NCBI GenBank assembly: GCA_031256955.1
Contig: JAIRPP010000012.1
Location: 1-64,000, forward strand
Direction: 5' to 3'
Source of the DNA: Candidatus Methanoplasma sp.
Lineage (GTDB): Archaea > Thermoplasmatota > Thermoplasmata > Methanomassiliicoccales > Methanomethylophilaceae
DNA: 64,000 nucleotides
The notes under the pieces were generated by a model, which saw nothing but the letters and a program-made list of their open reading frames with translations, searched no databases and was not told where the DNA came from. Positions 1-64,000 of this stretch are shown in pieces. The translations under genes were made by a program, and so were the position numbers. How positions within the stretch are numbered: position 1 is the first letter of the stretch; each line of letters begins with the position of its first letter.

Positions 1-110
1 TATCATCCGCGTATCATCCGCGTATCATCCGCGTATCATCCGCGTATCATCCGCGTATCATCCGCGTATCATCCGCGTATCATCCGCGTATCATCCGCGT
101 ATCATCCGCG
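1..110. repeat. 11-bp tandem repeat, ten copies
   Basis: The unit TATCATCCGCG is repeated ten times without change. The array runs off the left edge, so its full length is unknown. The period of 11 is not a multiple of three, which argues against an in-frame protein repeat. From 111 to 317 I see no convincing gene; the short ORF there has no family resemblance. Confidence 0.95.
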
Positions 111-317
111 TAGAGATCGGGCAAACGACACGGCGTTCTGGCGAACTTATGCCCCTGAATCGGTCGCTTTCTTCCGAGGCCATCCTCTATCGTTCGGTTC
201 GACGAATGACGGGTAGCGCCCCGAGAGGCGGACGGCGCACGATGCGCCCTTCATGGAGATCATTAAGACATGTTGCGACATCCCCCTCTATCGGCGACTG
301 CGCCTGCAGGTGTAGAC

Positions 318-1466
318 ATGGGATGCGAAGATGAGATACGGGGGCGCTGCGGCCCGCTGGAGAGGATCATCGTAAAGGGGTTCAGATCCATGCGCGAGTG
401 CGACGTGCCCCTGAGAGGCATGAACGTTCTAGTCGGCGGCAACGGCTCGGGGAAATCCAATCTCTTGTCGATATTCGAGCTCCTGCGCCATGTGCTCGAC
501 AGGGATCTCGACGCGTATGTCGGAGAGGAGGGATCGAGATCCCTGTTCTTCAAAGGCGTCGAATCCGCAGGCGAGATATGCGTGGAGCTCTGGTTCCGCA
601 ACGGCGGGTACGGGTTTGAACTGGCTCCCGCTGCCGGCGGCATCGCGCTCGTAGACGAATGGATCGATCCGGGAGATCCGGCATCCGCCTCGGACGAAGG
701 GCGCGAGACGTTCGATAGGATCCGTCCCGGCTCGGGGCATAGCGAGCCCGAATTAGGCGACGGCTTGGAAAGCGGGTCGGGCGCACGCATCGCATCCCGC
801 GTCGGACGCCCCCTGTGCCGCGCGTATCGTTTTTGCGGCTCCGGCCGCGATTCTCCCGCCAGGCGGCCGTCTCCCATCGACGACGACACGTCCCTTGCAG
901 ACGATGCCAGGAACCTGGCGGCGTTCTTGTATCGGCTAAAGCAGACCGAGCCGAAGAGCTATGGGAATATAGTGGATGCGGTCAGGATGAGCGCCCCGTT
1001 CTTTGACGATTTCATATTGCGCCCGGATCCTTTGAACCCGGATACTGTCCGCCTAGAATGGAAGGCTGTCGGCGGGGATATGCCGTTCAGCGTCCACCAG
1101 CTGTCTGACGGCACCCTGCGCTTCATATGTCTGGCGACGCTCCTTCTGCAGCCGAAGCATCTCATGCCTGTAACCATAGTCATCGATGAGCCGGAGCTGG
1201 GGCTGCACCCAGCCGCCATCCTGATGCTCGCAGAAATCATGCGCGGGATCACGGACGGCGACACCGACGATCCCAGGCAGATCATAATCTCCACTCAGTC
1301 CGTGGACCTCTTGAGCGAGTTCGATCCCAGCGACGTCATAGTGGCCGAGAGAGATGGCGACGCGTCCGTGTTCAGGCGCATAGGCGGAGGCGAGCTGGAG
1401 AGATGGCTCGAGGATTACAGTCTCGGAGAGATATGGAAGAAGAACCTGATAGGGGGGAGGTCGTGA
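318..1466 (+). CDS. AAA family ATPase, COG4637-like (ABC/SMC-type head)
   Basis: This 382-aa protein is a stand-alone ABC/SMC-like ATPase head related to OLD and RecF ATPases. The Walker A motif GGNGSGKS lies at residues 40-47, the signature motif LSDGTLRF starts near 262, and the Walker B motif ends in D290-E291 followed by PELGLHP. The C-terminus with WLEDYSLGE is typical of the predicted-ATPase family COG4637. I chose the ATG at 318 because the upstream in-frame extension has no family resemblance. In many genomes this ATPase is followed by a TOPRIM-like DUF4276 gene; here a GTG overlaps the stop codon but its frame closes within about 40 codons, so the usual partner appears lost. The substrate is unknown; a defence or DNA-repair role is possible but unproven. 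Confidence 0.8.
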   Translation: MGCEDEIRGRCGPLERIIVKGFRSMRECDVPLRGMNVLVGGNGSGKSNLLSIFELLRHVLDRDLDAYVGEEGSRSLFFKGVESAGEICVELWFRNGGYGFELAPAAGGIALVDEWIDPGDPASASDEGRETFDRIRPGSGHSEPELGDGLESGSGARIASRVGRPLCRAYRFCGSGRDSPARRPSPIDDDTSLADDARNLAAFLYRLKQTEPKSYGNIVDAVRMSAPFFDDFILRPDPLNPDTVRLEWKAVGGDMPFSVHQLSDGTLRFICLATLLLQPKHLMPVTIVIDEPELGLHPAAILMLAEIMRGITDGDTDDPRQIIISTQSVDLLSEFDPSDVIVAERDGDASVFRRIGGGELERWLEDYSLGEIWKKNLIGGRS

Positions 1467-1580
1467 GCGGCATCAGGCTTATCGCCGCATTCCTATGGCG
1501 ACGGTCTTTTCAGAGCGGACTTTCCCTTCATACGGACGATGCGCTCTCAAAGGGGGCTTCGGCATCATGCTCCCGGTGAG
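1463..1580 (+). pseudogene. possible remnant of the ATPase partner gene
   Basis: A GTG overlaps the stop of the ATPase gene and opens a frame beginning V-S-G-I-R-L. That resembles the start of DUF4276 proteins, which normally follow this ATPase. The frame stops after about 38 codons and no further similarity is apparent. This is a weak call based on position and a few residues. The rest of the gap to 1832 holds only the 24-bp repeats. Confidence 0.2.
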
Positions 1581-1760
1581 CGTCCCAACGGTCGGTTTCA
1601 ACACCCGCCATAGAGCGGGCGCTCCGCATATGTCCTAAGGGAAGCGCAATCGGATGCGGGATCTAGAATTCCATGGATCGAAAAGAGCGCATCGGACGAG
1701 GCGAGTCTCGAAAATCGACCCCGTTCTCGTTTCTTTAAGCCGAACGATGAAGATGTGATC

Positions 1761-1808
1761 GCCAACTTACACAATGAAAATATAGCCAACTTACACAATA
1801 GAAATATA
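1761..1808. repeat. two 24-bp direct repeats before a DUF4143 ATPase gene
   Basis: Two adjacent copies of a 24-bp unit start GCCAACTTACACAAT and end ATATA; they differ at two positions. They lie 25 bp before the ATG of the downstream ATPase, in promoter position, and are AT-rich compared with their surroundings. A second ATPase of the same family at 55780 also has direct repeats just upstream, but of different sequence. A binding site for regulation is inferred. Confidence 0.85.
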
Positions 1809-1832
1809 TTCTGGAGATCTATCGCCTTTAAC

Positions 1833-3104
1833 ATGGCTATCGAATCGGAATACAGGCCGAGGCTAGCCGACATACAGCTTAAAGCAGAGCTCGACGCCTT
1901 CGGCGCGGTTCTCATCGTCGGTCCCAAATGGTGCGGCAAGACGACCACTGCCGAACATGCGGCTAAGAGCGCGATTTACATGCGGGATCCCGAAATGAGG
2001 GATAGATACGCGAGCATCGCGGAGATGAAGCCGTCCAACATCCTGAACGGCGACAACCCCCGCCTGATAGATGAGTGGCAGAGTTCCCCCAAGCTGTGGG
2101 ATGCCGTCAGGCACAGCGTGGACATGCGCGGCTTGACGGGGCTGTACATCCTCACCGGGTCTGCGGTCGTCGATGAGACCGCCATGATGCACACGGGCGC
2201 TGGAAGGATATCGAGGATGCGCATGAGGACCATGAGCCTATACGAATCGGGCGATTCCACGGGCGAGGTCAGCCTGGGCTCCCTGTTTTCCAGGCCCGGC
2301 GAGATCGATGGATCGTCCGATCTGGACCTGAGCGACGTCGCCAGGATCCTCGTCCGCGGAGGATGGCCCGCATCCGTGGGGGCGAGCGAAGAGACGGCGC
2401 ACAAGCGCGTGTCGGGGTATTGCGAATCCATCGTCCGTTATGGCGTGTCCGCCATCGACGGGAGGAGGCGCGACCCCGACAAGGCGAGGGCGGTGCTGAG
2501 ATCCCTCTCGCGCAACACCTCCTCCGTTGCGTCCAGCGCCGCGATCCTGAAAGGCGCCGCGCGCGAAGGGGGATCCATGCACCTCAACACGCTGAACGAC
2601 TACGTCTCGGCTCTCAAGAGGCTCTACGTCGCAGACGACCTCCCCGCATGGAGCCCCAGGCTCCGCTCCAAAACGACTATAAGAACGTCGGACAAGAGGC
2701 ATCTGGCGGACCCTGCGATAGCTGCGTACTTCCTAGGCGCGTCCCCCGGAGACCTGGAGATGGATCCGGAGACGTTCGGGCTCCTCTTCGAATCCATGGC
2801 TGTGCGCGACTTCAGGGCGTACGCGCAGGCTCTGGGCGGAGACGTGTACCACTATCGCGATAAATACGGGTTGGAGGCGGACCTGGTGATCCATTTGCAC
2901 GACGGCAGATGGGGGGCGGCGGAGGTCAAGCTCGGGCCCGGCCGCATCGACGAGGGCGCGTCCAGCCTCAAGAGGCTGAGGGACAAGGTGGACTCCGAGG
3001 CGATGAACGCCCCGTCGTTCCTGGCGGTGGTCACGTCCGGGGGGTTCGCATACACCAGGGGAGACGGGGTGCACGTGATCCCGATAGGATGCCTGAAAGA
3101 CTGA
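1833..3104 (+). CDS. AAA_14 / DUF4143 ATPase (COG1373)
   Basis: The 423-aa protein has an N-terminal AAA_14 P-loop domain (GPKWCGKT at residues 30-37, LIDEWQ at 78-83 as the likely Walker B region). The C-terminal DUF4143 domain contains a nuclease-like pattern, D350 then E364-V-K366, as in the PD-(D/E)XK fold. The family is common in archaea and gut bacteria, usually as orphans with unknown substrate. The ATG at 1833 precedes the conserved YRPRLAD motif; the longer ORF would translate the upstream direct repeats. A paralogue with the same architecture is at 55780-57045. The gene sits in accessory sequence, so horizontal acquisition is plausible. Confidence 0.88.
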   Translation: MAIESEYRPRLADIQLKAELDAFGAVLIVGPKWCGKTTTAEHAAKSAIYMRDPEMRDRYASIAEMKPSNILNGDNPRLIDEWQSSPKLWDAVRHSVDMRGLTGLYILTGSAVVDETAMMHTGAGRISRMRMRTMSLYESGDSTGEVSLGSLFSRPGEIDGSSDLDLSDVARILVRGGWPASVGASEETAHKRVSGYCESIVRYGVSAIDGRRRDPDKARAVLRSLSRNTSSVASSAAILKGAAREGGSMHLNTLNDYVSALKRLYVADDLPAWSPRLRSKTTIRTSDKRHLADPAIAAYFLGASPGDLEMDPETFGLLFESMAVRDFRAYAQALGGDVYHYRDKYGLEADLVIHLHDGRWGAAEVKLGPGRIDEGASSLKRLRDKVDSEAMNAPSFLAVVTSGGFAYTRGDGVHVIPIGCLKD

Positions 3105-3545
3105 ATCCGATCCGCGGCGGCATCGCTCCGAGCCGGAGCTCCGCATCGGAGCAGGATTAAAATACCTCTGGCGCATAGGTCTCCGCGAGGCAAGTCCGGA
3201 CAAGGTGCGTCTAAACGGCGACCCCCGGTTCTCCCTTTTCACACGTCTTTCGCGATCCGGGACGCGCCCGAGCCTGCGCCCCGATCCCCGATCCGTTTTT
3301 CTCACGAAACCTTTTTTAAACACCTCCGCCATTCCGACTACAAGGAGAACATCGGTTCCCCTGTTCACGATCACTACAGAGACGAGCCCGCCGAGAGCGG
3401 GCGATCCGCGGTCCGGGATGCCCGCAACCCGCGAATGAGATGCAAAGATGGGATGAGAACAGCTTTACGTCGCCAGCCGAGAGAATGCGGCGGCGTGATA
3501 AGGGGGGCTAGACCGGTTTTTCCATGCCGTAGGAGGCATAATCCA
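3105..3545. other. 441-bp gap with two TATA-like elements
   Basis: I find no convincing protein gene here. ATTAAAATACC near 3155 and TTTTTTAAACACC near 3312 look like archaeal TATA boxes, so one or two transcripts may start in the gap. The second could give dnaG a leader of roughly 200 nt, or the gap could encode a small RNA. An AGGAGG Shine-Dalgarno at 3531-3536 belongs to dnaG. Confidence 0.4.
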
Positions 3546-5090
3546 ATGAACATAGATCCTAACGCAACCAAGTACATGATAAAAGCCAAGATAACCGCCG
3601 ACGGCATCGTGGAGAAGCCCGACGTCGTCGGCGCGGTCTTCGGTCAGACCGAGGGCCTGCTGGGCGAGGACCTCGACCTCAGGGACCTCCAGAAGTCCGG
3701 GAGGATCGGCAGGATAGAGGTGGAGGTCGTCTCCAAGGGTGGCAAGTCCGAGGGGATCATCTACATCTCGTCCAGCCTGGACCAGGTGGAGACGGTCATA
3801 CTCGCCTCCGCGCTGGAGACCGTCGACCGCGTCGGCCCGTGCAGGGCCGCGATACGCGTCCTCGGCATAGAGGACGTGCGCGTGCTGAAGAGGGAGAAGG
3901 TGGTCGAGCGCGCCAAGGAGCTCCTCGGCGACCTCATGGCGCAGTCCAAGGGGACCAGCTCCGACCTGACTCAGAGCATAAGGCAGAGCATACAGATCGA
4001 GGAGATAACGTCCTACGGGAAGGACAAGTGCCCCGCCGGGCCCGACGTCCGCGACTCCGAGTCCATCATAATAGTGGAGGGCAGGTCCGACGTCCTGAAC
4101 CTCCTGAAGGCCGGCATAAAGAACGCCATAGCCGTCGAGGGCACCAACGTCCCCAAGACTGTGCAGGACCTCTCCAGGGAGAAGACCACCATCGCGTTCG
4201 TGGACGGCGACAGGGGAGGGGAGCTGATACTCAAGGAGCTCTTCCAGACCTCCGACATAGATTTCGTGGCCCGCGCCCCGCGCGCCCACGAGGTGGAGGA
4301 GCTGACCGCCAAGCAGATAGTCAAGTGCCTCCGCAACAAGGTCTCCGGCGACCAGTACATGGAGATGAACGGCCTCGTCACCGAGGAGAAGGAGTTCGAC
4401 GAGGACGGGAACATCCGCGACGCGACCCCCGCCCCGCGCCACGAGCGCGAGGAGGGCTCCAGGAAGGACCGCGAGGAGAGCCGCAGGGACCGCGACGGCA
4501 GGAAGAAGGAGACCAGGGTCCGCGAGGAGCCCGACGACGGCGCGAAGAAGAGCCGCTTCAGCCAGGAGAACGCGGACAGGTTCAGGAAGAAGCCGTCCCA
4601 GGACGAGCCCGAGGCGGCGGAGCCGGAGCAGCAGGACAGATCCGAGGACTCCCCGGAGCAGAAGCCCGCCAGGGACCGCGACGGCGGGGACGAGCCCTCC
4701 CAGAGGAGGGAGCGCGACGACGACCGCGAGCCCAGGGGGGACCGCTCCCCCAGGACGCTGCGCGGGAAGAGGGACAGGAACACCAAGACGCTGTCCCCGG
4801 AGCAGGAGGCGTTCAGGGACATACTCCTGGACATGTCATCCACCCACAACGCCAAGCTCCTGGGCCCCGAGAACGCCATAATACGCGAAGTGGCCGTGAA
4901 GAACCTCGTGAACTCCCTCAAGGAGGACTCCGAGGGCATAGCGACCATAGTCTTCGACGGCGTGATCTCCCAGAGGATACTGGACGTGTCCGTGGAGAAG
5001 GGCATAAGGACGATAATAGGCACGCGCAAGGGCAACATCTCCAAGCTGCCTGCGGACACCCACATATGGACCAAAGAGGACCTCTATTGA
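3546..5090 (+). CDS. dnaG: archaeal DnaG-type primase
   Basis: This 514-aa protein is the archaeal DnaG homologue, which has primase activity and associates with the RNA exosome in other archaea. The N-terminal domain (residues 1-165) begins with the typical KYMIKAKI sequence. The TOPRIM domain carries E178 in VEGRSD and the acidic pair D220 and D222 in DGDRGG. A very long charged linker, rich in E, R, D and K, spans about residues 285-425 and makes the protein longer than many homologues. A conserved C-terminal domain follows. The start at 3546 is supported by AGGAGG nine bases upstream; the longer ORF upstream is spurious. The next gene begins 11 bp after the stop. Confidence 0.95.
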   Translation: MNIDPNATKYMIKAKITADGIVEKPDVVGAVFGQTEGLLGEDLDLRDLQKSGRIGRIEVEVVSKGGKSEGIIYISSSLDQVETVILASALETVDRVGPCRAAIRVLGIEDVRVLKREKVVERAKELLGDLMAQSKGTSSDLTQSIRQSIQIEEITSYGKDKCPAGPDVRDSESIIIVEGRSDVLNLLKAGIKNAIAVEGTNVPKTVQDLSREKTTIAFVDGDRGGELILKELFQTSDIDFVARAPRAHEVEELTAKQIVKCLRNKVSGDQYMEMNGLVTEEKEFDEDGNIRDATPAPRHEREEGSRKDREESRRDRDGRKKETRVREEPDDGAKKSRFSQENADRFRKKPSQDEPEAAEPEQQDRSEDSPEQKPARDRDGGDEPSQRRERDDDREPRGDRSPRTLRGKRDRNTKTLSPEQEAFRDILLDMSSTHNAKLLGPENAIIREVAVKNLVNSLKEDSEGIATIVFDGVISQRILDVSVEKGIRTIIGTRKGNISKLPADTHIWTKEDLY

Positions 5091-5101
5091 AAGGTAAGCC
5101 C

Positions 5102-6622
5102 ATGGCCAAGAAAAGAGTGACCACGTGGGACGAGATCCAGGACCTGGACAGCACCGCGGACGTGAAGATCCCGTCCGACCCCCTGGACAGGGTGCTCGGG
5201 CAGGAGGACGCCATAAAGCTGGCGAAGATCGCGGCCATACAGAGGAGGCACCTGCTTCTGGTGGGCCCTCCCGGCACGGGCAAGTCCATGATAGCCCGCG
5301 CCCTCTCCATGAACATCCCCAAGCCCAGGCACGAGATCAGGGTCGCGAAGAACACGGAGAACGCCGAGAGGCCGTTCCTGGAGATCCTAGACAAGGACCA
5401 GGTCTACGACGAGGACAGGATCCGCGCCGACTCCATGGGCAGGCTCCTGGACCCGCACGACGTCCAGCAGGACATCTGCGAGAGGCTGGGGTACGTGTGC
5501 AGGCAGTGCAAGGCGTACTCCAAGCCCAGCGACCTCATGTGCCCCAGCTGCGGCAAGAGCAAGATGGAGGTCGCCCACGGATCCAACCCCTTCGGGGACC
5601 TGCTCGGGCAGCTGGGCGGGATGCTGGAGGCGGCGGTCCAGGCGCCCCAGGGCGGCAAGTCCGTCCGCACCACCACCGTCAACTCGCGCGGCGAGCAGGA
5701 GTTCGTCCTGTTCGAGATGGCCGGCGACAAGATCCGCATGCTGGACGGCAAGGCGCAGCAGAAGCGCAGCCAGCTCATGAACAAGGCCAACCAGAAGGTC
5801 CTGGTCAAGCTGGACAGGGACCCGTTCGTCCTCGCCACGGGGGCGTCGGAGACGGAGCTGCTGGGGGACGTCAGGCACGACCCCTACGGGGGGCACGAGA
5901 AGCTCGGCACCCCCGCCTACGAGAGGGTCGTGGCCGGATCGATACACGAGGCGCACGAGGGGGTGCTGTTCGTGGACGAGATATCCCACCTGGGCAGCCT
6001 CCAGAGGTACATACTCACCGCCATGCAGGAGAAGCGCTTCCCCATAGTCGGCAGGAACCCGCAGTCCGCGGGCGCCAGCGTGAAGGTGGAGAACGTCCCG
6101 TGCGACTTCATACTGGTCGCCGCCTGCAACATACAGGACCTCGGGAACATACTGTCCCCGCTCAGGTCCAGGATAATCGGCGGGGGGTACGAGGCGCTGG
6201 TGGACGTGGCCATGCCGGACACGCCCGAGAACCGCGCCAAGTACGCCCAGTTCGTGGCCCAGGAGGTCATGATCGACGGCCGCATACCCCACGCGACGAT
6301 GGACGCCGTGAAGCTCATCATAACCGAGGGCAGGCTCCGCGCCAGGGGCGACAACCAGCCCAACGCGCTCACCCTCCGCCTGAGGGAGATGGGCGGCCTG
6401 ATAAGGGCCGCCGGGGACGCCGCGGTCATGAACGGCGACGCCCTGATAACGGACGCCCACATCAGGGACGCGCTCAGGCGCTCCAGGCCCGTGGAGGAGC
6501 AGATAAGGGAGAAGTACGGCTCGTACATGAAGGGCATGTCCAAGGACATCTCCGACGCGCAGAAGGAGACCTCTCAGTACTATCTCGGAAACGACCACCT
6601 GGGAGACCAGATGTTCAACTGA
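5102..6622 (+). CDS. Lon-type AAA+ ATPase with zinc ribbon, no protease domain
   Basis: The 506-aa protein matches the ATPase half of archaeal LonB: Walker A GPPGTGKS at 55-62, Walker B D292-E293, and stretches such as [10 protein letters not shown] and PDTPENR that are shared with the true lonB at 37580. Unlike LonB it stops after the AAA+ lid and has no Ser-Lys protease domain. It also lacks the paired membrane segments. In their place the insertion carries a zinc ribbon with C133, C136, C147 and C150. It lies 11 bp behind dnaG with AAAGGT before its ATG, so the two are probably cotranscribed. A role as an unfoldase or remodelling factor for nucleic-acid complexes is inferred. Confidence 0.85.
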   Translation: MAKKRVTTWDEIQDLDSTADVKIPSDPLDRVLGQEDAIKLAKIAAIQRRHLLLVGPPGTGKSMIARALSMNIPKPRHEIRVAKNTENAERPFLEILDKDQVYDEDRIRADSMGRLLDPHDVQQDICERLGYVCRQCKAYSKPSDLMCPSCGKSKMEVAHGSNPFGDLLGQLGGMLEAAVQAPQGGKSVRTTTVNSRGEQEFVLFEMAGDKIRMLDGKAQQKRSQLMNKANQKVLVKLDRDPFVLATGASETELLGDVRHDPYGGHEKLGTPAYERVVAGSIHEAHEGVLFVDEISHLGSLQRYILTAMQEKRFPIVGRNPQSAGASVKVENVPCDFILVAACNIQDLGNILSPLRSRIIGGGYEALVDVAMPDTPENRAKYAQFVAQEVMIDGRIPHATMDAVKLIITEGRLRARGDNQPNALTLRLREMGGLIRAAGDAAVMNGDALITDAHIRDALRRSRPVEEQIREKYGSYMKGMSKDISDAQKETSQYYLGNDHLGDQMFN

Positions 6623-6651
6623 GCGGGGCGCGAGCCCCGCTCCATATTTTT
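6621..6651 (+). terminator. hairpin terminator after the Lon-like gene
   Basis: A perfect 9-bp stem GAGCGGGGC / GCCCCGCTC with a GCGA loop overlaps the stop codon and is followed by an ATTTTT run. It has the form of an intrinsic terminator ending the dnaG operon. Confidence 0.75.
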
Positions 6652-6832
6652 CCGCCCCTCCGCCCCGGCGCGGGGCGGCGACGGCCATACGGCCCTCCCG
6701 ACGAGCCCCCGGCGGACCCCCTTCGGCGCATCCGCTCTGGAGCGACGGCATGGCGGAGGAGGAGACGGTTTTCGAAGAGGCGCGCGCCGAAAGGCGAAGC
6801 GGGCGCGATATGACGAAAAACGGGCGATCGCG

Positions 6833-7216
6833 TCACCCGGTCCCGCGGGACGCCTTCTCCAGGTACTCCCGCCTGCCCATAAGCCCCGCATCGGGGCCGG
6901 ACTCCTCTATCTCGAAGAGCCACCCCTCCCCGTAAGGCGACTCCGCTACGATGCCGGGGTCGGAGACGGCGGACGCGTTGGACCTCGCTATGACTCCCGA
7001 TACCGGCGACAGTATCGGGTGCACGGTCTTCACGCTCTCTATGCATCCGATCTCGTCCCCCGCGAGGACCTCCGCGCCCTCCCCCTTCAGCTCTATGAAC
7101 AGGAGCGCGTCCATCTCCGCCACGCCCTCGGGGGTTATCCCGACCACGCTGGTCGACCCCGAGCGGTCGACCCAGACGTGGCCCCCAGTGAACAGCAGGC
7201 CTCCTTCAGCCCTCAT
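6833..7216 (-). CDS. gcvH: GcvH-like lipoyl-carrier protein
   Basis: The 127-aa protein has the glycine cleavage H-protein fold signature: GHVWVD near the N-terminus, VGITPEGVAE, and ESVKTVHP around K63, the expected lipoyl-lysine, then PVSGVI and the C-terminal PYGEGWLF. Lipoylated H protein shuttles the aminomethyl group in glycine cleavage, but no gcvP or gcvT is in the window. Stand-alone H-like proteins can also serve as lipoyl carriers elsewhere. It lies 30 bp downstream of a Sel1-repeat gene on the same strand, which is an unusual neighbourhood. Confidence 0.88.
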   Translation of the reverse strand: MRAEGGLLFTGGHVWVDRSGSTSVVGITPEGVAEMDALLFIELKGEGAEVLAGDEIGCIESVKTVHPILSPVSGVIARSNASAVSDPGIVAESPYGEGWLFEIEESGPDAGLMGRREYLEKASRGTG

Positions 7217-7246
7217 GGGGCGGCCTATGCGTTCGGGGTATTTGCA

Positions 7247-7975
7247 TCATGCGGCCTTCAGCAGCGACTTGGCCTCCTCGCTGCCCCGGGCCGCGGCCTT
7301 CTTCAGCCACTTCTCCGCGTTCGCCGCGCTCTTCGGCACGCCCTCGCCCGCCATGGACATCTTCCCCAGCAGGAGCATCGCCGGCGCATCCCCCTCCCCC
7401 GCCGCCTTCAAAAGCAGCTTCGCCGCCCTGTCCGCGCTCTTCCGGGTCCCCCTGCCCTCGAGGGCCATGGCCCCGAGCCTCGACATGGCCCCCGCATGCC
7501 CCGCCTCGGCGCACTCCGCGTATATCTCCGCGGCCGCCTCCTCGCTCGCGGGCACGCCCCTCCCCTCCTCGAGCATCACCCCCATGCGGTAGCGCGCGAT
7601 CAGGCTCCCGCCCTCAGCCGCCTTCCCGTACCACCTCATCGCCTCCGCCCAGTCCTGCGCCGTCCCCATCCCGTCCGAGTAGGCGTTGGCCAGGTTGAAC
7701 TGCGCCCTGACGTACCCCTGCTCCGCCGACTTCCGGTACATCTCGAACGCCTCCTCCGGGTTCCTGTTGGCGCCGTAACCGTGCGACAGCATGTAGCCGA
7801 GGTTGCATTGGCCCTCCGGGTCCCCCTGGGCGGCCGACAGGTCGAACCATATGAACGCGCGGGCAAGGTCCTTCTCCACCCCGCTCCCCTCGAAGTACAT
7901 GTACCCCAGGGCGTTCTGGGCGTTCGGGTCGCCGCCGGAGGCGGCCTCCAGGACCTCCTTGAACCCCGCGCTCAT
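7247..7975 (-). CDS. Sel1-repeat (TPR-like) protein
   Basis: The 242-aa protein consists almost entirely of Sel1-like repeats of about 36 residues, recognisable by A-x-x-x-LG-x-M/Y-x-x-G-x-G-V followed by A-x-x-W/L-x-x-A-A. Such repeats form helical solenoids that bind other proteins. There is no signal peptide or membrane segment. It sits 19 bp downstream of a longer Sel1 protein and ahead of gcvH, probably in one operon. The partner is unknown. Confidence 0.9.
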   Translation of the reverse strand: MSAGFKEVLEAASGGDPNAQNALGYMYFEGSGVEKDLARAFIWFDLSAAQGDPEGQCNLGYMLSHGYGANRNPEEAFEMYRKSAEQGYVRAQFNLANAYSDGMGTAQDWAEAMRWYGKAAEGGSLIARYRMGVMLEEGRGVPASEEAAAEIYAECAEAGHAGAMSRLGAMALEGRGTRKSADRAAKLLLKAAGEGDAPAMLLLGKMSMAGEGVPKSAANAEKWLKKAAARGSEEAKSLLKAA

Positions 7976-7994
7976 CCCCCCGTTCCGATAGGGG

Positions 7995-9458
7995 TCATCT
8001 CTGCCCCGCCCTCTTCAGCAGGGCCGCCGCGTCCCCGTCCCCCTGCCTGGCGGCCATGGTCAGGTACTTCTTCGCGATCGCGGGGTCCCTCTTGACGAAC
8101 TCCCCGTCGTGGTATATCTTCCCGACGTAGTACTGCCCGTCCCTGTCGCCGGAGTCCGCCGCCTCCCTCAGGCGGCGCATGCCCCCCTCCACGTCCTTCG
8201 AGGCCCCTATGCCGTTTATCATGAGCATCCCTATCAGGGACTTGGCCCCCGGGTGGCCCTGGTCCGCGGCCTGGTCCAGCCACATCGCCGCCTCCCTGGG
8301 GTCCTTCTTGACCCCCCTCCCCTCGTAGCACATGCACCCCAGGGCGTACTGGGCGTTGACCTCCCCCATCTCGGCGGCGTCCCTGAAGTGCCTCGCGGCC
8401 TCCGCGTCGTCCCTCTCGAAGTGGTATCCGTTGCCGTACATGCACCCCAGGGCGTACCTGGCGTACCCGTTGCAGGACTCAGCCGCCTTCAGGAACCATT
8501 TCGCCGCCGCGGCCTCGTCCCTCTCCAGGACGATCCCCTCCAGCTTCATGCCCGCGTAGTCCACCATCGCCTGCTGGCACCCCGCCCCGCATGCGGCCTC
8601 CAGCATCTCCTCCGCCCTGGACGGGTCCCTCTTGGCCCCGTGCCCGTGGAGGAGCATCATGCCCAGGTTGTAGCATGCCTCGGCATGGCCGGAGGCGGCC
8701 GCCTTCTCCAGGAGGGAGGCCGCCCTCCTGGCGTCGAAGTAGCCCCCCTTCTCGGTGAGGCATATCATCCCCAGCCTGTACGACGCCTCCGCGCTCCCGG
8801 CCTCCGAGGCCCTGAGGTACCATCTCTCCGCCTCCTTCAGATCCGCGGGGGCCCCGCACAGGCCCCCGTCGTGCATCTCGGCCAGATGGAGCATCGCCTC
8901 GGCGTGCCCGGACTCCGCGGCCGCCTTCAGCAGGGCCTCGGCCCGCTCGCGGTCCTTGGCGACGCCCTTGCCCATGAGGTGCATGAACCCGATCGCGTTC
9001 TGCGCCTCGGGGTCCCCCCTGTCGGCGCAGGCGGCGTACCACGACGCGGACTCGGCGTGGTCCTTGCGGGCGGGAGGCCTCCCCTCGCCGTATATCTTGA
9101 AAAGCTCGGCGCACGCGCCCGGGATCCCCTGCTCGCCCTTCAGCTTCAGGGCCATGAGCGGCGCGATCTTCGACTCGTCCCCGCCCGCCCTCTCGATCTC
9201 CCCGCGGGAGACGGACCCGCGCCTGCACCCGCCCGCTGCGGACAGCTCCATCAGCTCCGCCGCGGCGCGCCTGTCCATGGGGGCGCGCTCCCCCGAGTAC
9301 AGGAACAGGGCGCGGATGTACTGCGCCTCGGGGTCCCCGCCGTCGGAGAGCGCCTCTGCCAGCCTCGCCGCCTCTGCCAGGTCGCGCGACGGCGACGACG
9401 AATCCATCAGCCTGCGCAGCTCGCGCACCCCCCTGCCTGCGGAGTCCTCTCTTTGCAT
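7995..9458 (-). CDS. Sel1-repeat (TPR-like) protein, long form
   Basis: The 487-aa protein is a run of about a dozen Sel1-like repeats (for example ARYALGCMYGNGYHFERD and AQYALGCMCYEGRGVKKD) after a short N-terminal segment. No catalytic domain, signal peptide or membrane helix is visible, so it is probably a cytoplasmic scaffold. It starts a minus-strand cluster with a second Sel1 gene and gcvH. A third, divergent Sel1 gene starts at 9601, so all three may share one regulatory region. Confidence 0.9.
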   Translation of the reverse strand: MQREDSAGRGVRELRRLMDSSSPSRDLAEAARLAEALSDGGDPEAQYIRALFLYSGERAPMDRRAAAELMELSAAGGCRRGSVSRGEIERAGGDESKIAPLMALKLKGEQGIPGACAELFKIYGEGRPPARKDHAESASWYAACADRGDPEAQNAIGFMHLMGKGVAKDRERAEALLKAAAESGHAEAMLHLAEMHDGGLCGAPADLKEAERWYLRASEAGSAEASYRLGMICLTEKGGYFDARRAASLLEKAAASGHAEACYNLGMMLLHGHGAKRDPSRAEEMLEAACGAGCQQAMVDYAGMKLEGIVLERDEAAAAKWFLKAAESCNGYARYALGCMYGNGYHFERDDAEAARHFRDAAEMGEVNAQYALGCMCYEGRGVKKDPREAAMWLDQAADQGHPGAKSLIGMLMINGIGASKDVEGGMRRLREAADSGDRDGQYYVGKIYHDGEFVKRDPAIAKKYLTMAARQGDGDAAALLKRAGQR

Positions 9459-9558
9459 GCCAGCCCTGATGCCGAGCGCGTTTATTTCATTTAGCCCGCG
9501 GGGGCGGGCCTCCGCGCGCGGCGCGCGCCTCCGCGAGGCCTCCCCGGAGCCCTCCCCC

Positions 9559-9590
9559 CGACTATAGCCATATAAATAGAAGGCGACGTA
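9559..9590. promoter_or_regulatory. TATA-containing region between divergent Sel1 genes
   Basis: The 142 bp between the divergent Sel1 genes hold an AT-rich element, CCATATAAATAG, in an otherwise GC-rich stretch. It lies about 25 bp before the ATG at 9601 and fits a TATA box for near-leaderless transcription. Confidence 0.5.
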
Positions 9591-9600
9591 TCGAGACGCG

Positions 9601-10287
9601 ATGCGCGAGATCTCGGGGATTCCTTTCGAAAGCGGGCTCGACCCCCTGGAGTGGGCGAGGTTCGTGGTGAAGGCCCGCTCTGAGGAGAACTACGCCCAGG
9701 CCATGGACGTGCTCGAGGCGCAGGCGGCCGAAGGCGCCGCCGAGGCGGAGTTCCTCATGGGCCTCGTCTACGCCAGGGGGCAGGGGGTGCGCCGCAGCTT
9801 CGCGGCGGCCGCCACATGGTTCGAGAAGGCCGCGGACAAGGGGCACCTGGGCGCGATGTACTTCCTCGGGAAGATGTATCAGCGCGGATACGGGGTGCCG
9901 AAAGACAACGCCATGGCGGCCAGGCTCTACGAGGCCCCCGCCGAGGGAGGGGACGCCAGGGCGAGGTACCACCTGGGCGCGATGTGCCTGGAGGGCGCGG
10001 GGGTCCCCAGGAGCGCCGAGGCCGCCGCGGCGCATTTCGAGATCGCGGCCGCCGCCGGCCACTCCGAGGCCCAGTTCGTCCTGGGGCAGCTGTACAAGAT
10101 AGGCTGCGGGGTGGAGAGGGACGCGGACAGGGCGGTGGACCTGCTGGTCTCCGCCGCGGCCAACGGCCACAAGGGCGCGCGCCTGCTGCTGGGCGGCATG
10201 TACGAGACGGGGGACGGGGTCGACGCCGACCCCGACGAGGCGCGGCGGTGGTACCGCATGGCCTCCGAGGTCACTTCAGGCCCCTGA
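9601..10287 (+). CDS. Sel1-repeat (TPR-like) protein, short form
   Basis: The 228-aa protein has a short N-terminal segment followed by five or so Sel1-like repeats with motifs such as FLMGLVYARGQGV and YFLGKMYQRGYGV. It is divergent from the two other Sel1 genes and related to them in sequence, which suggests local duplication. Its 3' end overlaps the end of fhs by 17 bp on the opposite strand. It probably acts as a protein-binding scaffold; no partner can be named. Confidence 0.9.
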   Translation: MREISGIPFESGLDPLEWARFVVKARSEENYAQAMDVLEAQAAEGAAEAEFLMGLVYARGQGVRRSFAAAATWFEKAADKGHLGAMYFLGKMYQRGYGVPKDNAMAARLYEAPAEGGDARARYHLGAMCLEGAGVPRSAEAAAAHFEIAAAAGHSEAQFVLGQLYKIGCGVERDADRAVDLLVSAAANGHKGARLLLGGMYETGDGVDADPDEARRWYRMASEVTSGP

Positions 10288-11947
10288 CCCTCCCGTCGTC
10301 GGTCAGGTCCATCCTGAGCGCGGCGGGCGACCCGGACAGCCCGGGCATGAGCATCATCGCCCCGCATATCGGGACCACGAACCCCGCTCCCGCCGAGAGG
10401 GAGACCTCCCTCACGGCCAGGGTCCATCCCTTCGGCGCGCCCTTGAGCTCCGCCACGTCGGATATGGAGTACTGCGTCTTCGCCATGCATATCGGGAGCC
10501 TCCCGAACCCCTTCGCCTCCAGGTCGTCCAGGGTCTTCCGCGCCTGGGGGGAGTACGACGCGCCGTCCGCCCCGTATATCTCGCGCGCTATCTTCTCTAT
10601 CTTGCCTCTGAGCGGGAGCTCGTCCCCGTAGAGCAGGCGGAACTCCTTGCGCCCGCCCTCCGCCGCCTCCGCGACCTTCCGGGCCAGCTCCTCCGCGCCC
10701 TTCCCGCCCTCGGCGAACGCGTCGGACTGGGCGCACTCCACCCCGGCCGCGGCGCAGTGGCGCCTGATCATGTCCATGTGGGCGGGGTCGTCGGAGGCGA
10801 AGTGGTTGATGGACACCACCACGGGCGCACCGTACCCCCTGATGTTCTCTATGTGCTTGTCCAGGTTGGAGAAGCCCCTCTCCAGGGCCTCCGCGGTGAG
10901 GGTCTCCGGGCGCTCCAGGGAGGCTCCGCCGTGCACCATCAGCGCGCGGACGGACGCCACGATCACCACGCAGTCGGGCGAGAGCCCCGACTGCCTGCAG
11001 ACTATGTCCATGAACTTCTCCCCGCCCAGGTCCGCGGCGAACCCCGCCTCGGTGACCGCGTAGTCCCCCAGCTTCAGCGCGTATCTCGTCGCCAGCACGC
11101 TGTTGTTCCCATGGGCTATGTTGGCGAACGGGAACCCGTGCACGAACACGGGCTGGCCCTCCAGCGTCTGCACCAGGTTGGGCTTTATCGCGTCCTTCAG
11201 GAGCACCATCATGGCGCCCACGCAGCCGAGGTCCCCCGCCGTGACCATGTCCCCGCCGTAGGTGTACGCCACCACCATCCTCTCGAGCCTCGCGCGCAGG
11301 TCCGCGTACCCGGTGGAGAGGGCCAGTATGGCCGATATCTCCGAGGCGGACGTTATGAGGAAGCCGCTCTCATGGGGGACCCCCCCGTTCAGCCTGCTGT
11401 TGCCGAGCCCCACCATCACGCTCCTCAGCTCGCGGCAGTTCATGTCCACCGCCTTCTTCAGGACTATCCTCATGGGGTCTATGCCGAGCGGGTTGTCCCT
11501 GACCAGGTTGTTCTCCAGCACCGCGGACAGGAGGTTGTGGGCGGACGACACCGCGTGTATGTCCCCCGTGAAATGGAGGTCTATGTCCCACATCGGGTAC
11601 ACCTGGGAGTAACCCCCGCCGGTGGCCCCGCCCTTGACGCCGAACGTCGGGCCCACCGACGGCTCCCTCAGCGCGCCGACCACCTTCTTGCCCATGCGCC
11701 CCAGGCCCTGTATGAGCCCTATGGTCGTGACGGTCTTGCCCTCCCCCGCGGGGGTCGGGGTGACCGCGGTGACCAGCACCAGCTTCCCGTCGGGGTTCCC
11801 GTCGAAGCGCGAGAGCACGCCCAGGGGCACCTTGGCGACGTGCCTCCCGTACTGCTCTATCTCGTCCGGCGGTATCCCTATGGACTCCGCCACGCTGGAT
11901 ATGTGCCTGGCCCGGAGGGCCTCCCCGATCTCTATGTCGTTCATCAT
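10271..11947 (-). CDS. fhs: formate-tetrahydrofolate ligase
   Basis: The 558-aa protein catalyses ATP-dependent formation of 10-formyl-tetrahydrofolate from formate. The P-loop TPTPAGEGKT lies at 63-72 and the family block REPSVGPTFG-KGGATGGG follows. Length matches the bacterial and archaeal family of about 555 residues. Two adjacent ATG codons start the gene; either could be used. The enzyme would feed formyl groups into purine synthesis or C1 metabolism. It is divergent from the HAD gene at 12047. Confidence 0.95.
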   Translation of the reverse strand: MMNDIEIGEALRARHISSVAESIGIPPDEIEQYGRHVAKVPLGVLSRFDGNPDGKLVLVTAVTPTPAGEGKTVTTIGLIQGLGRMGKKVVGALREPSVGPTFGVKGGATGGGYSQVYPMWDIDLHFTGDIHAVSSAHNLLSAVLENNLVRDNPLGIDPMRIVLKKAVDMNCRELRSVMVGLGNSRLNGGVPHESGFLITSASEISAILALSTGYADLRARLERMVVAYTYGGDMVTAGDLGCVGAMMVLLKDAIKPNLVQTLEGQPVFVHGFPFANIAHGNNSVLATRYALKLGDYAVTEAGFAADLGGEKFMDIVCRQSGLSPDCVVIVASVRALMVHGGASLERPETLTAEALERGFSNLDKHIENIRGYGAPVVVSINHFASDDPAHMDMIRRHCAAAGVECAQSDAFAEGGKGAEELARKVAEAAEGGRKEFRLLYGDELPLRGKIEKIAREIYGADGASYSPQARKTLDDLEAKGFGRLPICMAKTQYSISDVAELKGAPKGWTLAVREVSLSAGAGFVVPICGAMMLMPGLSGSPAALRMDLTDDGRVRGLK

Positions 11948-12046
11948 GATGCGTCCGGATCTGCCGGCGAATAGATAAAGGCGCCATGTCGCCGGGGCGA
12001 AAGCGAAAAGAAAGATGAGCGCCATCCGCAGCCGGGACGGAGCGGC

Positions 12047-12721
12047 TTGAGGGAGTACGACTTCTACATCTTCGACATGGACAACACCCTCGTGGATTCC
12101 AGCAGGGGCTACGACGGGGCGATCGCGGAGGCCTTCGGGAGGCTGGGCGTTCGCGGCGGGGCGGGCGAGTACGGGGACTACATACAGCGCTCGCTCCGCG
12201 ACATGTACGACGAGCGCGTGGGCGAGGGCCGCTGCTCCTACGGGGAGTTCTGCGAGCTGTTCTCCAGCGCCTACGACAGGCACGCCCCCGGGTCCTCCCG
12301 CCTGTTCCCGGACGCGAGGAGGTGCATCGAGTCCCTCCGGCTCGCCGGAAAGGCGATGGGGGTCGCGTCCAACTGCCACACGAGGCACGTGGAGGGCGCA
12401 CTGTCGGATCTGGGGGTCTCGGGGATGTTCGGGTCCCTCGTCGGCATGGACAGGGCGGGCTCCAAGCCGGACCCCGGGCCCGTGCTCCTGTGCATGAGGG
12501 AGATGGGCGCGGACCCCGCGTCGACGCTGATGGTCGGGGACAGCGCAAGCGACGTCCTGGCGGGCCTGAGGGCGGGGATAGACGCCGCGCTCGTCTCCAG
12601 GGGGGGAAGCCCGCCCGCGGGGTGCTCCCCGACGTTCCTGATATCGAGCCTGGAGGACCTGCTCCCGCGGCCCCCCGGCGCCCCGGGGAACCCCCCCGAG
12701 AGGCCTCTACGAATTTCGTAA
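12047..12721 (+). CDS. HAD-superfamily phosphatase
   Basis: The 224-aa protein shows the four HAD motifs: DMDNT with nucleophile D10 and acid D12, VASNC, the lysine in SKPDPGP and GDSASD. The helical cap between motifs I and II places it with phosphoglycolate-phosphatase or beta-phosphoglucomutase-like enzymes (subfamily I). The start appears to be TTG, since no ATG lies near the conserved N-terminus. The substrate cannot be assigned. A palindrome TACGAATTTCGTA overlaps its stop codon. Confidence 0.82.
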   Translation: MREYDFYIFDMDNTLVDSSRGYDGAIAEAFGRLGVRGGAGEYGDYIQRSLRDMYDERVGEGRCSYGEFCELFSSAYDRHAPGSSRLFPDARRCIESLRLAGKAMGVASNCHTRHVEGALSDLGVSGMFGSLVGMDRAGSKPDPGPVLLCMREMGADPASTLMVGDSASDVLAGLRAGIDAALVSRGGSPPAGCSPTFLISSLEDLLPRPPGAPGNPPERPLRIS

Positions 12722-12784
12722 TCTGCGCGGCGGCCGAGGCCTGGCGGACGGCCATTATACGAAATCCGCAGGAGCCTTCGGCTG

Positions 12785-12817
12785 TTTTTTATACCCGCCC
12801 GCGCATATGAGGGCGGG
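12785..12817 (+). promoter_or_regulatory. TATA box and inverted repeat before the Hsp70-vWA operon
   Basis: TTTTTTATAC forms a TATA-like element and is followed at once by a perfect inverted repeat CCCGCCC (12794-12800) and GGGCGGG (12811-12817) spaced by ten bases. The repeat covers the expected transcription start and ends just before the ATG at 12825. It could be an operator or an RNA hairpin controlling the chaperone operon. Upstream, the palindrome TACGAATTTCGTA at 12707-12719 and a half-like TACGAAATCC near 12758 may be further sites. Confidence 0.45.
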
Positions 12818-12824
12818 ATGCAAA

Positions 12825-14903
12825 ATGAGGGTCGGAATTGATCTCGGGACGACTTATTCGGCGGTGGCTAGATACGACCAGGCGAACTCAAGGCCTGTCG
12901 TCATAAACAACACGTTCGGCAAGGAGCTCACCCCGTCGGTGATATGCTTCCTGGACAACGGGGACGTGCTCGTGGGGGAGGACGCCAAGGACATGCAGGC
13001 GGGCGGGACCGGCGCGGCCGCGGCGGCGTTCAAGCGCGCGATGGGCGACCAGAGCTTCACGGTCGAGGCCGCGGGCGCGCAGTACTCCGCCGAAGACCTC
13101 TCGGCCATCCTGCTGAAGAAGCTGATATCCGACGCCGAGGCGGTCTCCGGGGAGAAGATCGACTCCGCCGTGATCACAGTCCCCGCGTATTTCAACGACT
13201 TCCAGCGCAAGGCGACGATCCGCGCCGGGGAGGCGTGCGGGGTCAAGGTCCTCAAGATCGTGAACGAGCCCACCGCGGCCGCCATATCCTACGGGTACAG
13301 CGGGAGCTCCGAGAAGACCATCCTGGTCTACGACCTGGGCGGGGGGACGTTCGACGTGACCATACTCGAGGCGAGGAAGGGCGGCATAGAGGTCAAGGGC
13401 ACCGACGGCAACCACCTCCTCGGCGGAAAGGACTGGGACGCGGCCGTCTCCAAGTTCGTGGCGGAGCAGTTCCTGGACGAGTTCGGCGTGGACCCCAGGG
13501 ACGACGAGTCCGCCAAGAACGAGCTGATCGTCGCATCCGAGAACTACAAGAAGGTGCTGTCCAGGAGCGACAGCGTCACGATACAGCTGAAGCACGACGG
13601 CAACGCGGGCAAGTACACCCTCACCCGCGAGGCGTTCGACGCGATGACCGAGCCCCTCCTCCTGGCGACCAGGGAGGTGTGCGCCGGCCTGATATCGAGC
13701 CTCGGCATGTCCTGGGGCGACATAGACGAGGTCCTGCTAGTAGGCGGGTCCACCAGGATGCCCCAGGTGGAGGCGTTCCTGAGGGAGCTGATTGGCGCGA
13801 GGATAGTGTCCAACTCCGACACCGACCTGGCCGTGGTGAAGGGCGCGGCGATAACCGCCGCGCTGTACGCCGGCGACAGCAAGAAGGTGAGGGCGTTCGA
13901 GATAAAGGACGTGACCGCCCACAGCCTGGGCGCGCTCTCCCTGAGGCGCGACGGCAAGGCGTACGTCAACGAGGTCATGATACCGAAGAACTCCAAGATC
14001 CCCGCGTCCGTGAGGAAGCCGTTCAGGCTGGGCGAGGGGAACATGACGGACGTCGTGGAGGTCTACATCCTGCAGGGGGAGAGCGCAGACCCCCGGGACT
14101 GCCACGTGCTCTCCAAGGTCTCCGCCACCGGCTTCGAGAACGACGGGGGCGGGACGGAGATCGAGATCGAGTACAGGTACAACGAGAACGGGGTGGTGGA
14201 CGTCGCCGCGTACCAGGGCGGCGAGCCCCTTATAATCGAGTCCGAGCCCGTCCCGGAGGACACGGGCTGGATGGGCGAGGCCCCCAGGCCCGCCGAGCGG
14301 GCGGTGGAGAAGAGCGTCGTCATATGCGTGGACATGTCCAGGAGCATGGACAAGATCGTCGACGGGGTCCGCCCGCTGGACGAGGTCAAGCGCGAGACCG
14401 CCGGGTTCGTGCGCGAGCTCGCCGCCGAGGGCGCCGTCTTCGGCCTGGTGGGGTTCGGGGACAAGGTCGGCGTGATAAGGGACATGACCTCCGACCAGGG
14501 ATCCATAATCGGCGCCCTGGAGAGCCTTAAGGTCAACGAGTACGGGCGCGGCACGGACGCCAGCCCCATAGGCACCGCCGCCGCCATGCTGTCCAGCCGG
14601 AGCGGGGTCAGGATGATCCTGATCCTGACCGACGGGAAGTGGGGGAAGAGGGACGCCGCGGTCGCGGAGGCCAGGGCATGCAGGAGCTCTGACATCGTCG
14701 TGATCGCCATGGGCTTCGGCAACGCGGACGTCTCCTTTCTAAAGCAGATAGCCACCGTGGACGAGGGCGCGATATTCACCACCATCAGGGGGATGGGGGA
14801 GAAGTTCAGCACCATAGCCACCGCCGTGAAGAAGGGGTCCATGGGCCTCCGCGAGGGCGGGTCCTCCGACGGCGGGAAGAAAGAGAGGATCAAGACCCGC
14901 TGA
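12825..14903 (+). CDS. Hsp70 (DnaK-like) fused to a C-terminal vWA domain
   Basis: The 692-aa protein begins with a complete Hsp70 ATPase domain: GIDLGTTYS at the N-terminus, VTVPAYFND, EPTAAAISYG and YDLGGGTFDVT, then VLLVGGSTRMP. A beta-sandwich substrate-binding domain follows to about residue 480. In place of the helical lid, the chain continues into a von Willebrand A domain (about 495-675) with an intact MIDAS: D503-x-S505-x-S507, then GTDASP and LTDGKWG. Hsp70-vWA fusions are not the standard DnaK. I placed the start at the ATG at 12825, directly before RVGIDLG. This is the first gene of a tight five-gene operon. A chaperone that recruits a metal-dependent adhesion partner is inferred. 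Confidence 0.92.
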   Translation: MRVGIDLGTTYSAVARYDQANSRPVVINNTFGKELTPSVICFLDNGDVLVGEDAKDMQAGGTGAAAAAFKRAMGDQSFTVEAAGAQYSAEDLSAILLKKLISDAEAVSGEKIDSAVITVPAYFNDFQRKATIRAGEACGVKVLKIVNEPTAAAISYGYSGSSEKTILVYDLGGGTFDVTILEARKGGIEVKGTDGNHLLGGKDWDAAVSKFVAEQFLDEFGVDPRDDESAKNELIVASENYKKVLSRSDSVTIQLKHDGNAGKYTLTREAFDAMTEPLLLATREVCAGLISSLGMSWGDIDEVLLVGGSTRMPQVEAFLRELIGARIVSNSDTDLAVVKGAAITAALYAGDSKKVRAFEIKDVTAHSLGALSLRRDGKAYVNEVMIPKNSKIPASVRKPFRLGEGNMTDVVEVYILQGESADPRDCHVLSKVSATGFENDGGGTEIEIEYRYNENGVVDVAAYQGGEPLIIESEPVPEDTGWMGEAPRPAERAVEKSVVICVDMSRSMDKIVDGVRPLDEVKRETAGFVRELAAEGAVFGLVGFGDKVGVIRDMTSDQGSIIGALESLKVNEYGRGTDASPIGTAAAMLSSRSGVRMILILTDGKWGKRDAAVAEARACRSSDIVVIAMGFGNADVSFLKQIATVDEGAIFTTIRGMGEKFSTIATAVKKGSMGLREGGSSDGGKKERIKTR

Positions 14904-14912
14904 GGGCGACGC

Positions 14913-17900
14913 ATGGCTAAAGACAGAGATAACTACTGCTACCTCATCGGGCTGAACCCGATGAAGGAATCCACCTACAACGCGGATTCCATAGAGAAGA
15001 AGATCGCCGCGAAGGAGGTCAAATGGAAGAAGTTCGCGGCGGACAAGCAGAACCCCGCGGAGAAGAGGTTCCAGGCGCAGCAGTGCTTCGATGCGGCGCC
15101 GGACATGCGCAAGGTCATGGCGGACCCCGCGCTCAGGGGCGAGGAGTTCGCGGACGCCAGGACGCTGCTCCGCGCCAAGGCGGCCAGGCTGCTGAAGGAC
15201 TGCATCACGCTCCACGACGGGACCAAGGTCCTGATCTCCGGGGCGGCCGAGAACCTCGCCAAGAAGATGCAGTGGGACGGGGTCGACAAGAGCGACCTGA
15301 TCTCCCTGTCCGGCATAAAGAAGACCGTGTCCAGCCCCCCCGTGAACGAGAGGGTCCTGGCCGCCTACAAGGGGCTGGCGGAGGTCCGGGCGTTCACGGT
15401 CGCGGAGATGCTGAACTCCCTGATAGACAGGCCCGCGCTCAGCCTCGGCATAGAGAGGCTCGACGAGAGGAGCGGGCCGGCGCAGATAAGGGCCGCGTTC
15501 GAGGCCTGCGAGAAGCGCGTGAAGACCGTCAAGCAGGGCGTCCTCCCCGACCAGGACTCCTACATACTGGCCATGAGGGCCGTGAAGGCGGCCCTGGCGT
15601 CGGACAAGGACCTCTCCGACCTGCTCACCTACGGCAGGTGCATGAAGGCGCTGGAGCCCGCCAAGGAGGCCATGGACACGGACTACGGCCAGCCGTTCTC
15701 CAGGGAATACCTGGACCGCCTGCTCCTCAAGGCCGTGGGCGGGTCCGGCAGGGACTACCACATGGCGCGGGCGATCCTGGAGGACTACTGCGTCAAGAAG
15801 AAGTACATAGCCAACTTCTCCGAGAGGGACAGCAGGCTGGCGGAATGCCCCGGGTGCGGCGCGCTGGTCGACGCCGGGGACGACGTCATGTGCTGCTCCG
15901 TGTGCGGGTGCGAGATAAAGACCAAGTGCCCCCAGTGCGGGAGGACGCAGGCGTCGTCCAACGGGTCCTGCGTCGGGTGCGGGTTCGACTTCAAAGGGGG
16001 GCTGGCCAAGGCCAGGGACCTGGAGAAGCGGTTCAGGTCCGCGGTCTCCCAGGGCAGGATAGAAGAGGCGGCGGAGCACCTCGCGGGGGTGAAGAGGGCG
16101 TACTCCACGTACCCCTCCCTGAAATCCATGGAGGGCGAGCTGAGGCCGCTGCAGGCCAGGTACTCCGAGGTCCTGAAGAGCGCGAACAGCCTCTACAGGC
16201 AGAAGAAGTACTTCGCCCTGGAGGCGCGCATAGACGCCGCCCTGGGCGACTTCCCTAAGATCACGTCCAACCCCGAGATCGGCAGGATGTACGACGAGGC
16301 CGCGTCGAAGGTGGGGGAGGCCGACCGGATATGCGAGAAGGCCGCCTCGCACGGGGACCCGCTCCCCCTCTACGTGTCCGCGGCGGAGATCTGCCCGGAC
16401 CACCCCGCGGCCATGTCCAAGATAAGGGAGAACCCCCCCGAATCGCCGTCCGACGCGACGGCGCAGCCCAGGGAGGGCAAGGTGCTGGTCAAATTCGCGG
16501 TGCCGGAGGAGAGGGCGGGGATGACGTTCTGCGTGTTCCGGGGCAGGGACGGCCTGCCCGCCGTGTCCGACGACACCGAGCCCCTGGCGGAGATCCCGGG
16601 GGGCGTGTACCTCGACAAGAGCCCCGACCCGGGCGTGGACCTGTACTACTCAGTGTACTCCAAGAGGTGGGGGGTCCTCTCCAGGGACGCGGCCCAGTTC
16701 GGCCCCGTCTCTGTGTGCCCCGAGGTGGAGGACGTGGCCATAGAGCCCGTCGAGGGCGGCCTCAGGCTGATATACGAGAAGCCCAGGGGGTGCAGCAGGG
16801 TCCGCATATGGAGGAAGGAGGGGACGTCCGCCGCCGGCAAGGGCGACGAGGTGGAGATCTCCCACGGCGGGCAGACCGTCATCGACGATCTGGGGCTCAA
16901 GGGCGGGGTCAGGTACCACTACCTGTTCGTCGCCGAATACCGCAAGGGGGGCAGGACCGAGCGCTCCATGGGGACCGAGTTCTCGCACGTCCCGCCCAGG
17001 GTCCCGGACCCCCCCAAGAGCGTGGAGATCAAATGGAACAAGTCGGACGGGTCGTTCACCGCCAGGTGGAAGAGCCCGGAGAGGGTCGTCCTCTACTCCT
17101 CCCCCAGGCGGGTGGAGCTGCGCGGGCGCGTGGTGAAGATGGAGGACCTGGGCGCGTGGATGTCCGAGATACCTCCCATAGAGTCCTACGACGACGGGGT
17201 CAGGTTCTCCGTGCCCGACGGCGCGGTGCAGTACGTGTACCCCATGATCCCCGCCGGCAAGGTGGCCGTCAGGGGCAAGGAGATAATGGTCGCCAACCTG
17301 AAGCCGTTCAGGGACGTGGAGAAGAGGGTCAGCGGAGGGGACTGCGACATAACCATGACGTGGCCCACGGGCGCGGAGTCCGCCGTGATCGCGGTGAAGG
17401 ACGCCCCCGCGTCGGGGCCGGACGACTTGGGCGCGGAGATGATCACCATAACCCGCGAGGCGTACAACATGGACCGCAGGGTCCGCGTGCCCATGGGGGG
17501 GTCCAAGAAGAGGGTGGCGACCATATACGCCGCCTACGACGTCTCCGGGGAGAAGATGTTCTCCCGCGGCATGTGCCTCGACCTGTACTCCGGGTCCAGC
17601 ACCAAGGTCAGGTACTCCATGTCCGCCGAGGGCGACGGCAGGGGGGCCAAGTTCACCATCTGCATCGACACGGACCGCTCGGTGGCGGAGCTGCCTCCGC
17701 TGTCCGCGGTGCGCGTGCAGGAGGGCATACCCCTCAGGAGGAGGGACGGCGAGGCGATATGGTCCTCCAACCGCCCCGTGGCGCTGAGCGGCGGGAAGGC
17801 CACGATAGCCTTCTCGTGCAAGCCGGGGACGGACCCGTCCAGGGTGAGGGTCTTCTTCGACGGCGAGGACAGCTACAACCTGTTCAAATTCATACACCCG

Positions 17901-17918
17901 GTTTTCAAGGAGAAGTGA
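14913..17918 (+). CDS. 1001-aa J-like / zinc-ribbon / beta-domain protein, function unknown
   Basis: I do not recognise a named family for the whole protein. The first ~75 residues have the spacing of a J domain (YLIGLNP, then I-x-K-K-I-x-x-K-x-x-K-W, later A-P-D-M-R-K-V-M-A-D-P), but the HPD tripeptide is absent. Cysteine pairs from C312 to about residue 356 form a multi-part zinc ribbon (CPGC, CSVCGC, CPQC, CVGC). A helical segment follows at about 365-500. From about 530 to the end there are fibronectin-III-like beta domains with phrases such as PDPPKSVEIKW. No signal peptide or membrane helix is visible, so the beta domains are probably cytoplasmic. It lies 9 bp after the Hsp70-vWA gene and 4 bp before the GTPase gene, and is probably the co-chaperone or adaptor of the system. 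Confidence 0.85.
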   Translation: MAKDRDNYCYLIGLNPMKESTYNADSIEKKIAAKEVKWKKFAADKQNPAEKRFQAQQCFDAAPDMRKVMADPALRGEEFADARTLLRAKAARLLKDCITLHDGTKVLISGAAENLAKKMQWDGVDKSDLISLSGIKKTVSSPPVNERVLAAYKGLAEVRAFTVAEMLNSLIDRPALSLGIERLDERSGPAQIRAAFEACEKRVKTVKQGVLPDQDSYILAMRAVKAALASDKDLSDLLTYGRCMKALEPAKEAMDTDYGQPFSREYLDRLLLKAVGGSGRDYHMARAILEDYCVKKKYIANFSERDSRLAECPGCGALVDAGDDVMCCSVCGCEIKTKCPQCGRTQASSNGSCVGCGFDFKGGLAKARDLEKRFRSAVSQGRIEEAAEHLAGVKRAYSTYPSLKSMEGELRPLQARYSEVLKSANSLYRQKKYFALEARIDAALGDFPKITSNPEIGRMYDEAASKVGEADRICEKAASHGDPLPLYVSAAEICPDHPAAMSKIRENPPESPSDATAQPREGKVLVKFAVPEERAGMTFCVFRGRDGLPAVSDDTEPLAEIPGGVYLDKSPDPGVDLYYSVYSKRWGVLSRDAAQFGPVSVCPEVEDVAIEPVEGGLRLIYEKPRGCSRVRIWRKEGTSAAGKGDEVEISHGGQTVIDDLGLKGGVRYHYLFVAEYRKGGRTERSMGTEFSHVPPRVPDPPKSVEIKWNKSDGSFTARWKSPERVVLYSSPRRVELRGRVVKMEDLGAWMSEIPPIESYDDGVRFSVPDGAVQYVYPMIPAGKVAVRGKEIMVANLKPFRDVEKRVSGGDCDITMTWPTGAESAVIAVKDAPASGPDDLGAEMITITREAYNMDRRVRVPMGGSKKRVATIYAAYDVSGEKMFSRGMCLDLYSGSSTKVRYSMSAEGDGRGAKFTICIDTDRSVAELPPLSAVRVQEGIPLRRRDGEAIWSSNRPVALSGGKATIAFSCKPGTDPSRVRVFFDGEDSYNLFKFIHPVFKEK

Positions 17919-17922
17919 TGGG

Positions 17923-19194
17923 ATGGCTAGGAGAAGCGAGGCGCGCGCCAAGAGGGAGGCGGGGGGCGGGTACACGTGCCCGTTCTGCTGCAAGACGGTG
18001 GACCTGAGGAACACGCACTACCAGTGCACCAACCCAGCGTGCGCTAAGATGTTCCTCCGGGGGCTGAGGGAGTCCGGGGCCAAGAGCGTCTACATGTCCA
18101 GGAACCTCGACGAGGAGGTGGACGTGGAGAACACGATCTTCCTGGGGAAGGACCCCGAGGGCCCGTCCCCGGTCACCACCAGGAACCACATCATGCGCGA
18201 CTCGTCCGGGATATGCGACATGTGCAAGAGGCCGGCGTACAGGAGGCTGTGCCCCGGGTGCCACAACCCGATACCCCAGGGCGCGGAGGAGGAGGGGAGC
18301 ACGGTGTTCGTGATCCTGGGGCCCAAGGGGGTGGGCAAGAGCCACTACATCGCCGTCCTGATCAACGAGCTGACCAAGTCGTTCTCGCCGGAGTTCGGGG
18401 CCACCATGAGCCCCGCCACCGACAGGACCACGCTGAGGTACCGCGAGTCCTACTACAAGCGCCTCTACGAGGAGGGCAGGAAGCTGGACCCCACCGCGTC
18501 CTACGAGCAGAGCCGCGACTCCCGGGAGCCCATGATATACTACCTGAGGTTCTTCGGCGGGGACTCCCCCCGCGTGTACACGCTGGCGTTCTTCGACACG
18601 GCGGGGGAGGACCTGGACTCCGCGGGCCGCATGATGAACCTGAGCCTCAACTCGTTCACGTCCATGGCCTCCGGGATAGTGTTCCTGGTGGACCCCCTGC
18701 AGATACCGTACATCAACTCCCGCATACGCATGGACAACAAGCCGCCGCAGGGGAAGGACGTGACCGACATCCTCAGCAACATATCGAACGCGATACGGGC
18801 GAACAGGTCCATGAGCCCGAGGGAGCCCATAGACATACCCCTGGCGGTCGTGCTCACCAAGAGCGACGTGCTCATGAAGGCCCCCGAGAACGAGGAGGAG
18901 GCCAACGTGCTGTTCGGCCCGGGGTCGTCCATACACATCGACAGGGAGAGGGGGAGGTACGACAAGACCAACTTCGAGCAGATAAGCGTGGAGATAGAGG
19001 AGTACATGAGGAGGGTCGCCTCGGGGGCGTTCGTGCAGATGGTGAAGGAGTTCGAGAGGCACTCCTACTTCGCCGTCTCCGCGCTCGGGAGCAACCCCAC
19101 CGGGCCGGTGCTCTCGCGGGCGATATCGCCCATGAGGGTGGAGGACCCGTTCATATGGCTCCTGAACTGCGACGCGGAGGGATCGGGCAGATGA
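17923..19194 (+). CDS. zinc-ribbon GTPase-like P-loop NTPase
   Basis: The 423-aa protein has two N-terminal zinc ribbons (C19, C22, C35, C40 and C98, C101, C110, C113). A GTPase-like domain follows: G1 GPKGVGKS at 133-140, G3 DTAGED from D225, and G4 TKSD at 312-315. The last motif supports guanine specificity. It resembles the double-GTPase-like families of TRAFAC-type NTPases often found with zinc ribbons; that family name is from memory. AAGGAG precedes its ATG, and its stop overlaps the grpE-like start (ATGA). It is probably the switch component of the chaperone operon. A membrane-anchored relative is encoded at 23409-24941. Confidence 0.85.
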   Translation: MARRSEARAKREAGGGYTCPFCCKTVDLRNTHYQCTNPACAKMFLRGLRESGAKSVYMSRNLDEEVDVENTIFLGKDPEGPSPVTTRNHIMRDSSGICDMCKRPAYRRLCPGCHNPIPQGAEEEGSTVFVILGPKGVGKSHYIAVLINELTKSFSPEFGATMSPATDRTTLRYRESYYKRLYEEGRKLDPTASYEQSRDSREPMIYYLRFFGGDSPRVYTLAFFDTAGEDLDSAGRMMNLSLNSFTSMASGIVFLVDPLQIPYINSRIRMDNKPPQGKDVTDILSNISNAIRANRSMSPREPIDIPLAVVLTKSDVLMKAPENEEEANVLFGPGSSIHIDRERGRYDKTNFEQISVEIEEYMRRVASGAFVQMVKEFERHSYFAVSALGSNPTGPVLSRAISPMRVEDPFIWLLNCDAEGSGR

Positions 19195-19952
19195 GCGAGA
19201 AGAGGATGAGCAAGACCGAGAAGCTGAGGCAGTTCCTGGTCACGGGATCGATAGAGATACCCGAGAGGGGGTTCGAGGAGGAGCCGGCGGAGATTCGCGC
19301 GGACGCCCCCTCGGAGGAGCCCGTCGTGGAGGACGTGGTCCCGTTCGAGGAGGAGCCGGCGGAGGCCCCCGCGGAGGCGGAGCCCGAGGCGGAGCCGGAG
19401 GCAGAGGCGGAGCCGCCGGCCCCCGAGCCCCCCGCCCCGGCCCCGGAGCCCGAGTGGCTGAGGGGCGCGCTGGAGTCCGTCAGGGCGGAGATCGAGGCGC
19501 GCACCACCACTAAGGAGCAGCTGAGGGAGTACGCGGCGGCCTTCGGCAAGAGGGACGCGGAAGCCGCGAACAGGGAGATGGCCGCGCTCCTGGAGCGGCT
19601 GTCCGCCATGAGGGAGGACTTCTCCAAGCTCTGCAGGGACATGAGGGAGAAGATAGACAGGTTCTCCGCGGACGAGGTCCTCGAATCGTTCGGGGCGTAC
19701 GCGGTGGACATGGAGAACATGCTCGCTGACTGCGGGGTGCGCGTCGGCCCGTTCCCCTACGACAGGCTGAGCGTGAGGCACCAGAGGATGGTCGGGATCG
19801 TGCCGACCGGAGACAAGTCGATGAACGGCGCGATCGCGGAGAGGGTGTCGGACGGGTACGAGTACCTGGGCCGCGTCCTTCTCAAGGAGAAGGTGAACGT
19901 ATACAGGTTCACGGGGACGAGTGGGGAAGAGACAGACAGAGGAGATGAATGA
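19191..19952 (+). CDS. grpE: GrpE-like nucleotide exchange factor
   Basis: The 253-aa protein has a long acidic and proline-rich N-terminal region (about 25-95), a coiled-coil helix (about 98-180) and a C-terminal beta domain. The end (HQRMVGIVPT...GAIAERVSDGYEYLGRVLLKEKVNVYRF) has the shape of the GrpE head domain, which opens the Hsp70 nucleotide cleft. Sequence is divergent from bacterial GrpE, so assignment rests partly on operon position. It overlaps the GTPase gene by 4 bp and ends 1 bp before the ATG of the second Hsp70. It may serve both Hsp70 proteins of this operon. Confidence 0.75.
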   Translation: MSEKRMSKTEKLRQFLVTGSIEIPERGFEEEPAEIRADAPSEEPVVEDVVPFEEEPAEAPAEAEPEAEPEAEAEPPAPEPPAPAPEPEWLRGALESVRAEIEARTTTKEQLREYAAAFGKRDAEAANREMAALLERLSAMREDFSKLCRDMREKIDRFSADEVLESFGAYAVDMENMLADCGVRVGPFPYDRLSVRHQRMVGIVPTGDKSMNGAIAERVSDGYEYLGRVLLKEKVNVYRFTGTSGEETDRGDE

Positions 19953-19953
19953 G

Positions 19954-21546
19954 ATGAGCAAGGAATACGCTATAGGAATAGACTTGGGAACGACGTACTC
20001 GTGCATGGCCTACCTCGACGAAGAGGGGAGCCCTGTGGTCGAGAAGAACTTCGAGCAGGAGGACACGACGCCGTCGGTCATACTGTTCAACGAGAACGGG
20101 GAGATCATAGTCGGGTCGCCCGCCAAGGACATGGCGATGATGTACTCCATGGAGAGGGTCGTCACCGCCATAAAGAGGCAGATGGGGCAGACCGGCCCGG
20201 AGGTCGACGTCGAGATCGACGGGGCGGTGTACACGCCGGTGTCCCTGTCCGCCGCGATCCTCAAGAAGATGATCAACGACTTCAACGACAACCACGGCAC
20301 GGACATCAAGAAGGCGGTCATAACATGCCCCGCATACTTCGGCCAGCTGGAGAGGGACGCCACGAAGAACGCCGGCATGATCGCGGGGCTGGAGGAGGTC
20401 ACCATAATCAACGAGCCCACCGCGGCCGCCATATCCTTCGGGCTGGGCGGCGGCGTCGAGGGCAGGAAGAGGGTGCTGGTCTACGACCTGGGCGGGGGGA
20501 CGTTCGACGTCACCGTCCTCGAGATCGAGGGCAACAGCTTCACCGCGGTCGCCACCGACGGGGAGAGGCTCCTCGGGGGGAAGGACTGGGACGCGGAGCT
20601 CATAAAGATCATCAAGAGGAAGATCATGGACGAGTACGGCGTGGACGAGAGCGAGTTCGACTCCGACGACGACGTCAAGCAGAACCTCATCCTCGACTCG
20701 GAGACCATAAAGAAGAGGCTGTCCTCCGCCGAATCCACCAAGGGCACGCTGACCGTGGGCGGGAGGAAGGCCGTGTACACCGTCACCCGCGAGGAGTTCG
20801 AGGCGGAGACCCGCTCCCTGATGGACGCCACGCTGGAGAAGATGGACAGCGCCCTCTCGTCCAAGGGCTTCTCCATGGGCGACATAGACGAGGTCATCCT
20901 CGTCGGCGGGTCCTCCAGGATGCCGCAGGTCAAGGCCGGGATATCCGCGAAGTACCCGTCCGCCAATCTGAGGCTGTTCGACCCCGACCAGTCCATAGCC
21001 AAGGGCGCCGCCATATTCGCCGGGACCCACAACTGGAACCTGAGGGAGGACATGGAGGACGCCGAGAAGAAGGGCGAGGAGTACGTCCCCGCGGCGGGCG
21101 AGATAGTGGTGCACAACGTGCTCAGCCAGACCTTCGGCATAAAGGCGGTGTACGACGACACGTCCGCGGAGATGATCTCCAACATCATCTTCAGGAACGA
21201 GAAGCTGCCCATATCCTCGATCAAGACGTACTACCCCGTGGACGACGGCCAGTCCTCCATAATGGTGGAGATCTACGAGAGCGCGGCGAACAACGTCGAG
21301 GGCGAGAGGAGGATCGAGCTCGTGGAGGGGTGCCCGGTGGGCGACTTCGAGATGACGCTCCCCGAGGGCGTCACGAAGAACACCCCCATCGCGGTGAAGT
21401 TCACCGCGACGGACGAGGGGATACTGATAGCCTCCGCGGACTGCCTCGGCAGCCACAAGGAGTACCAGCTGCAGAACAGGCTGCAGATGTCCGACTCCGA
21501 GATACAGAAGTCCCGCGGGCTGGTGGAGAAGGTCCAGAGGGCCTGA
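19954..21546 (+). CDS. dnaK: Hsp70 (DnaK-like) chaperone lacking the helical lid
   Basis: The 530-aa protein has a full Hsp70 ATPase domain (IGIDLGTTYS, EPTAAAISFG, YDLGGGTFDVT, ILVGGSSRMPQV) and a beta-sandwich substrate domain. Bacterial and archaeal DnaK usually reach about 600-640 residues; this one stops about 20 residues after the SDSEIQK motif that starts the lid, so the alpha-helical lid is missing. The ATG at 19954 is preferred over an upstream GTG because AGGAG lies just before it and the preceding gene stops at 19952. Substrate capture without a lid should be weak and fast, or be completed by the zinc-ribbon proteins of the same operon. Confidence 0.92.
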   Translation: MSKEYAIGIDLGTTYSCMAYLDEEGSPVVEKNFEQEDTTPSVILFNENGEIIVGSPAKDMAMMYSMERVVTAIKRQMGQTGPEVDVEIDGAVYTPVSLSAAILKKMINDFNDNHGTDIKKAVITCPAYFGQLERDATKNAGMIAGLEEVTIINEPTAAAISFGLGGGVEGRKRVLVYDLGGGTFDVTVLEIEGNSFTAVATDGERLLGGKDWDAELIKIIKRKIMDEYGVDESEFDSDDDVKQNLILDSETIKKRLSSAESTKGTLTVGGRKAVYTVTREEFEAETRSLMDATLEKMDSALSSKGFSMGDIDEVILVGGSSRMPQVKAGISAKYPSANLRLFDPDQSIAKGAAIFAGTHNWNLREDMEDAEKKGEEYVPAAGEIVVHNVLSQTFGIKAVYDDTSAEMISNIIFRNEKLPISSIKTYYPVDDGQSSIMVEIYESAANNVEGERRIELVEGCPVGDFEMTLPEGVTKNTPIAVKFTATDEGILIASADCLGSHKEYQLQNRLQMSDSEIQKSRGLVEKVQRA

Positions 21547-21566
21547 CCGCGGCCCTTCTAAACCCC

Positions 21567-22301
21567 TTACCGCCCGGGCGGGCCTCCGAGGCCCGTCCGG
21601 CGGAACAGCTCCTCCCGCTCCGCGCGGGTTATGTTCCTGTAGCGCCCCGGCCTCATGTCGCCCAGGGCTATGTTCACGACGCGGACCCTCTTGAGCCCCG
21701 TCACGGTGTACCCGAAGCGGTCGCACATCCGGCGGATCTGCCTGTTGAGGCCCTGCCTGAGGACTATCCTGAACTCGCTCGCCCCGGTCCTCTCGACCTC
21801 GCACTCCCGGGTGACCGTCCCGTCAGACAGGCGGACCCCTTTGGACATCCCCTCCGCGAAGCCGTCCGACAGGGGCTTGTCCACGGTCACCACGTACTCC
21901 TTCTCGTGGCCGTGCCTGGACCGCATGACCCTGTCCGCCAGCTCCCCGTTGTTGGTCAGCAGGAGCAGGCCCTCCGAATCCTTGTCCAGGCGGCCTATGC
22001 AGAATATCCTCTTGGGATACCCTATGAACTCGATGACGCTGTCCCCGTCGTCCGGGCTGGACGTGCACGTGAGCCCGACGGGCTTGTTGAACGCCAGTAT
22101 CACGTCCTCCTCCTCGGGGGACACGGGCCTCCCGTCCAGCAGGACCGAGCTCCCCGGGGGGACCCTGTCCCCCAGGACCGCGACCCTGCCGTCTATGGTG
22201 ACCCTGCCCTCCCCTATGATGCGGTCGGAGGCGCGCCTGGACGCGACCCCCGCCTCCGCCAGGAACCTGTTCAGCCGCACTCCGGAAGGATCTTCGACCA
22301 T
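21567..22301 (-). CDS. RsuA/RluB/RluF-family pseudouridine synthase
   Basis: The 244-aa protein isomerises uridine to pseudouridine in rRNA. An N-terminal S4 RNA-binding domain (VRLNRFLAEAGVASRR) is followed by the catalytic motif GRLDKDSEGL with D106 and the late motif QGLNRQIRRM. It looks most like the RluF/RluB branch of bacterial 23S rRNA enzymes. This family is uncommon in archaea, so acquisition from bacteria is likely. It is convergent with the lidless Hsp70 gene and divergent from the pirin gene. Confidence 0.9.
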   Translation of the reverse strand: MVEDPSGVRLNRFLAEAGVASRRASDRIIGEGRVTIDGRVAVLGDRVPPGSSVLLDGRPVSPEEEDVILAFNKPVGLTCTSSPDDGDSVIEFIGYPKRIFCIGRLDKDSEGLLLLTNNGELADRVMRSRHGHEKEYVVTVDKPLSDGFAEGMSKGVRLSDGTVTRECEVERTGASEFRIVLRQGLNRQIRRMCDRFGYTVTGLKRVRVVNIALGDMRPGRYRNITRAEREELFRRTGLGGPPGR

Positions 22302-22384
22302 GCCCCCGGATACGGGGCGGCCTTATTAAACCGAAGCGGCCGCCCGACCGCGCCGTTATTAACGGCGGAGGCGGTACCCCGCCG

Positions 22385-23425
22385 ATGAAGCTCCCGCTCT
22401 TCAAGAAGAAGCCCGCGCCCCCCGTCCTTAAGGCGCAGGGGCTGGGGATGCACTGGGACGCGGAGGACCCGTTCCTGTTCGCATCGCACCACAGCGACGA
22501 CTATCCCGCCGGCAACGCCCAGCAGGCGCCCCCGCTGAGGCAGATAAGCGGGAGGAACCTCGGTAGGGACTATCAGAAGCTGTTCGGGTTCAGGATGTAC
22601 CACGGGAAGGTCGTGCCCGGGTTCCCGCTGCACTCGCACTGGGGCTACGAGACCGTGACCGTCCCCGAGAAGGGGTTCGTGGACCATTTCGATTCCCTCG
22701 GGAACTGCGGGAGGTTCGGGTTCGGGGACGTGCAGTGGGTCTCCGCCGGGAGCCTGTACAGCCACGACGAGATGTACCCCCTCGCGTTCGACGACCGCCC
22801 CAACCCCAACGACATAACGCAGATAATGATCGACCTGCCGTCGTCGTCCAAGGGGTCCGCCCCGGCGGTGAGCACGGTGTGGGCGGAGGACGTGCCCGTC
22901 GTCGAGCTGGAGGGGTGCGAGGTGAAGGTGGTCGCCGGGAGCTTCGGCGGGGCGTCCGCCGCCGCCCCCCACCCGGGGTCGTGGGCGGCCGACCCGGCGC
23001 ACGGGGTCAGGATCCTAAGGATCGCGATGCGCCCGGGCGCGTCCCTGGACGTGGACGGGGCCGCGCCCGGGGCCCGGAGGAACCTCTACTTCGTGTCCGG
23101 CGCGGACGCGTCCATAGGGGGGGAGGCGTACGGGAGCGGGCAGAGGCTGAAGATGGACGGCTCCGCGTTCCGCGTGGAGAACGGCGGGGCGGAATCCGCG
23201 ATGTGGCTCCTCGAGGGCGTCCCCATAGGGGAGAGGAGAGCCGCGTTCGGCCCGGTCGCCCTCGGGACCGACAGGGAGGTCCTGGACGCGATGAACGAGA
23301 TCCGCAGGAGGGAGCTCGCGGACTGGCCCTGGGGGCTGGTGGACCGGACGCAGCCCAAGGGGGCGGAGAGGTTCCTGGCGCGCGCAGACGGGTCGACGGA
23401 GCGCCCCGTCAGAAGATCCTCTTGA
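22385..23425 (+). CDS. pirin-family cupin protein
   Basis: The 346-aa protein is a bicupin of the pirin family. The metal ligands are in place: H83 and H85 in PLHSHWGYET, and H127 and E129 in AGSLYSHDEM. Pirins bind iron; some oxidise quercetin-like compounds and others act as regulatory cofactors, so the substrate is open. It ends 17 bp inside the opposing GTPase gene. Confidence 0.85.
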   Translation: MKLPLFKKKPAPPVLKAQGLGMHWDAEDPFLFASHHSDDYPAGNAQQAPPLRQISGRNLGRDYQKLFGFRMYHGKVVPGFPLHSHWGYETVTVPEKGFVDHFDSLGNCGRFGFGDVQWVSAGSLYSHDEMYPLAFDDRPNPNDITQIMIDLPSSSKGSAPAVSTVWAEDVPVVELEGCEVKVVAGSFGGASAAAPHPGSWAADPAHGVRILRIAMRPGASLDVDGAAPGARRNLYFVSGADASIGGEAYGSGQRLKMDGSAFRVENGGAESAMWLLEGVPIGERRAAFGPVALGTDREVLDAMNEIRRRELADWPWGLVDRTQPKGAERFLARADGSTERPVRRSS

Positions 23426-24941
23426 CGTCCTCGTCGTTCTCCGAGAGGATCCACGCCAGGGGCTCGGCGGCGTTCCGCCCGTCGCCCAGGGACGAGACCT
23501 TGAAGAACCTCACGTTCTCGAAGGCGGATCTCGCGATCTTCACGAAGTCTCCCTGCCCGTGCCTGGCCAGGAACGCCTCGGCGCCTTCGGCCGCCGCGGC
23601 GGACGAGCGCGGGTCGTCCATCTTGGTCAGGACGACCGCGAACGGGACCGTGGACCTGACGGACGGGCCGTACCCGTTTATCTCCGTGTACATGTGGTAG
23701 AACGACTCCATGACGGAGACCGGGGTCGGCTTGGAGCCCTTCGCGGGGGACTGGGAGCTGTGCACCGCCACCACCGACGCGGGGTCTATGGCGAAGATTA
23801 TCCCGTCGTTGTACTTGTAGTACTCCTCGAAGAGCACCTTGTCCCTGTCGGGCTCGAACTCCGAGCCGGATATGTCGTTGAACATTATCTCCTTCTCCGG
23901 GAAGTCCCTGGACCTCAGGAACAGGAACTCGGAGTCCAGCTCCCCGGGCGCGGTGGGGGCGACGCGCCCCTTGGCCCCCCATGCCCGCGGGGACAGCCCC
24001 GGCGACGCGAACTCCGCCATGACCCCCTTGGACTTGGCGGCCTCGCACAGGGATTCGGCGGAGGACAGCATGAGGGTGGTCTTCCCGGAATCCCTGGCTC
24101 CCACCAGGGACACCACCAGCGGCTTCGCCTCGTGCGTCACGACGCCGGAGCCGCAGTGCGGGCACACCATGGACAGGGCCCCCCTGCCCCCGAGGTCGTT
24201 GGTGGCGGGGACGGAGTGCCCGTTGTTGCACGTGTGGATCTTGGCGCCGTGCGGGCCCGGCACGGGGTAGCCGAACACCAGCCCGCACGAGCATTTGACG
24301 CGGGGCTGGTAGAAGTTGCGCTTGCACTTGGGGCACACGGCGTAGTGGGTGAGCGAATCGTACCTCGCCCTGTCCCTCTTGGACGCGGACCCGATCTTCA
24401 GAGACATGATCGCCCATAGGATCAGGAACGCGATCAGGAGCGCCAGGTCCGCGATCAGCGCGAAGGGGGCGATGAAGGGGAGCATGGCGATCGGTATCGC
24501 GACAGGCGCCTTCTTGAACCCCCAGAACAGGGGGATGGAGTTCCAAGGCATGGCGAGGCAGCGGGCCAGGGCCATGGGGCGGTGCGTGAACAGGTATTCC
24601 CGGGGATCGGTGTCCCCGCCCTTCACGTCCCTCGACGGGGACGACGCGAAGCCCATGGCGGACAGCATGAACCCCACGGACAGGAAGAGGGTCGCAGACA
24701 GTCCCGCGCCCGTGGGCAGCGCGCCGTACAGCGCGCCCAGCGAACCCAGGTATCCGAAGTCGGTCTGGACCACCCAGTCTCCCGCGCCGAAGATCGCGGC
24801 TATGTTGATCACGCTCACGCAGACGCCGCCCGCGGACTCCCCGCCGAACAGGTCGGCGGCGGTCAGAAGGAGCGACGACAAACAATACATCGCGGCGGCA
24901 CCGGCCGCCGTTCCCATCAATGCTTTGTTCGTCCCGTTCAT
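23409..24941 (-). CDS. membrane-anchored zinc-ribbon GTPase-like protein
   Basis: The 510-aa protein has several hydrophobic segments in its first 180 residues (clearest at about 10-30, 80-97 and 145-178). Cysteine pairs C203/C206, C217/C219 and C260/C263 form zinc ribbons. A GTPase-like domain follows with G1 GARDSGKT at 281-288, G3 DISG from D356 and G4 TKMD at 439-442. The order zinc ribbon then GTPase matches the soluble protein at 17923, and both share a similar domain style, so they are probably distant relatives. It lies 2 kb from the chaperone operon on the opposite strand. A membrane receptor for that system is a reasonable but untested idea. Confidence 0.82.
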   Translation of the reverse strand: MNGTNKALMGTAAGAAAMYCLSSLLLTAADLFGGESAGGVCVSVINIAAIFGAGDWVVQTDFGYLGSLGALYGALPTGAGLSATLFLSVGFMLSAMGFASSPSRDVKGGDTDPREYLFTHRPMALARCLAMPWNSIPLFWGFKKAPVAIPIAMLPFIAPFALIADLALLIAFLILWAIMSLKIGSASKRDRARYDSLTHYAVCPKCKRNFYQPRVKCSCGLVFGYPVPGPHGAKIHTCNNGHSVPATNDLGGRGALSMVCPHCGSGVVTHEAKPLVVSLVGARDSGKTTLMLSSAESLCEAAKSKGVMAEFASPGLSPRAWGAKGRVAPTAPGELDSEFLFLRSRDFPEKEIMFNDISGSEFEPDRDKVLFEEYYKYNDGIIFAIDPASVVAVHSSQSPAKGSKPTPVSVMESFYHMYTEINGYGPSVRSTVPFAVVLTKMDDPRSSAAAAEGAEAFLARHGQGDFVKIARSAFENVRFFKVSSLGDGRNAAEPLAWILSENDEDVKRIF

Positions 24942-25068
24942 GTCGGGTCAAAGGCCTGTGGGGATATACTCTTTTCTACGGCGCGGGAATCTGGCTATGA
25001 TGCGGGCGCGATCCTGGCGCCCGCCTTTTTCCAGTTAGTTCTATAAAGCCGCATGCCGTTCCGCGCAT

Positions 25069-25350
25069 ATGGCGAAGGAAGTCAGCGCCGCCCACATCTT
25101 GGTCAAGACCGAGAAAGAGGCGAAGGAGATAAAGGCGAAGATCGACGGGGGGGAGAGCTTCCAGGATCTGGCCAAGAAGCGCTCGTCGTGCCCCTCCGGG
25201 AAGAAGGGCGGGGACCTGGGGTGGTTCAGGCGCGGGCAGATGGTCGCCCCGTTCGAGGAGGCCGCGTTCGCCGCCGAGAAGGGGAAGGTCGTCGGCCCCG
25301 TCAAGACGGAGTTCGGATGGCACCTCATACTGGTTAAGGATCAGAGATGA
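25069..25350 (+). CDS. parvulin-type peptidyl-prolyl isomerase
   Basis: The 93-aa protein is a single parvulin domain: AAHILVKTEKEA at the start, the GGDLGWF motif, and FGWHLILV at the end. It catalyses cis-trans isomerisation of peptidyl-prolyl bonds in the cytoplasm; no signal peptide is present. A TATA-like TTCTATAAAGC about 30 bp upstream suggests near-leaderless transcription. The next gene starts 17 bp after the stop. Confidence 0.93.
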   Translation: MAKEVSAAHILVKTEKEAKEIKAKIDGGESFQDLAKKRSSCPSGKKGGDLGWFRRGQMVAPFEEAAFAAEKGKVVGPVKTEFGWHLILVKDQR

Positions 25351-25367
25351 AGAGAGGATGTGATTGA

Positions 25368-25664
25368 ATGGGTCTGTTCGGTAAGAAAGAGGAAGCGAAG
25401 AAGAAGGAAGAGCCTAAGAAGGCGGAGCCCGCGAAGCCCGCCAAGGAGAGCAAGCCCTCCGGGGGGGACAAGCCCAAGGTATGGCACATAACCAAGCGCG
25501 AGGAGGACGACAAGTGGCAGGTGAAGGCCGAGGGCAACGAGAAGGCCACCAAGCTCTTCAGGACCAAGGCCGAGGCCGAGGAGTACGTCAAGACGCTCAA
25601 GAGCAACAACGAGGGCTCGAGGGTGGTCTCGCACACGAAGGACGGCAAGTTCCAGAAGAAGTGA
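25368..25664 (+). CDS. DUF2188-like small basic protein
   Basis: The 98-aa protein has a lysine-, alanine- and proline-rich N-terminal tail (residues 5-35). A compact C-terminal domain follows, with WHITKRE, KWQVKAEG and RTKAEAEEYVKTL, which resembles the DUF2188 fold. A nucleic-acid-binding role is sometimes assumed for such proteins but is not shown. It probably shares a transcript with the parvulin gene upstream. Confidence 0.75.
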   Translation: MGLFGKKEEAKKKEEPKKAEPAKPAKESKPSGGDKPKVWHITKREEDDKWQVKAEGNEKATKLFRTKAEAEEYVKTLKSNNEGSRVVSHTKDGKFQKK

Positions 25665-25756
25665 CGGAATCCGGGGCCGCGCCCCGATAAACGCGAGCGG
25701 GAGGTCAAGGGGGTCCCGCGGTTAAGGACGAGTTTTATAGCAACATCTATGCTCAA

Positions 25757-26320
25757 ATGTCACGTCGCCAGGGCGCGCCCGCGCGCGGGTTCGAGAATCC
25801 GCGCGCCCGCATCGAAACAAAGATAACCCCTTCGGGCCATCCCGCCCGCATGGAAGGGTTCCGAGAGGTCCAGGACGTCATCCCCAGGAACGCGTTCATG
25901 GCCTTCGCGTTCATCCTCGTCGCCACCGACGCGTTCATCCTCGCGTGCGTCCTGCTGGGCGCCGGGACCCCCGCATGGATGTTCTGGGCGACCACCGCGA
26001 CGTTCGCGGCGGTCCTGCTGGCGTGCGCTACGGTCAAGCTGAGGGTATCTATCGACGACTCCGACATAACCGTCTCCCTCGTCAGGACCCGCCGCATACC
26101 CCTGGGCGACGTGATCGACTGGAAGATCGGCGACATGGGCTCGATAAGGAGCTACAGCGGATGGGGGATGGACGGGGTGAGGTTCAGCAGCTTCGCGACC
26201 GCGGGCAGCGAGCGGGGGATCTCCCTGAAGGTCGCCGGGAAGCGCGTCGTGTCCATATCCCTGGTGGACCCCGAGGGCTTCGCCGCGAGCCTGCCCGGCG
26301 GCGGAGAGCGGCTTTATTAA
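25757..26320 (+). CDS. two-helix membrane protein, function unknown
   Basis: The 187-aa protein has two membrane segments at about residues 46-66 and 72-93. A soluble beta-rich C-terminal domain with KLRVSIDDSDITVSL and RRIPLGDV resembles bacterial PH-like domains on small membrane proteins. A TATA element GTTTTATAG lies about 24 bp upstream, so the ATG at 25757 can be read from a leaderless mRNA. A second ATG at 25850 would remove only the polar N-terminus. Confidence 0.7.
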   Translation: MSRRQGAPARGFENPRARIETKITPSGHPARMEGFREVQDVIPRNAFMAFAFILVATDAFILACVLLGAGTPAWMFWATTATFAAVLLACATVKLRVSIDDSDITVSLVRTRRIPLGDVIDWKIGDMGSIRSYSGWGMDGVRFSSFATAGSERGISLKVAGKRVVSISLVDPEGFAASLPGGGERLY

Positions 26321-26341
26321 CCGGCAAGGCATGGCTCGCTC

Positions 26342-26764
26342 ATGCAGGGCGCGTTCCATTGGCTGAGGGTCCAGGTATTCTGCTACGCGACCGAGAGGGA
26401 GGACCTCATAAGGTCCATGATAACGGATCTCGCCGGGGACGGCGTCGAGGAGGAGTCGTCCGAGGGGGAGCACGGCAACAGGCTGACCGTGTTCGGGAAG
26501 GAGATGACCAGGCAGGCGGAGTTCAGGAGCCTCTTCGAGAAGCTCGGGCCCGGGGTCAGGGGCGAGGCCTCCAGGGACATGGAGGCCCGCGTGGACGAGG
26601 ACTGCGTGTTCCGCCTGCGCCTGGACAGGCAGAGGCTCGCCGAGGGCGCGCTCGAGATAGCCCACCACGGGGACGTGCTGTCCATAACCGGGAAGATCGT
26701 CGCCCACCCCGCCAGGAAGGGGATCGCGGTCTCGAACCTCCGCGGGTTCCTGGAAACATTCTGA
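26342..26764 (+). CDS. COG1325-type RNA-binding (exosome-associated) protein
   Basis: The 140-aa protein resembles the archaeal COG1325 family, predicted RNA-binding proteins linked to the exosome. The N-terminal region (FHWLRVQVFCYATE) and C-terminal half (RLRLDRQRLAEG, DVLSITGKIVAHP) fit the family pattern. A TATA-like CTTTATTAACC lies about 27 bp upstream, suggesting leaderless transcription. Convergent with the CBS transporter gene at 26768. Assignment is from remembered family features. Confidence 0.7.
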   Translation: MQGAFHWLRVQVFCYATEREDLIRSMITDLAGDGVEEESSEGEHGNRLTVFGKEMTRQAEFRSLFEKLGPGVRGEASRDMEARVDEDCVFRLRLDRQRLAEGALEIAHHGDVLSITGKIVAHPARKGIAVSNLRGFLETF

Positions 26765-26767
26765 CGC

Positions 26768-28072
26768 TCACTCGCCGGCGGACGATTCCTCCGACTCCGC
26801 CCTCTCCGGGTCCGGGATTATCCGGGCCTCCTTTATGCGCCGGCTCTTCATGGACTTGACTATTATCGTGGCGTTGTCCGTTTCGATCACGTCCCCCGTC
26901 TTGGGGATGCGCTCGAGCATGTGGTGTATGAACCCGCTGACGCTGTGCGCCTGGAAGCCCTTCGGGTCGAACTCCAGGCCCATCTGCTCCATCGCGTCGT
27001 GGATGTTGGCGTCTCCCAGCACGGTGTAGCTCCCGTCGCCCTCCCTCTGCACGGGGTACTTCACCTCGTCGTCCTCGTCCCATATCTCGCCCACCAGCTC
27101 CTCGACCGCGTCTTCAACGGTCACCACGCCCAGGGTCCCCCCGAACTCGTCGGACACTATGGCCATCTGGGACCTGGCCTTCTGGAGGTCCTTCAGGAGC
27201 GTGGCTATGCTCTCGGTCTCAGACACGAACGTGGGCGGCTTCGCGAGGTCTTTTATGAGGAAGTCCCCCCCGGCGGAATACCTGCTGAAGAAGTCCTTGA
27301 AGTTGACTATCCCGGTAATCTGGTCGACGGTGCCGTCGTAGATCGGTATCCTGGAGAACTCAGACCTCAGGAACAGCTCCTTGAGCTCCTCCGGGCCGGA
27401 TCCCTCCTCCGCCGCGACCATGTCCACGCGCGGGGTCAGTATCTCGGACACCTGGACGTCGTCGAACTGGATGGCGGACTTGATGAGGTCGCTCTCCCTC
27501 TTCTTTAGGGTGCCCTCCTCCTCGATCTCGTCGATTATGACCACCAGCTCGTCCTCTGTGAAGGACGGCATCTCCGCGGAATCGTTCTTGGCGCCCTTGG
27601 ACAGGGCCCCGGTCATCTTCATGAAGACCGCGGCTATGGGGGACAGCGCGACCTCCGCGGCCCTGAGCGGGCCCGCCAGGGCGATGGCGTAGCGCTCCGC
27701 GTTCCGCCGGGCGAGGGTCTTCGGGGTTATCTCGCCGAAGGCCAGGATCACGGTGGCCATGAACGCCGTGGCGTAGGCCACCCCCGCCAGGCCGAAGAGC
27801 TCCGTGAAGATCATGGTGCCTATGGCGGACGCGGCTATGTTGACCAGGTTGTTGCCCACGAGTATGGTGGTAAGGAGCCTCTCGTAGTCCTCGCTGTGCG
27901 CCAGGGCCTTCGCGGCCCTCCTGTCCCCCTCGTTGGCCAGGGCCTTGATCCTTATGACGTTCATGGTGGAGTACGCGGTCTCGCTCGCGGAGAAGAACGA
28001 AGACAGGGCTATAAGCACAGAGAACGCCGCCCCCAGCACGGCCAATATCACGCCATCCATCTCATTTCCCAT
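26768..28072 (-). CDS. CNNM/CorC-type membrane protein with CBS pair
   Basis: The 434-aa protein has an N-terminal DUF21 (CNNM) domain with about four membrane helices, containing SSFFSASETAYS and GEITPKTLARRNAERYA. A CBS pair (SEILTPRVDMV, SRIPIYDGTVDQITGIV, DEFGGTLGVVTVEDAVEELVG) and a C-terminal CorC_HlyC domain follow. The family handles divalent cations, probably magnesium efflux, with the CBS pair sensing adenine nucleotides. Confidence 0.92.
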   Translation of the reverse strand: MGNEMDGVILAVLGAAFSVLIALSSFFSASETAYSTMNVIRIKALANEGDRRAAKALAHSEDYERLLTTILVGNNLVNIAASAIGTMIFTELFGLAGVAYATAFMATVILAFGEITPKTLARRNAERYAIALAGPLRAAEVALSPIAAVFMKMTGALSKGAKNDSAEMPSFTEDELVVIIDEIEEEGTLKKRESDLIKSAIQFDDVQVSEILTPRVDMVAAEEGSGPEELKELFLRSEFSRIPIYDGTVDQITGIVNFKDFFSRYSAGGDFLIKDLAKPPTFVSETESIATLLKDLQKARSQMAIVSDEFGGTLGVVTVEDAVEELVGEIWDEDDEVKYPVQREGDGSYTVLGDANIHDAMEQMGLEFDPKGFQAHSVSGFIHHMLERIPKTGDVIETDNATIIVKSMKSRRIKEARIIPDPERAESEESSAGE

Positions 28073-28212
28073 TCCACAAAGCCGGCGCGACCGCGCCCGC
28101 AGACAGTCATCCTACCTTTCAAAATACGCCTATCTATGATTTAACGTTTGCCTGGGGGAAACGGGGAAAAGCCGGGATAAATGGTTTGGGAAGGGGTTTG
28201 GCGTTTTCTCGC

Positions 28213-28791
28213 TCAGTTCACGCCCATGGAGGACTTGACTTCGTTCGAGAGGGCCGCTATGAGCACGTAGACGTACACGACGAACCAGGCGAGGCCGGTG
28301 ATTATGGCGATCGGGTTGCCGGATATCGCGCCGATCAGGCTGCCTATCGCGCCGAGAACGGACACTATGAGGAGCAGGACCCAGACGATCTTGCTGATCA
28401 CGTTCTTGTTGGCGCCCGCTATCTTGGAAGCGACCCACAGGTAGATCAGACCTATGATTATGCTCAAGATCACCGCGCCGATGGCCGCGACGAGGGTGAC
28501 GTCGTCGGATGCGGTGTACGCCCCGATCGCGTTGAATATCGCGGAGAGGATCGTCGCCAGACCTATGGTTCCGACGAGGCCGGACACTATGGCAACTTTG
28601 TCGTTGCTCCCGTTGCGGACCTTGATGCCGTAGAGGAGGATCAGGATGCCCGTGATCACGCTGCCTATGCCGTAGGCTATGGACGAGCCCGTGTGCTCCC
28701 ATGCGGCCGAGACTATGCCCGCTATCAGGTTTATCAGACCTATGACGATAAGGGCTAGCCCGACGTTTTGATTGTTGTCAAAGAATGACAT
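28213..28791 (-). CDS. polytopic membrane protein, function unknown
   Basis: The 192-aa protein is mainly hydrophobic with five or six membrane segments, for example about 11-31, 41-58, 67-90, 100-122, 133-155 and 158-178. I recognise no family. An AT-rich element with TTTATATAG lies about 25 bp upstream on the minus strand. A short leader or leaderless mRNA starting near 28791 is therefore likely. Confidence 0.75.
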   Translation of the reverse strand: MSFFDNNQNVGLALIVIGLINLIAGIVSAAWEHTGSSIAYGIGSVITGILILLYGIKVRNGSNDKVAIVSGLVGTIGLATILSAIFNAIGAYTASDDVTLVAAIGAVILSIIIGLIYLWVASKIAGANKNVISKIVWVLLLIVSVLGAIGSLIGAISGNPIAIITGLAWFVVYVYVLIAALSNEVKSSMGVN

Positions 28792-28914
28792 GACCGCCGA
28801 TTTTTCTATATCTATATAAATATGATGTGAAACACGCGATTTCGAGCGCGCCCTAGATATCTTTGGGCCGTCAGAGGCGGCGCGCCGAAAGCTGGCAGGC
28901 GTTCGCCGTCCTCC

Positions 28915-28935
28915 TTATTTTTATATATTCTAAAA
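28915..28935 (+). promoter_or_regulatory. TATA-like promoter of the PC4-like gene
   Basis: TTATTTTTATATATTC stands out from the GC-rich surroundings about 35 bp before the ATG at 28962. GGAGAG lies between them as a possible ribosome-binding site. Confidence 0.55.
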
Positions 28936-28961
28936 GCATCAGAAGCAAACGGAGAGAGCCC

Positions 28962-29186
28962 ATGCCCGCCGAATTCAAATATGAGATAGTGGAGAAGATC
29001 GCCGTCCTGTCCGAGTCCTCTAAGGGCTGGTCCAAAGAGCTGAACCTCATAAGCTGGAACGACAGGGATCCCAAATACGACATAAGGGAATGGTCTCCCG
29101 ACGGAGAGAAGATGGGCAAGGGCATAACTCTGTCCGTGGAAGAGGCCAGGATACTGAAGGAGGCGCTGTCCTCCAGAGAAATCTGA
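28962..29186 (+). CDS. PC4/YdbC-like single-stranded nucleic-acid-binding protein
   Basis: The 74-aa protein matches the YdbC/PC4 fold: FKYEIVEKIAVLSES, then WSKELNLISWNDRDPKYDIR, and GKGITLSVEEARILKEAL. Members bind single-stranded DNA or RNA as dimers. The ATG at 28962 is preferred over upstream starts because of GGAGAG just before it and because the conserved domain begins there. Confidence 0.85.
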   Translation: MPAEFKYEIVEKIAVLSESSKGWSKELNLISWNDRDPKYDIREWSPDGEKMGKGITLSVEEARILKEALSSREI

Positions 29187-29279
29187 GGGCTCGGTCCCGG
29201 CTCGCTGGTTTTTAGATGAAAAAATATGGGGGAGCCCCCGCGCTCGCGCGCAGGGCTCCTTTCCGCGCCTGCGCGACGG

Positions 29280-29745
29280 TCACCACGGAGGGTTGCCGCC
29301 GGTGCGCCTGAGCGCGTCGTTGTACTCGTTGCAGAGCCTGTACGCGTCGTAGATGTTCAGTATCCAGACGACGAAGCTGGCAACAATCATCATCGTCATG
29401 GTTACCAAGAAGCCGCCCTGGACATCCAGCAGGGCGATCAGCGCGAATATGGAAAACACCCATGTGGCTATGCCAAGCCCCATCCACCCGAGGCCCCTGG
29501 TGATCTTCCCGACGTACAGGTGGCCCAGCCCGGTGAAGAGGAAGGCCAGCACGATCGCGATCCCCGTGCTCTTGAGAGGCGTCTGGTACCCTTGCCACTG
29601 GCCCTGATAGGGAGGCTGGTACGGAGGCGCCTGGTACTGGGGAGCCTGGTACGGCGGCGTCTGCCCCCCCCGCCGACGGCGCCCCGCAGCTCTGGCAGAA
29701 GGATGCGCCGTCCGCCATCTGTGTCCCGCATTTTATGCAATACAT
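29280..29745 (-). pseudogene. zinc-ribbon TM2-domain protein, frameshifted at a C8 run
   Basis: The N-terminal part (MYCIKCGTQMADGASFCQSCG) is in one frame, and the C-terminal TM2 part (FLFTGLGHLYVGKITRG to GGNPPW) is in another. The break falls in a run of eight C at 29664-29671. Removing one base restores a continuous protein with a PYQ-rich linker and the same plan as the intact paralogue at 29841-30293. Either the gene is recently broken, phase-variable, or the base count is a sequencing error. The family joins a zinc ribbon to two membrane helices (TM2); its role is unknown. Confidence 0.85.
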
Positions 29746-29765
29746 TTCACAATCCCCATGTCGCA

Positions 29766-29779
29766 CGCATGCGCATGCG
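29766..29779. promoter_or_regulatory. 14-bp perfect palindrome in a TM2 gene promoter
   Basis: CGCATGCGCATGCG reads the same on both strands and lies within a longer imperfect palindrome (TCG...CGA). It sits between a TTTTTATAC element near 29805 and the start codon at 29745, so it overlaps the likely transcription start. An operator is inferred. Confidence 0.4.
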
Positions 29780-29840
29780 ACGATTTGCGTGCAAAAACAA
29801 AAGAGTATAAAAAGTTTGGTAGGTCCCGCCGCCTCGCGGC

Positions 29841-30293
29841 TCACCACGGGGGGTTGCCCGTGCGGCGCAGGTGGGAGTTGTACTCCTCGGTCTTCTTGTA
29901 CGCGTCGTACAGGTTCCAGATCCACAGCACGAAGCTGACCACGCCGATGGGCCAGAACAGGAAGTAAGAGATCGCGCTCAGGATTATCGCGAATATCAAG
30001 AGGACTATGCCGTCTTGGGTCTTGCCGAGGTATATGTGCCCGAGGCCGATGATGAAGAACGCCAGGATTATGGCTATCCCGCTGTTCTTCTCCGGTATGA
30101 CGTAGCCCGGCGCGGGGCCGCCGTATCCCGGGTTGTATCCCGGAGTGTACCCGGGGTTGTATCCCTGGCTTTGGCCCTGGCCGCTGTCGGGCGCGGGGCT
30201 GTATGCGGCCCCTCCCGCGTTATTCGACGCGCCGCATCCCGGACAGAAGGCGACGCTGGCATCTATTTCTTTTCCGCATTTTTGACAGAACAT
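29841..30293 (-). CDS. zinc-ribbon TM2-domain membrane protein
   Basis: The 150-aa protein has a zinc ribbon (CQKC and CPGC, residues 3-21), a linker rich in YNPGY repeats (about 40-65) and a TM2 domain with two membrane helices around GLGHIYLGKTQDG and WIWNLYDAYKKTEEYN. It ends in NPPW like the frameshifted paralogue downstream. The pair arose by duplication. A TATA-like TTTTTAAAGG lies about 40 bp upstream on the minus strand. Confidence 0.88.
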   Translation of the reverse strand: MFCQKCGKEIDASVAFCPGCGASNNAGGAAYSPAPDSGQGQSQGYNPGYTPGYNPGYGGPAPGYVIPEKNSGIAIILAFFIIGLGHIYLGKTQDGIVLLIFAIILSAISYFLFWPIGVVSFVLWIWNLYDAYKKTEEYNSHLRRTGNPPW

Positions 30294-30425
30294 AATATCA
30301 CTCTGTGTTTTTTTGGTATATCCCTACCCTTTAAAAACGCATCTGTCTGGGGGAAAACGCCTCAAAAACTTGAATCAGAGCGGATCTCGGCGATGGTTTT
30401 TATCTCTCCTGGGGCATGCTCCCGC

Positions 30426-30680
30426 ATGACCGGGCCCGGGTATCTCACATGCAGGACCTGCAGGAGCTGCGTGCGCTCCCTCGACGTCTGGGCGTGCATG
30501 CACTCGAGCCTCCCGGTAGATCCGGGGGGATCGTGCGGGAGATACCGTCCGGGATGCTGCGAGAGCTGCCGCTCCCTCTCCCTGGGAGAGGGGGGCGCGA
30601 CGTGCTCGGCGACGGGCGAGCCGACGGACAGGCTGAGCGTGTGCTGCCTGTACGATCCGTGCGGGAGGGGCTCCTTTTGA
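30426..30680 (+). CDS. candidate cysteine-rich small protein
   Basis: This 84-aa frame contains about 15 cysteines in metal-binding-like spacings (CRTCRSC near the start, then GCCESC and CCLYDPCG). A TTTTTATC element lies about 27 bp before the ATG at 30426, which fits leaderless transcription as seen for other genes here. I recognise no family. The competing frame from 30416 has no such pattern. Zinc or iron-sulfur binding is inferred from cysteine content only. Peptide or transcript evidence is lacking. Confidence 0.45.
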   Translation: MTGPGYLTCRTCRSCVRSLDVWACMHSSLPVDPGGSCGRYRPGCCESCRSLSLGEGGATCSATGEPTDRLSVCCLYDPCGRGSF

Positions 30681-30735
30681 CGCTCGGGGCCGGAGAGCCG
30701 CCGGGCGCGGCTGGGCTTTTTCGTTTTTCGTTCTA

Positions 30736-30752
30736 ATCTTTTAAATATATCC
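30736..30752 (+). promoter_or_regulatory. TATA-like promoter of the zinc finger gene
   Basis: ATCTTTTAAATATATCC is an AT-rich element about 100 bp before the ATG at 30852. It would leave a leader of roughly 75 nt. Confidence 0.45.
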
Positions 30753-30851
30753 AAAGCATTAGCGCGATTCGGGCATTCGAGATATTGCTCCTGGTCCGTC
30801 GTAAAGTGGTAAAGGTGAGTATTGGGAGTACCCAACAAAGAGGAATGTAAA

Positions 30852-31052
30852 ATGGCCTACGGAAACAATGGTGGGAACAGAGGCGGATTCAGAGACAGGG
30901 ACCAGCCCAGGGAGTTTTTCAAAGCGACCTGCTCGGACTGCGGGAAAGAGTGCGAGGTGCCCTTCAAGCCCACGCAGGGAAGACCCGTGTACTGCAAGGA
31001 CTGCTTCAGGAAGCACCAGCCCGAAGACCGCGGCGAGAGACGCAGGTTCTGA
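30852..31052 (+). CDS. CxxC...CxxC zinc-binding small protein
   Basis: The 66-aa protein has two CxxC pairs (CSDC at 27-30 and CKDC at 48-51) spaced by 17 residues with FKPTQGRPVYC between them. Basic, arginine- and glycine-rich ends surround the zinc site. It belongs to the CxxC-x17-CxxC type of archaeal and bacterial small proteins. Nucleic-acid binding is likely from the charge but untested. Downstream TTATTTTGATTTT may end the transcript. Confidence 0.85.
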   Translation: MAYGNNGGNRGGFRDRDQPREFFKATCSDCGKECEVPFKPTQGRPVYCKDCFRKHQPEDRGERRRF

Positions 31053-31257
31053 ACCGCGGGAAAACCCCAAACCCCTTCAAAAACGACTTATTTTGATTTT
31101 ACCTGATTTTTCGGAGCGGAGCCTCCGCATCGATCGCGCTCGGCGGCGGATCTCTGAAAGCCTTTCCGCGCGCGCTCCGCATGGATGGGGGGCGGGCCCG
31201 GGCGCCCGCCCCGGCCGGATCCCCCGGAGAACCGGTTTCAGCCCCCGTCGGGGGGCA

Positions 31258-31494
31258 TCATCTCTTTTTGGGGCCGCCGCCCTTGGGCCCGCTGTTGAGC
31301 CTCTCGTTGAACTCCAGGCGGAATATCACGTTGGAGCACGCGGAGGCGTACAGCAGCAGGACCGCCCCGGCTATGACCAGGGGCAGGCCTATCCATAGGG
31401 ACAGGAGATAGCACGCCGCCGCCCCCGCGAGGGCGAGCGCCATGCCGGCGACGCCGGAAGCGGTCATCGCCCTCTTCTGCTTGGACAGGTCCAT
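31258..31494 (-). CDS. small two-helix membrane protein
   Basis: The 78-aa protein has two hydrophobic segments (about 10-30 and 33-52) and a basic, glycine-rich C-terminus. No family is recognised. It begins 8 bp after the stop of the flavin-binding gene upstream, so the two are probably cotranscribed. Confidence 0.65.
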   Translation of the reverse strand: MDLSKQKRAMTASGVAGMALALAGAAACYLLSLWIGLPLVIAGAVLLLYASACSNVIFRLEFNERLNSGPKGGGPKKR

Positions 31495-31502
31495 GGCCCC
31501 GG

Positions 31503-31901
31503 TCAGGCCAGCTTGGTCCCCGCCTTCGGGGACGCTCCCTGGTCGTACACCGCCTTGGCCTCGAAGGACCACACCGCGGCCGCGCTGAGCTTCATCGCCT
31601 TGAGGGCCTCGTTCATCGCGTCGAGCGCGGGGCCCTTGTCCAGGCGCGCCTTGAACGACACGTCGACCTCGTAGGATTCGAGGCCGTTGACGAACAGGAA
31701 CGCCGCGTTCGGGTTCTCCTTCAGGTTCGCCCCGCTCACTTTGGACAGGATCTCGCCCATTATGATCTCCCCGGGGCCCGCCAGGCCTATGGACCCCGCC
31801 ACTATGGCGTGGGGCTTCCCGGATTTGGACGACGTGACCAGGATCTTCGTCGTGCCCTGCTTCTTTATCAGCTCTTCGACATTCTCGGGTATCTTCACCA
31901 T
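31503..31901 (-). CDS. pyridoxamine 5'-phosphate oxidase-like split-barrel protein
   Basis: The 132-aa protein resembles the FMN-binding split-barrel family: KILVTSSKSGKPHAIVAGS, then IIMGEILSKVSGANLKENPNAAFLFV. Members bind flavin or F420 and carry out various reductions; the substrate here is unknown. The ATG at 31901 begins the recognisable fold; the longer frame upstream is the antisense of thrB. thrB is divergent. Confidence 0.8.
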   Translation of the reverse strand: MVKIPENVEELIKKQGTTKILVTSSKSGKPHAIVAGSIGLAGPGEIIMGEILSKVSGANLKENPNAAFLFVNGLESYEVDVSFKARLDKGPALDAMNEALKAMKLSAAAVWSFEAKAVYDQGASPKAGTKLA

Positions 31902-32033
31902 CTCTACCACCACTCTGCGCCTGGCATCGCGTTGGGCCGTATATAAAACAGCGTGGGGGCCGCTCCACCCGCCCCGCTCCGAAATCGGCAGTAATATAAG
32001 ATATGGGGGAGTTGGCGGCCACGGTATATTCAA

Positions 32034-32966
32034 ATGACCGGAGAGTGGATCAGGATCAGGGCGCCGGCCACGACGTCTAACATCGGGGCGGGATTCGACA
32101 TTTTCGGGCTGGCCTTGGACAGCCCCTTCGACATCATGGAGGGCAGGGCCTCTCCATCCGGGACCTCCGTCTCCGAGATCCGCGGGAGGGGCGCCGAGGG
32201 GATACCCAGGGACCCCGCCTCCAACAGCGCCGCGATAGCCGCGGCGGAGGTCCTCAAGAGGGCCGGGGCGGGCTTCGGCGTGGAGCTGAGGATAGAGAAG
32301 GGCATCAGGCCGTGCAGCGGCATAGGCTCGTCGGGCGCCTCCGCCGCCGGCGGGGCGTACCTCGCCAACCTGCTCTGCGGGAGCCCCCTGTCCGACGCCG
32401 AGGTCATACTGTGCGCGGCGCACGCGGAGGAGGTCATGTCCGGCGGCTTCCACGCCGACAACGTCGCCCCGTGCATACTCGGCGGGTTCACGATAATAAG
32501 GTCTTACGAGCCGTTCGAGGTCTCCCGCATAGAGCCCCCCGCCAACCTCGGCGTGGTCGTGGCCATGCCCGACGTGATGGTCTGCACCGCGGACTCCCGG
32601 AGGGTCATCCCCAAGGAAGTCTCCGTGAGGGACCTGGTGTTCCACGTGGGCAACGCGTCCACGCTGGTGTACGCCATGATGACCGGGGACCTGGCCAAGA
32701 TCGGGCGGTCCGTGAAGGACGCGGTGTTCGAGCCCGCCAGGGCGAGCCTGGTGCCCCACCTCAGGGAGGCGGAGGCCGCCGCCACGTCCCACGGCGCGCT
32801 GGTGTCCTTCCTCGGGGGGTCGGGCCCGTGCGTCATCTCGTTCTACGACAGGGACACCCACTGCGGCGACAGGATCGCCGAGAGCGTGAGGGAGGTCTAC
32901 GCCCGCGGGGGCATGGGCTGCGACACGTGGGTCACCGGGTGCGGCCGCGGATGCGAGGTGATCTGA
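32034..32966 (+). CDS. thrB: homoserine kinase
   Basis: The 310-aa GHMP kinase phosphorylates homoserine in threonine biosynthesis. It shows the N-terminal motif APATTSNIGAGFDIFG, the ATP-binding motif CSGIGSSGASAAGG and the C-terminal motif FLGGSGPCVISF. TAATATAAG lies about 40 bp upstream as a TATA box. The stop TGA shares one base with the thrC ATG, so translation is probably coupled. Confidence 0.95.
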   Translation: MTGEWIRIRAPATTSNIGAGFDIFGLALDSPFDIMEGRASPSGTSVSEIRGRGAEGIPRDPASNSAAIAAAEVLKRAGAGFGVELRIEKGIRPCSGIGSSGASAAGGAYLANLLCGSPLSDAEVILCAAHAEEVMSGGFHADNVAPCILGGFTIIRSYEPFEVSRIEPPANLGVVVAMPDVMVCTADSRRVIPKEVSVRDLVFHVGNASTLVYAMMTGDLAKIGRSVKDAVFEPARASLVPHLREAEAAATSHGALVSFLGGSGPCVISFYDRDTHCGDRIAESVREVYARGGMGCDTWVTGCGRGCEVI

Positions 32967-34183
32967 TGGCGTCCCACTCCGTCGTCTGCTGGGACTGCGG
33001 CTCCGCCGTGGAGGACCCCCACCTCAGCGTCTGCCCCAGGTGCAAGGGGCTGCTCACGATCAGGATGGACCTGGAGCCCGTCAAGGAGATGAGGCCCGAG
33101 GACCTCAGGGGAGAGCGCATGGGCGTGTGGAGGTACGCCCCCTTCATGCCCGCCGACCCCGCCAACAAGGTGTCGATACAGGAGGGGGGCACCCCCCTCT
33201 ACCGCGCCTCGTCCCTCGGGGAGGCCATAGGCGTCCCCGGGACCCACGTGAAGTTCGAGGGGCTCAACCCCACGGGCTCCTTCAAGGACCGCGGCATGAC
33301 CATAGGCGTGACCCACGCCAGGGAGATCGGCGCGAAGGTCGTGGGGTGCGCCTCCACCGGGAACACGTCCGCGTCGCTGGCGGCCTACGCCGCCAAGGCG
33401 GGCATGGACTGCGCCGTGTTCCTCCCCGCCGGCAAGGTGGCCGCGGGGAAGCTGGCGCAGGCCCTGTTCTTCGGGGCCAAGGTGCTCTCGGTGGACGGGA
33501 GCTTCGACGACGCCCTCGACCTGGCCAGGAGGATGGCCGACGAGCGCATGATCTACCTCCTGAACTCCATCAACCCCTATCGCCCCGAGGGGCAGAAGTC
33601 CGTGCTGTTCGAGATCATGGACCAGCTGTCCTACGAGGTCCCCGACAGGATAGTGCTCCCGGTGGGCAACGCCGCCAACATATGGGCGGTGTACAAGGCC
33701 ATAAAGGAGCTGGAGGAGGTCGGATGGATAGACAGGGCCCCCATGCTCACAGGCATACAGGCCGAGGGGTCCGCGCCCGTGGCCAGGGCGTTCGCGTCCG
33801 GGAGCGCGGACTTCGTCCCCGAGGAGCACCCAGAGACCGTAGCCACCGCCATACGCATAGGCAACCCGGTCAGCGGGAGGAAGGCGCTCCGCGCCATATA
33901 CGACACCGGCGGCTTCTCCGCGACGGTCAGCGACGACGAGATCCTGGCGGCCCAGAGGCTCCTCGGGAGGACGGAGGGCGTGTGCGTGGAGCCCGCGTCC
34001 GCCGCGTCCGTGGCGGGCCTCGCCAAGCTCAGGAGGGAGGGCGTAGTCGACAGGGGCGAGAGGGTCGTGTGCATATGCACGGGCAACGGGCTCAAGGACC
34101 CCGACTCCATGACGCTCGGGGCCCGGGCCCCCATGAGGTGCGGCAGCTCGGTGGAAGAGGCCGCGAGGATCCTGTCCGGCTGA
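32966..34183 (+). CDS. thrC: threonine synthase
   Basis: The 405-aa PLP enzyme converts O-phosphohomoserine to threonine. An N-terminal zinc ribbon (CWDC and CPRC) precedes the PLP domain. The PLP lysine lies in NPTGSFKDRGM, and GCASTGNTSAS is the phosphate-binding loop. It is coupled to thrB by a TGATG overlap. The gene ends directly against the opposing hel308 stop. Confidence 0.96.
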   Translation: MASHSVVCWDCGSAVEDPHLSVCPRCKGLLTIRMDLEPVKEMRPEDLRGERMGVWRYAPFMPADPANKVSIQEGGTPLYRASSLGEAIGVPGTHVKFEGLNPTGSFKDRGMTIGVTHAREIGAKVVGCASTGNTSASLAAYAAKAGMDCAVFLPAGKVAAGKLAQALFFGAKVLSVDGSFDDALDLARRMADERMIYLLNSINPYRPEGQKSVLFEIMDQLSYEVPDRIVLPVGNAANIWAVYKAIKELEEVGWIDRAPMLTGIQAEGSAPVARAFASGSADFVPEEHPETVATAIRIGNPVSGRKALRAIYDTGGFSATVSDDEILAAQRLLGRTEGVCVEPASAASVAGLAKLRREGVVDRGERVVCICTGNGLKDPDSMTLGARAPMRCGSSVEEAARILSG

Positions 34184-36373
34184 TCAGAAGTCCGACAGGT
34201 CCGTCTGCCTCGCCCCGCGGGAGGCCGCCTTCTCCGCGGGCGCGGCCCGCTTTCCCGGGCCCCCGCCCCCCGCCTGCTCCGCTATGCTCGCGGCGAGCGC
34301 GGGCCCTATGCCGGGTATGGGCGACATCCCCGCCGCGCCGGCGCGCAGGGCGTCGCCCCTGCTCCTTATGCCGCGGTCGAACAGGATCCTCGCCCTGGCC
34401 CTGCCGACGCCCTTGAACGACACCAGGCTCAGGAGCTCCTCCCTGACCCCGTACCTCAGCCTCGTCAGGAGCGGCTTTATCCTGACCGCCGCGTCCGGGT
34501 TGAAGATGTGCGCGATCTCGCCCATGGAGTACATTATCCACTCCGCCATCTCCACCCTGGACCTCACGTCCCCGGGCCCTATCCCCATGCCCTCGGTGAT
34601 CTCCTCCTCCGAGACCTCGTTGATCCAGTCGTGGAGCACGGCCGCGACCTTCATGGAGCTCATGAAGAGGTCCTCCTCGTAAGGCCCGTCCCCGCCCCCC
34701 ACCAGGAGGCTCCCCTCGATCTCGCCCGCCATGCGGCTCAGGCGCTCCATGTCCCCCTTCCTCGGGTACAGGCCCAGCACGTCCGGCACGGACGCGACCG
34801 CGTGCAGTATGGGCAGGTCCCCCGTGCCTCCCCCCATGTTCTCCACCGCCTCCCTCAGCGCGACCGCCGACACGGGGTCTATGTAGAGGTCGGAGACCCT
34901 CCTGCCGAACGGGAGCGCGGCTATCCTGTCGCCGTCGCGCTCCACCATTTCGTGCCTCTCCAGGAACTCGACGCAGCTCTCCACCGCGCCCTCTATGCCG
35001 TACAGCCTCGACGTGCTCCCGTAGAACGTCCCGCGTATGAAATCGGTCACCGAATCCTCCGAGTCCGCGTCCCCTGTGGCCACGAGCCCCAGTATGTGGC
35101 TCCTGAGGACCTTCTCGCTGCCGAGCTTGGACGTGAGGCTCTCCGTGTCGTGCATGACGTAGCTCTCCATCAGGCGGTCGCGGTCGGCGGGGCTCTTCCC
35201 TATGAGCACCGCCTCGCCGTACGGGTCGTAGCCCGGCCTGCCGGCGCGCCCGCACATCTGCTTGACCTCCATGACCGATATGGGCACGTTCCCCGCGTTG
35301 GACTCGAACCTGGACGTGTCGCGCACGATCACCCTCCTGGCGGGCAGGTTTATCCCTGCCGCCAGGGTGGGCGTCGCCACTATGCACTTTATCCTCCCGT
35401 CCTTGAACCCGTCCTCCACGTACTTCCTCTGGGCGTACGTCAGGCCCGCGTTGTGGAACGCGATGCCGCACTTGACGCAGGACGAGAGCTTCTTTCCGAG
35501 CGGGGTCGACTCCGACCCCCCCTCCAGCATGTCCAGGTCCCCCTGCGGGACGGACGCCCCCGATATGCGCCCCATCTTCGGGGCGTATCTGGCCGCCAGG
35601 GATTCGGCGGACCTCCTGGTGCTCACGAACACCAGGCACTGCCCCCCGGACGACACCGTCTGCTCCGCCAGGTCCCACACGGGGTCCTTGCCCCCCGGGA
35701 CCGATGCGGACGTGTTGTCGTCGAAGTCGATCTCCCCCTCGAAATACACCCCCTCCTTCAGCGGTATCGGCCTCCAGTCGCTGGTCACCAGCTCGGCCCC
35801 CAGCCATTCCGCCAGGTCCCCGGCGTTGGAAACCGTCGCGGAGAGGGCGATAACCTGCAGGCCGGGGTCCCTGGCCATCATCTTCGCCAGCGTCACCTCC
35901 AGCGTCGGGCCGCGGTCGGGGTCGTGGATCATGTGGACCTCGTCCGCTATGACGACCCCGACCTCCCTTATCCACCCGCTCCCGTGGCGGATCATCGAAT
36001 CGGCCTTCTCGGACGTGGCGACTATTATGTCCGCGCCGGCGAGCCTCCCGCCGTCGGAATCCAGGTCGCCGGTGCTCATGGCGACGCTCACCCCCAGCGG
36101 GGCGAACCTGTCGAGGTCGGACTTCTTCTCGGACGCCAGGGCCTTGAGGGGCACTATGTACAGGACCTTCCTCCCGCGGCTGAGGACCGCGTCCAGGGCG
36201 GGGATGAAGCCTATGAGGGACTTCCCGCTGGCGGTGGGCACCGCGGCCACGACGCTCCTCCCGCGGAGGGCTATGGGTATCGCCTCCGCCTGCGGGGGGA
36301 AGAGCTCGGAGAAGCCCTGATCCTCGAGAGACTTTTTGAGCTCGGGAGGTATGTCCAGATCTGAGACCCTCAT
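34184..36373 (-). CDS. hel308: Hel308 superfamily 2 DNA helicase
   Basis: The 729-aa helicase unwinds forked DNA with 3'-5' polarity in replication-coupled repair. Walker A PTASGKS lies at 46-52 and the DEVH box at 144-147. Motif VI is QMCGRAGRPGYD, as in the Ski2/Hel308 group. The C-terminal part has the winged helix, ratchet and helix-hairpin-helix (GVGRARARILFDRGI). Length matches the family. It is convergent with thrC with no gap. Confidence 0.94.
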   Translation of the reverse strand: MRVSDLDIPPELKKSLEDQGFSELFPPQAEAIPIALRGRSVVAAVPTASGKSLIGFIPALDAVLSRGRKVLYIVPLKALASEKKSDLDRFAPLGVSVAMSTGDLDSDGGRLAGADIIVATSEKADSMIRHGSGWIREVGVVIADEVHMIHDPDRGPTLEVTLAKMMARDPGLQVIALSATVSNAGDLAEWLGAELVTSDWRPIPLKEGVYFEGEIDFDDNTSASVPGGKDPVWDLAEQTVSSGGQCLVFVSTRRSAESLAARYAPKMGRISGASVPQGDLDMLEGGSESTPLGKKLSSCVKCGIAFHNAGLTYAQRKYVEDGFKDGRIKCIVATPTLAAGINLPARRVIVRDTSRFESNAGNVPISVMEVKQMCGRAGRPGYDPYGEAVLIGKSPADRDRLMESYVMHDTESLTSKLGSEKVLRSHILGLVATGDADSEDSVTDFIRGTFYGSTSRLYGIEGAVESCVEFLERHEMVERDGDRIAALPFGRRVSDLYIDPVSAVALREAVENMGGGTGDLPILHAVASVPDVLGLYPRKGDMERLSRMAGEIEGSLLVGGGDGPYEEDLFMSSMKVAAVLHDWINEVSEEEITEGMGIGPGDVRSRVEMAEWIMYSMGEIAHIFNPDAAVRIKPLLTRLRYGVREELLSLVSFKGVGRARARILFDRGIRSRGDALRAGAAGMSPIPGIGPALAASIAEQAGGGGPGKRAAPAEKAASRGARQTDLSDF

Positions 36374-36455
36374 GTCGCCGGCTCCATGGGCGACGGCTTA
36401 TTTAACTGATGCGCGTGTCTGAATTTTAAATAGTCCTATGTCCATTCAGGGCGGT

Positions 36456-37529
36456 ATGAAAAGGAGATGGGCGGCCTCGGTTCTATTTACGGCTCTCGTC
36501 GCCGCGTCGCTGTCTCTGGCCCCCCTCCCGTCGCAGTACTGCGACGCGGAGCCGGACGCGCCCGCGGCGCATCCCGGGTACCGCGACCAGCTGGACGTCA
36601 ACGGCCGCGCGATCTTCGACGCCGTATCGGGAGCGGACGCCGCCACTTTCGAGATGGTGGTCGACCTGCCCGCGGCGCTGATAAGCGACGGGGAGGGCGC
36701 GGAGGCCTACCTGTCCGGCGCCGTGGAGGCGCTGTGGAGGCGCGCCATGGACGCGCTGAAGATCGGGGCGCCCAGGGCCGTGTGGCTCTGGGGCGAGAGC
36801 CTGACCACCTACGACAGGGAGTCCCTGTTCGAGCCGTTCGGGCCCGGGCTCGCGGTCAGGAGCCTCAGGCTCTCCAACTCCCCCGACCCCGCGTACGCCG
36901 ACGACCCCTCCACGGAGGAGGACGAGCGCCAGCAGAAGATCGACGCGCTGGAGAAGGCAGTGGAGGGCTTCTCGTCCGAAAGCGGCGACTTCCGCGGGAA
37001 GGTCAGCGACATAAACAGGTACCTGAGGGACCGCGCGACCTACGACCCCGACTACGCCGACAAGGACAAGAAGAGCCCGTACGACCACGACGCGTACGGC
37101 GCCCTCGCCTCTGAGAGCGGGTACGCGGTCTGCGAGGGGTACGCCAAGGCGTTCCAGCTCCTGGCGGAGAAGATCGGGGTCGCGTGCTTCACCGTGTTCG
37201 GCACGGGGACCCCGTCCATGGAGGGCCACGCGTGGAACTACGTCATGACGGAGGACGGCAAATGGTACGCCGTCGACTCCACGTGGAACGACGCCCGCGG
37301 GGAAGACAGGTACTTCCTGCTGGGGGCCTCCTCGTTCTTCCTGGACCATCAGCAGGGGACGATGGCGGGCTCGGGCACCGTGATGCCCTTCTCGTACCCG
37401 CCGCTGGAGAAGGGCGACTTCGACGCGCCGCCCGAGACGCACGAGGAGTACTCGTGGATCGCCATGTCCCTGATAGTCGGGATCGTGATCGCGGGGCTCA
37501 TAATCATCTCCAGAAGGGGATCCCATTGA
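36456..37529 (+). CDS. secreted or membrane-anchored transglutaminase-like protein
   Basis: The 357-aa protein starts with a signal sequence ([11 protein letters not shown] and a hydrophobic run to about residue 27) and ends with a membrane helix (about 330-350) and a basic tail. The transglutaminase-like triad is visible: C226 in [12 protein letters not shown]258 in EGHAWNYV and D274 in AVDSTWND. The catalytic domain therefore lies outside the cell. Peptidase or cross-linking activity is possible. A TTTTAAATAG element is upstream. The gene lies just ahead of lonB. Confidence 0.85.
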
Positions 37530-37579
37530 TAAAAAATAATATATACGAGCGCATACGGATGAACAAGGGGGACGACAAC

Positions 37580-39592
37580 ATGACCGAGGCTGGCGCAGAG
37601 ATGGAAACGGAATTCGTGCCTTTGGAGGAGTGGATAGAGGAACAGGCCTTCGAGTCCACCAGGGACATAGAGATCCCTGTCAAGATGTCCGACAGGGTGA
37701 TAGGCCAGGAGAAGGCCGTGGAAGTGATCAAGAAGGCCGCCTTCCAGAAGAGGCACGTGATGCTCATAGGGGACCCGGGGACAGGCAAGTCCATGCTGGC
37801 CAACTCCATGGTGGAGTACCTCCCCAAGGAGGAGATGCAGGACATCGTGGCCTATCACAACCCCGAGGACGAGAACGAGCCCCGCGTGAGGGTGTTCCCC
37901 GCCGGGCGCGGGAAGGCCCTGGTCAGCGAGCAGAGGAGGGCCGCCAAGATGGTGAAGGACCAGAAGAACTCCGTCTTCATCTACCTGGCCGTGGGCATAC
38001 TGGTCATCGGGCTCGTGGCCTCCATCCTCCTGAACAACCCGTACATAATCATGATCGCCCTGTTCGGCATAATCGTGCTGCTCATGTTCTCCAGGAGCCC
38101 CGGGGACCTCAGGAGGGACACGGCCGTCACCCCCAAGCTTCTCGTGGGGCACGACCCCTCGGACAAGCCCCCCTTCGTGGACGCCACCGGGGCCCACGCC
38201 GGGTCCCTGCTGGGGGACGTCAGGCACGACCCGTACCAGAGCGGCGGCCTGGAGACCCCGTGCCACGCCCGCCTGGAGTCCGGCGCGATACACAAGGCCA
38301 ACAGGGGCATACTGTTCATAGACGAGATCAACCTCCTGAGGATGGAGTCCCAGCAGGCGATCCTCACCGCCATACAGGAGAAGAAGCTCGCGATCACCGG
38401 GCAGTCAGAGAGGTCCTCGGGCGCGCTGGTGAAGTCGGAGCCGGTGCCGTGCGACTTCACCATGGTCTGCGCCGGGAACCTGGACGCCATGAGCGGGATC
38501 CACCCCGCGCTCAGGTCCAGGCTCAGGGGGTACGGGTACGAGGTGTACATGCGCAACACCATGCCAGACACCCCCGAGAACCGCTACAAGATAGCCAGGT
38601 TCGTCGCGCAGGAGGTCGTGAAGGACGAGAAGATCCCCCACTTCGACAAATACGCCATAGGCGAGATCATAAGGGAGGCCCAGCGCAGGGCGGGCAGGAA
38701 GGGCGAGCTCACGCTCAGGCTCAGGGAGCTGGGGGGGCTCGTCCGCGTGTCCGGCGACATGGCCGTCAGCAGAGGGGGGGAGCTGGTCACCCGGGACGAC
38801 GTCGCCGGGGCCAAGGGCACCGCCATAAGCATGGAGCAGCAGATAGCCGAGAGGTACATCGAGAGGAGCAAGAGGTACGAGCTCTTCCGCACCAGCGGGG
38901 AGCAGGTGGGCCTCATCAACGGGCTGGCCGCCATAGGCGCGAACTCCGGCATGTCCGAGTACTCCGGCATAGTCATACCCATAGCCGCCGAGGTGTCCCC
39001 CTCCCAGGTCAAGAAGGGCGGGCGCATAATAGCCACCGGGCGCCTGGGGGACATAGCCAAGGAGGCCGTGGACAACATATCCTCCGTGATCAAGAAGTAC
39101 ACCAGCAAGACGCTGTCGGAGAGCGACATACACCTCCAGTACATAGGGACCTACGACGGCGTGGAGGGCGACAGCGCGTCCATCACCATGGCGACGGTCA
39201 TACTCTCCGCGATGGAGGAGATCCCCATACGCCAGGACCTCGCCATGACCGGCAGCCTCAGCGTCAGGGGGCAGGTGCTCCCGGTCGGCGGCGTGACCGC
39301 CAAGCTCGAGGCCGCGGCCGCGTGCGGGATAAGGATCGCCCTCATCCCGAAGGACAACAGGAACGACGTGATGATAGACTCCAAGTACTACGAGTCCATG
39401 GAGATCTACACGGTGGACAACTTCAGGGACGTCATAGAGTACGCCTTCGTGGACTGCCCCAAGAAGCGGGAGTACATGGAGAGGCTCCTGCCCCTCACCG
39501 AGGGCGGGGCGTCGTCCGCGGTGAAGATCGACCCTCCCGCGGAGCCCGGGCGCGCGGCGCGCGCGGGGGCGGGAGAGGCCCCGTCCGGGTGA
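37580..39592 (+). CDS. lonB: membrane-bound ATP-dependent Lon protease (LonB)
   Basis: The 670-aa protein is archaeal LonB. Walker A GDPGTGKS is at 64-71. Two membrane helices at about 131-172 are inserted in the ATPase domain, as is typical. The protease domain has catalytic S532 (EGDSAS) and K575 ([10 protein letters not shown]), 43 residues apart as in the Lon family. AAGGGGG nine bases before the ATG at 37580 favours that start over the in-frame ATG at 37559. The protease-less paralogue is at 5102. Confidence 0.96.
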
Positions 39593-39597
39593 GCCTC

Positions 39598-40128
39598 ATG
39601 GCGGGCGGGCGCGATTTCGACGGGTACTCGCTGATGATCGGCAGGTTCCAGCCGCTCCACAACGGGCACATGGAGGTCATACGGAAATGCGCCTCGGAGT
39701 CGGAGAGGCTGACGATAGGAATCGGGAGCGCGCAGTACTCCCACGCCCGCGAGAACCCGTTCACCGCGGGGGAGAGGTACCTCATGATCCACGACGCGCT
39801 GGAGGCCGAGGGGATGGACAACTTCTTCATAGTGCCCATAGAGGACCTGAACAGGTACTCCGTCTGGGTCTCCCAGGTCGAATCCCTGTCCCCCCCGTTC
39901 AACACGGTCTACAGCAACAACCCGCTCACCAGGAGGCTGTTCAGCGAGGCGGGCTACAGGATAAGGGACTCCCCCCTCTACAACCGCGACGTCTACTCCG
40001 GGACGGCCGTGAGGGCGGAGATGGCCAGGGGGGAGGGGTGGCGCGCCCTCGTCCCCGCGGCCGTCGCGAACGTGATCGACGAGATAGACGGGGCGGAGAG
40101 GATCCGGGAGATATCCCGCGCGGACTGA
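39598..40128 (+). CDS. nadM: nicotinamide-nucleotide adenylyltransferase
   Basis: The 176-aa enzyme makes NAD from NMN and ATP. It has the nucleotidyltransferase motif GRFQPLHNGHMEV with the HxGH signature and the SGTAVRAEM motif near the C-terminus. The start is either the ATG at 39598 or a GTG at 39589 overlapping the lonB stop. The next gene begins within 16 bp. Confidence 0.94.
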   Translation: MAGGRDFDGYSLMIGRFQPLHNGHMEVIRKCASESERLTIGIGSAQYSHARENPFTAGERYLMIHDALEAEGMDNFFIVPIEDLNRYSVWVSQVESLSPPFNTVYSNNPLTRRLFSEAGYRIRDSPLYNRDVYSGTAVRAEMARGEGWRALVPAAVANVIDEIDGAERIREISRAD

Positions 40129-40134
40129 CCGCGG

Positions 40135-40860
40135 GTGGGCGAGATGGGGAGGTACGAGAGGCAGCTGCCCCTGCTGGGGGAGGAGGGCCAGGAGAGGCTC
40201 GGGAGGGCCAGGATCGGCGTGGCGGGGTGCGGGGGCCTGGGGACGAACGTCCTGACCGCCCTGGCGTCCGCCGGCGCGGGGAGCCTGACCATCGCCGACG
40301 GGGACGTCCCCGCCGATTCCAACCTCAACAGGCAGTACGTCTACCGGAGCGGGCAGACCCGCAAGAAGGCGCACATTATGGAGGAATGGATATCGTCCCT
40401 GAACCCGGGCGTGAGCGTCAGCGCGTTCCCCGAGAGGGTGACGGGCGACAACGCCGGGGAGGTCTTCGGGGGGTGCGACTTCCTGGTGGACTGCCTCGAC
40501 AGCGTGTCCGGCAGGAAGATGCTCAACGGGTACGCCCTGTCGTCCGGCAAGACCCTGGTGCACGCAGGGGTGTCCGGGTTCCACGGCCAGGTCACCGTGG
40601 TGGCCCCCGGGAGGACCCCGTGCCTGGAGTGCCTCCTGAAGATGGGGGACCCAGCGTCGCCCCCGCCCTCCATAGGGGCGGCTGTGGCGTTCATAGGGGC
40701 GGCGGAGGCCGCAGAGGCCATCAAGATAGCCGCGGGCCTGGGATCGCCGCTGGAGGGCAGGCTGTTCACCGCCGACCTGCTCAGCGGGTCGTTCGAGGTG
40801 ACGGAGGTGCGCAGGGACGAGGCGTGCCCCGCGTGCGGGGCGCAGGCGAGGCGCGCCTGA
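40135..40860 (+). CDS. ThiF/MoeB-family E1-like adenylyltransferase
   Basis: The 241-aa protein adenylates the C-terminus of a ubiquitin-like sulfur carrier. It has the glycine-rich loop GCGGLGTNVL, the DSNLNRQ motif and zinc-binding CLEC and CPAC pairs. There is no rhodanese domain. Partners could be MoaD-, ThiS- or SAMP-like proteins, none of which is in the window. Start is GTG at 40135 or ATG at 40144. Confidence 0.88.
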   Translation: MGEMGRYERQLPLLGEEGQERLGRARIGVAGCGGLGTNVLTALASAGAGSLTIADGDVPADSNLNRQYVYRSGQTRKKAHIMEEWISSLNPGVSVSAFPERVTGDNAGEVFGGCDFLVDCLDSVSGRKMLNGYALSSGKTLVHAGVSGFHGQVTVVAPGRTPCLECLLKMGDPASPPPSIGAAVAFIGAAEAAEAIKIAAGLGSPLEGRLFTADLLSGSFEVTEVRRDEACPACGAQARRA

Positions 40861-40895
40861 CAATCCGTATATAGAATATAGCGCATCGGTCCTCC

Positions 40896-41798
40896 ATGGA
40901 GCATCTGATGACAGGCAAGGTCAAGGAGGTGTACATCGTGGACGGCGACACCCTCGAGTTCGCGTACACAGACAACATCTCCGTGTTCGACAAGATCATC
41001 CCTTCCAAGATACCGCACAAGGGCGAGACCCTGTGCCGCACGGCCAAATACTGGTTCGGCATCCTCTCCGAGAACGGCATCCTCAACCATTACATAAGCG
41101 AGCCCTCGGGGGACAGGATGAGGGTCAGGCGCGTGGAGGTCATCCGCGACTACAGTAGGATAAGGAAGGACTCCTCCAACTACCTCATACCCCTCGAGAT
41201 CATATGCAGGCACTACGCCGCCGGGTCGCTGATGGACAGGCTGAAGTCCGGGGAGGTGTCCCCGGAGGACCTCGGGTTCGAGGCGGGCCGCGAGGTCGCA
41301 TACGGGGAGAGGCTCCCGCGCCCGTTCATAGAGGCGACCACCAAGCTGGAGGAGCACGACTCCAACCTCACGGACGAGGAGGCCAAGGAGATGGCGGGGC
41401 TCTCCGACCGCGATTACGAGGAGATCAAAGAGGCAGTCCTGAGGATAGACGGGATCATAGAGAGGGAGGCCGCCAAGCGCGGCCTGATCCACTGCGACGG
41501 AAAGAAGGAGTTCGGGTACGACAGGGAGCGCAGGCTCATGGTCATAGACACGTTCGGCACCCTGGACGAGGACAGGTGGTGGGACCTGGAGGAGTACCGC
41601 AAGGGCAACATAGTGGAGCTGTCCAAGGAGTTCGTCCGCAGGCACTACCGCGACACGGGCTACCACGCGAGGCTCATGGAGGCCCGCGCCAAAGGCCTCC
41701 CCGAGCCGGACATCCCCGCGCTGCCGGACGACCTCGTCGCCAGGGTCAGCGGCCTGTACGTGTCCATGTACGAGAGGATCACCGGGGAGAGGTTCTGA
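40896..41798 (+). CDS. purC: phosphoribosylaminoimidazole-succinocarboxamide synthase
   Basis: The 300-aa enzyme carries out the SAICAR step of purine synthesis. It has the typical start GKVKEVYIVD, KIPHKGETLCRTAKYWF and LIPLEIICRHYAAGSL. TATATAGAATATAG lies just upstream. ATG 40896 or ATG 40908 (with GGAG before it) may be the start. It is convergent with the UPF0179 gene with no gap. Confidence 0.95.
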   Translation: MEHLMTGKVKEVYIVDGDTLEFAYTDNISVFDKIIPSKIPHKGETLCRTAKYWFGILSENGILNHYISEPSGDRMRVRRVEVIRDYSRIRKDSSNYLIPLEIICRHYAAGSLMDRLKSGEVSPEDLGFEAGREVAYGERLPRPFIEATTKLEEHDSNLTDEEAKEMAGLSDRDYEEIKEAVLRIDGIIEREAAKRGLIHCDGKKEFGYDRERRLMVIDTFGTLDEDRWWDLEEYRKGNIVELSKEFVRRHYRDTGYHARLMEARAKGLPEPDIPALPDDLVARVSGLYVSMYERITGERF

Positions 41799-42221
41799 TC
41801 AGAGCACCCTGGCCAGCACCAGCTTCTCCCCCGCGGGGCAGTCCATGTCCCCGAGGGTCTCCACTATGGAGCGCTTGTCCCCGTCGGACGCGCCGTGCGG
41901 GTGGCACACGCGGTAGCTGGGGCACCCCGGCCTGCCGCAGCGGATCCCCTTGTAGGTGATCACGCTCCCCTCTATGGCGGACCTCTTCGGCACCGACGAC
42001 TCCGACGGGACCCTCTCCACCTCCGCCACTGCGGAGGCCCCCTCGCCCAGGGCGCACTCGTGCGACACCGGGCGCACGCCGACTATCTCGTACGTGGAGC
42101 CCTCCTCCAGGTTCAGGCAGGCCCGCCTGAGCCTGCATCCCTCGCATTCAGGCTGCGGGCCGAGGTAGACGAACCTCCTCCCCGCCCGCGCCTGCGCCAC
42201 GCTCACCAGGGTTATGGCCAT
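41799..42221 (-). CDS. UPF0179-family protein
   Basis: The 140-aa protein belongs to the archaeal UPF0179 family of unknown function. Conserved cysteines are seen in CEGCRLRRACLNL, SHECAL and CGRPGCPSYRVCHPHG and suggest a metal site. It lies 5 bp downstream of egsA on the same strand. Confidence 0.82.
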   Translation of the reverse strand: MAITLVSVAQARAGRRFVYLGPQPECEGCRLRRACLNLEEGSTYEIVGVRPVSHECALGEGASAVAEVERVPSESSVPKRSAIEGSVITYKGIRCGRPGCPSYRVCHPHGASDGDKRSIVETLGDMDCPAGEKLVLARVL

Positions 42222-42226
42222 GCGAG

Positions 42227-43351
42227 TCACTCCGGGCTCTCGCAGGGCGGCTTCTGCCTGTGGCTCCTCCGCCTGCGGCCCCCGATCACCCCGGTCCTCT
42301 TGGCCACGCTCCTGGCCTCCCTGCGGCTGATCCCCTTGTCGCCGAGGATCGTGTACCTGTCCTCCCTCATGGACCTGGCCATCACCAGGGCCTCGATTAT
42401 GTCGTCGTCGGCGAGCTCCAGCTCCTCCGCCGTCGTGGGCGCCCCTATCGTCCTGAGCGCCTCCAATATGGTCTTCCAGTCCCCGCCGTGGAGGCACATC
42501 ATCATTATGGCCCCGATCCCGCACTGCTCCCCGTGCAGGGACTTCTTCCCGGGGTACAGGGTGTCCAGCGCATGGGAGAACATGTGCTCCGACCCGCTGG
42601 TGGGCCTCGAGCTCCCCGCGGCGCACATGGATATCCCCGACGCGATTATGGGCCTCATGACCAGCCACACGCTCTCCTCCATGCCGCTCTTTATCAGCCC
42701 GCAGTTCTCCACGAGGTTGTCAGCCGCGTATTTGGCCAGGAAGTACGCCGAGCTGCTGAACTCCTCGGACTTCTCTTTCCTGGCCAGCTCCCAGTCCTTG
42801 AGGGCGGTCAGGTTGGAGATCACGTCCGCGCATCCGGACGCCAGGTAGCGGTACGGGGCGGCGCTTATCACGCTGGTGTCGGCGATTATCCCGATGGGGG
42901 AGACCGCCGCGACCGAGTTGGACCCGGCGTCGGACTTGAGCGACGCCCTGTCCGAGGCTATGCCGTCGTGGGACACGGACGTCGGTATGCTCACGAACGG
43001 CATCCCCGTCTTTTTAGCGGCCATCTTGGCCGTGTCGATCTTGCTCCCGCCGCCCACGGCGAGTATGAACGAGGCGCCGCTGCCCTCGACCTCGGCGCAG
43101 ACGCGGTCCACGCCCTCTGAGTTGGCGATGCCCGTCCTGACGACCCTGACGTCGTACCTCTCCGACATGGACTCGCATATCGCCCTCCCGGCCGCGCTGT
43201 ACGATTCGCCGCCGGTGACCATCACCCCCGCCTCCCCGAACTTCAGAGAATCGCATAGGTCCCGCGTCTTCAGTATCGCGTCATGCCCCAGGATCACGCT
43301 CCTGGGGAAATCCATCGATTTCGCCTTTGAAAAAACATCCACTGAACCCAT
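42227..43351 (-). CDS. egsA: sn-glycerol-1-phosphate dehydrogenase
   Basis: The 374-aa enzyme reduces dihydroxyacetone phosphate to sn-glycerol-1-phosphate, the stereospecific backbone of archaeal ether lipids. The NAD(P) motif GGGSKIDTAKMAA, the SIPTSVSHDGIAS motif and metal-binding GSEHMFSHALD and HGEQCG motifs are present. ATG at 43351 begins the conserved protein. This is one of the clearest archaeal markers in the window. Confidence 0.96.
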   Translation of the reverse strand: MGSVDVFSKAKSMDFPRSVILGHDAILKTRDLCDSLKFGEAGVMVTGGESYSAAGRAICESMSERYDVRVVRTGIANSEGVDRVCAEVEGSGASFILAVGGGSKIDTAKMAAKKTGMPFVSIPTSVSHDGIASDRASLKSDAGSNSVAAVSPIGIIADTSVISAAPYRYLASGCADVISNLTALKDWELARKEKSEEFSSSAYFLAKYAADNLVENCGLIKSGMEESVWLVMRPIIASGISMCAAGSSRPTSGSEHMFSHALDTLYPGKKSLHGEQCGIGAIMMMCLHGGDWKTILEALRTIGAPTTAEELELADDDIIEALVMARSMREDRYTILGDKGISRREARSVAKRTGVIGGRRRRSHRQKPPCESPE

Positions 43352-43413
43352 TCCTCCGTCGCTCCTCCTCAATGCGAAGGAAGATATAAAACACTGCACT
43401 TGGGTCCGGTATC

Positions 43414-43971
43414 ATGAGGGCGCTTTTGCTGGACGGGAGCGGCAGGGACGGCTTCACGTCCGCCATGTGCGCGTCCTGCTCGGAGGCATTGGAGGACTCG
43501 GGGTGGGGGGCGGAGGTGGTCCGCCTGTGCGATTTGGACCTGAGGCACTGCACCGGGTGCTCCGCCTGCCTGGAGGGGGGCGAGTGCGTCATCGGCGACG
43601 GCATGCGGGGGGTGATGGATTCTTTCGAGGGGTGCGACCTCCTGGTGCTGGCGTGCCCGATCAGGTTCAGCGGGCCGTCGTCGATACTCAAGGCGGCCAT
43701 GGACCGGTTCCAGCCGTACTGGCGCCGCGGGAGGGCCCGCGGGGGCTTCTCCGCGGCCATGGTGTGCGGCGGGGGCCCGAGGCCCGACTTCTCCCCCTCG
43801 GTCAGGATGTTCAGGGCGTTCTCCATAACCGTGGGGCTGGAGTGGGCGGGGTGCCTGGAGGTCCCCGGCACGGACGGCATGGCCCCTGCGGACGCGGGGC
43901 CCCCGGCGAGGGAGTTCGGGCTCGGCCTGGCCGGGATCGCGGCGCGCGGGCCCGCCGGCGGGATAGTTTAA
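43414..43971 (+). CDS. flavodoxin-fold NAD(P)H/FMN reductase-like protein
   Basis: The 185-aa protein has a flavodoxin-like fold start (MRALLLDGSGRDGFTS) and a cysteine motif CTGCSACLEGGEC near residue 48, like iron-sulfur flavoproteins. The phosphate loop is followed by CDLLVLACPIRFSG, the FMN-binding region. A GATATAAAAC element lies upstream and near egsA's start, so the two divergent genes share a control region. Confidence 0.82.
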   Translation: MRALLLDGSGRDGFTSAMCASCSEALEDSGWGAEVVRLCDLDLRHCTGCSACLEGGECVIGDGMRGVMDSFEGCDLLVLACPIRFSGPSSILKAAMDRFQPYWRRGRARGGFSAAMVCGGGPRPDFSPSVRMFRAFSITVGLEWAGCLEVPGTDGMAPADAGPPAREFGLGLAGIAARGPAGGIV

Positions 43972-44007
43972 TAACCATCGGGGCCGATGCAGTCGCGGTG
44001 ATCGATT

Positions 44008-44397
44008 ATGGGGAAGACTGAACGCAAAGACATATACCTGTGCGCCGAATGCGGGAACGCCGTGGAGGCTGTGACCTCCGGGAGCCCGGTCCCCGTGTGC
44101 TGCGGCAAACGGATGGAGAAGGCCGCGGCCAAGACGGGGGACTTTTCGACGGAGAAGCACGTCCCGTACATAGAGAGGGACGGGAGGATCGTCAAGGTCA
44201 GGGTCGGCAAGGAGGCCGCGCACCCCATGACGCCCGAGCACTACATAGTGTTCATAGAGATCGAGGCCGACGGCGCGATCATGAGGAGGTACCTCCAGCC
44301 CGGGGACGCTCCCGAGGCGCGCTTCGAGACCGATGCGAAGGACATAGTCGCGAGGGAGTTCTGCAACCTCCACAAGCTCTGGGCGTCCGGCCAGTGA
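44008..44397 (+). CDS. desulfoferrodoxin-type superoxide reductase
   Basis: The 129-aa protein reduces superoxide to peroxide without making oxygen, as expected in an anaerobe. The N-terminal desulforedoxin site has C12, C15, C31 and C32. The catalytic site has the E49-K50-H51 motif, H72, H78, C119 and H122. This is the two-iron type. A hairpin terminator follows the gene. The flavoprotein gene upstream may supply electrons, but that is inference. Confidence 0.92.
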   Translation: MGKTERKDIYLCAECGNAVEAVTSGSPVPVCCGKRMEKAAAKTGDFSTEKHVPYIERDGRIVKVRVGKEAAHPMTPEHYIVFIEIEADGAIMRRYLQPGDAPEARFETDAKDIVAREFCNLHKLWASGQ

Positions 44398-44399
44398 CG

Positions 44400-44428
44400 G
44401 GCCCGCCCGGCGGCGGGCCGGGGTTTTA
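44400..44428 (+). terminator. hairpin terminator after superoxide reductase
   Basis: GGCCCGCC and GGCGGGCC form an 8-bp stem around a CGGC loop, followed by GGGGTTTT. The T-run also overlaps a TTTTAAATC element that may serve the next gene. Confidence 0.65.
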
Positions 44429-44476
44429 AATCGGTTGACCCCCATACCGCCGCAGTCCGACGGACGCTGATGCACC

Positions 44477-44842
44477 ATGGCGAAGAAGAACGACGAATCC
44501 GATAGCGGCGGATACGAGCCGAAGGCCACCGCCAGGCACGAGAAGATCTCCCGCGCCAAGCGCGACGACATAGAGTCTATGAAGAAGAAGCTTGCCGTCG
44601 ACCGCGGCCTCGCCAAGAAATACGAGGCCGAGCGCAAGAAGGAGATCAAAGAGCTCCCGAAGGGCGAGAGGAAGGCCGCCAAGGCGGAGCTGAAGGAATC
44701 CGTCGCCAAGAGGAAGGAGGCCGAGCGCAGGGACCTGGAGAAGATCCACGAGCTCGCGCACAGGGAGAGGGCCGCCGCCAAGCCGCCCAAGGGCAAGATG
44801 AGCGACGAGGAATGGGTCGAGGGCGGGAAGAAGGATCCGTGA
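44477..44842 (+). CDS. highly charged helical protein, function unknown
   Basis: The 121-aa protein is almost entirely charged and helical, with K, E, R and A dominating and coiled-coil potential across residues 20-100. No cysteine, membrane segment or known domain is seen. Its ATG follows the superoxide reductase terminator and a TATA-like element, so it has its own promoter. Confidence 0.7.
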   Translation: MAKKNDESDSGGYEPKATARHEKISRAKRDDIESMKKKLAVDRGLAKKYEAERKKEIKELPKGERKAAKAELKESVAKRKEAERRDLEKIHELAHRERAAAKPPKGKMSDEEWVEGGKKDP

Positions 44843-44911
44843 GGGCTCCGCCCCCCATCCCTCTCGGCGGAAGCGTTTTTTAACTGCACCGCGTACTGCG
44901 GTCCGCACTGC

Positions 44912-47395
44912 ATGTCAAGGGGTAGCCGCAGCCATATCCCTGCGCTGGCGCGCGCCGCGCGGGGCGGATCGGGTATCCGCGGGACGCATAGGACGAAGGT
45001 CTTCGTCGCCGCGGTCGTGGCAGCTTCCGCCGTCGCCTGCCTCGTCGTCGCGGAGGGGTCTCCCGGCGACGGGTCCCGCATATCTTATTTCCTAGACGGG
45101 GAGATGGTCGCGGAGCAGGCGCCCCAGGGCGCCATCGAGTTCTCCCCGCGCGTCGGCGCGGGGAGGACCTTCTTCGGATGGAGCCTCCACCCGGACGGGA
45201 GCGGCAGGCTGTACTCCGAGGGGGACTGCGTTCCCGCCGGCCGCTCCGCGTCTCTCTACGCGGTCGTGGCGGACGGGATCATCGCGGTCGATGGAAGCCG
45301 CGCGTCTTTCTCATCCGTGTCCGAGCCCCCCCGCTTCGGGGAGGCCCTCGTGGACCTCAGGCACTCGGCGGGGGTCGACTCCGTGTCCATCGACGGGGAG
45401 ACGGCCTCCCTGATCCGGAGGGCGGAGGCCTCCGTGAGGGTGGAGTTCCGCGGAGGGCTGGGGATCCGCCTCGGGAGGGAGTGGGGGATCGAGGCCCCCG
45501 AAGGAGGCCTCGCCGTGTCGTATTCGGTCGGCCCAGACGGCTCCATGCGCGCGGCCGCGTCCTCCGGCGGCGCGCCGCTGCGCGCAGCGGTCACGGTCAT
45601 AGCGGGCCCCGGCATCGCCGAGGGGGGAGAGGCGAGGGCGTTCTCCGCCGGCCCGGGCGGGATGCGGGAGATCCCGTGCGAGGCAGAGGGCGGGAGGATC
45701 GCGTTCCGCCCCGGCTCGGAGAGCTTCAGGACGGTGGCGCTGTTCCCGGTGTCGGCGAGCGGCGGCGCCTCGCCGTCGAGCATGGGCTTCGAGCCGGTCT
45801 ATTCCGCGTATTTCGAGAGCTTCGGCAAGATGGCGGCGGGGGACGCGTTCACGCTCGGCAGGGCCGGCGAGGGGATGCGGTTCTCCGTCTCCGGGGCGGT
45901 CAGGGTGGGCGGGGCGTACGTGGTCGACGGCACCTCCGCCGTGGTCATATCCGTCGAGCGCGGGGCGTGCGAGCACAGGGTGTCCCTCCCCCGCGAGCAG
46001 ACGGGGTACGTCATCACGGCGGACAGGCAGTACGTCCCCGACGGCGGGGCGTGCGTCCTCAGGTACAGGCTCCTCCCCGGGTACTCCGACGCGGGCCTCA
46101 GCATAGCCGTCAACGGGAGGGTCGTGTCCATGGACGGCCTCGGCGAGATCCGCCTGAGGGACGTCAGGGACGACAAGGCCGTGACCGTCGAGGGGGTGGT
46201 CGACGTGAGGGTGTACTCCGTGTCCGTCCCGCGCGAGCAGACGGGGTACAGCCTGACGGTCTCCCCGGACAGGGTGCACCACGGCCAGTCGTACGAGGTG
46301 CGGTTCTCAGTCAGCCCGGGGTACGGGGGCCCCGCTTCGGTGAGGATCGCCGGCGGGCCCGCCATAGACGTGTCCTCCGGCGCCGCCACGGTGCGCGACG
46401 TGCGCGGGAGCCATTCCATAATCGTGGAGGGCGTGAGCCTGTCGGAGTACGTCGTGTCCGCCGGCAAGAACACGGTGGTCAGGGTCAACGGGCTCCCCGG
46501 GAGCGTCGCCACCATCTTCGACGTCGTCACCGTGGACCCCGCCCCCGGCTTCTCCATGCCCCCGACCTACGACAGCCACGTCTCCCCCCGCGTGGCGAGG
46601 GTCGGCGGGGGGTACAGGGTCTCGTCCGACGAATCCATGCCGTCCATAGTGAGGATCACGGTGGGGGAGAACCTCGTGGCCAACGGGACGCCGGAGCACG
46701 AGGCGCTGGACGTGTGCCCCGGGGACGTCGTCGTCATATCCGCGGAGCCCGGGTACCTCCTGTCCCCCGACTATGCGTCCAGGGTCGCCGGGATCGGGGG
46801 GACCGCGGCGCAGTCCCCCATGGGCGCGGGCTACTCCTTCGGGGACAGCGTCTCCCTGCCGGCGATACACCGGGTCGTGTTCATGGCGAGGGAGGGCGAG
46901 CACGCCAGGTTCTACTGCAACTACGGGGACGAGGTCCCGTCTCCCGGCGCCCCGTCCGACCCCCATTTCATCTTCGACTCCTGGGAGGGGGCGGGGGGAG
47001 CGGTCCTGTCCGACCTCGAGATCGCGTCCAGGTGGATCCCCAGGACGTACAGGGTCTCCGTGGGCGGAGGGGCGTTCGCGGCCCAGTACATGGGGGAGGT
47101 CCGCCGGGCCCCGTGCGTCCTGGACGTGGAGGCGGGCGGAGAGGTCAGGGTGTTCTACGCCCCCCCGCCCGCCGATCTGGTGAGCGCGGCCCTGCAGGCC
47201 CGCCCGGGCGGGGCGGGGCTCGAGGTCATAGCGCTGACCGAGGGCGTGTTCGAGATATACGGCGACTGCTCCCTGGGAGAGGGCGGGAGGTGGGTCGCGG
47301 TGGTCGTCGGCGACCGGGCCTACGTGTACCTGAGCGACGGGCCCCCCGAGGGGCTCGCCCCGCCCCCGCCCCGATCGGCGGCGGAGGCCGAATAA
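44912..47395 (+). CDS. large surface protein with repeat domains
   Basis: The 827-aa protein has a hydrophobic N-terminal segment (about 30-47) and is otherwise extracytoplasmic. Residues about 55-110 look like a Listeria-Bacteroides (InlB B-type) repeat, with FFGWSLHPDGSGRLYSEGD and SLYAV; a second such unit is near 660-710. Two units starting near 359 and 439 share the phrase PREQTGY and have an 80-residue period. No sortase or C-terminal membrane anchor is visible, so the N-terminal segment may anchor the protein. Adhesion or surface coating is inferred. Such proteins are common in host-associated archaea. Confidence 0.8.
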   Translation: MSRGSRSHIPALARAARGGSGIRGTHRTKVFVAAVVAASAVACLVVAEGSPGDGSRISYFLDGEMVAEQAPQGAIEFSPRVGAGRTFFGWSLHPDGSGRLYSEGDCVPAGRSASLYAVVADGIIAVDGSRASFSSVSEPPRFGEALVDLRHSAGVDSVSIDGETASLIRRAEASVRVEFRGGLGIRLGREWGIEAPEGGLAVSYSVGPDGSMRAAASSGGAPLRAAVTVIAGPGIAEGGEARAFSAGPGGMREIPCEAEGGRIAFRPGSESFRTVALFPVSASGGASPSSMGFEPVYSAYFESFGKMAAGDAFTLGRAGEGMRFSVSGAVRVGGAYVVDGTSAVVISVERGACEHRVSLPREQTGYVITADRQYVPDGGACVLRYRLLPGYSDAGLSIAVNGRVVSMDGLGEIRLRDVRDDKAVTVEGVVDVRVYSVSVPREQTGYSLTVSPDRVHHGQSYEVRFSVSPGYGGPASVRIAGGPAIDVSSGAATVRDVRGSHSIIVEGVSLSEYVVSAGKNTVVRVNGLPGSVATIFDVVTVDPAPGFSMPPTYDSHVSPRVARVGGGYRVSSDESMPSIVRITVGENLVANGTPEHEALDVCPGDVVVISAEPGYLLSPDYASRVAGIGGTAAQSPMGAGYSFGDSVSLPAIHRVVFMAREGEHARFYCNYGDEVPSPGAPSDPHFIFDSWEGAGGAVLSDLEIASRWIPRTYRVSVGGGAFAAQYMGEVRRAPCVLDVEAGGEVRVFYAPPPADLVSAALQARPGGAGLEVIALTEGVFEIYGDCSLGEGGRWVAVVVGDRAYVYLSDGPPEGLAPPPPRSAAEAE

Positions 47396-47404
47396 ATATA
47401 AATA
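47391..47404 (+). promoter_or_regulatory. TATA element of the leucine operon
   Basis: AATAAATATAAATA overlaps the stop codon of the preceding gene. A start about 25 bp on (near 47425) would give an RNA that opens with the two leader ORFs. Confidence 0.6.
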
Positions 47405-47445
47405 CCGCATATCCAATGGCAATCCACCGTCTGAGAGGTCATGAA

Positions 47446-47487
47446 ATGATCCCTGAATCGCGCGCTGAGCTTAGGCTTCTTCTATGA
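47446..47487 (+). CDS. leader peptide 1 of the leucine operon (MIPESRAELRLLL)
   Basis: This 13-residue ORF lies 38 bp before the next leader's end and ends in L-R-L-L-L. The Leu codons are CTT, CTT, CTT and CTA, rare types in a genome that favours CTC and CTG. GAGAGGTC seven bases before the ATG is a good ribosome-binding site. An in-frame ATG at 47416 would give a 23-residue form but probably lies upstream of the transcription start. Its stop overlaps the start of leader 2 (ATGA). Control of leuA by leucine-dependent ribosome pausing is inferred; I know of no established case in archaea. Confidence 0.65.
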   Translation: MIPESRAELRLLL

Positions 47488-47496
47488 GATTCAGCG
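47453..47496 (+). promoter_or_regulatory. alternative hairpins around the leader Leu codons
   Basis: CTGAATC (47453-47459) is the exact complement of GATTCAG (47488-47494). CGCTGA (47463-47468) is the exact complement of TCAGCG (47491-47496). The right-hand arms overlap, so only one hairpin can form at a time. The loops contain the Leu codons of leader 1 and the ATG of leader 2. This is the layout of an attenuator or a translation switch. Confidence 0.5.
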
Positions 47497-47525
47497 ACAG
47501 CGAGGGCGGTTTGGTGGTTTTATGA
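47484..47525 (+). CDS. leader peptide 2 of the leucine operon (MRFSDSEGGLVVL)
   Basis: This 13-residue ORF starts in the ATGA overlap with leader 1 and ends in the ATGA overlap with leuA. It closes with L-V-V-L, encoded by TTG, GTG, GTT and TTA; TTA is particularly rare here. The double overlap would couple translation of leader 1, leader 2 and leuA. GAGGGCGG inside the ORF can serve as the ribosome-binding site of leuA. Sensing of leucine and valine is inferred. Confidence 0.6.
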   Translation: MRFSDSEGGLVVL

Positions 47526-49111
47526 AAACGCAGCAAACCAGTGGAAGCGCTAAGGATATGGAAATGATGCTGGCTGTGAGCCCGTACAACCAGCTCGCGC
47601 TCTCCGGTGCGGGGCCCGTCAGGGACATAAAGATCTTCGACACCACCCTGAGGGACGGCGAGCAGGCCCCGGGGATAGCCCTGAGCCCCGAGGACAAGGT
47701 CAGGATAGCCCTGGCCCTGGACGACCTCGGCGTGGACTTCATAGAGGCGGGCTTCGCCGCCTCCGGCAAGGCCGAGAGGGACGTGATATCGAAGCTGTCC
47801 GGCATGGGGCTGAGCGCCAGGCTGTGCAGCCTGGCCAGGGCGGTCAGGCCCGACATAGACGCGGCGGCGGACGCGGGCGTGGACTACGTCCACACGTTCA
47901 TAGCCACCTCCGAGCTCCACATGAGGTACAAGCTGAAGATGACCCCCGACGAGGTCGTCGCCAGGGCGGTGGACACCGTCGAGTACGCCAGGGAGCGCGG
48001 GCTGGAGGTCCAGTTCTCGTGCGAGGACGCCACCCGCTCCGACATGGGCTTCATGAAGAGGGTGGTCTCCGAGGTCCAGAAGGCCGGGGCCTCGGCCATC
48101 AACATACCGGACACGGTCGGGGTCATAATCCCCCAGGCCATGGGCGCGGTCGTGAAGGGGATCCGCGAGGCGGTGTCCATCCCCATATCCGTGCACTGCC
48201 ACAACGACATGGGGCTCGCGGTGGCCAACACCATGGCGGCCATCGACGCCGGGGCCACGATATGCCACGTATGCATGAACGGGATAGGGGAGAGGGCGGG
48301 GAACGCCTCCCTGGAGGAGGTCGCCCTGAACCTGTTCGCCAACTACCGCGTCCAGACGGTGGACCTGGGCAAGATAGGGGCCACGTCCAAGATAGTGGAG
48401 AGGGTGACCGGGTTCGCCCTGGCCGGCAACAAGCCCATAGTCGGGAGGAACGCGTTCGCCCACGAGTCGGGCATACACGTCCACGGCGTCATGAGCAACA
48501 CGTCCACGTACGAGCCGTTCCTGCCGGAGCTGGTGGGCGTGGACAGGCAGATAGTGATAGGGAAGCACTCCGGGGCGCATTCCGTGCGCGGGAGGCTGGA
48601 CGCGCTGGGCGTCAGGTTCCCGGACGACCACATGCCCGAGCTGATGGAGGCGGTGAAGGACATCGCCGTGGGCGGGAAGATGATAGACGACGCGGAGCTG
48701 GTCGCCATAGTGGACAACGTCCTGCGCAAGAAGGAGACCGGGAGCCACTCCGTGGCCCTGGACGAGCTGACGGTGCTGACGGGCAAGAACACCACGTCCA
48801 CCGCCACGGTGTCCGTGGTCCTGGCGGACGGGTCCAGGAGCACCGTGTCGGAGATAGGCGTCGGGCCGGTGGACGCGGCGATCAACGCCATAAGGAAGGC
48901 CATCAACGACGAGATCACCATGGAGGAGTACAAGCTGAGCGCCATAACCGGCAAGAGCGATTCCATATGCGAGGTCACGGTGATGCTGAAGAACGTCGGC
49001 GGGGACGGGGCGCTCTCCGTCGGCAAGGCGGTTGGTTTAGATATAGTGGAGACATCAGTGGATGCCACCATGGCCGCGATAAACAGGGATTTCGCGAGAA
49101 GGAGGGACTGA
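47522..49111 (+). CDS. leuA: 2-isopropylmalate synthase (or citramalate synthase)
   Basis: The 529-aa enzyme condenses acetyl-CoA with a 2-oxoacid, the first step of leucine synthesis. The DTTLRDGEQAPG motif begins the TIM barrel, and HCHNDMGLAVANT provides metal ligands. A C-terminal regulatory (LeuA dimer) domain is present, ending SVDATMAAINRDF, so leucine feedback is likely. Placement with leuC, leuD and leuB supports leuA over cimA, though these genes can serve both pathways. Start at 47522 leaves an N-terminal extension of about 35 residues; ATG 47558 is an alternative. Confidence 0.92.
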   Translation: MKTQQTSGSAKDMEMMLAVSPYNQLALSGAGPVRDIKIFDTTLRDGEQAPGIALSPEDKVRIALALDDLGVDFIEAGFAASGKAERDVISKLSGMGLSARLCSLARAVRPDIDAAADAGVDYVHTFIATSELHMRYKLKMTPDEVVARAVDTVEYARERGLEVQFSCEDATRSDMGFMKRVVSEVQKAGASAINIPDTVGVIIPQAMGAVVKGIREAVSIPISVHCHNDMGLAVANTMAAIDAGATICHVCMNGIGERAGNASLEEVALNLFANYRVQTVDLGKIGATSKIVERVTGFALAGNKPIVGRNAFAHESGIHVHGVMSNTSTYEPFLPELVGVDRQIVIGKHSGAHSVRGRLDALGVRFPDDHMPELMEAVKDIAVGGKMIDDAELVAIVDNVLRKKETGSHSVALDELTVLTGKNTTSTATVSVVLADGSRSTVSEIGVGPVDAAINAIRKAINDEITMEEYKLSAITGKSDSICEVTVMLKNVGGDGALSVGKAVGLDIVETSVDATMAAINRDFARRRD

Positions 49112-49113
49112 CT

Positions 49114-50367
49114 TTGGGTAAGACGATAGCCGAGAAGATACTCTCGGAGAAGTCCGGGACGGACGCCCGGGCGGGGCAGATAGTCGTTGCAGACGTGGAC
49201 TACGTGATGGTCAACGACGTCACCGGGCCGATAGCCTTCAGGGAGTACGGCAGGCTCGGGACGGAGAGCATGTTCAGGGACAGGATGGTCCTGATACCGG
49301 ACCACTACGTGCCCAACAAGGACGTGGCCTCCGCCGAGCAGGCGAAGGAGATGAGGGCCTTCGCTAAGAGGCACGGGGTGGAGAACTACTACGAGGTGGG
49401 CAAGGGCGGGGTCTGCCACCAGATAATGATAGAGGAGGGCTTCGCCGCCCCCGGGAGGCTCATCGTGGGCGCGGACTCCCACACCTGCACCTACGGCGGG
49501 ATAAACGCGTTCTCCACGGGCATAGGGTCCACGGAGGCCGCCGTGGCGTTCGCCACGGGGAAGCTGTGGTTCAAGGTGCCGGAGACGATCCGCGTGGAGC
49601 TCGCCGGGAGGTTCGGGAAGGGCGTCGGGGGCAAGGACCTCATAATCAAGATCATAACGGACATAGGCGTCGACGGCGCGAACTACAAGGTGCTGGAGTT
49701 CTGCGGCGACGGGGTCGCGAACATGGCCGTGTCGGACCGCCTGGCGGTCTCCAACATGGCCATCGAGGCCGGGGGCAAGGCGGGGATATTCCCGTTCGAC
49801 CGCCTGACGGAGGAGTACATAAGGGGCTCGGTCAGGGGGGAGTACGCGCCGGCATCCCCGGACGCGGACGCCGCGTACTGCTCGACCCTCAGGTACGACC
49901 TGTCGGAGATCGAGCCCATGGTCGCGTTCCCGCACCTGCCCAGCAACGGCCGCCCCGTCAGGGACGCGGACGTGAAGATAGACCAGGCGTACCTCGGGTC
50001 GTGCACCAACGGGCGCATAGAGGACATGAGGGCGGGGGCCGCCGTGGTCAAGGGCAGGAAGGTGCACCCGGACGTGAGGTTCCTCGTGGTGCCGGCCACG
50101 CAGAGGGTGTACCGCCAGATGATGGACGAGGGGCTGGCCCAGATATTCCTGGACGCCGGCGCGTTCGTGTCCGGGCCCACGTGCGGCGCGTGCCTGGGAG
50201 GGTACATGGGGATACTCGCCGCGGGCGAGAGGGCCGTGTCCTCCACGAACAGGAACTTCATAGGCCGCATGGGCGACAAGGACTCGGAGGTCTACCTCGC
50301 GGGCCCGGAGGTCGTGGCGGCCTCCGCGATAGCGGGCAGGATAGCCACGCCCGACATGCTGGAGTGA
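49114..50367 (+). CDS. leuC: 3-isopropylmalate dehydratase large subunit
   Basis: The 417-aa aconitase-family subunit binds the 4Fe-4S cluster: HTCTYGG, GSCTNGR and GPTCGACLGGYMG supply the three cysteines. It isomerises isopropylmalate together with LeuD. The start is a TTG at 49114, two bases after the leuA stop, supported by GGAGGG seven bases upstream. No ATG is available near the family N-terminus. Confidence 0.95.
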   Translation: MGKTIAEKILSEKSGTDARAGQIVVADVDYVMVNDVTGPIAFREYGRLGTESMFRDRMVLIPDHYVPNKDVASAEQAKEMRAFAKRHGVENYYEVGKGGVCHQIMIEEGFAAPGRLIVGADSHTCTYGGINAFSTGIGSTEAAVAFATGKLWFKVPETIRVELAGRFGKGVGGKDLIIKIITDIGVDGANYKVLEFCGDGVANMAVSDRLAVSNMAIEAGGKAGIFPFDRLTEEYIRGSVRGEYAPASPDADAAYCSTLRYDLSEIEPMVAFPHLPSNGRPVRDADVKIDQAYLGSCTNGRIEDMRAGAAVVKGRKVHPDVRFLVVPATQRVYRQMMDEGLAQIFLDAGAFVSGPTCGACLGGYMGILAAGERAVSSTNRNFIGRMGDKDSEVYLAGPEVVAASAIAGRIATPDMLE

Positions 50368-50371
50368 TGAT

Positions 50372-50857
50372 ATGGCGGAGATAGTAGGAAAATGCTGGGT
50401 CTTCGGGGACAACGTGGACACCGACCAGATAATACCAGCCGAGCGCCTGGTCTCGGCGAACCTGTCCCATCTGAACGACTTCGTGTTCGAGAAGGTCAGG
50501 CCGGGGATGGCCGGGGAGATATCCGATGGCGACGTGATCGTCGCCGGGAAGAACTTCGGGTGCGGGTCGTCCAGGGAGCACGCGCCGCTGTCGCTCATCC
50601 AGGCGGGGATATCGTGCGTGGTCGCAGAGTCCTTCGCGCGCATATTCTACCGCAACTCCATGAACATAGGGCTGCTGCTGGTCGAGTGCAAGGCGGGCGC
50701 GGCGGAGGGGGACGTCCTCTCCATAGACGCGCAGGCCGGCAGGGTCTGCAACCGGAGCGACGGGAGCGAGCGCTCCTTCGAGGGGCATCCCCCGTTCATA
50801 GCCGGGCTCGTGGAGGCCGGGGGCCTCGTGAACCTGGTCAGGGAGGGGAGATTCTGA
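50372..50857 (+). CDS. leuD: 3-isopropylmalate dehydratase small subunit
   Basis: The 161-aa swivel-domain subunit has GDNVDTDQIIPAE and GCGSSREHAPLSL, the signature of LeuD. It starts 4 bp after leuC and its stop overlaps the start of leuB. Confidence 0.95.
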   Translation: MAEIVGKCWVFGDNVDTDQIIPAERLVSANLSHLNDFVFEKVRPGMAGEISDGDVIVAGKNFGCGSSREHAPLSLIQAGISCVVAESFARIFYRNSMNIGLLLVECKAGAAEGDVLSIDAQAGRVCNRSDGSERSFEGHPPFIAGLVEAGGLVNLVREGRF

Positions 50858-51972
50858 AGCACATCGCCATAGTGCCGGGGGACGGCATAGGCAAGGAGGT
50901 GGTGGCGGTCGGGGAGAGGGTCCTGGACGCGGTGTCCGAGATATCCTCGTTCAGCTACGACGGCGAGCCCTTCGACATAGGGTCCGACCGCTATCTCAGG
51001 ACGGGCGAGCTCCTCACCGACGAGGACGTGTCCCGGCTCGGGAAGAAGGACGCGGTCTACTTCGGGGCCATAGGCGACCCCCGCATAAAGCCGGGCGTGC
51101 TCGAGCAGGGGATCCTGCTGAAGATGAGGGCGGTCTTCGACCAGTACATAAACCTGAGGCCCGTGTCCTCGTGGTTCCCCCTCGTGCCCCTGAAGAGGGA
51201 GGTCCCGTTCGACATCCACTTCCTCAGGGAGAACACGGAGGACTTCTACATGGGCGCCGGGGGGACCTTCGGCGCGGGCTCCCCGAGCGCCTCCGTGAGG
51301 GTCAGGCGCGGGATGTACGACGTGGACATAGATCTGAAGGGCTCGTCCACGGGAGGGGACGACTTCGCGTTCGAGATAGGCCTCCTGTCCCGCAGGGGCG
51401 TGGAGAGGTTCGCGGACTACGCCTTCGGGTACGCCGCGGCCAGGGGCGACGAGAAGGTCACCCTGGTGGACAAGGCGAACGTCTGCACCCACATATACGG
51501 GATGCAGAGGGAGATATTCGAGCAGAAGTCCAAAGAGCACGGGATCGGGCTGGAGTTCATGTTCGTGGACGCCATGGCGATGGCCATGATCGTGCGCCCC
51601 GAGACGTTCGGCACCGTCGCGGTGCCGAACCTGTTCGGAGACATACTCACGGACCTGGGGGCGCAGCTCCAGGGAGGGCTCGGGATGGGCGCCAGCGGCA
51701 ACATCAACCCGGGAGGCCTCAGCATGTTCGAGCCCATACACGGGTCGGCCCCCGACATAGCCGGGCGCGGGAAGGCGAACCCCATGGCGGCGGTGCTGGC
51801 GGCGCAGATGCTGCTGGAGAGCCTCGGGCACAGGGAGGAGGGCGCGATCCTCCGCGGAGCGGTCAGGAGCTGCCTCGACAGGGGCAGGACCACCCCCGAC
51901 CTGGGAGGGAGCCTCACCACCGCCGAGGTGGGGGAGGAGATCCGCTCCATCGTCCTCGGCGGGAAGAGGTGA
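50854..51972 (+). CDS. leuB: 3-isopropylmalate dehydrogenase, non-AUG start
   Basis: The 372-aa decarboxylating dehydrogenase has the N-terminal IAIVPGDGIGKEV, FLRENTEDFYMG, and NLFGDILTDLGAQLQGG. The nearest start codons for this N-terminus are CTG at 50854 or ATT at 50851. Neither ATG nor GTG nor TTG is in frame immediately upstream, and starting at the internal GTG would remove the first beta strand. GGAGGGG five bases before the CTG supports a CTG start that overlaps the leuD stop (CTGA). The enzyme may also act on related 2-oxoacid precursors. Confidence 0.9.
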   Translation: MKHIAIVPGDGIGKEVVAVGERVLDAVSEISSFSYDGEPFDIGSDRYLRTGELLTDEDVSRLGKKDAVYFGAIGDPRIKPGVLEQGILLKMRAVFDQYINLRPVSSWFPLVPLKREVPFDIHFLRENTEDFYMGAGGTFGAGSPSASVRVRRGMYDVDIDLKGSSTGGDDFAFEIGLLSRRGVERFADYAFGYAAARGDEKVTLVDKANVCTHIYGMQREIFEQKSKEHGIGLEFMFVDAMAMAMIVRPETFGTVAVPNLFGDILTDLGAQLQGGLGMGASGNINPGGLSMFEPIHGSAPDIAGRGKANPMAAVLAAQMLLESLGHREEGAILRGAVRSCLDRGRTTPDLGGSLTTAEVGEEIRSIVLGGKR

Positions 51973-51976
51973 CCCG

Positions 51977-52222
51977 ATGCTCCGCCTGGACGTCCGCCTG
52001 GAGTACGACAGGAGGAGGGCCGCCGAGTCCGTGTTCGAGGCGGTCTGCCCCGACAACGAGGGGTACGTGGAGTCGGAGCTGGACGGGAAGGCCATAGCCT
52101 TCAGGCTGGAGGCGGAGTCCGCCGGGGCCCTCAAGAACACGGCGGACGACCTGCTGGCGTGCGTGAGGGCCGCGGAGGAGGCCTGCGGCCTCGCCCGCTC
52201 CGGCCCGGAGGGGGAGGAATGA
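51977..52222 (+). CDS. pcc1: KEOPS complex subunit Pcc1
   Basis: The 81-aa protein is the dimerising Pcc1 subunit of KEOPS, which makes the t6A modification of tRNA. Residues LRLDVRLEYDRRRAAESVFEAV and the C-terminal helix KNTADDLLACVRAAEEA are typical. It follows leuB by 4 bp and overlaps the next gene by 4 bp (ATGA). Confidence 0.85.
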   Translation: MLRLDVRLEYDRRRAAESVFEAVCPDNEGYVESELDGKAIAFRLEAESAGALKNTADDLLACVRAAEEACGLARSGPEGEE

Positions 52223-52854
52223 TCACCGGCGGCGCCAAGAGGAGGATCCGGGGGGAGAACGCGCGGATCCTGGCCGAGAAGGGGTACAGGGTCTGCGAGG
52301 GCCTCCCCCTGATCGATAGCCCGAAGGCGAGGAGGGCGGAGGAGATCGCGTGCCGCATGACGGTCATGAGCATCCTCGTCTACGCCGCCCACAGGGTCAT
52401 ATCGCCGGAGGCCGCGATCGCATGGCTGGACGCGAACGGGCTCTACGGGGGCCTGTCGGAGAGCGAGGCGGCCGCCCTGGAGAGCGGGAGCGAAGACGAC
52501 CTGCTCCCCATGACCTGGTACACCGAGTGCCTGTGGGCGCTGTTCTGGCTCACCGGGAACATAGACGACCTCGATCCGGACGGGGGCGTGGACGACGACA
52601 TGATGGGCGCGTTCCCGTACCCGGTGGAGGACGAGGACTGCTCGAACATATGCTGCGCCTGCGTGCCGAGGCCCGCGGCGGAGCTCTATAGGATGCTGGA
52701 CCTCTACTACAACGTCCACTGGTTCTGGGTGGACGAGAGGGTCCGCGGGAGGGGCGACATGGAGAGGGAGGGCGTCGCGTTCGAGAGGCGCAGGGCCCTC
52801 GAGTGGGCGGCGGACCGCGGCCTGGACTGGGACGGGGTCCCGATGGACACCTGA
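52219..52854 (+). CDS. DUF4272-like protein
   Basis: The 211-aa protein resembles DUF4272: the phrase GYRVCEGLPL near the start, RMTVMSILVYAAH and CLWALFWLTGN. Its function is not known. It is the last gene of the leu-pcc1 transcription unit and is convergent with tgtA. Confidence 0.72.
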   Translation: MITGGAKRRIRGENARILAEKGYRVCEGLPLIDSPKARRAEEIACRMTVMSILVYAAHRVISPEAAIAWLDANGLYGGLSESEAAALESGSEDDLLPMTWYTECLWALFWLTGNIDDLDPDGGVDDDMMGAFPYPVEDEDCSNICCACVPRPAAELYRMLDLYYNVHWFWVDERVRGRGDMEREGVAFERRRALEWAADRGLDWDGVPMDT

Positions 52855-52861
52855 TCCCGGA

Positions 52862-54790
52862 TCAGTCCTCTTCCCCGGAGCCGCTCCGGACCCTGACCGC
52901 CATCCCCTTCTTGAAGCTGCGGATCTCGCCCGCCACCATCAGCAGGCGGCCCGTGGCTATGGGGCGGTCGCTCCCGTCCACCACTATGGCCTCGTCCATG
53001 GGGACGAGGGATTCGTCGCAGCCCGTCACGAAGCGGCAGAACACGTTTTTCCCCTCGGACACGAACGGCGCGGCGTCGTCGGACACGGCGACCCTCATGC
53101 GGGGCGCGGGCGCGGCGGACGCTATGCGGCGGGCGCCCTCCATCCTCAGGGTGTAGAGGCCGTCGCCCGCGCGCATGGACAGCACGTGCTCCCCGTCGGA
53201 GACCACGTTCCTTATCTTGCCCGTCTTGCGGCTCACGACCAGCTCTATCTCCCCCCTGAAGAGCGCCTCCGCCTCGTCCATGCCGAACTGGTATCTCGCC
53301 ACGGCCTTCGCCCTGAGGAGGTCCGGATCCGCCTCCTCCGCCCCGCCCTCGGGGACGTCCCCCCCGGGGACGGCGCGGGCGAACATGGAGGAGACCCTCT
53401 CGCCGAACTCGGCGCCCATGCGGCGCTCCGTCTCGAGGTCCGCGATGGACGGGAAGACGGACTGGGCTATGGGGTACATCTCGTCCAGCTCCGCGGGCAC
53501 AGGGCCGAACGGGGACGCGGTCACCGGGGTGAGCCCCGCCCTCCGGGCCCTGTCGAACTCCGCGGCGAACGCCCTGCCGTACGGCTTCGAGCCGGCGTCG
53601 CGGAAGACGGCCGCCCCGTCCGCGGGCGGGGCGTACCTCGATGCCAGCCTCTCGGCGTACCTGCGGAACACGGGCCTCCCATAGGTCTCCGGGCCGGTGT
53701 AGAACATGGCCCCGTCGCGGCTGACGGGCTCGAACCGCTCCATGAACGCGGAGTGGCCCCCCAGCCTGCGGAGCGCGTCCAGGAGCGCGGGGTGGGACCT
53801 GCACCTGGCCTCCGCCAGCTCCCACAGGCGGCCTTCGCGTATGTGCCTCTTCACCAGGGCCATCTCCGACTTTATCTGATAGAGGTTGTGGCGCGCTATC
53901 AGCGCGGTGCGCTCCCTGCCGCCCAGCCTCCTGAGGCCTTCCAGGGCCATGCCGCGGCACGCGGGGCAGGGGCAGTCCAGGGACTGCATGTCCTGGAGGC
54001 GGTACGTGCCGTCGGTGAACATCAGCCTGTCGTCCCTGGCGAACTTGGCGTACGAGGCGGAATCGAAGAGGTCGCACCCCATGAGTGCCGCCAGGGCGAA
54101 AAGCATCGGGTGCCCAGCCCCGAACAGGTGCACGGGGCGGCTGGGGTCCAGCCCCTTCTTGGACGAGATCACCACGTCCACCAGGTCGGAGTACCTGTAC
54201 TGCTCCATCAGGGGGACTATCCCCCCTATGGGGTGGACGTCCGCGTCCATGGCGGCCATCCTGCGCGCGCAGTCCTCGCGGAGGTCCTGGTACACGGACC
54301 CCTGGACCACGCCGTTTATCATCATCTCCCCCTTCATGGAGCAGGCCTTGGCCGTCCTCTCGAGGGTGACCTCTATGGACTCGGCGGTCTGCTCCCTTGT
54401 CCAGGAGGGCTCCGCGAATATGTCCAGGACCGTGCCTATGTCCGTGCCTATGCTCTTCTGGAACTCGACCATCTCCTCGTTGGTGACCTCCACCTCGCCG
54501 TACATGTGGCTCTGGAAGGTCCCGGAGTCGGTCATTATCGCGCCGCGGAAGTCCAGCATCTCGTGGAGCCCGCGCTCCACGGCGTCCCTCCTGAGGTCGG
54601 GGCTGTTCTTTATGATGTACGAGTTCGTTATGAGCGCCTCGAACCCGAACTCGTCGCGGAGCTCCCTGGGAGACACGGTGCATATCTTCGGATTGACGAC
54701 CGGGAGGAGCGCGGGGGTCTCCACAGCCCCGGACCTCGTCTCGAACCTGCCTATCCTGGCGAGCCCGTCCCTTTTAAGCATCTCGAACAT
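52862..54790 (-). CDS. tgtA: archaeosine tRNA-guanine transglycosylase (position 15)
   Basis: The 642-aa enzyme exchanges guanine 15 of tRNA for preQ0 on the way to archaeosine. The catalytic core has AIMTDSGTFQSHMYG and GGIVPLMEQYRYSDLVD. A zinc site is formed by CPCPACRG with a later histidine. The C-terminal part includes a PUA domain (IRNVVSDGEHVLSM to VAGEIRSFKKGMAV). The start ATG at 54790 is standard. Confidence 0.95.
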   Translation of the reverse strand: MFEMLKRDGLARIGRFETRSGAVETPALLPVVNPKICTVSPRELRDEFGFEALITNSYIIKNSPDLRRDAVERGLHEMLDFRGAIMTDSGTFQSHMYGEVEVTNEEMVEFQKSIGTDIGTVLDIFAEPSWTREQTAESIEVTLERTAKACSMKGEMMINGVVQGSVYQDLREDCARRMAAMDADVHPIGGIVPLMEQYRYSDLVDVVISSKKGLDPSRPVHLFGAGHPMLFALAALMGCDLFDSASYAKFARDDRLMFTDGTYRLQDMQSLDCPCPACRGMALEGLRRLGGRERTALIARHNLYQIKSEMALVKRHIREGRLWELAEARCRSHPALLDALRRLGGHSAFMERFEPVSRDGAMFYTGPETYGRPVFRRYAERLASRYAPPADGAAVFRDAGSKPYGRAFAAEFDRARRAGLTPVTASPFGPVPAELDEMYPIAQSVFPSIADLETERRMGAEFGERVSSMFARAVPGGDVPEGGAEEADPDLLRAKAVARYQFGMDEAEALFRGEIELVVSRKTGKIRNVVSDGEHVLSMRAGDGLYTLRMEGARRIASAAPAPRMRVAVSDDAAPFVSEGKNVFCRFVTGCDESLVPMDEAIVVDGSDRPIATGRLLMVAGEIRSFKKGMAVRVRSGSGEED

Positions 54791-54814
54791 CGGATCGCCA
54801 TAGGGGGGGCTGAT

Positions 54815-55210
54815 TTAAACTGTTCTGTCCCCGATTATCTCGGCGAACACCTTGGAGATGGCGTTCTTGACCAGGATGTCGGGTATGTCCTCTATGCAAT
54901 CCTCGTCCCAATCCAGGGTGGGGCGCTCGAAGCGGACGATGCTCGCCCTCCCGAGGTCGCAGCTCTCCTCGACCTCGGGCATCCTGATCTCCAGCCCCTC
55001 CAGTATGTCTTGGACGCGCCTGCCGTTGACGAGGACCTCGTTAGCGCCCTCAGCCTCCGAAACCTTGAGCTCGGCGGATATGTCCGCGCGGCGCATCTCT
55101 AGGACGAGCCCCTCCAGGTAGCAGGACATCTCCTCCACGGACTTCCTCCTGAGCTCCCCGGAGCCGCGGGGCTCGGAGGAGCGGCGATACTCTATGTCGA
55201 TCATGGCCAT
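54815..55210 (-). CDS. DUF2703-like protein
   Basis: The 131-aa protein has the layout of DUF2703: an N-terminal IDIEYRR strand, a helix SVEEMSCYLEGLVLEMRRA, and EVLVNGRRVQDILEG. The CxxC pair found in many members is missing. The ATG at 55210 lies about 25 bp after a minus-strand TTTTTATCC element, which fits leaderless transcription; ATG 55204 is also possible. Confidence 0.6.
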   Translation of the reverse strand: MAMIDIEYRRSSEPRGSGELRRKSVEEMSCYLEGLVLEMRRADISAELKVSEAEGANEVLVNGRRVQDILEGLEIRMPEVEESCDLGRASIVRFERPTLDWDEDCIEDIPDILVKNAISKVFAEIIGDRTV

Positions 55211-55362
55211 GGGGGGGCATGGGGGCGGGGGGATAAAAACCATTGAGTGAGCCATGAAAACACAGCCTCGGAAATGCTTTAGACCCGATAGGCCTTGAAA
55301 TGCCTGGCTTGAATGCCAATATAGATATACGTGCAATAAAATCAGACACATGGGGGTGAAAA

Positions 55363-55464
55363 ATGTCTAAATCATCTGGAGGAAAAGGACCCGCAAACGC
55401 TCCGAGCACCACTGGAAAACCGTCTGGAGGCGGCAGAGGAAACAACTCTCCCAAGCGATCTTGA
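55363..55464 (+). CDS. 33-residue Gly/Ser/Pro-rich peptide
   Basis: This small ORF codes for a peptide with the core NAPSTTGKPSGGGRGNN. GGGGGTG six bases before its ATG is a ribosome-binding site, and an AATATAGATATAC element lies about 35 bp upstream. The peptide resembles short Gly/Ser-rich proteins I recall from many bacterial genomes with the same APSTTGNPSGGGRG-like core. I cannot check that here. The surrounding DNA is AT-rich for this genome, which suggests transfer. Function unknown. Confidence 0.65.
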   Translation: MSKSSGGKGPANAPSTTGKPSGGGRGNNSPKRS

Positions 55465-55657
55465 TCGTGACTGGCTAAAAACTCCATCAAACCATTTCCC
55501 TTATTCCCTCACTAGCGATACCTCTCTCCCAATGGGTTCAGATTCGCCCGTTTTGAGTTTGCATAGATCCGACATACGGGCTTACACATACGGACGCACA
55601 GCCTATGAGCCTGTCGGACGGTTAATCGTGACAAAGATGCGTTTCTTGGACGAATAT

Positions 55658-55749
55658 CTGCAAAAGCTTAATCAAAAACACTGCAAAAGCTATCTCAAAA
55701 TCACTGCAAAAGCTTAACTAAAAACACTGCAAAAGCTATATCAATTACT
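55658..55749. repeat. four 23-bp direct repeats before a DUF4143 ATPase gene
   Basis: Four adjacent 23-bp units each start CTGCAAAAGCT and vary in the second half (TAATCAAAAACA and similar). AGCTT or AGCTA alternates between units. The array ends 30 bp before the ATG of the ATPase gene. It has no spacers, so it is not CRISPR. The sequence between 55465 and 55657 holds no convincing gene. Confidence 0.88.
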
Positions 55750-55779
55750 AACGAGTGCCTATGTGCGCAGGAGAATCCC

Positions 55780-57045
55780 ATGACCGCGCCGAACGAGAGA
55801 GGGTATCGCCCGAGAGTCGCGGACGGCCGCATAGCCCGCGCTCTGTCCATGTTCGGGGGAGTGCTCATAACCGGGCCCAAATGGTGCGGGAAGACGTGGA
55901 CGGGCACCCATCATTCGAAATCCTCCGCCCGCATCGACGACGAGGACGCGAGGCTGATCGCCATGACGGATCCGAAGACGATCCTGGCGGGGGAGGAGCC
56001 TCGCCTGATCGACGAATGGCAGGACGTGCCGAAGCTGTGGGACGCGGCCAGGCGGAACATAGACGACGCGGGCAGGAACGGGATGTACGTATTCGTGGGA
56101 TCCTCCGTCCCCTCGCCCAAACCCCCCTCCCACACAGGCACCGGGAGGTTCGACGAGGTCCGCATGCGCACGATGTCCCTCTTCGAATCTGGAGACAGCA
56201 GCGGGAAGGCCTCGCTGTCGGAGATGTTCGCGACGGGCGGGTTCGAGCCCGCGGAGTCGTCCATGAGCTACGCCAAGGCGATCGACCTCATATGCGTCGG
56301 GGGATGGCCCGCGCATCTGAGGACGGGGGCCGCCAGGACGGCGGACGTGCCCAGGGCGTACATAAGGTCGCTGATCTCCTCGGACATGGCTCGCTACGGC
56401 GGCGTGAGGAGGGACCCCGTCAGGACCGAGCGCATCCTGAGGTCCGTCGCGAGGAACTCCGCGACGACCGTTAAGAAGTCCACCATAGCCGGAGACGCGT
56501 CCGACGGCGAGAGGGGCGCGTCCGAACTCACCGTATACAGGTACCTGGACGCGCTCGAGGGGATGTTCGCGATAGAGGAGCAGCCCGCATGGTCCCCCTC
56601 GCTGCGCTCGAAGGCGCGCGTGCGCGCGTCCCCTAAGATCCATTTCGCGGATCCATCGCTGGCGGCCGCCGCCATGAGGGCGGGGCCGGAGATGCTCAGA
56701 GGGGACGCCAAGACCTCCGGTTTCCTCTTCGAATCCCTGTGCCACAGGGACCTGTGCGTGTACTCCACCCCTCTGGACGGGACGGTCTACCACTATCGCG
56801 ACAGCAACGGGCTGGAAGTCGATGCGGTGATCGAGCTCCCTGACGGCAGATGGGGGGCGGTCGAGGTCAAGATGGGGAGCTTCGAGTTCGACAAGGCCGC
56901 GGACAGCCTTCTGGCCCTGAAGGATCTGGTCGGGGGCGAGCGCGGGGATCCGTCTTTCCTGATGATCCTGTCGGCCTCGGGCGGATACGCCTATCCGAGG
57001 GGCGACGGGACGGTCGTGGTCCCGATAGACTGCCTCGGGCCGTGA
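55780..57045 (+). CDS. AAA_14 / DUF4143 ATPase (COG1373), second copy
   Basis: The 421-aa protein has Walker A GPKWCGKT at 32-39, LIDEWQ, and the C-terminal nuclease-like pattern D348, E362 and K364 (GAVEVK). It matches the protein at 1833 through RYRPR-VAD, YHYRD, GLEVDAVI and the C-terminal VPIDCL phrase. AGGAG lies six bases before the ATG. Tandem repeats precede it, as for the first copy, but they differ in sequence. The substrate is unknown. Confidence 0.88.
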   Translation: MTAPNERGYRPRVADGRIARALSMFGGVLITGPKWCGKTWTGTHHSKSSARIDDEDARLIAMTDPKTILAGEEPRLIDEWQDVPKLWDAARRNIDDAGRNGMYVFVGSSVPSPKPPSHTGTGRFDEVRMRTMSLFESGDSSGKASLSEMFATGGFEPAESSMSYAKAIDLICVGGWPAHLRTGAARTADVPRAYIRSLISSDMARYGGVRRDPVRTERILRSVARNSATTVKKSTIAGDASDGERGASELTVYRYLDALEGMFAIEEQPAWSPSLRSKARVRASPKIHFADPSLAAAAMRAGPEMLRGDAKTSGFLFESLCHRDLCVYSTPLDGTVYHYRDSNGLEVDAVIELPDGRWGAVEVKMGSFEFDKAADSLLALKDLVGGERGDPSFLMILSASGGYAYPRGDGTVVVPIDCLGP

Positions 57046-57177
57046 GGCGGATGATAGAGGCGCGCCGGGGTTTTCCTATGCCGATGAAGGTCGCGTCTCC
57101 AGCGCATTTTCGATCGTGCGCGACAGTTTGGTACAGTACCTAAGATCCGACAAAGATCCGACAAAGAAGGTACCTAA
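57046..57177. other. gap with degenerate repeat edges
   Basis: No gene is recognised. AAGATCCGAC repeats and GTACCTAAGAT copies near 57135-57177 look like worn ends of the adjacent array. Confidence 0.4.
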
Positions 57178-57369
57178 GATGTGACCGAAGATGTGACCGA
57201 AGATGTGACCGAAGATGTGACCGAAGATGTGACCTAAGATGTGACCTAAGATGTGACCTAAGATGTGACCTAAGATGTGACCTAAGATGTGACCTAAGAT
57301 GTGACCTAAGATGTGACCTAAGATGTGACCTAAGATGTGACCTAAGATGTGGCTTAAGACGACACCTAA
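57178..57369. repeat. 12-bp tandem repeat, 14 intact copies
   Basis: Four units GATGTGACCGAA are followed by ten units GATGTGACCTAA and two worn units. In the frame of the downstream coding remnant the first type reads D-V-T-E and the second D-V-T-stop. The stop-containing type has expanded, so the array no longer codes for protein in that frame. Confidence 0.92.
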
Positions 57370-57375
57370 GTGGGA

Positions 57376-57525
57376 AATGACAAAGATCTGACCAAAGATC
57401 TGACCAAAGATGTGACCAAAAAGACCCTGAACCACATGATCGGAGACGGCCTCATCGAGCCGACGCTGCCAGATAAGCCCACCAGCAAGAACCAGATGTA
57501 TCGCACATCCGGCAAGGGGGAGTGA
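57376..57525 (+). pseudogene. C-terminal remnant of an ATP-binding/winged-helix protein
   Basis: After the array the same frame reads K-D-L-T repeats, then KKTLNHMIGDGLIEPTLPD, KPTSKNQMYRTS and a stop. This is the typical end of AlbA_2/RecG-like ATP-binding regulators, whose last winged helix ends with DKPxSxxQxYR. The upstream part of such a gene is absent, so this is a decayed 3' end. The D-V-T-E repeats probably formed a linker of the original protein. Confidence 0.6.
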
Positions 57526-57575
57526 CCGCGGCGCGAGGATACGTTTTAGTCGGATGAGGGCGATCGGGCGGCATC

Positions 57576-57947
57576 ATGTCCAAAGCAGGAGACGACGAAT
57601 GCAGGCTCGCGATACTGGTCAGGAGCGACCTCAAGATGGGCAAGGGGAAGATCGCGGCGCAGGCGGGGCACGCGGCGGTGTGCTGCGCCATGGCCTGCGT
57701 CAAGAAGAAGCCCGACCTGATGAAGGAGTGGATCGGCGGGGGCCAGCCGAAGATCGTCCTCCGGGTGGAGTCCGAGAGCGAGCTCTACGAGTTCAAGGCG
57801 GTCGCCGACGCCCAGGGCATCATAAACTCCGTGATAACCGACGCCGGGAGGACTCAGATCGAGCCGGGGACCGTCACCTGCATAGGCATCGGGCCCGAGC
57901 GGAAGTCCGTCCTGGACAAGATCACGGGCGAGCTCAGGATGCTCTGA
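57576..57947 (+). CDS. pth2: peptidyl-tRNA hydrolase type 2
   Basis: The 123-aa enzyme releases tRNA from stalled peptidyl-tRNA. The family motifs are KMGKGKIAAQAGHAAV near the N-terminus and ITDAGRTQIEPGTVTCIGIGP at the C-terminus. Length is typical of archaeal Pth2. It is convergent with carB. Confidence 0.96.
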   Translation: MSKAGDDECRLAILVRSDLKMGKGKIAAQAGHAAVCCAMACVKKKPDLMKEWIGGGQPKIVLRVESESELYEFKAVADAQGIINSVITDAGRTQIEPGTVTCIGIGPERKSVLDKITGELRML

Positions 57948-57950
57948 GCC

Positions 57951-60900
57951 TCACCCGTGGAAGTCCGTGGCGGGCCGGACGCCTATCTCCCTGTCCCTCG
58001 CCACGGCTATCGCGCCCACCAGGGCGTCCGCGCCCTGCACTGTGGTCAGGAAGGGTATCTCCAGCTCCACCGCCAGCCTGCGCATCTTGTGCCCGTCCCT
58101 GACGGGCCCGGACTTCTCCGAGGGGGTGTTGATTATGAAGTTTATCTTGCCCTCCCTCATGAGGCCGATGGCGTTGGGCTTCATGTTGTCGTCTATCTTG
58201 AACACGGTGGCGGTCTCAACCCCGCGCTCCCTCAGATAGGTGGACGTGCCCTTGGTGGCGTATATGTCGAAGCCCATCGCCCTGAGCTCCCTCGCCACCG
58301 GGAGGACCCTCTCCTTGTCGCCGTCGTTGACCGTTATGTACACCCCGCCCTCCGTCGGCACGGAGTTCCCGGCCGCCGTGAACGCCTTGAAGTAGGCGAC
58401 GTCGAAGTCCTCGTCCATCCCCATGACCTCCCCCGTGCTCTTCATCTCCGGGGTGAGTATGGAGTCCACCCCGGGGAGCTTGAGGAACGGGAACACGGAC
58501 GCCTTTATGGCGTAGTGGCGGACGGGGCTGTACCCGGAGAGGCCGAAGTCCCTCAGCCTCTTGCCCAGCATCACCTTCGTGCCTATCTTCGCCAGGGGGA
58601 CCCCGGTCGCCTTGGATATGAACGGGACGGTGCGGGACGCCCTCGGGTTGGCCTCAATCATGTAGATCCTGCCGTCCTTCACGGCCAGCTGCAGGTTCAT
58701 GAGCCCCTTTATCTCCAGGGCCAGGGCGACCTTCTCGGTTATGGAGACCACCCCGTCCACTATCTCCTCGGACAGGGTGAACGGCGGGAGGACCATGGTG
58801 GCGTCGCCGGAGTGGCACCCGGCGTACTCTATGTGCTCCATTATCCCGCCTATGTAGACGTCCTCCCCGTCGCACACCGCGTCCACGTCGATCTCGATCG
58901 CCTCGGTGAGGTACTTGTCCACCAGTATGGGGTGGTTCTTGGACACCTTCACGGCAGTGTCCACGTAGGTCCTGAGCTCGTCGGTGGAGTAGACTATCTC
59001 CATCGCCCTCCCGCCGAGGACGTACGACGGCCTCACCAGCACGGGGTAGCCTATGGACTCCGCTATCTCCCTGGCCTCCTCGAAGGAGTACCCCGTGCCG
59101 GACTCCGGCTGCAGCACCCCCAGGTCGTCCATGAGCTTGGAGAAGCGGCGCCTGTCCTCCGCCACGTCCATCTTGTCCGGGGGGGTCCCCAGGATCCTGG
59201 CCTTGGAGCCCTCCAGCGCCCTGCCCAGGTCCACCGCCAGGTTCACGCTCGTCTGGCCGCCGTACTGGACTATGACCCCGTCGACGCCCTCCGATTCTAT
59301 GACGTTCAGCACGTCCTCTATGGTTATCGGGTCGAAGTAGAGGCGGTCCGAGATGTCGTAGTCGGTGGACACCGTCTCCGGGTTGTTGTTGATTATGACC
59401 GCCGCCCCGCCCTCCTCCTGCACCGCCATCACGCCGTGCACGCAGCAGTAGTCGAACTCTATGCCCTGCCCTATCCTGATGGGCCCCCCGCCGATTATCA
59501 GGACCTTCTCCCTCCCGTCGCCGGGGCGGGCCTCGGTGGAAGAGCCGTACGTGGAGTAGAAGTACGGGGTCTCCGCCGCGAACTCCGCGGCGCAGGTGTC
59601 CACCATCTTGTACACCGGGGATATCCCCATCCCCTTCCTCTCGGCCCTGACCTCCGCCTCGGGGCGGCCCGTCAGGTGCGCGATGGACTCGTCGGAGAAG
59701 CCCATCCTCTTCGCGGAGAGCATCAGGCCGCGGTCCAGCGGGCCCTTCGCGACAGCCTCCTCCATCCGAACTATGTTCCTTATCTTGGACAGGAAGAACG
59801 GGTCCCAGCGGGTGGCGGACGCTATCTTCTCCATGGGCCACCCCCTCCTCACCGCCTCGGCTATGTGGAATATGCGGCGGTCCGTGGCATGCGCCAGCTC
59901 CTCCTCGATCTCCGCGTCGCTCGCGTCCACGCGGTCCAGCCCCCTGACCCCGATCTCCAGGGACCTGAGGCCCTTGAGCAGGGCCTCCTCGAAGGTGCGG
60001 CCTATGGACATGGTCTCCCCCGTGCTCTTCATCTGCGTGCCGAGGTGCCTGTCCACCGTGCGGAACTTGTCGAACGGCCAGCGCGGTATCTTCACCACCA
60101 CGTAGTCTATGGCGGGCTCGAACGCGGCGTAGGTGGACCCGGTTATCTTGTTGGGGATCTCGTCCAGGGTGTGCCCCACGGCTATCTTGGTGGCGACCCT
60201 CGCTATGGGGTACCCGGTGGCCTTGGACGCCAGCGCGGACGAGCGGGAGACGCGGGGGTTGACCTCTATCAGCCGGTACTCCCCGTCATCGGGGTTGAAG
60301 GCGAACTGGACGTTGCAGCCGCCCTCTATGCCGAGGGCCCTGATCACCTTTATGGCGGAGGTCCTCAGGCGCTGGTGGTCCCTGTCGGACAGGGTGAGTA
60401 TCGGGGCGCACACTATGCTCTCGCCGGTGTGTATCCCCATGGGGTCCAGGTTCTCCATGTTGCACACGATGATGCAGTTGTCCTTGGAATCGCGCATGAC
60501 CTCGTATTCGAACTCCTTCCACCCGAGCACGCTCTCCTCGATCAGCACCTGGTGTATGCGGGAGTACGCCAGGCCCCTGGCGCATATGTCGACCAGCTCC
60601 TGCTCGTCGTAGGCTATCCCGCCCCCGGTGCCCCCGAGGGTGTACGCCGGGCGGACGAGCACGGGGTACCTGCCGATGGCCTTCACGGCCTCGATGGCCT
60701 CCTGTATGGTGTGGACGCTGCGGCTGAGCGGCACGGGCTCGCCTATCCGCTCCATGGTCTCCTTGAACAGCTCGCGGTCCTCGGACATGGCTATGGCCTC
60801 CGGCTGCGTCCCCATCAGGTCCACGCCCAGCCTCTCCAGCTCCCCCGACTCCGCCAGCTCCGAGCATATGTTCAGCGCGGTCTGCCCGCCCATGCCCGAG

Positions 60901-61154
60901 AGGATGCCGTCCACGCCCTCCCTCTCTATGATCTTGGCCACGGCGGAAGCCTTCAGCGGCTCTATGTAGACGCGGTCGGCGGTCTCCGGGTCCGTCTGTA
61001 TGGTCGCGGGGTTGGAGTTGACCAGGACCGTGGAGTAGCCCTCCTCCCTGAGGGAGCGGCACGACTGCGTCCCCGAGAAGTCGAACTCCGCCGCCTGCCC
61101 TATCGTTATGGGCCCGGACCCTATCACCATGAGCTTCTTGTATTCCTTCTTCAT
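57951..61154 (-). CDS. carB: carbamoyl-phosphate synthase large subunit
   Basis: The 1067-aa subunit makes carbamoyl phosphate for pyrimidine and arginine synthesis. Two homologous ATP-grasp halves are present (GSGPITIGQAAEFDFSGTQ and GGGPIRIGQGIEFDYCCVH), then an MGS-like allosteric domain at the C-terminus. The gene is full length and not split, unlike in some archaea. Its ATG overlaps the carA stop by 4 bp (ATGA). Confidence 0.97.
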   Translation of the reverse strand: MKKEYKKLMVIGSGPITIGQAAEFDFSGTQSCRSLREEGYSTVLVNSNPATIQTDPETADRVYIEPLKASAVAKIIEREGVDGILSGMGGQTALNICSELAESGELERLGVDLMGTQPEAIAMSEDRELFKETMERIGEPVPLSRSVHTIQEAIEAVKAIGRYPVLVRPAYTLGGTGGGIAYDEQELVDICARGLAYSRIHQVLIEESVLGWKEFEYEVMRDSKDNCIIVCNMENLDPMGIHTGESIVCAPILTLSDRDHQRLRTSAIKVIRALGIEGGCNVQFAFNPDDGEYRLIEVNPRVSRSSALASKATGYPIARVATKIAVGHTLDEIPNKITGSTYAAFEPAIDYVVVKIPRWPFDKFRTVDRHLGTQMKSTGETMSIGRTFEEALLKGLRSLEIGVRGLDRVDASDAEIEEELAHATDRRIFHIAEAVRRGWPMEKIASATRWDPFFLSKIRNIVRMEEAVAKGPLDRGLMLSAKRMGFSDESIAHLTGRPEAEVRAERKGMGISPVYKMVDTCAAEFAAETPYFYSTYGSSTEARPGDGREKVLIIGGGPIRIGQGIEFDYCCVHGVMAVQEEGGAAVIINNNPETVSTDYDISDRLYFDPITIEDVLNVIESEGVDGVIVQYGGQTSVNLAVDLGRALEGSKARILGTPPDKMDVAEDRRRFSKLMDDLGVLQPESGTGYSFEEAREIAESIGYPVLVRPSYVLGGRAMEIVYSTDELRTYVDTAVKVSKNHPILVDKYLTEAIEIDVDAVCDGEDVYIGGIMEHIEYAGCHSGDATMVLPPFTLSEEIVDGVVSITEKVALALEIKGLMNLQLAVKDGRIYMIEANPRASRTVPFISKATGVPLAKIGTKVMLGKRLRDFGLSGYSPVRHYAIKASVFPFLKLPGVDSILTPEMKSTGEVMGMDEDFDVAYFKAFTAAGNSVPTEGGVYITVNDGDKERVLPVARELRAMGFDIYATKGTSTYLRERGVETATVFKIDDNMKPNAIGLMREGKINFIINTPSEKSGPVRDGHKMRRLAVELEIPFLTTVQGADALVGAIAVARDREIGVRPATDFHG

Positions 61155-62236
61155 AGGCGCGCCTCCCTGACGGCCTTCGCGAACCTGTCGAACAGGAAGG
61201 AGGAGTCCCACGGCCCGGGGGACGCCTCCGGATGGTACTGGCAGGTGAAGATGGGGAGGCTCTCGTGCCTCATGCCCTCCACCGTGCCGTCGTTGACGTT
61301 GAACTGGTCGGCCACCAGGCCGGTGCCCTCCAGGCTGGCCTCGTCCACGGCGAAGCCGTGGTTCTGGGACGTAATCAGCACGCGCCCCTCGTGCTTCACG
61401 GGCTGGTTGCAGCCCCTGTGGCCGAACTTGAGCTTGTAGGTGGATCCCCCGAGCGCGAGGGCGGTGACCTGGTTCCCGAAGCATATGCCGAACAACGGGA
61501 GGCGGTCCGACAGGTACTCCACGGTCCTGGCGGCGGTGGACGTCACGGCCGGGTGCGACGGGTCCCCGGGGCCGTTGGATATCAGCAGGCCCCTCACGCC
61601 GCTCTCCGCTATGGCGTCGGCGGGCGCGTCGTAAGGGAACACGGTCACGTCGAACCTGGACGAGAGGTCCCTCAGTATCCCGCTCTTTGCGCCGCAGTCC
61701 AGGAGGCCGACGCGGACCCCGCGCCCGAAGGAGAGCTCCTCCACCTCCCTGCGGGAGACCTCCCCGACGAGGTTGCCCTCCGACGGGGCGGGCGTCCCCC
61801 TGATCCTCTTTATCAGATCCTCTATGGAGTCCGCGTCCTCCGTTATCGCGCCCCTCATGGTGCCCATGGTGCGTATCTTTATCACCAGGGCGCGGGTGTC
61901 CACGCCGGATATGCCGGGCACCTTATGCTCTATGAGGAAGTCGCTTATGGTCCTGCCGCCGTACGCGGGCGACGGCTCCGCGCACGCCTCCCTGACCACC
62001 AGCGCCCTGGCGTGCACCATGTCGGACTGGCAGAAGGGGGAGTCCGTGCCGTAGTTGCCTATCAGGGGATACGTCATGACCAGGATCTGCCCCCGGAAGG
62101 ACGGGTCCGTGAGGCTCTCCTGGTATCCGCACATGCCAGTGGAGAAGACCACTTCGCCGAAGGCGGGGGCCCGGAAACCGAAAGACTCCCCTTCGAAGAC
62201 TGTTCCATCCTCGAGGACCAAATAACTATGCGCCAT
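61151..62236 (-). CDS. carA: carbamoyl-phosphate synthase small subunit
   Basis: The 361-aa subunit supplies ammonia from glutamine. The class I amidotransferase triad lies in FGICFGNQ, and in the QYHPEASPGP block. The N-terminal half (YLVLEDGTVFEGESFG) is typical. A minus-strand TTATATAC element about 28 bp before the ATG at 62236 suggests leaderless transcription of carAB. Confidence 0.96.
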   Translation of the reverse strand: MAHSYLVLEDGTVFEGESFGFRAPAFGEVVFSTGMCGYQESLTDPSFRGQILVMTYPLIGNYGTDSPFCQSDMVHARALVVREACAEPSPAYGGRTISDFLIEHKVPGISGVDTRALVIKIRTMGTMRGAITEDADSIEDLIKRIRGTPAPSEGNLVGEVSRREVEELSFGRGVRVGLLDCGAKSGILRDLSSRFDVTVFPYDAPADAIAESGVRGLLISNGPGDPSHPAVTSTAARTVEYLSDRLPLFGICFGNQVTALALGGSTYKLKFGHRGCNQPVKHEGRVLITSQNHGFAVDEASLEGTGLVADQFNVNDGTVEGMRHESLPIFTCQYHPEASPGPWDSSFLFDRFAKAVREARL

Positions 62237-62257
62237 CGGGAATTTCTCACAGCCAAG

Positions 62258-62272
62258 TGCCGTATATAATAG
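62258..62272 (-). promoter_or_regulatory. TATA element of carAB
   Basis: The minus-strand sequence CTATTATATACGG stands about 28 bp before the carA start. It matches the spacing of an archaeal TATA box to a leaderless start. Confidence 0.55.
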
Positions 62273-62398
62273 CTTGGGAATGCGCGATACAGCCGCCGTC
62301 AGCCGTTGTCTCATTTCGGACAAAGGGTTTCCAAACGGCCTCCCCGCGGCCCTCCCGCCTGCGAAACCAGGATAAACGGCGGACGCATATCCGCCGGC

Positions 62399-63427
62399 AT
62401 GCGCGTTCTCGGAGAGGACCCGAAGGGAGAATGGGTCAAGATGCTGCCTGAGACGGACGAGGACGTCTGGCACCTCTACAACGTCCTGGAGGAGGGGGAC
62501 CTGGTCACCGCGTCCACCACCCGGAGGGAGGAGAAGGCGGCGGACAAGGTCCGCGCCGAGAGGGCGGAGAAGAAGAGGATGACCCTGGGCGTGCGCGTGG
62601 AGAAGATAGAGTTCTCCGACGAGGACCTGAGGCTGAGGGTCCTGGGGACGATAGAGAGCGGGCCGCAGGACATAGGGCAGCACCACACCCTCCTGTTCGA
62701 GCCGGGGGACCCCATCGAGGTCTCCAAGAGGAGGTGGAGGGACACGCAGACCGACCGCATACGGAAGGCGGTGGCGGATTCCGGGAAGCCCAGGATCGCG
62801 TTCGTGTCCCTGGACCAGGACGAGGCGACGATAGCGGTGCTCAGGCAGTTCGGGCTGAAGGAGGTCGCCACGATACGCTCCATGAGGTCCGGCAAGCAGT
62901 ACGAGGAGAAGGAGAGGCACGACGGATACCACGGCGAGATACTGTCCAAGATAGCCCCCATGCTCTCCGAGGACATGCCCCTGGTCCTGATAGGGCCGGG
63001 GTTCGAGAAGGAGAGCCTGGCCGACTACCTGAAGAAGAGCGGGGTGGGGAAGGTGCACGTGCACCACACGGGCCACGCGGGCATGACGGGGGTCAACGAG
63101 GTCATGAAGGGGGGCATGGGCTCGGACATCCTGAGGGAGTCCGCGGTGGGGGTCGAGATGGAGGCGGTGGAGAGGCTGATGGCCGAGCTGGGGAAGGGGG
63201 GGCGCGCGGAGTACGGGGTCGGGGAGGTGGCGGCGGCCGCGGCCGCCGGGGCGGTGGAGACCCTCCTGATCCTGGACTCCAGGCTCAGGGGGCAGGACTT
63301 CGACGGCATAGTGCGCGACGTGGAGTCCCGCCAGGGCGGGGTCGTGGTCGTGTCCGAGCGCCACGACGGCGGGAGGGAGCTGGCGGCGCTGGGCGGCATG
63401 GGCGCGATACTCCGCTATAAGCTGTGA
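62399..63427 (+). CDS. pelA: Pelota, mRNA surveillance factor
   Basis: The 342-aa protein is archaeal Pelota (Dom34), which rescues stalled ribosomes with ABCE1 and aEF1-alpha. The N-terminal Sm-like domain (MRVLGEDPKGEWVKMLPET) and the later eRF1-like domains (HHTGHAGMTGVNEVMKGG, then ETLLILDS) are in place. Length matches the family. Confidence 0.95.
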   Translation: MRVLGEDPKGEWVKMLPETDEDVWHLYNVLEEGDLVTASTTRREEKAADKVRAERAEKKRMTLGVRVEKIEFSDEDLRLRVLGTIESGPQDIGQHHTLLFEPGDPIEVSKRRWRDTQTDRIRKAVADSGKPRIAFVSLDQDEATIAVLRQFGLKEVATIRSMRSGKQYEEKERHDGYHGEILSKIAPMLSEDMPLVLIGPGFEKESLADYLKKSGVGKVHVHHTGHAGMTGVNEVMKGGMGSDILRESAVGVEMEAVERLMAELGKGGRAEYGVGEVAAAAAAGAVETLLILDSRLRGQDFDGIVRDVESRQGGVVVVSERHDGGRELAALGGMGAILRYKL

Positions 63428-63562
63428 AAAGCGCGCGGCGCGCGCGTTTCGGGATCCGGGCGCGGGCCGCGTTTAGGAAAGGTTTAACTATTGTCCCGCC
63501 TTCTCCGAGCTGATCATCCTTACGGATGTTTTGACCGCAAACCGCCTTAACCGGTGATTGAG

Positions 63563-64000
63563 ATGAAGACTAAAGAAGAGGTATACGGCATCCTGGGAAA
63601 GTACGATGTGATCGTTTGCGACACGACCCTGAGGGACGGGGAGCAGACTGCGGGGATAGTCTTCTCCAACGTCGAGAAATACAGGATAGCCCAGCTGTTG
63701 GACGAGGCGGGGGTGCCGCAGATAGAGGCGGGCATCCCGACCATGGGGGCGGACGAGAAGAAGGCGGTCAGGCACATAGCCCGCATGAGGCTGAACGCGT
63801 CGATCCTGGGGTGGAACAGGGCCAACAAGGCCGACATAGACACGAGCATAGACTGCGGGGTGGACTCCGTGGCCATATCCATGTCGTCGTCCGACATACA
63901 CATAGAGCACAAGCTGAAGAAGAGCAGGGAATGGGTCCTGGAGCAGGTCGCGTCGAGCGTGGAGCACGCCAAGGCGCACGGGCTGTACGTCTCCTGCAAC
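63563..64000 (+). CDS. homocitrate synthase-like (NifV/AksA-type) enzyme, 3' truncated by window
   Basis: The visible 146 residues have the acyltransferase core start CDTTLRDGEQTAGIVFS, then EAGVPQIEAGIPTMG, SILGWNRANKADID and HIEHKLKKSREWVLEQ, which are closest to NifV-type homocitrate synthases. In a methanogen this could be AksA for coenzyme B; citramalate synthase is an alternative. It is related to LeuA at 47522 but clearly a different branch. GGTGA before the ATG at 63563 is a weak ribosome-binding site. Confidence 0.85.
   Translation, partial: MKTKEEVYGILGKYDVIVCDTTLRDGEQTAGIVFSNVEKYRIAQLLDEAGVPQIEAGIPTMGADEKKAVRHIARMRLNASILGWNRANKADIDTSIDCGVDSVAISMSSSDIHIEHKLKKSREWVLEQVASSVEHAKAHGLYVSCN

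What the first reader, a model, noticed from the sequence alone, without database searches (positions are those of the whole stretch)
12825..21546. Five-gene Hsp70-vWA / J-like / GTPase / GrpE / Hsp70 operon
The order is Hsp70-vWA fusion, 1001-aa J-like zinc-ribbon protein, zinc-ribbon GTPase, GrpE-like factor and a lidless Hsp70. Spacings are 9 bp or less and one junction overlaps by 4 bp. This is not the usual dnaKJ-grpE set. It joins two ATP-switched chaperones with a GTP switch and a metal-dependent adhesion domain, suggesting one machine. Related GTPase and vWA families have been placed by comparative genomics in defence or signalling systems, but this combination is not one I can name.
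Basis: partly seen in the sequence, partly recalled or inferred. Interest (0 to 1): 0.9.

Follow-up and report, generated by a model that had tools for sequence, protein, structure and literature searches.

The report
Archaeal Hsp70–GTPase chaperone operon
A gut methanogen carries, besides its ordinary heat-shock chaperones, a fixed five-gene operon that ties two unusual Hsp70 chaperones to a GTP switch; it is an archaeal, stripped-down relative of a predicted bacterial 'double-GTPase' conflict system, but it evolves slowly and is inherited like a household machine rather than a defence island.

Summary
The five genes are real, on one strand and tightly packed (9 bp, 4 bp, 4-bp overlap, about 1 bp). 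The order A-B-C-(D)-E recurs in 23 relatives' loci from five genera of one family (Methanoplasma and kin). Kaur et al. (eLife 2020) described bacterial GAP1-N2-type DO-GTPase systems whose 'HSP70 theme' holds HSP70, GrpE, a reduced second HSP70 and a DnaJ/TPR-FNIII protein. Here the 1001-aa protein has an HPD-less J-like N-terminus, a double zinc ribbon and about five FN3 domains. The defining GAP1 gene is absent from this genome and genus, but sits inside a diverged copy of the same gene set in seven genomes of a sister genus, linking the two directly. New features: an Hsp70 whose lid is replaced by a MIDAS-intact vWA domain, loss of GAP1, slow evolution, fixed chromosomal place. Best reading: a GTP-gated, membrane-recruited Hsp70 machine of household or envelope-stress type. 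New variant of a known (predicted, untested) kind.

The parts
12785..12793 (+). TATA-box-like element (TTTTTTATA), about 32 bp upstream of the ATG; fits a leaderless or short-leader archaeal transcript
   Evidence: sequence read directly; inference, not tested
12825..14903 (+). Gene A: Hsp70-vWA fusion, 692 aa
   Evidence: Pfam HSP70 6e-111 and VWA 8e-15; orthologues 61-69% in the genus
12825..13889 (+). A: nucleotide-binding domain; phosphate-1, K70-, E171- and T199-equivalents present in all 26 orthologues and in the genome's own DnaK
13890..14234 (+). A: linker and substrate-binding beta domain (about residues 356-470)
   Evidence: phmmer alignment to solved DnaK up to residue 466
14316..14777 (+). 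A: vWA domain (residues 498-651) in place of the helical lid; MIDAS DxSxS, T and D conserved in 25-26 of 26 orthologues
14913..17918 (+). Gene B: 1001-aa scaffold; homologous along its length only in the same family among 390 genomes of the phylum
14913..15200 (+). B: J-like, HPD-less N-terminal helical domain (residues 1-96)
   Evidence: profile-profile E about 1e-3; predicted helices 8-12, 24-43, 49-60, 62-70; weak
15834..15986 (+). B: double zinc ribbon (residues 308-358), eight Cys invariant
   Evidence: DZR in 19 of 19 members, best 6.7e-7
15990..16436 (+). B: helical, TPR-like stretch (residues 360-508)
   Evidence: AlphaFold2 model; weak TPR matches
16437..17915 (+). B: about five FN3-like beta sandwiches (residues 509-1001)
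   Evidence: AlphaFold2 pLDDT 86; Foldseek best matches are fibronectin type-III fragments, 1.3e-10
17923..19194 (+). Gene C: soluble zinc-ribbon DO-GTPase2
   Evidence: Pfam PF19993 1.2e-7; P-loop GxxGxGKS, DT(A/S)G and TKxD conserved, ribbon Cys conserved
19191..19952 (+). Gene D: GrpE-like factor; ATGA overlap with C
19954..21546 (+). Gene E: second Hsp70 (NBD + SBD-beta, no lid); alternative ATG at 19945
23409..24941 (-). Second DO-GTPase2: membrane-anchored (hydrophobic segments near residues 40-58, 81-99, 160-178; four in relatives), zinc ribbons, G domain at 23451-24116
   Evidence: Pfam PF19993 5.2e-9; co-occurrence with C p = 4e-20

Best explanation
Identity (about 0.85): a GAP1-less archaeal derivative of the GAP1-N2-type DO-GTPase systems, HSP70 theme. 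Mechanism (about 0.4): the soluble zinc-ribbon GTPase C and the membrane GTPase (23409-24941) act as a GTP-dependent switch pair at the membrane; B is the scaffold, which couples to C through its zinc ribbon or helical part, docks Hsp70 through its J-like head and reaches clients with its FN3 arm; A and E are ATP-driven Hsp70 motors reset by the GrpE-like D; in A the MIDAS vWA replaces the lid, so a metal-dependent clamp or ligand grip takes over what the lid does in DnaK. The output is recruitment of a dedicated Hsp70 machine to a membrane-proximal client (assembly or protection of envelope proteins), a household or envelope-stress role, not a killing switch. Shown: gene content, order, intact active-site residues, co-inheritance. 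Inferred: every contact, the membrane recruitment and the client.
For: DO-GTPase2 hits for both GTPases; order A-B-C-(D)-E in 23 relatives' loci; the TM-GTPase co-occurs with C (49 both, 18 C only, 3 TM only, 77 neither; p 4e-20), including genomes where it lies far away; diverged copies in seven genomes add GAP1 to the same set; A and E are separate clades that each split into type 1 and type 2, so the set was inherited as a unit; ATPase, MIDAS and GTPase residues conserved; strong purifying selection, dN/dS about 0.03-0.16 in the pairs tested, and FN3-1 to FN3-4 are the most conserved parts of B; the published template is HSP70 + GrpE + reduced HSP70 + DnaJ/TPR-FNIII with DO-GTPases; a review predicts membrane-stress roles for DO-GTPases.
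Against: No wet data for any member; no complex was modelled. The J-like domain lacks HPD, so it may not stimulate ATPase. One genus (g14) lacks D, and g14 and most of g7 lack the membrane GTPase, so neither is essential to the core. dS is near saturation in the dN/dS estimates.
Confidence: 0.45

Rival explanations
1. It is an active conflict (antiviral or anti-element) system, as Kaur et al. proposed for the bacterial relatives: FN3 or vWA parts sense an invader, the GTPases set a threshold, and Hsp70s assemble into a superstructure that stops growth.
For: Family resemblance to predicted conflict systems; genus g9 holds second, GAP1-bearing copies in only some genomes, the patchy pattern expected of defence.
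Against: Type 1 is present in nearly all genomes of genera g1, g6, g7 and g9, keeps its downstream neighbours in four genera, evolves slowly with conserved FN3 domains, has no recognised effector beside it, lacks GAP1 and matches no PADLOC model.
Confidence: 0.25
2. A second general-purpose Hsp70 stress operon: paralogous dnaK/grpE genes that merely travel with a GTPase, with no dedicated coupling.
For: A, D and E are bona fide Hsp70/GrpE folds.
Against: Both Hsp70s lack the lid and are far from the genome's DnaK; B and C are kept in every locus while D is not; the same combination recurs in diverged copies with GAP1.
Confidence: 0.12
3. A dedicated assembly factor for one complex (as RavA-ViaA or CoxD-CoxE are with MoxR-vWA pairs), with the client encoded elsewhere.
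For: vWA partners of ATPase chaperones act this way in characterised MoxR-vWA systems; core-gene behaviour here.
Against: No candidate client is consistently in the operon; the metal P-type ATPase upstream in g6, g7 and g14 is absent next to the operon in g1 and g9.
Confidence: 0.18

Closest known systems
GAP1-N2-type DO-GTPase (GTPase-centric) systems, HSP70/GrpE theme (Kaur, Burroughs, Iyer, Aravind, eLife 2020, PMC7159879)
   Same: DO-GTPase2 with N-terminal zinc ribbons; a second DO-GTPase with N-terminal TM helices; HSP70, GrpE and a reduced second HSP70; an FNIII-repeat protein with a J-like/helical N-terminus
   Different: No GAP1 in this genome, its genus or any type-1 locus; an Hsp70 fused to vWA, not mentioned in that paper's text; FN3 domains slowly evolving; fixed chromosomal place; archaeal
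Type-2 copies in genus g9 (L066/L094, L068, L095-L098)
   Same: All six proteins homologous, including Hsp70-vWA
   Different: GAP1 between the GTPase and Hsp70-vWA; membrane GTPase adjacent; different gene order and strands; found in 7 of 147 genomes
Tubulin-theme GAP1-N2 system on a Rhodococcus opacus megaplasmid (L082)
   Same: DO-GTPase2 (31% identity over 73% of C) and GAP1-N2/GAP1-M
   Different: Tubulin_2 where this operon has Hsp70s; bacterial, plasmid-borne
Canonical grpE-dnaK-dnaJ (same genome, G000:C2)
   Same: Hsp70 and GrpE folds
   Different: Lidded DnaK, DnaJ with HPD, no GTPase, vWA or FN3
CoCoNuT type III-A (eLife 2024, PMC11090510)
   Same: Hsp70-like units and vWA proteins in one operon
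   Different: McrB-type GTPase/McrC core and RNases; no PADLOC match here

Membership tests
DO-GTPase2 (Pfam PF19993) | Profile match above the curated cut-off with intact G motifs | tested here: met
   C 32.1 bits and the TM-GTPase 36.5 bits against a cut-off of 27; P-loop, DT(A/S)G, TKxD
GAP1-N2-type DO-GTPase system | GAP1 protein (GAP1-N2/M) encoded with the GTPase | tested here: not met
   Absent from G000, all its genus and all type-1 loci; present only in 7 g9 genomes. G000 is 88% complete, but single-contig 99% relatives lack it too
GAP1-N2-type DO-GTPase system | FNIII-repeat component | tested here: met
   Structure-based; sequence profile barely sees it
GAP1-N2-type DO-GTPase system | Paralogous GTPase pair, one with N-terminal TM helices | tested here: met
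   hydropathy gives three strong segments here and four in relatives
HSP70 theme of that system | HSP70, GrpE and a reduced second HSP70 | tested here: met
HSP70 theme of that system | DnaJ domain (or TPR) fused to the FNIII protein | tested here: inconclusive
   J-like, no HPD, E about 1e-3; no Pfam hit
HSP70 theme of that system | Mobile neighbourhood, rapidly evolving FNIII, variable effectors | tested here: not met
   Near-universal in its genera and syntenic; FN3-1 to FN3-4 76-80% identical in the genus, above the rest of B
Canonical dnaK-dnaJ-grpE chaperone set | Lidded DnaK and HPD-bearing DnaJ | tested here: not met
   E and A end after SBD-beta; B lacks HPD
Known anti-phage system (PADLOC) | Match to any system model | tested here: not met
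   No match for seven proteins at E 0.01; the library dates from 2023
Anti-phage function | Protection in an assay | not testable with these tools
   needs an experiment

The most novel reading that the evidence does not exclude
A distinct class of Hsp70 in which a MIDAS vWA domain has replaced the helical lid as a metal-dependent client clamp, run by a DO-GTPase pair at the membrane: a conflict-system relative domesticated into a core protein-homeostasis machine of gut methanogens after losing GAP1.
Probability: 0.25. Interest if true: 0.8.

Novelty: new variant of a known kind. Interest (0 to 1): 0.55.

Why it matters
DO-GTPase systems are known only from prediction, and I found no experimental paper on them in the library searched. 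Here the same parts behave like core genes, which allows a direct test of whether they are defence devices or chaperone machines. The Hsp70-vWA fusion asks how an Hsp70 works when its lid is exchanged for a metal-dependent adhesion domain, and GAP1-bearing and GAP1-less forms in sister genera give a natural comparison for what GAP1 does.

Tried and rejected
Chance adjacency: rejected by conserved order in 23 relatives' loci. Only chaperone locus of the genome: rejected. GAP1 elsewhere in the genome: no hit at E 1 for GAP1-M, one sub-threshold hit (E 0.12) for GAP1-N2. Wider spread of B in the phylum: hits outside the family cover only the zinc-ribbon region and are treated as non-specific. Plasmid search with B, and with GAP1 from L068: no match. 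Phage search with the C-terminal part of A: no match. PDB sequence search with B: nothing above chance. CoCoNuT membership: considered from the papers, no supporting hit. Sel1 genes as a sixth part: Sel1 repeats are abundant in these genomes (44-93 repeat matches per genome), so it is left as a lead.

Full report
OBSERVATION. The window is contig 8 of a 1.56-Mb, 88%-complete genome of the Candidatus Methanoplasma group; the closest named relatives found are termite-gut Methanoplasma MAGs. Pfam supports Hsp70+vWA for A, DO-GTPase2 for C and Hsp70 for E; B has only a weak zinc-ribbon signal, and D a sub-threshold GrpE signal. D is nevertheless a GrpE: relatives score 3.4e-10 and 5.5e-6, and its model (pLDDT 78) has GrpE chains as its first twelve PDB matches.

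ANATOMY. A aligns to solved DnaK from residue 3 to 466, that is through the substrate-binding beta domain; the helical lid is missing and a vWA domain (498-651) follows. Across 26 orthologues the Hsp70 phosphate-1, Lys70-, Glu171- and Thr199-equivalents and the vWA MIDAS residues are conserved. E has the same ATPase residues, an SBD-beta and no lid. B was modelled from 19 orthologues (mean pLDDT 86, pTM 0.41, so domain folds are usable and their arrangement is not): helical N-terminus, zinc ribbons, helical stretch, then about five beta sandwiches whose best PDB matches are fibronectin type-III fragments. The N-terminus resembles a J domain in register and length but lacks HPD; I call it J-like and do not claim function. 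C has two sets of ribbon cysteines, a P-loop, DT(A/S)G and TKxD.

A MISSED PART. At 23409-24941 on the minus strand, behind a pseudouridine synthase and a pirin, lies a second DO-GTPase2 with N-terminal hydrophobic segments and zinc ribbons. It co-occurs with C in 49 of 147 genomes of the order, with 18 C-only, 3 TM-only and 77 neither (Fisher p 4e-20; genomes are related, so the p-value overstates independence). In genus g9 it lies far from the operon in the finished genomes yet is kept in nearly all, so the link is not mere proximity. It is absent from g14 and most of g7.

CONSERVATION. In 23 relatives' loci from genera g1, g6, g7, g9 and g14 the order A-B-C-(D)-E on one strand is kept; D is missing in the three g14 loci. 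C is found in 67 of 147 genomes of the order, all in one family, and in every genome at least 90% complete in g1, g6, g7 and g9. Full-length B was found only in that family among 390 genomes of the phylum. The downstream pseudouridine synthase and pirin are shared by g1, g6, g7 and g14. In g1, dN/dS in sample pairs is about 0.03-0.16, with dS near saturation, and FN3-1 to FN3-4 are the best conserved parts of B (76-80%).

LINK TO A KNOWN KIND. Kaur et al. (PMC7159879) defined DO-GTPase systems with GAP1; the GAP1-N2 type has zinc-ribbon GTPases, a TM-bearing second GTPase and an FNIII protein, and one theme adds HSP70, GrpE, a second HSP70 without its peptide-binding domain and a DnaJ- or TPR-FNIII fusion. 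The resemblance was tested. GAP1 is absent here and from all but seven genomes of the order. In the type-2 clusters that I read, GAP1 lies between a diverged C and a diverged Hsp70-vWA, with B, D, E and membrane GTPases around it. A bacterial relative of C on a Rhodococcus plasmid sits beside GAP1-N2 and Tubulin_2. In a tree of Hsp70s, A and E form separate clades and each splits into type 1 and type 2; C splits likewise, with weaker support. The gene set has therefore been inherited as a unit since before type 1 and type 2 diverged.

MECHANISM. Inference: two GTPases form a membrane switch; B connects it to two ATP-driven Hsp70s, reset by D; the vWA replaces the lid of one of them. The core-gene pattern argues for a household or envelope-stress task rather than an arms race; a review of phage-shock proteins cites DO-GTPases as predicted membrane-stress factors. 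Defence remains possible (0.25), above all for the patchy type-2 copies.

VERDICT. A new variant of a known, predicted and experimentally untested kind: archaeal, GAP1-less in its main form, with an Hsp70-vWA fusion that the paper's text does not mention (its supplement was not readable here). The canonical chaperone set elsewhere shows it is an addition, not a replacement.

Noticed in passing
window 7247-10287: Three Sel1-repeat proteins upstream. A Sel1 gene also lies upstream of gene A, within about 0.2-3.5 kb, in most g6, g7, g9 and g14 loci although the genes between differ; Sel1 genes are abundant in these genomes, so the link is unproven.
   Followed up: partly
L055 15682-18157; L069 15177-17609; L056 and L073 upstream of A: An ArsR-type regulator and/or a metal P-type-ATPase-like gene beside the operon in g6, g7 and g14 but not next to it in g1 and g9 (read from translations only).
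   Followed up: no
L057 and L058 (G044): One genome holds two type-1 operons, one in the usual place and one elsewhere.
   Followed up: no
L066/L094 (G079:C54): GAP1 appears split between two frames (GAP1-N2 in a 150-aa frame, GAP1-M in a 654-aa frame): decay, a real split or an assembly error.
   Followed up: no
L068 and L097: Type-2 clusters with two tandem membrane GTPases.
   Followed up: no
L082 18270-20133: TerC/TerD-like genes a few kb from the Rhodococcus DO-GTPase/GAP1/tubulin genes (read from sequence only).
   Followed up: no
L119, L120 (G359, G295): Weak GAP1-N2 matches (about 6e-5) in another family of the same class.
   Followed up: no

Follow-up and report, generated by a model that had tools for sequence, protein, structure and literature searches.

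The leuA locus and its upstream hairpins

The short region upstream of leuA in Candidatus Methanoplasma sp. raises the question of whether leucine supply could control synthesis of 2-isopropylmalate synthase through a leader peptide and alternative RNA structures. The window, by which we mean the whole 64,000-nt stretch analysed (GCA_031256955.1, contig JAIRPP010000012.1, positions 1-64,000, forward strand), carries leuA followed on its 3' side by leuC-, leuD- and leuB-like frames, and it gave no Rfam match above the gathering threshold anywhere along its length, riboswitches, T-box and leu leader included. Immediately 5' of leuA lies an 827-residue reading frame (44912-47395, + strand) that contains repeated motifs such as VSVPREQTGY and has no NCBIfam match. 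The analysis presented here makes it near certain that a conserved archaeal leader-peptide element exists, and likely that this element is a translational leucine switch. Its RNA parts and codon signal are well supported by comparison among relatives, and the direction and mechanism of switching set out below are those that folding models suggest.

A preliminary description had drawn attention to two hairpins flanking the leucine codons of a leader frame, CTGAATC (47453-47459) with GATTCAG (47488-47494) and CGCTGA (47463-47468) with TCAGCG (47491-47496), and these are indeed exact complements whose right arms share TCAG. Their strength does not stand out from chance, as an exact 7-bp inverted repeat occurs in 5.9%, and a 6-bp one in 22%, of random 60-mers from an order-1 (dinucleotide-based) Markov model. 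The fold of 47420-47560, proposed as a check against shuffled sequence, was favoured over shuffles by a small margin only (z = -0.93, 36/200) and is not significant for the single sequence. Because inverted repeats and a single-sequence fold are weak evidence alone, the case was decided on relatives.

A conserved leader in Methanomethylophilaceae

A covariance model, R1, was built from 18 leaders and rebuilt as R2 from 54 distinct leaders of Methanomethylophilaceae, and the 53 of these with an upstream open reading frame (uORF) were used in most counts. Of the 147 genomes of the order that were searched, 56 gave a match to the covariance model; 55 of these belong to this one family and represent 10 genera. 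The match in the 56th genome is at chance level and lacks the parts of the element; matches outside the family in G137 and G428, together with a second match in G106 (E ~0.02-0.03), have no uORF or helices and were likewise rejected as chance. A leader from genus g13 (L189) that was matched by R2 from outside its training set contains a uORF, MVAIYDISEILLL, and all three of the helices described below as P1, P2 and P3 can be read in it.

The relatives share a common order of parts, which runs from a TATA box through ACCGTC, a GAGGT-like Shine-Dalgarno (SD) site, the uORF, a CAGTG region and GACGGTTTG to the leuA SD and start, with CAAACC following within leuA. The corresponding features of the window are:

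47397-47404, + strand: TATA box (TATAAATA), corresponding to a TATA-like motif in relatives' leaders
47433-47439, + strand: uORF SD-like site (GAGAGGT), with a GAGGT-like motif in most leaders
47446-47487, + strand: leader uORF (leader 1), MIPESRAELRLLL, from ATG at 47446 to TGA ending at 47487, with Leu codons CTT, CTT, CTT and CTA
47513-47517, + strand: likely leuA SD site (GGTGG; GAGGTG in other genera), inside helix P3
47522-49111, + strand: leuA, 2-isopropylmalate synthase (NCBIfam NF002085, 598 bits against a cut-off of 517)

Since the TATA-like motif sits 25-31 nt 5' of the start of the element model in about 50 of 53 leaders, the transcript probably begins at about helix P1. An SD-like motif precedes leuA in 50 of the 53.

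The leader uORF and its leucine codons

All but one of the 54 distinct leaders contain a uORF, 12-18 codons long and with a Leu run at its end; 40 of these 53 uORFs have exactly 13 codons, and the stop codon is TAA or TGA. Leu accounts for 163 and Ile for 48 of the 318 residues at the last six positions (53 leaders), and the first Leu of the run falls at codon 9 in 37 of the 53 uORFs. All six Leu codons occur among these residues, so it is the amino acid, not the base sequence, that has been kept. Leu codon choice within the uORFs is strongly skewed, with CTT or CTA accounting for 129 of 172 codons where usage in the leuA genes of the same genomes would predict about 9; in the window, three neighbouring genes use CTT for 0 of 88 Leu codons, and the uORF has three CTT codons and one CTA. 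Rare-codon bias in leu leaders is a classic bacterial example in which the explanation by rarity is known to be oversimplified (PMC1183508), and the CTT preference here could partly serve an unstructured loop. The leader carries one hallmark of an attenuator, a short ORF with codons for the amino acid made by the pathway of the downstream gene.

A second frame, leader 2 (ATG at 47484, overlapping the stop of leader 1), whose translation had also been proposed to respond to leucine supply, is not conserved in relatives. A GTG-started frame that ends at the leuA start in Methanoplasma relatives, and is unlike leader 2, is apparently a by-product of the conserved P1, P3 and SD DNA.

Mutually exclusive helices P1 and P3

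The helices of the leader are placed in the window as follows:

47426-47432, + strand: P1 5' arm (ACCGTCT), pairing with 47504-47510
47504-47510, + strand: P1 3' arm (GGGCGGT), whose GGT is common to P3
47463-47468, + strand: P2 5' arm (CGCTGA), the second of the two hairpins first proposed
47491-47496, + strand: P2 3' arm (TCAGCG), closing a hairpin loop that contains the Leu codons
47508-47513, + strand: P3 5' arm (GGTTTG), pairing with 47534-47539
47534-47539, + strand: P3 3' arm (CAAACC), leuA codons 5-6 (Gln-Thr), covarying with the 5' arm
47437-47451, + strand: P0, a small hairpin in the minimum-energy fold, pairing GGTCAT of the uORF SD region with ATGATC (codons 1-2)
47540-47551, + strand: P4, a possible small hairpin (AGTG....CGCT) in leuA codons

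P1 joins the 5' end of the transcript to the region before the leuA SD, and P3 joins adjacent bases to leuA codons so that the leuA SD and start codon are enclosed. Because the two helices share GGT, they are mutually exclusive. On alignment A3, 98.4% of P1 cells are paired and both sides have changed in 24 cells, where shuffles give 5.3 (0/500); for P3, 99.4% of cells are paired and both sides have changed in 3, where shuffles give 0.3 (1/500). A3 was fitted to the structure, and an alignment-free arm permutation was therefore added, in which none of 2000 redealings of the 3' arms among species gave as strong a signal for P1, P2 or P3. The signal for all three helices also holds in 23 divergent representatives, a partial control for relatedness, and three control or alternative pairings gave no covariation signal. 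The P2 5' arm could also be matched to the CCAGTG motif of leuA, but this pairing has no covariation signal and was rejected. RNAalifold on the first MAFFT alignment recovered P3 and missed P1, as it cannot represent overlapping helices. The 3' arm of P3 is itself conserved, with CAA in 50 and ACC in 44 of the 53 leaders. A further hallmark of an attenuator, mutually exclusive helices backed by covariation, is thus provided by P1 and P3.

P2 varies in register between genera with its hairpin maintained; it can form alongside either P1 or P3 and does not constitute the switch. Covariation for P0 is modest (11/2000 among the 23 divergent representatives), and support for P4, which is mostly invariant and confounded with coding, is weak.

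Seen against the relatives, the preliminary description had found the right place with largely the wrong parts. Its CGCTGA/TCAGCG pairing survives within the covarying P2, but CTGAATC occurs in no other leader, and the pairing with GATTCAG that had been taken for a switch arm is confined to the window, where forcing it costs 4.8 kcal/mol relative to the minimum. The conserved exclusive pair is instead P1 against P3, both lying outside 47453-47496. The proposed route from leucine supply to leuA through the leader is upheld in its regulatory Leu codons and exclusive RNA structures, but not in the hairpin pair chosen to carry it.

Ribosome-masked folding and a proposed switch

Masked folding, in which the RNA of the 53 leaders was folded with ribosome footprints, describes how occupancy of the uORF would shift the balance between P1 and P3. 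Before the P3 arm is transcribed, P1 averages 0.82; in the full RNA with no ribosome, P1 stands at 0.38 and P3 at 0.63. A ribosome on the uORF start brings P1 to 0.00 and P3 to 0.88, and P1 takes values of 0.31 with a ribosome at codons 10-11 and 0.17 with one at the stop. The rise of P1 with a ribosome at the Leu codons is thus modest, since 0.31 compares with 0.38 without any ribosome. The mean energy needed to open the leuA site is 5.7 kcal/mol when P1 is formed and 9.0 kcal/mol when the uORF start is occupied, and the mean unpaired fraction of the site is nearly constant between states. Opening costs computed with P3 forced were set aside, one of the masked bases being part of the forced helix. 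For the leader in the window the calculations give a weak P1 (0.26 in the truncated RNA, 0.06 in the full one): P1 with P2 reaches -39.4 kcal/mol against -42.3 kcal/mol for P2 with P3, and when P1 is forced an inner part of P3 remains paired.

These models suggest a switch in which plentiful leucine would allow ribosomes to load on the uORF and clear it fast, with the initiating ribosome covering the 5' arm of P1. With that arm covered, P3 would form and the leuA ribosome site would be hidden, giving the off state. When leucyl-tRNA is short, a ribosome would stall at the Leu codons about nine codons in, where it would be past the P1 5' arm, would hinder further loading and would melt P2. P1 could then form before the 3' arm of P3 is transcribed, leaving the leuA ribosome site easier to open and the gene on. 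The element before citramalate synthase, described next, would operate with Ile codons in place of the Leu codons.

The element before citramalate synthase and its losses

In two genomes, G056 and G060, the same leader and the same first leuA codons precede a gene for citramalate synthase, the enzyme that opens an isoleucine pathway with its first step. The two genes score 678 and 652 bits with TIGR00977, well over the cut-off of 450. The uORFs there are MIFKLTTEPIIIG in G056 and MIFKLTAGLMIIG in G060, and an Ile run replaces the Leu run (EPIIIG and GLMIIG against ELILLK); upstream of its leuA, G056 still has the ordinary Leu version of the leader (L089). Known from two related genomes, this Leu-to-Ile swap hints more strongly than any other single observation that the codons act as the sensor. 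The citramalate synthase genes (L133:6523-8142 and L135:1-1605, both on the - strand) combine the leader with an N-terminus of the leuA type (MKKQQTSESAK), which looks like a copy of the regulatory module attached to a different enzyme.

Methanomethylophilus 1R26 and G035 have an identical leader in which the uORF and P3 are both lost. Among 16 near-complete genomes of the family without the element, 9 lack a close leuA (E <= 1e-100) and 7 have one, and in leaderless leuA genes with a readable start the N-terminal codons that form P3 are absent. The genomes lacking a close leuA include G072, G076 and G077, where leucine synthesis may have been lost or may be carried out by a more distant enzyme. 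Methanomassiliicoccus-type leuA genes without the leader (L040, L042, L043) have in common another possible hairpin (ATCGC ... GGCGAT), which covers the region preceding a possible leuA start. A similar leader was not seen upstream of ilvB (valine/isoleucine), trpE (tryptophan) or hisG (histidine) in seven genomes. Upstream of trpE, L174-L180 contain repeated TACATnnATGTA-like inverted repeats, which resemble a transcription-factor operator and not a leader peptide.

Weighing alternative explanations

Taken as a whole, comparative sequence and folding models point to a leader-peptide attenuator that probably acts on leuA translation, and other accounts of the same conserved parts have to be weighed against this reading. 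The leader might instead attenuate transcription, setting whether RNA polymerase stops before leuA at a T-run or through FttA-type termination of untranslated RNA. A T-run of 5 or 6 just 5' of leuA in 29 of the 53 leaders would agree with this, as would the reported FttA-mediated polarity in archaea (PMC12548453). We nevertheless consider it unlikely, with 24 of the 53 leaders having no T-run of 5 and with the conserved P3 spanning the leuA SD and start and using leuA codons, as expected for control of initiation. An intrinsic terminator built from a hairpin and U-run was rejected, the T-run of at least 5 being present in only 29 of 53 leaders, lying within the P3 hairpin loop and not being conserved. 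FttA could still add to a translational switch.

That the RNA binds a protein or small molecule, in the manner of a riboswitch or autoregulation, with the uORF incidental, seems to us distinctly improbable. Such an RNA would fit the conserved stems and the short strings that recur among the leaders, GAGGTCAT and CAGTG for example, and the actinobacterial LEU element has been suggested to bind a protein (PMC1262725). A ligand-binding RNA would not account for a uORF whose frame, length and Leu run are kept while its codons range over all six Leu codons, nor for the exchange of Leu for Ile before the citramalate synthase gene cimA, and the element matches nothing in Rfam.

Termination-reinitiation, in which translation of the uORF (and leader 2) would deliver ribosomes to leuA and stalling would lower or change that delivery, is given very little weight here. 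The frames of leader 1, leader 2 and leuA are joined in the window by ATGA overlaps, and in a few close relatives an ORF ends at the leuA start; against this, leader 2 lacks conservation and the covariation of P1 and P3 would go unexplained. Distance also makes reinitiation unlikely: nearly all leaders have 31-45 nt between the uORF stop and leuA, and beyond 30 nt little or no coupling is reported for Haloferax and E. coli (PMC12548453). Chance or a coding artefact, with short complementary strings arising in a small intergenic region as the non-significant single-sequence fold might suggest, is barely credible, and is already contradicted by the covariation and codon evidence from an architecture conserved in 10 genera of one family.

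Comparison with known attenuators

In bacteria, the control of amino-acid operons by leader-peptide attenuation is a textbook case. Translational attenuators of the ermC kind are also close, and in them a ribosome stalled in a leader ORF alters the RNA structure masking the SD of the following gene. Compared with the E. coli leuL type, the archaeal leader lacks an intrinsic-terminator hairpin and its RNA parts are unrelated; its output helix spans the SD and start of leuA and is built from leuA's own codons, and its transcript probably starts at the switch helix itself. The element would work like a leader-peptide attenuator and, since the terminator is absent, is not a leu-operon transcription attenuator. 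By analogy with ermC, a stall in the leader ORF would change an SD-hiding fold, but the archaeal stall would come from uncharged tRNA at codons and not from a drug acting with a nascent chain.

The actinobacterial LEU element (PMC1262725) is similar in placing a uORF with a Leu run before leuA, in having alternative structures and in its proposed control of leuA initiation, although tests of the Leu codons in Streptomyces did not fit classical attenuation (PMC1262725). The Leu codon run of that element forms a base stem with the leuA SD, and there is also a pseudoknot (PMC1262725), whereas the archaeal leader has the Leu run in a hairpin loop, pairs an SD-overlapping P3 with leuA codons 5-6 and would use other helices for its switch. 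Because the helices differ, the archaeal leader is not the actinobacterial LEU element.

The open-access full-text literature that we searched, outside which most subscription papers fall, yielded no archaeal leader-peptide attenuator. On balance we favour the view that this is the first archaeal ribosome-mediated attenuator, in which a stall on rare Leu codons would switch leuA through P1 and P3 using leuA's own codons, and in which the module has moved to citramalate synthase with isoleucine now the sensed codon. The natural change from Leu to Ile before cimA makes the sensing rule directly testable. If true, a conserved archaeal case would imply either a coupling between transcription and translation tight enough for such a mechanism or the separate origin of a purely translational version.
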